Positions 1 through 22,477 of a stretch of DNA of 22,477 nt are shown piece after piece. Below the pieces are notes generated by a model that made no database searches, was not told the DNA's origin, and saw nothing but the letters and a program-made list of their open reading frames with translations. The DNA lies in the IMG/VR virus record IMGVR_UViG_3300032242_002026, positions 1-22,477 of that record; one strand, 5' to 3'. Made by a program: the position numbers and the translations under genes. Numbering within the stretch: the stretch's first letter is position 1; each line of letters begins with the position of its first letter. The stretch comes from a virus.

Positions 1-1
1 T

Positions 2-136
2 GAGCATGAGATCGAGTCGTGCCTCATGCAGTTCCGTTCGTTCTGGAAGTCGGTCAAGGACGGTGGCGTGCGGCCCGATGGCTTCACCCCGCCGGCCGAT
101 GTGATGACGAAGCTGATGGCTCTGGCCCAGTCGTGA
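2..136 (+). CDS. C-terminal end of an unidentified protein, 5' cut by window
   Basis: An open frame enters from the left edge and ends at a TGA at 134-136, giving 44 residues (from EHEIESC to LMALAQS) with no stop. It lies 25 bases before the VWA/metallopeptidase-like gene on the same strand, so the two are probably co-transcribed. Genes of that neighbour's type are commonly preceded by a MoxR-like AAA ATPase, and this fragment could be the C-terminus of one. That identity is inferred from context only: no Walker motif falls inside the fragment. Confidence 0.6.
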   Translation, partial: EHEIESCLMQFRSFWKSVKDGGVRPDGFTPPADVMTKLMALAQS

Positions 137-161
137 CACCCAACCACACAGGAGAGAAGCA

Positions 162-1580
162 ATGACACCACGACAACTGTTAGGTCAGGCACGGGTACAC
201 ACGTTCGACTACATCCCGTACCTCGCGTCCTATGTCTACTCGCTGCGGGAACAGGAGTGTCCCGGCATCGGAACCGCAGCGGTGGATGCACACGGCAACC
301 TGTACTGGGATCCCGAGTACATCGTTGAGATCGGCAAGGGGGCTGCTGCCTACCTCGTCGCCCACGAAACGTGCCACTTGGTCTTCGACCATTGCGCCCG
401 TGCAGTGGAGATCATCGGTGAGGATGCCGACGAAACGCAGCGGCTCATCATCAACATCGCAGGCGACCTCGTCATTGAGCAGACGCTCTCCATGATGCGG
501 CACCTGCGGCCGGCAGGTGCGATCCACTTGGGGTGTGTTGTGCCGCAGCTGGGCAACATGAAGCTCGACTTCCCCGAGAACAAGTCGATGCAGGAGTACC
601 GTCGCCTCATCTTGGAGAAGCTGAAGGAGCAGCAGCAGAAGCCCGAGCAAGGCAACCAGAAGCAGCAGCCCAACCCGCAGCAAGGAGGCGGCGGGCAGGG
701 CGACGACGACCTGCCCCCAGTGCAGGGCGACCTCGACGGCGAGGGCGAAGTCCAGCCGGGCGACAACGACCCGCCGCCCGCCGGCGGCGAGAGCGGGCAA
801 GGCGACAGCCAGGACGGCGACAGCCAGAAGCCCGGCGCTCCCGGCATGGGCGGGTCGTGCGCGGACGGACAGCCCCGCGAGTACGAGAAGCCGGGCGACG
901 GGTCATGGGATGCATGGGGCGAAGACATGGCAGCGGCTGCGTCCGAGCAGGCCATCGCCCAGTTCGAGGCGAAGGGCATCGGCACTGTTCCCGGCACCAT
1001 CAAGGAGGCGCTGGCCCAAAAGCTGCGGCCTCAGCCCGATCCGTTCGACCAGCTGCGGTCGGCTGTGTGCAGCAGCGTTGCCGCTCCGGTTGGCGGCAGG
1101 GACTTCAGCCACCGTCGCCGGTCACGCAAGCAGCCGCCCGGCGACGACATGCCGATCCTGCACGGACGCATCACGGTGCAGCCGCATGCGGTTGTCATCG
1201 TGGACACCAGCGGTTCGATGGCAGGCAGTGACCTCAAGGCTCGGGCGTTGAGCGTGATTGGTCAGGGGCTCCGCAAGCTGACGCGGGTGAAGGTGTACTG
1301 CGCCGACACCAACGTCCGTTCCAGCGAGATCGTGACCAGCACGAAGCGGTTCGAGTGGGCTGGCGGCGGCGGCACCAACATGTCCCGTGCGCTGGAGGAA
1401 GTGGATGCCGACGAGCATCCCGATTCCATCGTGCTGGTCACGGACGCGCAGACGAACTGGCCCGCCAAGAAGACACGCGCCCGTGTGGTTGTCGCTTACA
1501 CTGGCGACACAGCATCGTCGTACTACCGGCGGATTCCAACGTGGTGCCGGACGGTGGTGCTGAACAGGGGAGGACAGTGA
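162..1580 (+). CDS. VWA-domain protein with HExxH metallopeptidase-like N-terminus (DUF2201-like)
   Basis: The 472-residue protein has a zinc-peptidase-like HETCH motif at residues 68-72, followed by H77. A low-complexity linker rich in Gln, Gly, Asp and Pro covers about residues 155-245. The C-terminal von Willebrand A domain carries a complete MIDAS DxSxS motif (D348, S350, S352) and a later GGGGTN segment. This layout matches the DUF2201 'VWA-like putative metallopeptidase' family, which usually pairs with a MoxR-type ATPase. The ATG follows AGGAG with 7-base spacing. The family is thought to act with its ATPase as a chaperone or remodelling system. Its role in a phage is unknown, and peptidase activity is not shown by the sequence. 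Confidence 0.85.
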   Translation: MTPRQLLGQARVHTFDYIPYLASYVYSLREQECPGIGTAAVDAHGNLYWDPEYIVEIGKGAAAYLVAHETCHLVFDHCARAVEIIGEDADETQRLIINIAGDLVIEQTLSMMRHLRPAGAIHLGCVVPQLGNMKLDFPENKSMQEYRRLILEKLKEQQQKPEQGNQKQQPNPQQGGGGQGDDDLPPVQGDLDGEGEVQPGDNDPPPAGGESGQGDSQDGDSQKPGAPGMGGSCADGQPREYEKPGDGSWDAWGEDMAAAASEQAIAQFEAKGIGTVPGTIKEALAQKLRPQPDPFDQLRSAVCSSVAAPVGGRDFSHRRRSRKQPPGDDMPILHGRITVQPHAVVIVDTSGSMAGSDLKARALSVIGQGLRKLTRVKVYCADTNVRSSEIVTSTKRFEWAGGGGTNMSRALEEVDADEHPDSIVLVTDAQTNWPAKKTRARVVVAYTGDTASSYYRRIPTWCRTVVLNRGGQ

Positions 1581-1581
1581 G

Positions 1582-2166
1582 ATGAGAGAGAAATCCACGC
1601 ATGCCATCTGGTCGCAGTGGCCCGACAGCAAGCTGCATGACTACACGCAGGTAGTCACGGGCCAGCCCGGCAGCAGGCTGGACAGGCACCCTGACTACCA
1701 CGCTCGGTCACTTCGCTTCTACCACGCCATCGCTGAGATGCTGGGGAAGCTCAAGTATCCGGGAGCGGCAGCCTTCATGGTGTCGCCACACTACTCCAGT
1801 CCATTCCCAATCGACTGGGACTGTGTGTCCGACAGGATGATCTTGATTCACCAGCCGCGTGCGTCTCCACACGTCATGCCCAAGCAATCGCTGCTGGTCG
1901 CTGCGCACCTGTGGTTCTTGGAGCCGGCCACTTCGACTGAGCACAAGCTGAAGGAGAAGGGCGTCGCCTCCAATCCATACAAGGACTTGTGGATTACCAC
2001 CAGCCACCTTCAGCATCGCGACTGGTGGGAGACAGACTGGGTTCCGCTTCGCACGACCAAGCGAGGCAAGCCCGTCTACGCAAAGAACTGGAGCAACGAA
2101 ACGCAGGCCATGCGCTACATCAAATCGTGGCTGCTCGACAGCCTTCACATTCCCGGCCCTGACTGA
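1582..2166 (+). CDS. Hypothetical protein, 194 residues
   Basis: I do not recognise this protein. The ATG lies one base after the stop of the VWA gene and has GAGG 8 bases upstream, so it is translationally coupled to it. The sequence is soluble in character, rich in Trp, His and Tyr, with no clear signal peptide or membrane segment. Segments such as SKLHDYTQVV and HRDWWETDWV look like a folded globular domain. Its position suggests a role linked to the VWA protein, but nothing more can be said. Codon use resembles its neighbours, which supports it being a real gene. Confidence 0.75.
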   Translation: MREKSTHAIWSQWPDSKLHDYTQVVTGQPGSRLDRHPDYHARSLRFYHAIAEMLGKLKYPGAAAFMVSPHYSSPFPIDWDCVSDRMILIHQPRASPHVMPKQSLLVAAHLWFLEPATSTEHKLKEKGVASNPYKDLWITTSHLQHRDWWETDWVPLRTTKRGKPVYAKNWSNETQAMRYIKSWLLDSLHIPGPD

Positions 2167-2178
2167 AAGGACATGACC

Positions 2179-2388
2179 ATGAATCTCGACTGCAAGTGGG
2201 GCGCTTACACCCCACGTGAACGACTCGACATCATGCTCGGCAAGAACCTGACCCCGTTCTACTTCGGGTGTCGCTGCGTGTGGGCAGCCTTCGCACTGTG
2301 GACGATGAGCGTTCCCGGAACGGAATGCTACATCCCACCGTACGGCTGGCTCATCCTCGTCGCCCTCTACTACTTCTACCCACTCTAA
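2179..2388 (+). CDS. Small membrane protein, 69 residues
   Basis: Two in-frame ATGs lie at 2173 and 2179. The GAAAGG at 2165-2170 is only 2 bases from the first but 8 bases from the second, so 2179 is the likely start (MNLDCKWG). The C-terminal half is hydrophobic (FYFGCRCVWAAFALW, then YGWLILVALYYFYPL), consistent with two short membrane segments. The gene sits between the unknown 194-residue gene and the serine recombinase with short gaps on both sides. No family is recognised. Confidence 0.65.
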   Translation: MNLDCKWGAYTPRERLDIMLGKNLTPFYFGCRCVWAAFALWTMSVPGTECYIPPYGWLILVALYYFYPL

Positions 2389-2398
2389 GGAGACAGCC

Positions 2399-3139
2399 AT
2401 GCCTACTGTCTACGCTTACGGTCGGGCCTCGACCAGCAAGCAGACCATCACGGAAAGCAACCAGCAGTCCGTGTGCGAGGAGTACATCAAGCGGGCGCTG
2501 ATACAGGAGGGGTACACGTACGGCGGCTGGCTGTACGACAGTGCCACCAGCGGCAGCCGGCCCATGTTCGAGCGGGACGAAGGCCGCAAGCTGTGGGCGC
2601 TGGTGCAACCCGGCGACCGCATCGTGTGGGCCAAGCTTGACCGGGCCTTCCGCTCCGTCGTGGACGCAGCCCAGACCATGCGGCTGCTCACTGCGAAGGG
2701 GGTCAGCTTCAACTCTCTGGACTTGGGGCTGGACACCAGCACAGCCATCGGCCGCTGCGTGTTCACCATCCTCACGGCCTTTGCGGAGCTGGAGCTTGAG
2801 TTCATTCGGGAGCGAACACGCGACGGCCTGCGTGCCAAGCGGCGGGCCGGCCTGCCTTACGGGCAGAACGCACCCATTGGCTGGGCCAAGCGTGGCCGCA
2901 AGAAGGACAGCTACTACGTCCCCGACTGGGACGAACGCAAGCAGGTCGAGGAGATGATCCGCCTGCGGGACGAAGGACTCAGCCTGGAGAAGATCGTGTG
3001 GAAGATGCGCCCTGTCGTCCGCACCAACGGCCGGCGGTGGAACATCAACTCGGTGACCCGAGCAATCAAAGCGGGCCGCTCTCGCTTTGCAAAAGATTTT
3101 CCACAACAGACAGAGCGGCGTCGATCCGTCGCCGTATAG
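2399..3139 (+). CDS. Serine recombinase (resolvase/invertase family)
   Basis: This 246-residue protein has the N-terminal catalytic domain of serine recombinases. YGRAS at residues 7-11 places the nucleophile at Ser11. Downstream lie a VWAKLDRAFRS segment with the conserved Arg residues and the ELELEFIRERTRDGL long helix. A short C-terminal DNA-binding region follows (APIGWAKRG, then DEGLSLEKIVWKM and RRWNINSVTRAIKAG), like a truncated Recombinase domain with a helix-turn-helix. The family makes double-strand breaks through phosphoserine links to invert, resolve or integrate DNA. The ATG follows AAGGAG with 6-base spacing. Its last 74 bases overlap the opposing sigma-like gene. A separate tyrosine integrase exists at 13766, so this enzyme may serve inversion or dimer resolution. 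Confidence 0.9.
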   Translation: MPTVYAYGRASTSKQTITESNQQSVCEEYIKRALIQEGYTYGGWLYDSATSGSRPMFERDEGRKLWALVQPGDRIVWAKLDRAFRSVVDAAQTMRLLTAKGVSFNSLDLGLDTSTAIGRCVFTILTAFAELELEFIRERTRDGLRAKRRAGLPYGQNAPIGWAKRGRKKDSYYVPDWDERKQVEEMIRLRDEGLSLEKIVWKMRPVVRTNGRRWNINSVTRAIKAGRSRFAKDFPQQTERRRSVAV

Positions 3140-3587
3140 TTCGTGGATCGCAGCCTGCCTGCACGCCCAGTTCGCGAAGGCTCTGTCCCTTCGTGAATCG
3201 GGCGTGCAGCAGGCGGCGGGTGGCAGCGGGCAGGCGAGCGATGGCTGCCTGCAATCTGGCCGACGTCTGCTTGGGCGGGGCAACCACGCCCTCTGCCTTC
3301 TCCATCGACACCCGGTCGGGCGAGTCGTATCGCAGCCGGCGGTTCTTGTCGATCTCTTTCAGCACGGCGTTGCGAATGGCGGTGCTGAAGTACGTGGTGA
3401 CCTGCGACTTCGCCGGGTCGTAGGTCATGGCCGCCTTGCAGATCGCAAGGTATGCCACGCTCGTGGAGTCAATGCGGATGTACTGTTTCCGCAGCGTGGG
3501 GTAACGACGATAGAAAGCGGCAAGCGCCTTCGGGACAACCAGAAGGGCTTCTTCCACGTACTTGGTTTGCTGTTCGTCCAGCGGCAT
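3066..3587 (-). CDS. RNA polymerase sigma-70-family-like factor
   Basis: The 173-residue protein has a region 2-like part (about residues 45-85, with AICKAAMTYDPAKSQ and TYFSTAIRNAVLKEIDKNRR), a short linker, and a region 4-like helix-turn-helix at about 117-160 (LPAATRRLLHARF, SLRELGVQAGCDPRTIRRRI). This is the two-domain plan of small sigma factors, which direct RNA polymerase to chosen promoters. An upstream ATG at 3608 exists, but the ATG at 3587 has AAGGA with 6-base spacing and is preferred. It is the last gene of the long minus-strand operon and overlaps the serine recombinase end by 74 bases. A late-gene activator role is plausible but not shown. Confidence 0.8.
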   Translation of the reverse strand: MPLDEQQTKYVEEALLVVPKALAAFYRRYPTLRKQYIRIDSTSVAYLAICKAAMTYDPAKSQVTTYFSTAIRNAVLKEIDKNRRLRYDSPDRVSMEKAEGVVAPPKQTSARLQAAIARLPAATRRLLHARFTKGQSLRELGVQAGCDPRTIRRRIDAALSVVENLLQSESGPL

Positions 3588-3614
3588 CGTGCATCCTTGC
3601 ACGGCCACTGCTGC

Positions 3615-3776
3615 TCACTTGGGCTTGGCTAGCAGCGGCACATCATTGCCATCCTGCAACCACCATCCGTAGTTGTAATCCGTTAGCAACTTCGGTGGTG
3701 ACGGGGGAGGAGGAGGCGGAGGCGGCGTGCTGCCGCTACGCTTCTTCGGACGCAGGAGGCGGGGAGACTGTGGCAT
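3615..3776 (-). CDS. Small proline-rich protein, 53 residues
   Basis: This short frame begins MPQSPRLLRPKKRSG, contains a run of eight prolines, and ends with a Trp/Tyr-rich segment (LLTDYNYGWWLQDGND) and VPLLAKPK. Its ATG overlaps the TAA of the preceding gene by one base (TAATG), the same kind of junction used elsewhere in this operon. Its stop lies 27 bases before the sigma-like gene's start. It has a basic N-terminus and no signal peptide or membrane segment. No family is recognised. The coupling and position support it as a real gene despite its size. Confidence 0.6.
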   Translation of the reverse strand: MPQSPRLLRPKKRSGSTPPPPPPPPSPPKLLTDYNYGWWLQDGNDVPLLAKPK

Positions 3777-4024
3777 TAGGGCTGTTCCTGGCTGGCGTCA
3801 TGCTGCGGTTGCAGCGTGTACAGCAGGCGGGTCTGCTCCCGAATCGCCTGCGTGATTTCCTTCTGCGTGCCAGCCATCTCCTTGAGGAACTCTTGGTGAG
3901 CGTGAACCATCGGCAGAACTAAGTCCGTGCGCACAAACCACAGGATCGCTGTGGCTAACACAAGGCCGAAGCCGTGACGTTCCAGCACCTTCATGAATGC
4001 TTCGTACACTTCCACCTTACTCAT
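3776..4024 (-). CDS. Small single-pass membrane protein with coiled-coil tail (holin-like?)
   Basis: The 82-residue protein has a hydrophobic segment at about residues 18-33 (HGFGLVLATAILWF), then an amphipathic helix at about 42-72 (EFLKEMAGTQKEITQAIREQ) that could form a coiled coil. The N-terminus is short and would face the opposite side. Small phage proteins of this plan are often annotated as holins or related membrane proteins, but no signature proves it. It overlaps the previous gene by 8 bases. AGGTG precedes the ATG with 5-base spacing. Confidence 0.7.
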   Translation of the reverse strand: MSKVEVYEAFMKVLERHGFGLVLATAILWFVRTDLVLPMVHAHQEFLKEMAGTQKEITQAIREQTRLLYTLQPQHDASQEQP

Positions 4025-4412
4025 CTCCGCACCTGTTCTCTACTCCCAGACGAGCCATCGAATGCCAGCTTGTCATCTGGTCTTGGTGCAGCTTCTTCTC
4101 CAACCACCACTTCACAAGCACCTGCACAATGGCCGTGATGGCCGCAACCAGAACGATTGCCATGATGGCAAAGCCGTACCTGTCGTCACTGCCATACCGA
4201 TTTTGGTACGACGACAACACCTGTGCTTTGAGCGAATCCCACACCATATCTTCTTCGCCCACCGACTCACGGCACGACAGGCCAAGCGAAGGCCATTCGT
4301 AAATGACGGTAGCCACGATGTCCTCAACGCGCTTGCGACCGATCATGCGGGCGCGCATTGGCAGCCTGTGCCGCACGTACTCAGCCAGGTCTTCGGGCGT
4401 CTCGAGGATCAT
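4017..4412 (-). CDS. Membrane protein with C-terminal anchor, 131 residues
   Basis: The first 75 residues are soluble and charged (ETPEDLAEYVRHRL, RKRVEDIVATVIYEW). One strong membrane segment follows at about residues 79-101 (GFAIMAIVLVAAITAIVQVL), then a basic tail. The ATG overlaps the stop of the previous gene (ATGA) and follows AGAGG with 5-base spacing. I recognise no family. It belongs to the run of small membrane or exported proteins around the papain-like peptidase and could act with them at the cell envelope. Confidence 0.7.
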   Translation of the reverse strand: MILETPEDLAEYVRHRLPMRARMIGRKRVEDIVATVIYEWPSLGLSCRESVGEEDMVWDSLKAQVLSSYQNRYGSDDRYGFAIMAIVLVAAITAIVQVLVKWWLEKKLHQDQMTSWHSMARLGVENRCGDE

Positions 4413-4663
4413 GGCTGCCTCTTGTTATTGCAGGAGCCATCCTTGCACGGCACGCCGGGCTTCGGGCGCTTGGCCGCACACGGGCAGGTCGTCGGGCAAT
4501 CGCACCACACGCGAGTCACGCCATCACCTGTCGGAACCATGCCAGTCCCGGCGCACTTGGAGCAGCACTTGGCTGGCGCAGGCGCCGGCTGCGGAGCTGG
4601 GGCTGGCGTGATTGGTGCAGCGAACGCCAGCCACACGGCGACAGTAGCGGTGGAAATGCTCAT
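4409..4663 (-). CDS. Exported cysteine-rich small protein with DnaJ-like CxxCxGxG motif
   Basis: The preferred start at 4663 has a near-perfect AAGGAGGTG with 7-base spacing, better than the longer frame from 4687. The product of 84 residues starts with a signal-peptide-like segment (MSISTATVAVWLAFAAP) and an Ala-Pro linker. Nine cysteines follow: CCSKC, WCDC, TTCPC and two more. CSKCAGTG matches the CxxCxGxG zinc-binding repeat of DnaJ, here in a small exported protein. It overlaps the previous peptidase stop by 4 bases (ATGA), and its Shine-Dalgarno lies inside that gene. Disulphide or metal binding is inferred. Confidence 0.75.
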   Translation of the reverse strand: MSISTATVAVWLAFAAPITPAPAPQPAPAPAKCCSKCAGTGMVPTGDGVTRVWCDCPTTCPCAAKRPKPGVPCKDGSCNNKRQP

Positions 4664-5592
4664 CCGAGCACCTCCTTCCCGCCCCACCCCTTAAGTTTCC
4701 TCTTAGGAAATCCAGCCACATTCGAGATTGCATACGTGCCACCTGCGTCAATCATGCTTTGGGCGACTCGTTGCTGAATCCAGAAGCTTCCCTCTGGCTG
4801 GTCATGCACGCGCTTCCCGGTGATCCACCCATAACCCCAGCTGTTCTGCACGCAAAACCGACACCCGTCTTCGTGGGTGTCATCCGCTGCGTGCCACTGC
4901 ATCGCGTGACTCCAAGACCCATAGGGCTGCGCTATGCCCCGATCATCACGAACGTGCGCGAATCCCTGCGACGAGCAGCACACCAGCCCATACCCATTGG
5001 CAATGGCGTCCCGTGCCTGCTGCCACGTGGTCACCAAAGAGATGGTGCCGATGCGGTGGTTCGCTGCTTCGAGGGTGACGCTGTTGGGTACGCCGTGCGC
5101 GCCCCACGCTATGCCAACGCTGGGGTTGTAGTTTGTCAGGTCGAAGCCGAACTGCGGGTATCTCTGGCGGAGCATGCACCCGCCCTTCTGATGCGCCCAG
5201 CCCACGATCTGTGAGCAGCTGGCGCCCTGCCCGCTGTGGCCGCGCGCTCCGTACAGCGGCTCGGTTGCAGTGCGGTCTACCCAATCCTCTGTCGTGCGAA
5301 TGTCAGGGTCGTTGGCCCGCGCAACATCAATACCCCCACGCACCGCATGAGAAACACAATCGCCAGTGGTTTGCGTTTCGTCATACGGCTTGCGACCGGC
5401 AGCCTTCTCAAACGCAACGACCGCAGGGTATGCCAGCGACAGCTTGCCGGCTCCAGATTCGGCCAGCGTGTCGCCAAAGAGTGGCATCGGCAGCGAAGAC
5501 AGCAGCCGGGCCGTGTCGTCGGGGTCGCAATAGCTGCCGACGAGGCCGTTCTCGTACAGGCGGATGAGTTCTTCTGGAGAATGCAGACTCAT
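4660..5592 (-). CDS. Papain-like (C1-type) cysteine peptidase
   Basis: This 310-residue protein shows the papain order of catalytic residues: Q74 with C79 in TTGDCVSHA, H229 in GSWSHAMQW, and N250 in the hallmark CVQNSWGYGW. The spacing fits a C1-family peptidase core. There is no signal peptide and no obvious long propeptide, though the first 60 residues (SPEELIRLYENG onward) could act as one. The start is ATG 5592 with AAGGTG upstream; a GTG at 5595 is the alternative. It lies among small membrane or exported proteins. Possible roles are virion protein processing, attack on the host envelope, or cleavage of host proteins. It is unusual for such a peptidase to be carried by a phage. Confidence 0.85.
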   Translation of the reverse strand: MSLHSPEELIRLYENGLVGSYCDPDDTARLLSSLPMPLFGDTLAESGAGKLSLAYPAVVAFEKAAGRKPYDETQTTGDCVSHAVRGGIDVARANDPDIRTTEDWVDRTATEPLYGARGHSGQGASCSQIVGWAHQKGGCMLRQRYPQFGFDLTNYNPSVGIAWGAHGVPNSVTLEAANHRIGTISLVTTWQQARDAIANGYGLVCCSSQGFAHVRDDRGIAQPYGSWSHAMQWHAADDTHEDGCRFCVQNSWGYGWITGKRVHDQPEGSFWIQQRVAQSMIDAGGTYAISNVAGFPKRKLKGWGGKEVLG

Positions 5593-5600
5593 CACGCACC

Positions 5601-6014
5601 TTACCGGATGGCAGAGAAAGCTTTCGCCGCCGACTGCCGCAGCTCTGGCGTGAGCGGCACATCGACGTCGCCAATGGCATCCAACAGGTAGCGGTCCAGC
5701 TTGTCGCCCAGCCCGGCGTACTTGCCAACGATTGCCGTGTGGACAAACGCCATCTGCAAGGCGTTCTGGTGCCGGTTGCGCAGGTCGAGCGCCGTCTTGC
5801 AGACCGGGTCGGCAGCAGTGCCATCTCGCACAACGATGTCTGCCATCGCAGCGTAGAAGTCTCGCAGCATCCGGGCGTCTTGGCTGCTCACGCCATCAAG
5901 GATCGCCGCCGGCTGCGGAACGGGAGCCACAGGCGAAGGGCGAAACGCATTTGCCAGCGTGCCGGCGCCAAGCGCAAGGCCCGCCACAATCACTGCCAAA
6001 CGAATGCGTTGCAT
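5601..6014 (-). CDS. Exported or membrane-anchored hypothetical protein, 137 residues
   Basis: The N-terminus (MQRIRLAVIVAGLALGAG) is a typical signal peptide or membrane anchor, with a possible signal peptidase site after TLANA. A proline-rich linker and a helical domain follow (SSQDARMLRDFYAAMADIV, LDLRNRHQNALQM). ATG 6014 follows AAGGTGG with 4-base spacing and overlaps the previous TGA (TGATG). A GTG at 6017 is possible but lies too close to the Shine-Dalgarno. The stop lies 8 bases before the peptidase start. The family is not recognised. Confidence 0.7.
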   Translation of the reverse strand: MQRIRLAVIVAGLALGAGTLANAFRPSPVAPVPQPAAILDGVSSQDARMLRDFYAAMADIVVRDGTAADPVCKTALDLRNRHQNALQMAFVHTAIVGKYAGLGDKLDRYLLDAIGDVDVPLTPELRQSAAKAFSAIR

Positions 6015-6250
6015 CACGCCACCTTCTGCGCCACCAATGCGGCAATCAGCGCCCTTGCAGCCGCCGCAATCTCAGGCTGCGACTTGGCCTCCGCTTCAGA
6101 CACAAGAACAAACAAGTCGTTGACCCACTTCGACCGGGAAGTCGCAACGCTGGTGGCTGGGGCCGACAGCTTCGGGAGGTACGGCCACACGGCAGCAACC
6201 GCTACCGACATGAACGCTCCGGCCGACACTGCTATCTCGGTGTATCCCAT
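6014..6250 (-). CDS. Small membrane protein, 78 residues
   Basis: A hydrophobic N-terminal segment (IAVSAGAFMSVAVAAVW, about residues 6-24) is followed by a helical C-terminal half (RSKWVNDLFVLVSEAEA, ALIAALVAQKVA). ATG 6250 follows GGAGG with 7-base spacing and overlaps the preceding TGA (TGATG). The layout fits a small single-pass phage membrane protein such as a holin, without any decisive motif. Confidence 0.65.
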   Translation of the reverse strand: MGYTEIAVSAGAFMSVAVAAVWPYLPKLSAPATSVATSRSKWVNDLFVLVSEAEAKSQPEIAAAARALIAALVAQKVA

Positions 6251-6519
6251 CACCCGACCTCCGCCTTAGCCACCGCAGTCAGGAGCGTGGCGATGTAATC
6301 GAACAGGGCCGCACCCTCCGGGCTGACCAGCACAGCTTGCAGACGCTCCAGCAGGTCGTCGTCCAGCGGCGTGTCAGTCTTTTTGGCAACGAACCGAAGT
6401 GCGTCGAGTACCTTGTTTGCCTTGTCTTTGGTCGTGGTTGCTGCGGAAATCTCGGACAGCAGCGACAAGACCGGAGCCCACTCCACCAAAGCCTGAATGC
6501 GATCCGCTACCGTTGCCAT
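6250..6519 (-). CDS. Hypothetical helical protein, 89 residues
   Basis: The product is soluble and mostly helical (MATVADRIQALVEWAP, LDDDLLERLQAVLVSPEG, FDYIATLLTAVAKAEVG), with no membrane segment or known motif. GGGAG lies 7 bases before the ATG. Its first 146 bases overlap the 3' end of the preceding gene in another frame, which is far more than any other junction in the operon. It is followed directly by the small membrane gene through a TGATG overlap. Confidence 0.65.
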   Translation of the reverse strand: MATVADRIQALVEWAPVLSLLSEISAATTTKDKANKVLDALRFVAKKTDTPLDDDLLERLQAVLVSPEGAALFDYIATLLTAVAKAEVG

Positions 6520-6898
6520 GTCTGCGCTCCCTGTGTTTCATCACCCAGCTCACTACTAGGTTTATGTCCCTTTCGGGACGGCACGCGGACAACAGCGTTT
6601 TCCTCGTCAGATACGGGTCTCGCCCTACGTCTTCGCAAGTATCCGCGAAGCTGAGAGCCCCGCCCGTATCCTCCTCAGTGACCCAGCGGTAGGCCGCCAC
6701 CTGCCGCCGCAGCTCCTCCAGCTCCATGCGGTCAAGGTCTTCCACGACTGCCATGCCATGCCGGCGATGCCGGTCGCACAGGGTTCGGACAAGCACGTAG
6801 GTGCGGGCCAGGACGTCGGCACAGAACCTGCGCCAGCCCTCCTCGCACTCGGGGTGGATGTTCTCGTCGTCGTATTCCTGTACAGCGTGGGCAATCAT
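6374..6898 (-). CDS. Hypothetical protein with possible DNA-binding helix, 174 residues
   Basis: The frame is open much further upstream, but the ATG at 6898 overlaps the previous gene's stop (ATGA) and starts the part that looks coding: MIAHAVQEYDDE, then RRFCADVLARTYVLVRTLC and ELEELRRQVAAYRWVTEE. The segment SFADTCEDVGRDPYLTRKTL resembles the short helix-turn-helix of some phage and bacterial regulators, but this is weak. The last 50 or so residues (from HRERRHGNG) are Gly/Ser/Arg-rich and overlap the next gene by 146 bases. They may be a spurious extension. Confidence 0.55.
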   Translation of the reverse strand: MIAHAVQEYDDENIHPECEEGWRRFCADVLARTYVLVRTLCDRHRRHGMAVVEDLDRMELEELRRQVAAYRWVTEEDTGGALSFADTCEDVGRDPYLTRKTLLSACRPERDINLVVSWVMKHRERRHGNGSGSHSGFGGVGSGLVAAVRDFRSNHDQRQGKQGTRRTSVRCQKD

Positions 6899-7254
6899 GT
6901 TGTGGGTGGCTCGTAGTGGCCTGACCGAAGGGTGCCTTCGTTCAGTTCCGGCCACACTTCCAGTGAGTGAATGGCACCCATGACGTTCCATGCCGCATGG
7001 CCGAGATGATCCTCCGACCTGTCTCCTCCCAGAAACAGATACAGGTGGCGCAACGCATGGTTGAGCAGGTCGTTGGCCGGCATGCCCCGCTCCCAGTTGT
7101 AATCGCCATACTTTCTTGCGCCCTCTGCGCACGCTGCTGCCACTGCGGCCAACCCCACCGGAGTGATGAGGTCGTAGCGTGTGTTCTCTGCATCGCTCGA
7201 CCGCACGGCTCCGCTCTCGTACGTCACCCCACCGTCCGCTTGCTTCTTCATCAT
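6895..7254 (-). CDS. dATP/dGTP diphosphohydrolase N-terminal-like protein (DUF5664-like)
   Basis: The 119-residue product has the sequence style of the family named 'dATP/dGTP diphosphohydrolase N-terminal' (DUF5664). It has RYDLITPVGLAAVA, EGARKYGDYNWERGM, DLLNHALRHLYLFLGG and DHLGHAAWNVMGAIH, with acidic and His residues expected for metal-dependent nucleotide hydrolysis. The ATG at 7254 follows AAGGAG with 8-base spacing and overlaps the HD gene's stop by 4 bases (ATGA). Some members were linked to phages that replace adenine with 2-aminoadenine, but the family also occurs in phages with ordinary DNA. With the HD phosphohydrolase it probably adjusts the dNTP pool. Confidence 0.8.
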   Translation of the reverse strand: MMKKQADGGVTYESGAVRSSDAENTRYDLITPVGLAAVAAACAEGARKYGDYNWERGMPANDLLNHALRHLYLFLGGDRSEDHLGHAAWNVMGAIHSLEVWPELNEGTLRSGHYEPPTT

Positions 7255-7766
7255 TTCACCAGCTCCTTGTAGCGTTCCTCGAACACATCTTTGGCGTCCA
7301 TCCACGACAGCGCGACAAGCGCGCCGCCCACCGCTTCGGCTTCGATGCCCCAGTCGTGATCGACCAGCAGCAACGCCCGCTTCTCAAACATCAACGCCCG
7401 CTTGTCACTCACGTGTACGTCCTGCGGCATGGGCCACGACAACTCGAACCGCACAGCTATCGCACGCTGCACCCTCTCCTCCAACTCCCTGTATTCGGGC
7501 AGCATGTGCTTGAGCGGCGTGGCTACGTCACCCAGATACGCTTCGCTGGCGTCGTGCAGCAAACCCCACAACGCATGCTCTGGCGCACACAGCTCACTGA
7601 CCATCACGGAATGTTGGGCCACCGAGTACGGCACTCGCGTGTGTCCGGTGAATCGGTTCACCAGCGACAAGGCGTGCGCTATGTCTGGCAGTCGAATGTC
7701 TTCGGGCGAGATGGCGGCAAGATCCACCAACGCCCCCGTGTACGTTTGCATGGTCGTCTTATTCAT
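7251..7766 (-). CDS. HD-domain phosphohydrolase (YfbR/DatZ-like)
   Basis: The product of about 171 residues shows the HD metal-binding pattern: His in YSVAQHSVMVS, then LLHDASEAYLGD and a downstream Asp. The opening (MQTYTGALVDLAAI, IAHALSLVNRFTGH) matches phage and bacterial phosphohydrolases of the YfbR-like group. DatZ, which removes dATP in Z-genome phages, is related. Such enzymes strip phosphates from dNTPs or dNMPs. The start at 7766 is chosen because it overlaps the previous stop by 8 bases; ATG 7751 is an alternative. No PurZ gene is in the window, so a Z-genome cannot be claimed. Confidence 0.85.
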   Translation of the reverse strand: MNKTTMQTYTGALVDLAAISPEDIRLPDIAHALSLVNRFTGHTRVPYSVAQHSVMVSELCAPEHALWGLLHDASEAYLGDVATPLKHMLPEYRELEERVQRAIAVRFELSWPMPQDVHVSDKRALMFEKRALLLVDHDWGIEAEAVGGALVALSWMDAKDVFEERYKELVK

Positions 7767-8238
7767 GGCTGCATGGCTCCACGACGAGTGACTGCGGCGA
7801 CTGAAGCGCCGACTTGGGGACAAAGTACGCCTGACCGTAGTTGCCGTAGTTAGCTAGGTACTGCTGCTTCTTGGCGTCGCGGGCAAGCATCCAGCCGTGA
7901 ATCTGGAAGTTGTCTGGGCCACCAGTGACCAGCACATAGCAGTCGTTGTCGTCGTCCTTTTCGCGAACGATAAGGTCGTAAGTGTGCCTCGACCTGGTGC
8001 GAATTTGCATCCGTGCGCCAACGTCACCGCCAACGGTGAACGTGTTGACGCTCCCGTTCCAGTAGCGGTTAGTCGCCTTCGCAAACGCACACTCACCCAG
8101 CGCGCCCAAGATGTGTGCGCTCCACTCGTCGTTGGCTTCGAGGGTGTTCTTCAACCCTTTCCGCATGGCCTCGACCTGCCTGCTCACGCCCACCAATGCG
8201 GCACGGCTGACCTCGAACCACTCCAGATTGACGTTCAT
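7759..8238 (-). CDS. Hypothetical protein, possibly nuclease-fold, 159 residues
   Basis: The ATG at 8238 follows AAGGAGG with 4-base spacing and overlaps the previous stop (ATGA), which rules out the longer start at 8271. The N-terminal helical half (VGVSRQVEAMRKGLKNTLEA) leads to ILGALGECAFAKATNRYWNG, then GGDVGARMQIRTRSRHTYDL and DCYVLVTGG. The E...D...QxR order resembles a PD-(D/E)XK fold, but Lys is replaced by Arg, so this is weak. The C-terminus (YGNYGQAYFVPKSAL) resembles sequence-unassigned phage proteins. Function unknown. Confidence 0.65.
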   Translation of the reverse strand: MNVNLEWFEVSRAALVGVSRQVEAMRKGLKNTLEANDEWSAHILGALGECAFAKATNRYWNGSVNTFTVGGDVGARMQIRTRSRHTYDLIVREKDDDNDCYVLVTGGPDNFQIHGWMLARDAKKQQYLANYGNYGQAYFVPKSALQSPQSLVVEPCSHE

Positions 8239-8528
8239 GCGTCCTCCTTGAGCCGGTAGCCAAGCGCCCACAGGATGCGGGCCAGATCATCTCCCTGCTG
8301 CGACACGTGTTCTTCGCTGTGCGTGGGGTTGGCGGCGTGGAGGAACTCATGGATTTCCACGTTGAGCCTCGCCCTGCCCTTGAGCCGTTCGTCAATCAGC
8401 ACCTTCTCTTTGACGTTCGGGTTCTTGGGGTCCTTCATGTACGTCCAGCCGGCCGCCTGACCGTTGAGGCGGGTGTACCGCCACAGCCAGCGGACTCCGT
8501 TGATGAGGAACGAGTGGTTCTCTGGCAT
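8235..8528 (-). CDS. Small HExxH zinc-metallopeptidase-like protein, 97 residues
   Basis: Residues 60-64 are HEFLH, in a helix starting NVEIHEFLHAANPT, with E73 and H74 as possible third ligands. This is the zinc-peptidase signature seen in SprT- and ImmA-like proteins, though this protein is shorter than either. The preceding part (WRYTRLNGQAAGW, KEKVLIDERLKGR) is basic. ATG 8528 overlaps the TAA of the nuclease gene by one base (TAATG). The longer frame from 8708 is only a shadow of that gene. It may process a phage or host protein, or be a non-catalytic relic. Confidence 0.75.
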   Translation of the reverse strand: MPENHSFLINGVRWLWRYTRLNGQAAGWTYMKDPKNPNVKEKVLIDERLKGRARLNVEIHEFLHAANPTHSEEHVSQQGDDLARILWALGYRLKEDA

Positions 8529-9223
8529 TACATTGCTCCCTGTACCTGTGCCACGAACCTGTGGATGTCCTCCAGGCGGAACGTGACAAGCCAGTCGGAA
8601 TCGTTCTTGCGGTGCAGCACGACGGGCGCAAGCTCGCCGCATTGCTCCTTCGACTTTTCCATCACAGCTTGCAGGTTCAGCGCCTGCACCCGCTTCACTT
8701 CCAGCCACAAGCCGGGAGTGCCGGGACTGATAAGGTCGGACGCAGACTCGGTGCCGCTGTGCTGCTGCGACCGTCTGGCGTTGGCTCCGGGAAGCAGCCT
8801 GTTCCAGTGATCTTTGGCCTCAAGCTCGCCGGCCTTGCCCTTCTTCCTGCTGTTGATTGCCATGAGTGTTAGCTCCGGTGGGAATCCGTTGCGCTTTCGG
8901 AACCACATGATGCGTTCGGGCGGGACTTCGGGGTCGTACCCCAGATGCTTCTTGTGACGGAGAGAAGCCAAGAACGAAGGGTCGTAGTTGGCATCGTCTG
9001 TTTCACGCTTGGCTGTGAGGCACATGCCTTTGGTGACGTTGTTCTTGCCGCCGCTGTGCAAGCCTTCGTGACACCACAGGCAGAGCCGCAACAAGGCCCG
9101 CCGGTCGTGGACTCGGCCGGCACCTTGCACAAGGTGGTGGATGTGCAAGGCTTCAGTCCTCGTCCAGCACAACGAGCAAAACGGATACTGCTTGGCGAAG
9201 GTCGATAGCACTTCATTGCTCAC
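8528..9223 (-). CDS. Fusion of HNH-like zinc-finger nuclease and PD-(D/E)XK nuclease
   Basis: The start is a GTG at 9223, overlapping the previous TGA (GTGA), with AAGGAGG 4 bases upstream. Residues 16-56 form an HNH-like unit: C16-x2-C19, H29-H30, C48-x2-C51, H52 and H56, with the RVHDRRALLRL core typical of phage HNH proteins. After a linker, residues 121-200 match the phage PD-(D/E)XK family: NSRKKGKAGELE (E133), SASDLI (D163) and WLEVKR (E175, K177). This second part also occurs alone in other phages. ATG 8863 has a GGAG 9 bases upstream and could give the second domain separately. It probably resolves or cleaves DNA during phage recombination or packaging. Confidence 0.85.
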   Translation of the reverse strand: MSNEVLSTFAKQYPFCSLCWTRTEALHIHHLVQGAGRVHDRRALLRLCLWCHEGLHSGGKNNVTKGMCLTAKRETDDANYDPSFLASLRHKKHLGYDPEVPPERIMWFRKRNGFPPELTLMAINSRKKGKAGELEAKDHWNRLLPGANARRSQQHSGTESASDLISPGTPGLWLEVKRVQALNLQAVMEKSKEQCGELAPVVLHRKNDSDWLVTFRLEDIHRFVAQVQGAM

Positions 9224-9465
9224 TCATCCTCCTTCACCACAGCGCCCACGATCCTGCGGACGGCGGCGTCGAACATCTCGGAGTCCTCCTTCGTCTTGAA
9301 CTCAATCTCCCAGCGGAAGGTGCGCTCGCCGGTCAGAAGGTTGACGGCCTCCTCCCGCCGATGGATGCGGCACGCGGCGACTCCGCCCAGCGTCCTGGCA
9401 CCAGCGACCAGTTCCTCGTTCTCCTTGAACATCGCGCTCAACGCCTGCGACAAGAATCCAGTCAT
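9220..9465 (-). CDS. Hypothetical small protein, 81 residues
   Basis: The ATG at 9465 has AAAGGAG with 8-base spacing, better than the upstream in-frame ATG at 9495. The product (MTGFLSQALSAMFKEN, then RIHRREEAVNLLTGE and RWEIEFKTKEDSEMFD) is soluble, with a mixed alpha/beta look. It is the first gene after the 341-base non-coding stretch and precedes the nuclease fusion by a 4-base overlap. No family is recognised. Confidence 0.65.
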   Translation of the reverse strand: MTGFLSQALSAMFKENEELVAGARTLGGVAACRIHRREEAVNLLTGERTFRWEIEFKTKEDSEMFDAAVRRIVGAVVKEDE

Positions 9466-9806
9466 AAGAATCACTCCTTTGATGGTGTTACTCATAAGAC
9501 AATCCCTTCTCTCAATCGCATCTGCCCATGCTTGAAGGCTTGCTCGGGGTGCAAGGCGACCAATCCCCAGCAGTGACGCTAGGGTTGGCCGCACCTGCCC
9601 ACGCTCGTTAGGTCGCTGTGGGGGTGACCTTTCGCCGCAGGGGCTAAGGCGTCGAGACCTGCTTGTCGAGCATCCTGCTGCCCGCGTGACTTCGGCCTGT
9701 CTCTTCCGGCTGCCTAGCTGGTGTGTCACGATCCCTTCTGGTTCCAGCAACCACGCCACACGCCAGAGGTTTTCCCAACCCGTGCGGCGGACCAACCATC
9801 AACCTG
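9466..9806. other. 341-base intergenic stretch, possibly structured or regulatory
   Basis: No convincing gene lies here. The minus-strand frame that covers it reads as arginine-rich, unlike its neighbours. Read on the minus strand it contains AGGTC...GACCT (about 9611-9631) as a small inverted repeat, and a CCTCTGG...CCAGAAGG pairing near 9736-9770. It could hold a promoter for the downstream minus-strand genes or a structured RNA. No clear promoter hexamers or terminator were seen. Confidence 0.35.
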
Positions 9807-10196
9807 CTACCTCATTGGCTTGATGCTCCAGAGGGAGCGGAAGTCTTCGTATTTGCGTGCCTTGCTAAAGGCGAGGTAGCTCCTGCCGGCGACGGCCCGC
9901 ATAGGTACGCACACAGCAAGGCTCCTGCCAACATGCACGCCAACCACAGCATCCACGTTGAGCGCTGAATACCGGCGTCTGCAACGGACGCCGCACCGCA
10001 AGCTGACGCGCATCCTGTGGCCGGCTGTGGACTTGACTTGGATTCTCCAGACACGGCTCCCGCAGTAGGCAAGGAGGTCGTAGCCGTGATCCACCAGCGG
10101 CACTGCCACTGAGTAGCCAGCCATGAGCAGCCGCTGGACAGCGACAGCCACGCCGATCTCACCGATTGTTTTTCCGTCAAGCGATCCATCGCTCAT
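9807..10196 (-). CDS. PD-(D/E)XK endonuclease-like protein (PDDEXK_5-like)
   Basis: The 129-residue product carries a clear nuclease-fold order: E13 in TIGEIGVAVA, D40 in DHGYDLLAYC, and Q53-V-K55 in RIQVKST. This resembles the PD-(D/E)XK family 5. The ATG at 10196 follows GGAGG with 4-base spacing and overlaps the helicase stop (TGATG). Its position after a helicase suggests joint work on replication or recombination intermediates. The C-terminus (VAGRSYLAFSKARKYED) supports a DNA-binding role, but specificity is not visible. Confidence 0.8.
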   Translation of the reverse strand: MSDGSLDGKTIGEIGVAVAVQRLLMAGYSVAVPLVDHGYDLLAYCGSRVWRIQVKSTAGHRMRVSLRCGVRCRRRYSALNVDAVVGVHVGRSLAVCVPMRAVAGRSYLAFSKARKYEDFRSLWSIKPMR

Positions 10197-11722
10197 CACG
10201 CCTCCTGCTTGGAAGCCTCCGGGTTCCGACGGCCAAGTTCCCTCCTGACCGCTGCCTTGAACGGGGTCTCCTTGCGCTGCGACTGAAGCACCCACGACAG
10301 GTAGCCTGCCGGGATACTGTCAAGCCGCACGCCCTTGTACTGGCCGTACATCATCCGCCAGCCACGACGCTTCTGGCCCTCTGGCTCAGCGAACAGGTCG
10401 CGGGTGTGCTGATCGAACGACACGCCAACGATGAGCTGCTTCCGCTTCTCCATGAGCGCCGAAGCCTGTGCCTCAAGCTCGGCCTGCTCGAATGCGTCGG
10501 CCTCACGGATGGCCTCTAGCGGATCCACGCCTTCGGCTGAGAGCGTTCCTGCCAGACGCTCCCTGCGGGCCGGAGACTTGCGAAGCTGATGGTCGAGGAC
10601 GTCGAACACGGACAGCAGCTGGTGCTTGCTGCTGGCTCCGGTGATGTCGTAAACGTTGAAGTGCGTCTTGTCGCTGGCCGCAATCGCCGCCTGCCGCTGC
10701 TCCTTCGTCATGTCCGAACTGATGACGCCCGGCAGGGGCCGCGTGCCTCTGCCGATGCGTTGCTCATAGCGGGACAGCGAGCGCGTTGGAGCCGCCATAT
10801 AGATGTTGCGGAGGTGTGGGAAATCCCAGCCGTACCCTAAGATGCCGACGTTGACGATGATCTTGCTGTCGCCGCCAACGAAGGCAGCCATGTTCGCCTT
10901 CCGCTCGACCAAGTCCTGCTTGCTGTGGACGACGCTGACGTTGGCCCCGTACCGCTGGAACACCTCGACCAGCAGCTTGGCCTGCCGGACGCAGTGCGCG
11001 TAGACGACTGACGGCTGGCCCTTGTACGTGGACAGGACGAGGCTTGTGACCTCTTGTGCGCAATGCTCTGCCGTCAGGACTGCGGCCAGCTGCTTCTTGT
11101 CCCACTCGCCGGCCACCTCGTCCACCATCGTCAGGTCGAAGCTGGTGGCTTCGGACAGGAAGCACTTGGGCGGGATGAGGTATGCGTCGTCAATGGCCTC
11201 TCGCAGCGGGTACACGACCTGCGGGCGTGGGAAGTACCGCAGCCCCTTGCCCTTGCCCTTGTAAGGCGTGGCGGAGCAGCCGACGACCGTAGCCCCACGT
11301 GCCTCGAACCACTGGAGCATCTCCTCCATCTTCGGAGTGATGCCCACGTGGCACTCGTCCACCATCACAAGGCTGACGCGCTCGTAGGCCCGTGCCGCAT
11401 AGCGCCGCCTGGACAGCAGGCTGGAGCGGGACGCAACGATGACACGGTTGCGCAGCCCCTCAATGCTCTCGGCGTACATGCCTCCCTGCTCGACATCGCA
11501 CGGTTCGTCAAGCCGCTTCTCCAGCCGGCTCTTGGCTTGGTGCATCAAGTCGATCAGCGGGGCAATGACCAGCGGGTAGCGGGCAAGCCGGCACAGCTCC
11601 GCAATGACCTCCGTCTTGCCGGTGCCGACTGGCAGGCAGAACGTGATCCTGCGGTCGCCCTGCTTGGCGGCACGGCACACTTCCCGCACGGTGCTGATCT
11701 GGTAGTCACGCAGGACAACCAT
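10196..11722 (-). CDS. Superfamily 2 DEAD/DEAH-type helicase
   Basis: This 508-residue protein has the SF2 helicase motifs in order: Q-motif-like LRDYQ, Walker A PVGTGKT (residues 31-37), motif II DECH (122-125), motif III SATP (150-153), and motif VI QRIGRGTRP in the second half. It looks like a type III/ResIII-related phage helicase and probably unwinds DNA during replication or recombination using ATP. The ATG at 11722 overlaps the previous stop (TGATG) and follows GAGG with 5-base spacing. The open frame further upstream to 11830 overlaps the small basic protein gene and is not used. The C-terminal third shows no additional known domain. Confidence 0.93.
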   Translation of the reverse strand: MVVLRDYQISTVREVCRAAKQGDRRITFCLPVGTGKTEVIAELCRLARYPLVIAPLIDLMHQAKSRLEKRLDEPCDVEQGGMYAESIEGLRNRVIVASRSSLLSRRRYAARAYERVSLVMVDECHVGITPKMEEMLQWFEARGATVVGCSATPYKGKGKGLRYFPRPQVVYPLREAIDDAYLIPPKCFLSEATSFDLTMVDEVAGEWDKKQLAAVLTAEHCAQEVTSLVLSTYKGQPSVVYAHCVRQAKLLVEVFQRYGANVSVVHSKQDLVERKANMAAFVGGDSKIIVNVGILGYGWDFPHLRNIYMAAPTRSLSRYEQRIGRGTRPLPGVISSDMTKEQRQAAIAASDKTHFNVYDITGASSKHQLLSVFDVLDHQLRKSPARRERLAGTLSAEGVDPLEAIREADAFEQAELEAQASALMEKRKQLIVGVSFDQHTRDLFAEPEGQKRRGWRMMYGQYKGVRLDSIPAGYLSWVLQSQRKETPFKAAVRRELGRRNPEASKQEA

Positions 11723-11979
11723 CACGACCTCGCCTTCTTCTTGCGGGTGCGGGTCTTCTTGGGTGCGGCGGCCTTCGGCTGAGGCTCGACCGGCTCCGCA
11801 GGCACGACAGGCTCCACGACCTGCGGCCACCGGGCCTGCAAGCGGGACAAGATTTCAACCTCCGCCAGAACTTGCGGAAGGAACTCGACGCAGAACTCCA
11901 GAGCATCGTCCGGTGACAGACGCTGCCTCGCAGCTGCGTAAGCGAAAGCACGACAGATGGTGATGAGCTGTTCGTTCAT
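11722..11979 (-). CDS. Small protein with basic C-terminal tail, 85 residues
   Basis: The N-terminal half is helical (MNEQLITICRAFAYAAARQR, ALEFCVEFLPQVLAEV). It is followed by a proline-rich stretch and a basic tail (KAAAPKKTRTRKKKARS) suited to nucleic acid binding. The longer frame to 12201 is arginine-rich and looks non-coding. No strong Shine-Dalgarno precedes ATG 11979. It lies between the ERF gene and the helicase and could assist either, though this is context only. Confidence 0.55.
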   Translation of the reverse strand: MNEQLITICRAFAYAAARQRLSPDDALEFCVEFLPQVLAEVEILSRLQARWPQVVEPVVPAEPVEPQPKAAAPKKTRTRKKKARS

Positions 11980-12055
11980 GGGTATAAGGTTGCCGTCCGA
12001 TCCGGTAGGCCGACGGCGGGCCGGAGGAGTCGCCCAGACCTGCGTGGTGATGCGG

Positions 12056-12742
12056 TCAGGCAGGGGCCAACGCCGGCTCCTGCTTCTGCGTGGTCTTCGG
12101 TGCGGCGGCGGGCGTCTTGCCCTCCAAGTCCGCAGCCAGCTTCTCCATGCGGGACAGAGCCGCCTGCGTGAGCGTGCCTTCGATGACACGCTGCTTGGCA
12201 CGGGTCAGCACGGCGTTCCGGTCGGCGGTGGTCTTCGATGCACGAAGCTTGTCGCAGCCGATCCGCTCGAACTGGGACTCCTCGTTGACCGCAGCCTCGA
12301 CCGACACCCGGTTGGCGGTGGCACCGTCGTCGTCGTCGTCGGCAGCGATGCCAACGATGGCACACAGGGCGATCCGCTTGAGGTACGTCGCCGCCGCCGC
12401 CAGCTTCTGCGGTTCGATGTTGCCCTTGAGGGGCAGGTACGAACGCTGGAACTGGCCGCTCTTGTGGCCGATGGTGGTGACCAACATCAGCGCCCCCTCG
12501 TCCGAGAACGGAGCGAAGGACTGCGTGATCGTCAGGCCGTTCTCTGAGAGCGGCTGGCGGATCGTGTCGAAGATGGTGGCAAGGTCGGCGTAGTCGGGGA
12601 TCGGCTGGCCCGACTTGTCACGCTTGGCGAAGTGCGACACGCAGGTGCGCGGTGCGTTGCGGGACGCCCCGAACGCAACCGACATGGCTGCAAACAGTTC
12701 GTTGACATGGTCGCTCTGTTCTTTCCAAATGGAATGATTCAC
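12056..12742 (-). CDS. erf: ERF-family single-strand annealing protein
   Basis: The 228-residue protein matches the ERF family of phage annealing proteins. It has YADLATIFDTIRQPLSENGL, SDEGALMLVTTIGHKSG, and the IEPQKLAAAATYLKRIALC signature, followed by GIAADDDDDG. The family binds single-stranded DNA and promotes strand annealing and phage genome circularisation. The start is the GTG at 12742, which overlaps the exonuclease stop (GTGA) and follows GGGGAG with 6-base spacing; upstream ATG 12811 lies inside the exonuclease gene. The C-terminus is Ala/Pro/Gln-rich and probably disordered. With the exonuclease it makes a RecE/RecT-like pair. Confidence 0.92.
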   Translation of the reverse strand: MNHSIWKEQSDHVNELFAAMSVAFGASRNAPRTCVSHFAKRDKSGQPIPDYADLATIFDTIRQPLSENGLTITQSFAPFSDEGALMLVTTIGHKSGQFQRSYLPLKGNIEPQKLAAAATYLKRIALCAIVGIAADDDDDGATANRVSVEAAVNEESQFERIGCDKLRASKTTADRNAVLTRAKQRVIEGTLTQAALSRMEKLAADLEGKTPAAAPKTTQKQEPALAPA

Positions 12743-13767
12743 TGCATTCTCCCCAGAATGTGTGCCGGAAACTGAAGTTCGGTGACCTCGCCGTGACGAT
12801 CCGGCATCCACCAGTCGAGGTCTTCACGCAATCGAAGTTCGTTGAGCGCCTTGTCCATGAGCCGCTCGCCCTCTGCGACGAGGGGGGCCGGGAGCGTCAC
12901 GACCTGACAGTCGTGCGGCAGGGCGGTGGACACCACGATGAACCGGAGGGGGGCGGGCTCCATCCCGCAAGCCTCCATCCCCCTCCGATACCAAGCGTCC
13001 TGTAGGTGGTACTTGAACGTCAGTACAGCCTTCCACCAGTCGGCAAGGATGTCCGACTCGCGGGTGGTCTTGAGGTCAAGCACCAGCCCGTTGGAGGTCA
13101 CGCAGTCGAAGCGGCAGCGCAGGCGGTGGCCGTTGCTGTCCGTCCAGCGGACGCTGATTTCCCGCCCCACCACAGTGTCGAGAAGCTCGACGGCGGCGGG
13201 GTTCGCCTTGATGGCGGCGATCTCTGCCCGAAGCTGTGCCATCTCCTTCGGGGCGACGACGGTGGCGTCACGCCCGAAGTGATCGGCAATCCACTTTTTG
13301 GATTCCTTGCCCGGCAACCCTGTCGGGGTTAGGGTGTCTTCTGGAGGAACCGCAAACGAGTCAAGGACGGCATCGCCCTTCTCCAGCCATTCGTGCAGCA
13401 GCGAGCCATGATCGGTGGCCGCACTGCTGAACGAAGGTATAGAGCGGGTGACGTAGCGGCCAGAGTACAGGGCTGGCGAGTCAAGAAGCGTCTTGGCCCG
13501 CGAACAGTTCCTGTAGGACTCGTCACTGTGATAGCTGGCGTTGCTCTCTCCACGCCAGATGTCCGCATTGCAGGCCGAAAACAGGCCAAAAGGGTGGCTA
13601 ACGGGACTCGAACCCGCGACCCCTAGAATCACAATCTGGGGGTCATCGTGGCGGCCAGTGGGGGTGTCAATTCCCTGCTGAATGTGGGGGTTGCACCCCA
13701 TGCCCTCGACGGGAGAATCCGTGACGGCCGGCCTTTGGGGTTTGTTCGCAGCTTGCTTTACCACCAT
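12739..13767 (-). CDS. RecE-like PD-(D/E)XK exonuclease (DUF3799-like)
   Basis: The family core starts near residue 60 of this frame: ASYHSDESYRNCSRAKTLL and DSPALY match the usual N-terminus of DUF3799 exonucleases. Then come LLHEWLEKG, GREISVRWTD, CRFDCV and VLDLKTT, giving the His, Glu, Asp and DxK catalytic set. It should resect double-stranded DNA for the ERF protein. The start is unclear. ATG 13767 has GGAGG 9 bases upstream, but the residues up to the core read through the tRNA-His fragment at 13592-13637. No ATG or GTG lies between that fragment and the core, so a CTG near 13580 is the only later choice. Integration would separate the 13767 start from the gene. Confidence 0.8.
   Translation of the reverse strand: MVVKQAANKPQRPAVTDSPVEGMGCNPHIQQGIDTPTGRHDDPQIVILGVAGSSPVSHPFGLFSACNADIWRGESNASYHSDESYRNCSRAKTLLDSPALYSGRYVTRSIPSFSSAATDHGSLLHEWLEKGDAVLDSFAVPPEDTLTPTGLPGKESKKWIADHFGRDATVVAPKEMAQLRAEIAAIKANPAAVELLDTVVGREISVRWTDSNGHRLRCRFDCVTSNGLVLDLKTTRESDILADWWKAVLTFKYHLQDAWYRRGMEACGMEPAPLRFIVVSTALPHDCQVVTLPAPLVAEGERLMDKALNELRLREDLDWWMPDRHGEVTELQFPAHILGRMQ
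13571..13591. repeat. Short direct repeat beside the att core
   Basis: CAGGCC(G)AAAA occurs twice in tandem (13571-13581 and 13582-13591) directly next to the tRNA-His fragment. Such short repeats near an attachment core are sometimes arm-type integrase sites. It lies inside the exonuclease reading frame. Confidence 0.4.
13592..13637 (-). other. attP: attP core: 3' half of tRNA-His
   Basis: Read on the minus strand, this segment matches tRNA-His from the anticodon stem to the acceptor end: anticodon loop TTGTGAT (GTG anticodon), T arm GCGGGTTCGAGTCCCG, and end TTAGCCACC. There is no D arm or 5' half upstream, so it is not a functional tRNA gene. Continuing outward, position 28 (C) would mispair with position 42 (A), suggesting that identity with the host gene starts near position 29. 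The integrase gene begins about 130 bases away. Phage integrases commonly use tRNA 3' ends as attachment cores that restore the tRNA after integration. Confidence 0.85.
13637..13691 (+). repeat. Three TGGGGGT repeats between attP core and integrase
   Basis: TGGGGGT occurs at 13637-13643, 13659-13665 and 13685-13691, 22 and 26 bases apart, all on the + strand. The spacing of about two helical turns and the position next to the core suggest integrase arm or accessory-factor sites. They could also be chance in GC-rich DNA. Confidence 0.4.
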
Positions 13768-14587
13768 GTCGCCCGACCTCCGTGTCATCTGCAACGCCTA
13801 TACGGCGGAGCGAATCATTGCGCCCGAGTACCGCAAGAGCCTAGCGCGTGTTGCGAAAAACTGTCAACACCTCTCGGCCAAGCGGATCAACCAGTACCTT
13901 GACTCCCGGCTTCATCTGGTGTCATCGACCACCGTCAAGAACGAGCGAGCCATGCTGCTCATTCTGTGGCGGTGGGCGTACGAGAGGGGTCTGGTTCCTA
14001 CCCACCCACGTGGCGTGGCGAAGGTAAGGGCCGACAGGACGCCCGTACAGGCATGGACTTTAGAGCAGTGCTGTACGGCCGTCAAGGGCGCTGCCATGCA
14101 TTCGGGCAAAAAAACCCGCAATGGCGCAGATCGCGGGGAGTTCCTGCGGTGCTGGCTGCTGCTGGGCTACGAGACAGGAGCCCGCTGGGCAGACATCTGG
14201 AAGTTCCGTGACAAGCACTTCGACGGGAACCAGCTCCGGTACAGTCAGAACAAGACCGGCAACCCCATCAACCAAATACTGTCCGATCAATGCGTCGATT
14301 CCGTCCGAAGGATGCTAGCACGCTCGCCAGACGGAACGGTTGTCGGCTGGGTGTGCGGCAAGCGGCGGGCCATGAGGGTGATGAAGGCCCACCTCAAGGA
14401 CTGCGGGCTGCGTGGCACCTCGAAGTGGCTGCGTCGGTCTAGTGCCACACACATTGAGATGTCACAGCCAGGACGAGCCAGACTGTTTCTGGGCCACAAA
14501 TCTCCGGGCATGGCGGAACGGCATTACATCGATTGGGCTCAGGTCCGCAAGGACATCCCCAGACCGCCCGGCCTGTCGCTCAACTAG
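13766..14587 (+). CDS. int: Tyrosine recombinase (phage integrase)
   Basis: The 273-residue enzyme has the catalytic set of tyrosine recombinases: R140 in ETGARWADIW, K163 in QNKTGNP, R233 in SKWLRRSSATHI (Lys230 stands where the HxxR histidine is usual), H254 in LGHKSPG and the nucleophile Y264 in ERHYID. The N-terminal core-binding domain starts RVICNAYTAERIIAPEYRKS. ATG 13766 is chosen because it begins this domain; the longer frame from 13682 adds residues unlike the family. No strong Shine-Dalgarno was seen. It reads away from the tRNA-His core and its stop shares CTAG with the opposing gene. It should catalyse integration at the host tRNA-His gene. Confidence 0.92.
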   Translation: MSPDLRVICNAYTAERIIAPEYRKSLARVAKNCQHLSAKRINQYLDSRLHLVSSTTVKNERAMLLILWRWAYERGLVPTHPRGVAKVRADRTPVQAWTLEQCCTAVKGAAMHSGKKTRNGADRGEFLRCWLLLGYETGARWADIWKFRDKHFDGNQLRYSQNKTGNPINQILSDQCVDSVRRMLARSPDGTVVGWVCGKRRAMRVMKAHLKDCGLRGTSKWLRRSSATHIEMSQPGRARLFLGHKSPGMAERHYIDWAQVRKDIPRPPGLSLN

Positions 14588-17500
14588 TCGAAGGGGGAAG
14601 ACGTATCCTTCTGCTTCTTCTTGCCGGTCGACTTGGTTGTACGCTTCTTCTTGGCGTTTCGGTTCTCGCGCTGGAGGGCTCGGGCCACCTTCATCCGTTG
14701 CTGCGCCCACTGGGGGACATACGGCAGCAGAGCTTCTGGGATGTAGGTGGTCTTGAAGTCTCTGGTGTACGGGTCGATGGTGTTCTCTAGTTGCCGGGCA
14801 GCGTCGGACAGGGCGTACTCATGCGTGACATCCCGTCGCTTCACGCCCGTGAGTGCGTTGACCAGAGTCTTGGCGGCCCGGCTGGACATGTCAGCGTCGC
14901 CGGAGGTGTCGAGCAGGGCTCGGGCGGTGTACAGCGGGCGGCCGGCAAAAGGCAACAGCTCCACCCCCTTGTCTACCAGCGCCGGTACATCGAAGCTCTG
15001 GTCTCCAGTGACAGATCGGCCGATGGCATCCAGCGGGCTGACGCCTTCGCCCAACGGGCGATTGCCAAATAGGTCTGTGCCGAACATTGTCTCCGCCAGC
15101 GTGCGATACGCAGGATGCAATTGCATTCCCACCTGACGAGCAGTTCCAGACAACGAGCCGCTAACCGTGCCGGGCGTTTCAAACATATTGATCTGGTCGA
15201 TGCCGGGCAGGTCGATGTCGGTCAGGTAGCTCTGCGTTCCGGGAGCCGGCTTGCCACCAAGCATCTCGGGGATTGGCAACGCCAGAGATGCACGAAGCGC
15301 CGACGGAATGTATTGATCGTCGTTCGAGTCCTGCGCCCGCTCACTGGTCTTGAGCATGGCGCCGTACCTTCCGCCCGGACGCTCGACCAGCTGCGAAAGA
15401 ACCTCACGAAAAATTCTTGACTGGTATGAATACCATGGAAATATGGCCTTCATGTAGCGGCGCTCGAAGGAGCTAAGTGAGCCGTAGTCCACGTGCGCTC
15501 GCTTCATGGCAGCGGCGGCAGCATCCGCCGTATACCCCTGCTTCATGAGCGACAGGTAGCCGCTGAGTCGATTGATGCCGTCCGTAAGAGTGTTCATCTT
15601 CTCGCCGGCACGCAACAACGGGTTCTTGGTTTCAGCCATAGGCTTCAGCTGCGACCGCCACGTGGCAAAGTCTTGGCCGAACTGTTTCCACGAACGACCT
15701 GGCTGTGACGCAAGCTCAGACACAATCGAACCCACGCCGACCCGGTTGGGCTCTGCGCCGATGATGGGGTCTAGCGCCCGCTTGCCAGACGACGAAGCGC
15801 CGGCCTCGAAGGCCGCTGGCCCCGACACCAGTTTGGTTCCGGCGAGGTCAGAGAAGAACAGCGCCACGCCATCGTCGCCGCCGTACTTGGGGATTTGCCG
15901 TAGCTCACGCAGGAACGCTTCGCTGCCTGCGCCATGCGTCATCAAAGCCTTGACCGCGCTGACGGAGCCAAGATCGAAAGCCCCGCTGAGCCAGTTGCTT
16001 GCGGCCCCAGAATAGAGATCACGAACTGCCCGAGCCGGCCACGCCAAAATGCTGCCCTTCCACGCTTGCGTGTACCAGTCGAGATATTTCTCCAGCGTCG
16101 TCAGGGGCTCTTCGGAACCAAACGCCTCCCGCGCCCTGACAAGGCGGCTCACGTGTTCTTCTGGCACCGATATCATCGACAGGTTGATGCTGTCGGGGTC
16201 TTGGCTGCCACTCAGCTTTGCCAACCGATCGCGCATCTGCTGCGTGGCACCAACGCCATCGTCGTATGACTTCAGGCCCAGACGCTCCAGCGCCTGTTTC
16301 ATGCTGATGGAGCGGCCCTTGTCGATGGTGCCGGGCGCACCGTCTCGAGCGAACGTCGCAAGCGAATCCAGCAGCGTCGTGGCTGTCCCCATAGCCTCGC
16401 CGTTTCCTTCGAGGTAGGAACCTATCGACTGCGTCGGGTGCTGGCCGAACAGCGGAGTGTGCTTCGTTACCTCGTCGGGCAGTTCGTGCAGGATGCGGGC
16501 CAGCCGCACCAGCTTTTTTTGGTCTGGCACGGGCTGTCCAGGCTGAAGCTTGGATTGCATGACGGTGGCTAGGTACTGCGCCGCCTCGTCGTCAGTGGTC
16601 TTGCCGCGCTTGGGGCCGGACACCATTGGGTCTTGCGACAATTCAATGATCGTGTCGCGGCCGCCGGGCAGCCGCATGGTGTCGGTGCGGCCTAGCTGGT
16701 CGGGTGTCATAATGGACAGCGCTTGCCCCAGCTTGCGATTCCTGCGAGCTTGCATTTCCAGTGCCGGGTCTGCGGTGTGAGGCAGGTATTCGATGCCGTA
16801 CTCGTCCCGCAACGGCTCGCCTGCCAGCCCCAGCGCACGGCGCGCATCAAGCACTTCGGGGGCTACGTTCTTCCATTCGTTGATGTAGTCGCGCACAGCA
16901 GGCCGCTGGTCGAGCCACTGCAAATCGCCGGGCTGCATAGCTGCCGGGCCTTCAATGATGCGGCCAATCCTCCGCCCCGCCTCCTCATCAAATACATCGC
17001 CGGCCGCCTCATGCAGCTTGGCAAGCTGATACACGTGGTAGCGATTGGCAGCAGCGCCGCCCTTCTGGCGGGCAGCAAAGTTGGCAATGTTGACGATCTG
17101 GCTCTCCGGGTCGATGGCGCGATCCACCCGCTTGTCAAAGGCGGATGCCGTCATCCTGCCCGGCAACGACCACCGCCATCCCTGCCCAATCGTGTCAAGT
17201 GCGTCGGCGTACTGGTCGCCAAAGCGCGAGCCAAGCAAGTCGCCAGTGATGCTGGGCTCGGACAGCGGAAGTCCAACGCCAAACGTCTTGGCAAGCTTCT
17301 GCTTGCGGACGGTCTCGAACTCTCCGCCCAGCAGCCGGCGGGCGGCCTGCTCCGCCTCTTGCGGGTTGTCGGCGTGCGCAATCAGATCATCCAGCGACAC
17401 GGCACGGCGGGCCGTGCGTGTGCCGTACAGCGGCCTGCCAACGACAGCCGGGTCGAACGTGCTGAGAGTGCGCTGGCCGCTCTCCTCAAGCGCCTTCTTG

Positions 17501-17994
17501 GTGAACTGCGCTACCTTTGGGATGTTGCCAGCCCTCGCAGCCCCCGACGAAATAGCTTTCTTGGTGGCAGCTGTGGCTGCGTTGTCGAGCAGGCCCAGCT
17601 TCTTGGCGGCGATGCCTGCTTTGGTCAGCGATGCCGCCGGCCCCGAGACGAAGCTGAGCGGATCGGTTGCGACGTCCGCGATCAAGCCGCCCGTGAAGTT
17701 CCACCAGTTGTCCTCTGGGCCAGCTAGGCCCATGTCCCGGAGCATCTCCCGGCCCGTGACTCGTTCGCCCGCACGGCCCACAAGCAGGCCGCGAGTGTAG
17801 TCGCCGGGAGCAGACAGCGCATCGCCCACGCGGCTGACAGTGCCACCCACTGCGCCGCCGATGTCGCGTAACGCGGAGTCGCGTTCTTCGGGCGAGACTG
17901 CTTCCGGGCGTACCCGCTCGTCTTGCAAGGCCGTGTCGTCCAGCAGCGGCAGGTAGCCGATGCCAAGCCGCTTGCGGGGGTTGATGATGGACAC
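14584..17994 (-). CDS. Large virion or ejected internal protein-like, 1136 residues
   Basis: The start is a GTG at 17994 after AAAGG with 8-base spacing. The long product has an N-terminal region with hydrophobic and glycine-rich stretches (DYTRGLLVGRAG, GGLIADVATDPLSFVSG), a middle Arg/Ala/Glu-rich helical region, and near residue 848 the AIFPWYSYQSRIFREVL segment. That last segment resembles the conserved part of large phage proteins thought to be ejected or internal virion components. The C-terminal tail is very basic (NRNAKKKRTTKSTGKKKQK). No enzyme motif is seen. It is followed only by the integrase, which is convergent. Confidence 0.75.
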   Translation of the reverse strand: MSIINPRKRLGIGYLPLLDDTALQDERVRPEAVSPEERDSALRDIGGAVGGTVSRVGDALSAPGDYTRGLLVGRAGERVTGREMLRDMGLAGPEDNWWNFTGGLIADVATDPLSFVSGPAASLTKAGIAAKKLGLLDNAATAATKKAISSGAARAGNIPKVAQFTKKALEESGQRTLSTFDPAVVGRPLYGTRTARRAVSLDDLIAHADNPQEAEQAARRLLGGEFETVRKQKLAKTFGVGLPLSEPSITGDLLGSRFGDQYADALDTIGQGWRWSLPGRMTASAFDKRVDRAIDPESQIVNIANFAARQKGGAAANRYHVYQLAKLHEAAGDVFDEEAGRRIGRIIEGPAAMQPGDLQWLDQRPAVRDYINEWKNVAPEVLDARRALGLAGEPLRDEYGIEYLPHTADPALEMQARRNRKLGQALSIMTPDQLGRTDTMRLPGGRDTIIELSQDPMVSGPKRGKTTDDEAAQYLATVMQSKLQPGQPVPDQKKLVRLARILHELPDEVTKHTPLFGQHPTQSIGSYLEGNGEAMGTATTLLDSLATFARDGAPGTIDKGRSISMKQALERLGLKSYDDGVGATQQMRDRLAKLSGSQDPDSINLSMISVPEEHVSRLVRAREAFGSEEPLTTLEKYLDWYTQAWKGSILAWPARAVRDLYSGAASNWLSGAFDLGSVSAVKALMTHGAGSEAFLRELRQIPKYGGDDGVALFFSDLAGTKLVSGPAAFEAGASSSGKRALDPIIGAEPNRVGVGSIVSELASQPGRSWKQFGQDFATWRSQLKPMAETKNPLLRAGEKMNTLTDGINRLSGYLSLMKQGYTADAAAAAMKRAHVDYGSLSSFERRYMKAIFPWYSYQSRIFREVLSQLVERPGGRYGAMLKTSERAQDSNDDQYIPSALRASLALPIPEMLGGKPAPGTQSYLTDIDLPGIDQINMFETPGTVSGSLSGTARQVGMQLHPAYRTLAETMFGTDLFGNRPLGEGVSPLDAIGRSVTGDQSFDVPALVDKGVELLPFAGRPLYTARALLDTSGDADMSSRAAKTLVNALTGVKRRDVTHEYALSDAARQLENTIDPYTRDFKTTYIPEALLPYVPQWAQQRMKVARALQRENRNAKKKRTTKSTGKKKQKDTSSPFD

Positions 17995-18009
17995 TGGAAA
18001 GACCTTTCG

Positions 18010-20106
18010 TCACCCGCCGGGTATCACAGGATCGCTGTAGCCGTTGGAAATGGCTGCCCCAATAGCCCCCCAGCCAGACGCCGTGTCGTTCCACAGCTGT
18101 TCTTCGAGGTCAGGGCGGCGAAGCACGGTCGTGACGTATTGCTTGAACGCGGGGCGTCCAAGCTTTCTCAAAGTTTGCAACTTCGCAACCACATCGGGGT
18201 GGTTGGGGTCAATCGTGGCAATGTGGTTCGTGACGTAGTCGCGAGCAAATCGCTGATATTCCTTCAGCACCTCTGGATTGTCTGCGCCGGGAAGTTGCTG
18301 GAGCACTGCGGTAATCGCCATCTGTGCATCAGCGCCCGGAATCTGTCCTGGCTGCAAAATGCCGCCAAGCGCCAGCTTGAGGTCGTCGTATGCGGCGGTT
18401 GGCTTCGGCTTGGAGGCATCCAGCATTCGCTGCTCGGAGCGCTCTTGGGCCTCAAGCTGCGCCCGCTGGCCGGAAAGCTCCATTGCGTTGCGAGCCAAGT
18501 CGTGCTGACCAAAGCTGGAGTACGCCGCCGCCATAGCCAGCGGATCGCCAGAGTTCACTGCCGCCTGCAACGTGCGGATGTACATGCCCGGCGCTACGGC
18601 AGGGTTGTTCAGATCACGGGCAATGTTGAAATTTGCTGCACGGTCGGATGCCTTCTGAGCGTTAGTCGCTTGTTTCGCCAGCCGGAAGGACTTGTCTTGT
18701 TCGCGTAGCTCACGGAATGCATTCGGCTCATCGCTGCGAGCAAGCGCAATGACACGGTCTGCGTCGGCTCCGGTCAAACTGTGACGCGCAATCATGTCGC
18801 CCGCCAGCTGCATGCGCCGCTGAACGGGGTATGCGCTCTCCCTGTCTTCCAGCGCACGCTCGGCCTTGATCGGATCGGCGGCGTAATACGGCACGCCAAA
18901 TGCGGTTTCTTTCACGCGAGCGACGTTGCGCATGTGGTTGTGGCGCTCCGCAGCCTGAATGACATGAGCCCGCAACAGGGCATCGTCGTGCATGCCGTAC
19001 TGGCTGGCGTCGATTCCGACCAGCGGTGCCAGTTCTCTGGGGTCGCTGTGCTTTAGCTCGGCATCACTAATCGGCTCAGTAATCGCGCGAGTGGACAACG
19101 CTCCGTCAGGGTGATGCGTGAACGTGCCGCCAGACGGCAACATGCGTGCCGCAGGGTTGTTGACATCCCGGCCCATCGCAACGGTTTGCTCGACCGGATA
19201 GCGATTGGCAGGCAAGCCTTCCGGCAATGCGCCACCGTTGTCCAGCTGGCGTTGCTGCATGGGAGTCAGGACGCCCGGAAGCGGATTGCCTTCGCTGTCC
19301 AGTCCGTTCTCGGCAATGAGGCGACGGTAGTCTCGAATGCGCGAGGGCGACCCTTGAAAATCTTCGCGCTCGGACGCAGGGCTGCTGCTTGCGGCCACAG
19401 CGGCCCGGTCTTTTTCCGTCAGCGGCTCGCTGGGGGCGCGCCCGCGAAGCCGTGCTGTCTCCGCGTCCGCATCTTCTCGGGCGGCAGACAGCCCGGCCTC
19501 CATAGCAGCCGTTTTGCCGGCAGCCGACTCTTGCCGGGACTTGGCAAGGCGTGCCGTAAGCCCCTTCTCCCAGTCGCCCATGTGCTGCTCAGACTCTTTC
19601 CGCACTACGTCTGCGTAGTCGCGCAGCTTTTTCGAGCCGCCGGCCGCACGGGCCTGCTTCGGTGCTGGCTGCGGCTTGTCTTGAGCAGGGGGTTCGGCCG
19701 CGTTTTGGGCAAGCTTTGGCTGTTCTCCGTTAGGCCCAACGGGGCCAGGAACAGTCGGGCCGCTGCGGTCGTGGTAGTTGACGCTCCACTTGTCCAGATC
19801 GGCCAGCTTGTCCTCGTCCGTCATGGTTCGCAGAGCGGCCGGGCTGAACGTGTCTCTGGGCGCAGCGTCTGCCTGCACCCGAGCCATGTAGCCCTTGCGT
19901 TGGGTAGGCGTCATGGCCGAATCGGGAGGCCAAAACCCTCGCTCCTCGTCCGGTCCCTTCGGCCCAGCAGCAGCGACGATGCTGGGGCCGTCCACGCCGG
20001 CATCGCCGGCAGCGGTCAGCATCCTGTACGCACGCTCGTCGGGGCCAGCGGCTGCTTGCCGGCGGGCCTGCAACTCGTTGTACATCTTTCGGATGGCGTC
20101 GCTCAT
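18010..20106 (-). CDS. Large helical phage protein of unknown function, 698 residues
   Basis: The ATG at 20106 follows AGGAG. The N-terminal half is Ala/Pro/Glu/Arg-rich and looks disordered (AAEPPAQDKPQPAPKQ, then RKESEQHMGDWEKG). The C-terminal half is more ordered (PVEQTVAMGRDVNNPAAR, LRAHVIQAAERHNHMRN, LKLALGGILQPGQIPG). No membrane segment, signal peptide or known motif was seen. Its place between two other long genes suggests a structural or ejected virion protein. The product stops 15 bases before the next gene's GTG start. Confidence 0.7.
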   Translation of the reverse strand: MSDAIRKMYNELQARRQAAAGPDERAYRMLTAAGDAGVDGPSIVAAAGPKGPDEERGFWPPDSAMTPTQRKGYMARVQADAAPRDTFSPAALRTMTDEDKLADLDKWSVNYHDRSGPTVPGPVGPNGEQPKLAQNAAEPPAQDKPQPAPKQARAAGGSKKLRDYADVVRKESEQHMGDWEKGLTARLAKSRQESAAGKTAAMEAGLSAAREDADAETARLRGRAPSEPLTEKDRAAVAASSSPASEREDFQGSPSRIRDYRRLIAENGLDSEGNPLPGVLTPMQQRQLDNGGALPEGLPANRYPVEQTVAMGRDVNNPAARMLPSGGTFTHHPDGALSTRAITEPISDAELKHSDPRELAPLVGIDASQYGMHDDALLRAHVIQAAERHNHMRNVARVKETAFGVPYYAADPIKAERALEDRESAYPVQRRMQLAGDMIARHSLTGADADRVIALARSDEPNAFRELREQDKSFRLAKQATNAQKASDRAANFNIARDLNNPAVAPGMYIRTLQAAVNSGDPLAMAAAYSSFGQHDLARNAMELSGQRAQLEAQERSEQRMLDASKPKPTAAYDDLKLALGGILQPGQIPGADAQMAITAVLQQLPGADNPEVLKEYQRFARDYVTNHIATIDPNHPDVVAKLQTLRKLGRPAFKQYVTTVLRRPDLEEQLWNDTASGWGAIGAAISNGYSDPVIPGG

Positions 20107-20119
20107 GTCAGTTCATCTC

Positions 20120-22477
20120 CTAGTAGTTGGATAGCGTTTGATACATGGGCCGGTCGCCGCCGCCGGAGGCCCGAGCCTGCCGCACGCGCTCTAGCGCAGC
20201 TCGCAGCGCATCGGCCTTACTGGCTGGCACTTCGCCGTCAGAAGACGACGTCGGAGCAACGGGGATGTAAGGAGTACCCTGACGGTTCATGGCGTTCAAT
20301 GCAACAACTCCTGCCCCAACGCCGCCAGCAATCCCTGCGTTGCGCCACGACAGCCAACCGGGCTTGGGCTCATCGCCAGCATCCTTTTGCTTGACGTCCG
20401 CGTCCTGTGGCTTTCCACTTGCGCCTGCCGGCTTTGCGTTCGGGTCTCGGTTGCGAACAAATTCACTTTCGCGCCTGATGGCTTCGCGAGCAGCGACTGC
20501 GGGATCAACCGGGTTCCTGTTGCGCACAAACTCGCTTTCGCGTCGAATGTCTTCTTCGACGTTAGAGGCCGGCGTAACGGCTGGATCTGCGCTGACAGCG
20601 CCGAGATCGTCGGCTGGCGGCGCTGCGGCATCTTCGCTGACGACGCCGAGATCGTCGGCTGGCGTGACTGGTTTCTCAACAACAACCTCGCTGGCCTTTG
20701 CAGCCGCGCCCCGCCGGCCACCCCTACGACGGCCACCACTCTTCGAGCGCGCCCCATCTGGCATGTCTTTGTCGAATGCGTCAACGGCGTCCTCGCCCAG
20801 CCCATCGACATCTTCGACATCGCCAAGCTCGGTAGCGGAGGTGTTCAATTTCTCTTCCTCCGCCGACGGCGGGGCCGGCTGTTCCGGTTGCTTCTTGCTG
20901 CCACGCCCACGCCCGGAGCTTTTGGCGGGAGCGACAGGTTCTGCGGCTGCTTCGCCAAGCTCGACGCCTCCAGCCTCCAAGTTGCCAGTAACCGGAGGCA
21001 GCTCGCCCGCAATGGCGGCCACCTCCGCAGCGCCCTCCTGCGCCTTGTCGGCAAGTGCAGCGGCAGCGTCGTTGGTTTCGGTTGCAGCGGCAGCGGCCGC
21101 AGATGCCGGCGTGGAGCGAGTGCGGCTCAGTCGAACGGGAGCCACGCTGTTTGGGTTGACGGCTCCGGCAGGCCCGCCGAACCTCTCCGTGATGGCGTCG
21201 GCAATGGCCTGCCGTGCCATGTCCCAGCTTGGCGTTCCGGGTGTCAGCCCAAGCCGATTGGCGCGCAGTTGATCTTCTGCGATCAGCAAGGCATCGCCCT
21301 TGTATTTGCGCACGTTGAACGGATTCGAGGTGCCGTACTTCGGGCTGGTAAACAAACGATCAACGGCGCCCGCCTCGCGGCTAAACTGCTGCCGCCCACC
21401 CAGCGGAGTCTTCTTGATTGCCGGCTCGGGCAGACCTTCCCACGTTGCCACAGCATCCGTGAGTTCTTCGGCAGACGGGCCGCCGTAATCTTCGCCCAGC
21501 TGCCGAGCGGCTTCGGCGGCTTCGTCAATCGCATCGTCGCCGCTAAGGACCGCCGACGGCCTGCCAAGCCCGCCAGATCGGGGGCGAATGCGGCTGCCAA
21601 TGATGGTAGCCAAAAGCTCGTCAACCGTTTCCTGCGGGCCGGCTGCGTTTAGCCGCCTGTCAGACATGGTCGGAGAGCCGGCATACAGCTGTTTGATCTC
21701 TGGCCCCAGCGGCTCGCCGGCCTCTTTCAGGCGCGCAAGCTCCCGCGCTCCTGGCAGCACGCGAGCGTCCTTTGTCTTTTGCATTGCCTGCCACGCAGTC
21801 AGGCTTTCTTCCGCTTGCACTAAAGCAGCAACTCGTTGCGCCAGCGGAAGCGAGCCGTCTGCTGCAGTTTGCGCCGCAGTGTTGTAAGCCTCCTCTAGCC
21901 TCCGATATTCCTTGATCCACTCTTTTTCGGAGGAGTCTGTCAGCCTCGCGCCCCTGTCGCGGGATTCAAGCGGGGTGCCTGGACGACCCGTATCTGCCCG
22001 GAAAGCAAGCGGCCAGTTGGCAACGTCGTCGTTTCCAAAATGTTCGGCAAAGTCTTCCCGCGTCACCAGCCTTCCGCCGGAAGCCAGAGAGTCTTGCGCA
22101 CGCTTGATTTCTTCCGCCTCCGCAGCAGCGGTGTCGTAAGCGTTTGGCCGAGCTGCCGGCTCAATTGGAGGCCGCGATCCGGGAATCTCTGGCTCGGCAA
22201 GCAGCGGCATTTCGGGCGGGCTGCGATCTCCGCTCCGCATCTGGCCGTCGGCAATCCGCTCTTGAGTAGCAGCCACTCGACGACGCACATCAGCCAGAGG
22301 ATCGGCGGCATTGGCGACCATCTGGCTTTCGAGCTTGGCAAGCCGCTCGGCCATGCCAGGACGGCTGGCGGCAATCGCAGCGCGCTCTTCGGGCGAGAGC
22401 TTGTGCAGTTCCTTGAACAGTTGCGAAACGGTATGCGGGTGCAACGCTTCGTGGTCCGCATCAACGGTGGCGCCCCA
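20120..22477 (-). CDS. Large low-complexity phage protein, 5' end cut by window
   Basis: The frame is open to the right edge (11 more codons before the TTG at 22444), so the true start is probably outside. At least 785 residues are visible. The N-terminal part is helical (SQLFKELHKLSPEERAAI). The middle is acidic and Ala/Pro-rich, with a basic RSKSGGRRRGGRRG patch. Two 21-base repeats and two copies of IRRESEFVRNR[N/D]P occur. A hydrophobic segment (AGIAGGVGAGVVALNA) near the C-terminus could be a membrane helix. A virion or internal role is inferred from context. Confidence 0.7.
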   Translation of the reverse strand, partial: WGATVDADHEALHPHTVSQLFKELHKLSPEERAAIAASRPGMAERLAKLESQMVANAADPLADVRRRVAATQERIADGQMRSGDRSPPEMPLLAEPEIPGSRPPIEPAARPNAYDTAAAEAEEIKRAQDSLASGGRLVTREDFAEHFGNDDVANWPLAFRADTGRPGTPLESRDRGARLTDSSEKEWIKEYRRLEEAYNTAAQTAADGSLPLAQRVAALVQAEESLTAWQAMQKTKDARVLPGARELARLKEAGEPLGPEIKQLYAGSPTMSDRRLNAAGPQETVDELLATIIGSRIRPRSGGLGRPSAVLSGDDAIDEAAEAARQLGEDYGGPSAEELTDAVATWEGLPEPAIKKTPLGGRQQFSREAGAVDRLFTSPKYGTSNPFNVRKYKGDALLIAEDQLRANRLGLTPGTPSWDMARQAIADAITERFGGPAGAVNPNSVAPVRLSRTRSTPASAAAAAATETNDAAAALADKAQEGAAEVAAIAGELPPVTGNLEAGGVELGEAAAEPVAPAKSSGRGRGSKKQPEQPAPPSAEEEKLNTSATELGDVEDVDGLGEDAVDAFDKDMPDGARSKSGGRRRGGRRGAAAKASEVVVEKPVTPADDLGVVSEDAAAPPADDLGAVSADPAVTPASNVEEDIRRESEFVRNRNPVDPAVAAREAIRRESEFVRNRDPNAKPAGASGKPQDADVKQKDAGDEPKPGWLSWRNAGIAGGVGAGVVALNAMNRQGTPYIPVAPTSSSDGEVPASKADALRAALERVRQARASGGGDRPMYQTLSNY
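20441..20548 (-). repeat. Two copies of IRRESEFVRNR[N/D]P coding repeat
   Basis: The 39-base units 20510-20548 and 20441-20479 encode 13 residues each, differing at one residue, and repeat every 69 bases (23 residues). This is a short tandem protein repeat of the low-complexity gene. Confidence 0.75.
20599..20664. repeat. 21-base direct repeat
   Basis: The same 21 bases (CGCCGAGATCGTCGGCTGG then CG) occur at 20599-20619 and 20644-20664, 45 bases apart. They encode the repeated ADDLG segment of the 785-residue-plus protein. Confidence 0.8.

Follow-up and report, generated by a model that had tools for sequence, protein, structure and literature searches.

In mycobacteriophage BPs and its relatives, immunity depends on integration (PMC4557955), as it does in M. 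abscessus prophages (PMC9934374). There integration, in some cases at a tRNA-type attB, changes the product of a phage open reading frame that contains the attP core; the split gene encodes the repressor, which loses its 3' end, a degradation tag, and is active in its prophage form. Expression of the Tn916 transfer genes depends on excision and proceeds from Porf7 across the joined ends of the element (PMC11658703): a promoter at one end and the operon at the other are joined only after excision, and the integrated operon is promoterless. At tRNA-Asn, ICEKp1 switches promoters according to its state, its int gene lying directly behind the host tRNA when integrated, having the element's own end promoter when excised, and being transcribed in both states (PMC13023037). 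In tRNA-dependent lysogeny, which also involves tyrosine integrases at tRNA genes, a phage tRNA replaces the host tRNA and the host copy is not rebuilt (PMC10865867).

Integration-dependent control is known for repressors and for transfer or integrase genes of conjugative elements, and our search of the open-access literature found no exonuclease gene split by attP, which is no proof that none exists. Few temperate phages of Planctomycetes have been studied.

Here we describe a locus in which, as in BPs, the attP core lies within a phage coding sequence that integration would alter. The split gene encodes a RecE-like exonuclease affected at its 5' end, rather than a repressor losing a 3' degradation tag; whereas the BPs prophage form is active, this lytic recombination gene would lose its promoter, ribosome-binding site and 5' end, and its prophage form should be inactive. 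The arrangement falls outside the BPs type. By analogy, it would work like the excision-dependent operon of Tn916, with a resemblance to the integration-dependent immunity of BPs. As in Tn916, the attachment core separates the promoter from the operon, although Tn916 is a conjugative element whose join is transcriptional and outside coding sequence, whereas in this phage the core is spanned by the reading frame itself. The locus shares with ICEKp1 the placement of an element gene directly behind a host tRNA upon integration, but that gene is the exonuclease rather than int and it would lose its start; and, unlike in tRNA-dependent lysogeny, the core here would rebuild the host tRNA. If this reading is true, control acts on a lytic DNA-recombination operon, and does so at the level of the reading frame.

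The exonuclease frame and the tRNA-His core

The window, by which we mean the whole stretch of DNA analysed, is a 22,477-base IMG/VR virus record (IMGVR_UViG_3300032242_002026); the features of the locus are collected in Table 1. The exonuclease matches DUF3799 (E 2e-16) and PHROG exonuclease VIII (E 3e-48). Since the likely GTG start of the ERF gene overlaps the exonuclease stop codon as GTGA, ERF is probably translationally coupled to the exonuclease; each gene downstream of the exonuclease has a start of its own. AlphaFold modelled the exonuclease poorly (pLDDT 48, with residues 1-66 below 50), and no conclusion rests on the model.

Table 1. Features of the exonuclease-integrase locus, in window coordinates
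Feature	Position	Strand	Details
PD-(D/E)XK endonuclease-like protein	9807..10295	(-)	Same gene run as exonuclease, ERF and helicase
DEAD/DEAH-type helicase	10196..11830	(-)	Downstream of exonuclease and ERF, same direction
ERF single-strand annealing protein	12056..12742	(-)	Pfam ERF E 2e-12
RecE-like exonuclease gene (DUF3799 / exonuclease VIII)	12739..13767	(-)	342 aa; ATG 13767, then core, to TGA 12739
attP core, 3' part of tRNA-His(GTG)	13592..13637	(-)	46 bases; in-frame translation (Q)IVILGVAGSSPVSHP
C just before core (codon CAG)	13638	(-)	Phages 9 C, 2 G; hosts 23 T
Exonuclease leader, ATG and variable linker (MVVKQA...)	13639..13767	(-)	129 nt; removed if integrated
CATG common to the divergent starts of exonuclease (-) and integrase (+)	13765..13768	.	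11/11 core-bearing phages
Tyrosine integrase	13766..14587	(+)	273 aa; PHROG integrase E 3e-17
Shine-Dalgarno GGAGG	13777..13781	(-)	9 bases before ATG 13767
Predicted exonuclease-operon promoter, TTGACA-N18-TAGGCT	13838..13867	(-)	Antisense in int codons 25-34

On the minus strand the core reads AGATTGTGATTCTAGGGGTCGCGGGTTCGAGTCCCGTTAGCCACCC and spans the anticodon stem to the acceptor of tRNA-His(GTG); the exonuclease peptide that crosses it corresponds to the QIVILGVAGSSPVSHP region. The core matches tRNA-His at 23 loci in Planctomycetaceae MAGs, 17 of them identical and 6 carrying C for T at one position, and because of these matches Planctomycetaceae are the likely hosts. Among 11 phages the core is the same except for one C/T variant, and these phage variants correspond to the two host tRNA variants, C-variant phages pairing with C-variant host tRNA. 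A junction formed at the core would keep the whole 3' part of the tRNA, so that the host tRNA would be restored, as expected of a temperate phage that targets a tRNA gene. The same holds for the adjoining integrase, a tyrosine recombinase whose residues R140, R223, H244 and Y254 are invariant among nine aligned members. An ARAGORN tRNA-His call in L005/L122 (3768-3841), spanning the leader and core of a phage in the attP form, was set aside as a chance fold.

The initial annotation had placed the core inside the frame leading into the exonuclease and had named ATG 13767, with its GGAGG on the integrase side of the core, as the best start, and the sequence agrees on both counts. Including the window, 11 distinct phages among the IMG/VR relatives carry the core, and all of them read it in the same exonuclease frame, in the shared order of an ATG within the palindrome CATG, a linker, the core and the exonuclease domain. 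The linker between ATG and core varies from 111 to 168 nt, with ten different lengths, and is poorly conserved in sequence, yet in 11/11 phages its length is a multiple of 3 and it is free of stops. The shuffle probabilities of all linkers being open have a product of 6e-8, an optimistic figure since the phages share one clade. Evidence for translation also comes from pN/pS, which is ~0.55 in the exonuclease frame as against at least 0.93 in the other two frames, and from the first codons (MVVKQA) and those after the core (SACVADVRRGE), which vary most at third positions. A GGGAGG/GGAGG-like Shine-Dalgarno is present in most relatives. The longest open reading frame, which begins at TTG 13794, was rejected as the true gene; ATG 13767 is the supported start, because the ATG and TTG codons upstream lack conservation and are separated from it by the Shine-Dalgarno. 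The 11 core-bearing phages form one clade, to which core, promoter and start-codon avoidance all belong, and these are not independent events.

Core-lacking relatives retain the divergent int/exonuclease pair with a variable leader ORF; leaders of this kind were seen at L011, L021, L027, L041, L047, L050, L064, L067 and L087. Several of them contain an imperfect inverted repeat around CTACAAGCAGCATGTACGGCCC...GGGC...CATGTAGG, perhaps another recombination site or an operator.

Promoter and start codons on the two sides of the core

The predicted promoter lies inside int, and together with the Shine-Dalgarno and the ATG it is on the integrase side of the core, with the operon on the other side. 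It is the sole match in the window to TTGACA-N18-TAnnnT, against 0.03 expected, and, of the core-bearing phages with sequence in this region, 10/10 have it at the matching position; it was not found in the core-lacking relatives. The promoter needs the int codons TGT, CAA and CTA/TTA, whose usage elsewhere in these int genes is 17%, 19% and 10%. These rare codons are kept in all ten phages while neighbouring codons drift, and one phage (L123) keeps them although the adjacent Asn is replaced by Thr. Because rare synonymous codons are retained in this way, the promoter seems to be kept as DNA and not only as protein, and for the same reason we rejected the reading that the TTGACA box only mirrors the integrase residues Cys-Gln.

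Past the core, start codons are scarce. The initial annotation's proposal would fail if a start lay on the exonuclease side, after 13591; the window has no ATG, GTG or TTG from the core to codon 107, counted from the core. In 9/11 phages there is none between the core and the first domain motif (E-x-x-x-x-YH), and L122, L123 and L018 do have a GTG or TTG after the core. Altogether, 5 of 715 codons in the first 65 positions after the core are ATG, GTG or TTG, versus 130/2436 later in the gene. Among the valine codons of core-bearing phages, GTG accounts for 3/42 early versus 54/198 later (p 0.005); in core-lacking relatives the early and later GTG shares do not differ significantly, and these relatives too show some start-codon depletion. 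Non-canonical starts and internal promoters may also exist.

Host tRNA junctions and an integrated relative

The base directly before the core is T in 23/23 host tRNA-His loci, completing TAG-ATT-GTG, so that a restored tRNA would put the stop TAG, in frame, just ahead of the exonuclease frame. In junctions built in silico, the anticodon GTG, which is in frame in all core-bearing phages and has no ribosome-binding site, is the first start codon left, followed in some phages by a later GTG or TTG. The expectation that integration would deprive the exonuclease of its start is supported by the layout, with promoter, Shine-Dalgarno and ATG all on the integrase side and nothing usable past the core in most phages. 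The initial annotation had allowed two outcomes for the prophage, silencing or expression driven from the tRNA promoter; silencing is favoured, and tRNA-driven expression less so, because the restored tRNA would bring in the TAG, and the one start codon remaining would be the anticodon GTG, which no ribosome-binding site precedes.

A search of host genomes for attL, attR and the exonuclease 5' end, which the initial annotation had suggested as a check, gave a divided answer: the integrated layout was found at tRNA-Met in a relative, and a copy at tRNA-His was not. On contig 271 of MAG G009 (L135, 6145-7082), a complete tRNA-Met has an exonuclease gene directly behind it, followed by ERF, RusA-like and sigma-like genes in the window's order, and the other side carries MutS-, DnaX- and RecR-like host genes, as read from translated ORFs. 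Followed backwards, the exonuclease frame stays open as far as a TAG in the tRNA and no further, and its first 130 codons include neither ATG nor GTG nor TTG. Its register with respect to the tRNA T-loop is that of the window (GSSP). This contig has the form predicted for the integrated state, in a single, more distant relative (35% identical) at a different tRNA; the integrase of this prophage was not found.

Neither attL nor attR of the tRNA-His group turned up in IMG/VR or among the related genomes, of which more than 400 were searched. The genomes searched for integrated copies comprised 72 of the family, 397 of the order and 21 host genomes, and yielded only the tRNA-Met prophage and L128, a distant exonuclease with no integrase or tRNA nearby. 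A profile search of genome contigs with the exonuclease alignment found no relative, nor did a search of viral contigs with the tRNA-Met exonuclease. Among 50,697 phage records, neither megablast with 9 kb nor an integrase protein search gave a match, and an exonuclease search returned distant matches only, near 30% identity.

Two contigs of one MAG (L101 and L105, Loc090907-1m_bin-358) have exactly 141 bases in common, tRNA-His among them, and separate 2 bases past the core, a branch compatible with a mixed attB/attL population, though other causes are possible and it is no proof. In another host MAG (L136, G061 contig 205, 1588-3666), two related integrase genes lie in tandem, one of which matches the window's integrase family (E 5e-54).

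A proposed switch and its alternatives

Our proposal, which we regard as probable, is that integration separates the exonuclease from its promoter, ribosome-binding site and start, and that excision joins them again. The exonuclease gene would be whole only in the unintegrated phage, in which the promoter would transcribe from about 13831 and ribosomes would start at ATG 13767, reading linker and tRNA-His core into the exonuclease, with the coupled ERF next. Recombination between the core and the tRNA-His gene of the host, carried out by the integrase, would leave promoter, ribosome-binding site, ATG and linker at attR, pointing into host DNA, and would bring a start-less exonuclease to attL, directly behind the restored tRNA-His, its frame closed by the in-frame TAG. 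With promoter and start left at attR and the frame closed at attL, the recombination genes would be off in the prophage, or would have no more than weak expression driven by the tRNA promoter, until excision rejoined the gene. The proposal draws on sequence comparison, namely the frame through the core, promoter conservation, the lack of starts beyond the core, the TAG of the host tRNA and the relative's integrated layout; from these we infer that this phage does integrate, that the operon as a whole falls silent in the prophage and that the arrangement was selected as a switch and is not a side effect.

More broadly, and close to an even call, a family of temperate phages may use its own integration as the off switch for an early recombination operon, with the core translated, the host tRNA supplying the stop, expression confined to excised or incoming DNA and possibly no repressor needed for the operon. 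Other phages can be searched for the signature of an in-frame tRNA core, a host-tRNA stop and a promoter kept antisense in int, and how such phages keep their nucleases off in a lysogen becomes directly testable.

A credible reading, though one we hold to be somewhat doubtful, is that the core came to lie in the gene only through the packing of int, attP and early operon and is tolerated there as a linker, the split being real but non-regulatory and lysogeny being controlled by an ordinary repressor. The poor conservation of the linker fits this, as do the core-lacking relatives, which keep the int/exonuclease layout with a variable leader, so that a tolerant leader exists without a tRNA core. 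It accounts less readily for a conserved promoter confined to core-bearing phages and for the synonymous avoidance of GTG after the core, and a search limited to the HTH_3 family found no HTH_3 repressor in six relatives of up to 62 kb. The absence of any repressor is not claimed, because the 62-kb relative (G675; L144, 17900-18286) encodes a small protein with a weak winged-helix match (HTH_24 E 4e-4), which is a candidate regulator there; no HTH_3 repressor was detectable in that phage.

It is unlikely that exonuclease expression in a lysogen is instead driven by the tRNA-His promoter of the host, with initiation at the anticodon GTG or a non-canonical codon, giving a low, constant supply of recombinase. 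The exonuclease does lie directly behind the tRNA in the same direction with the GTG in frame in all phages, and ICEKp1 int uses the host tRNA-Asn promoter in a like layout (PMC13023037), but this GTG, besides having no ribosome-binding site, is part of a structured tRNA, which processing removes from the transcript; the TAG removes all earlier starts; and the tRNA-Met relative has no GTG at that place. Least probable of all is that the tRNA piece is a relic or non-working attachment site merely tolerated by the frame, with integration elsewhere or never. The failure to find an integrated tRNA-His copy would suit such a relic, whereas the 46 bases are retained apart from one variable site, whose variants match those of the hosts, although the integrases differ by up to ~45%; int adjoins the core; the same layout is seen in a relative that has integrated at a tRNA; and the L101/L105 branch is what mixed attB/attL would give, among other possible causes.

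In addition to the tyrosine integrase of the proposed switch, the window's phage encodes a second site-specific recombinase, a serine recombinase of the resolvase/invertase type (2399-3139, plus strand), the gene for which overlaps an oppositely oriented sigma-factor-like gene (3066-3608, minus strand) at the latter's end.
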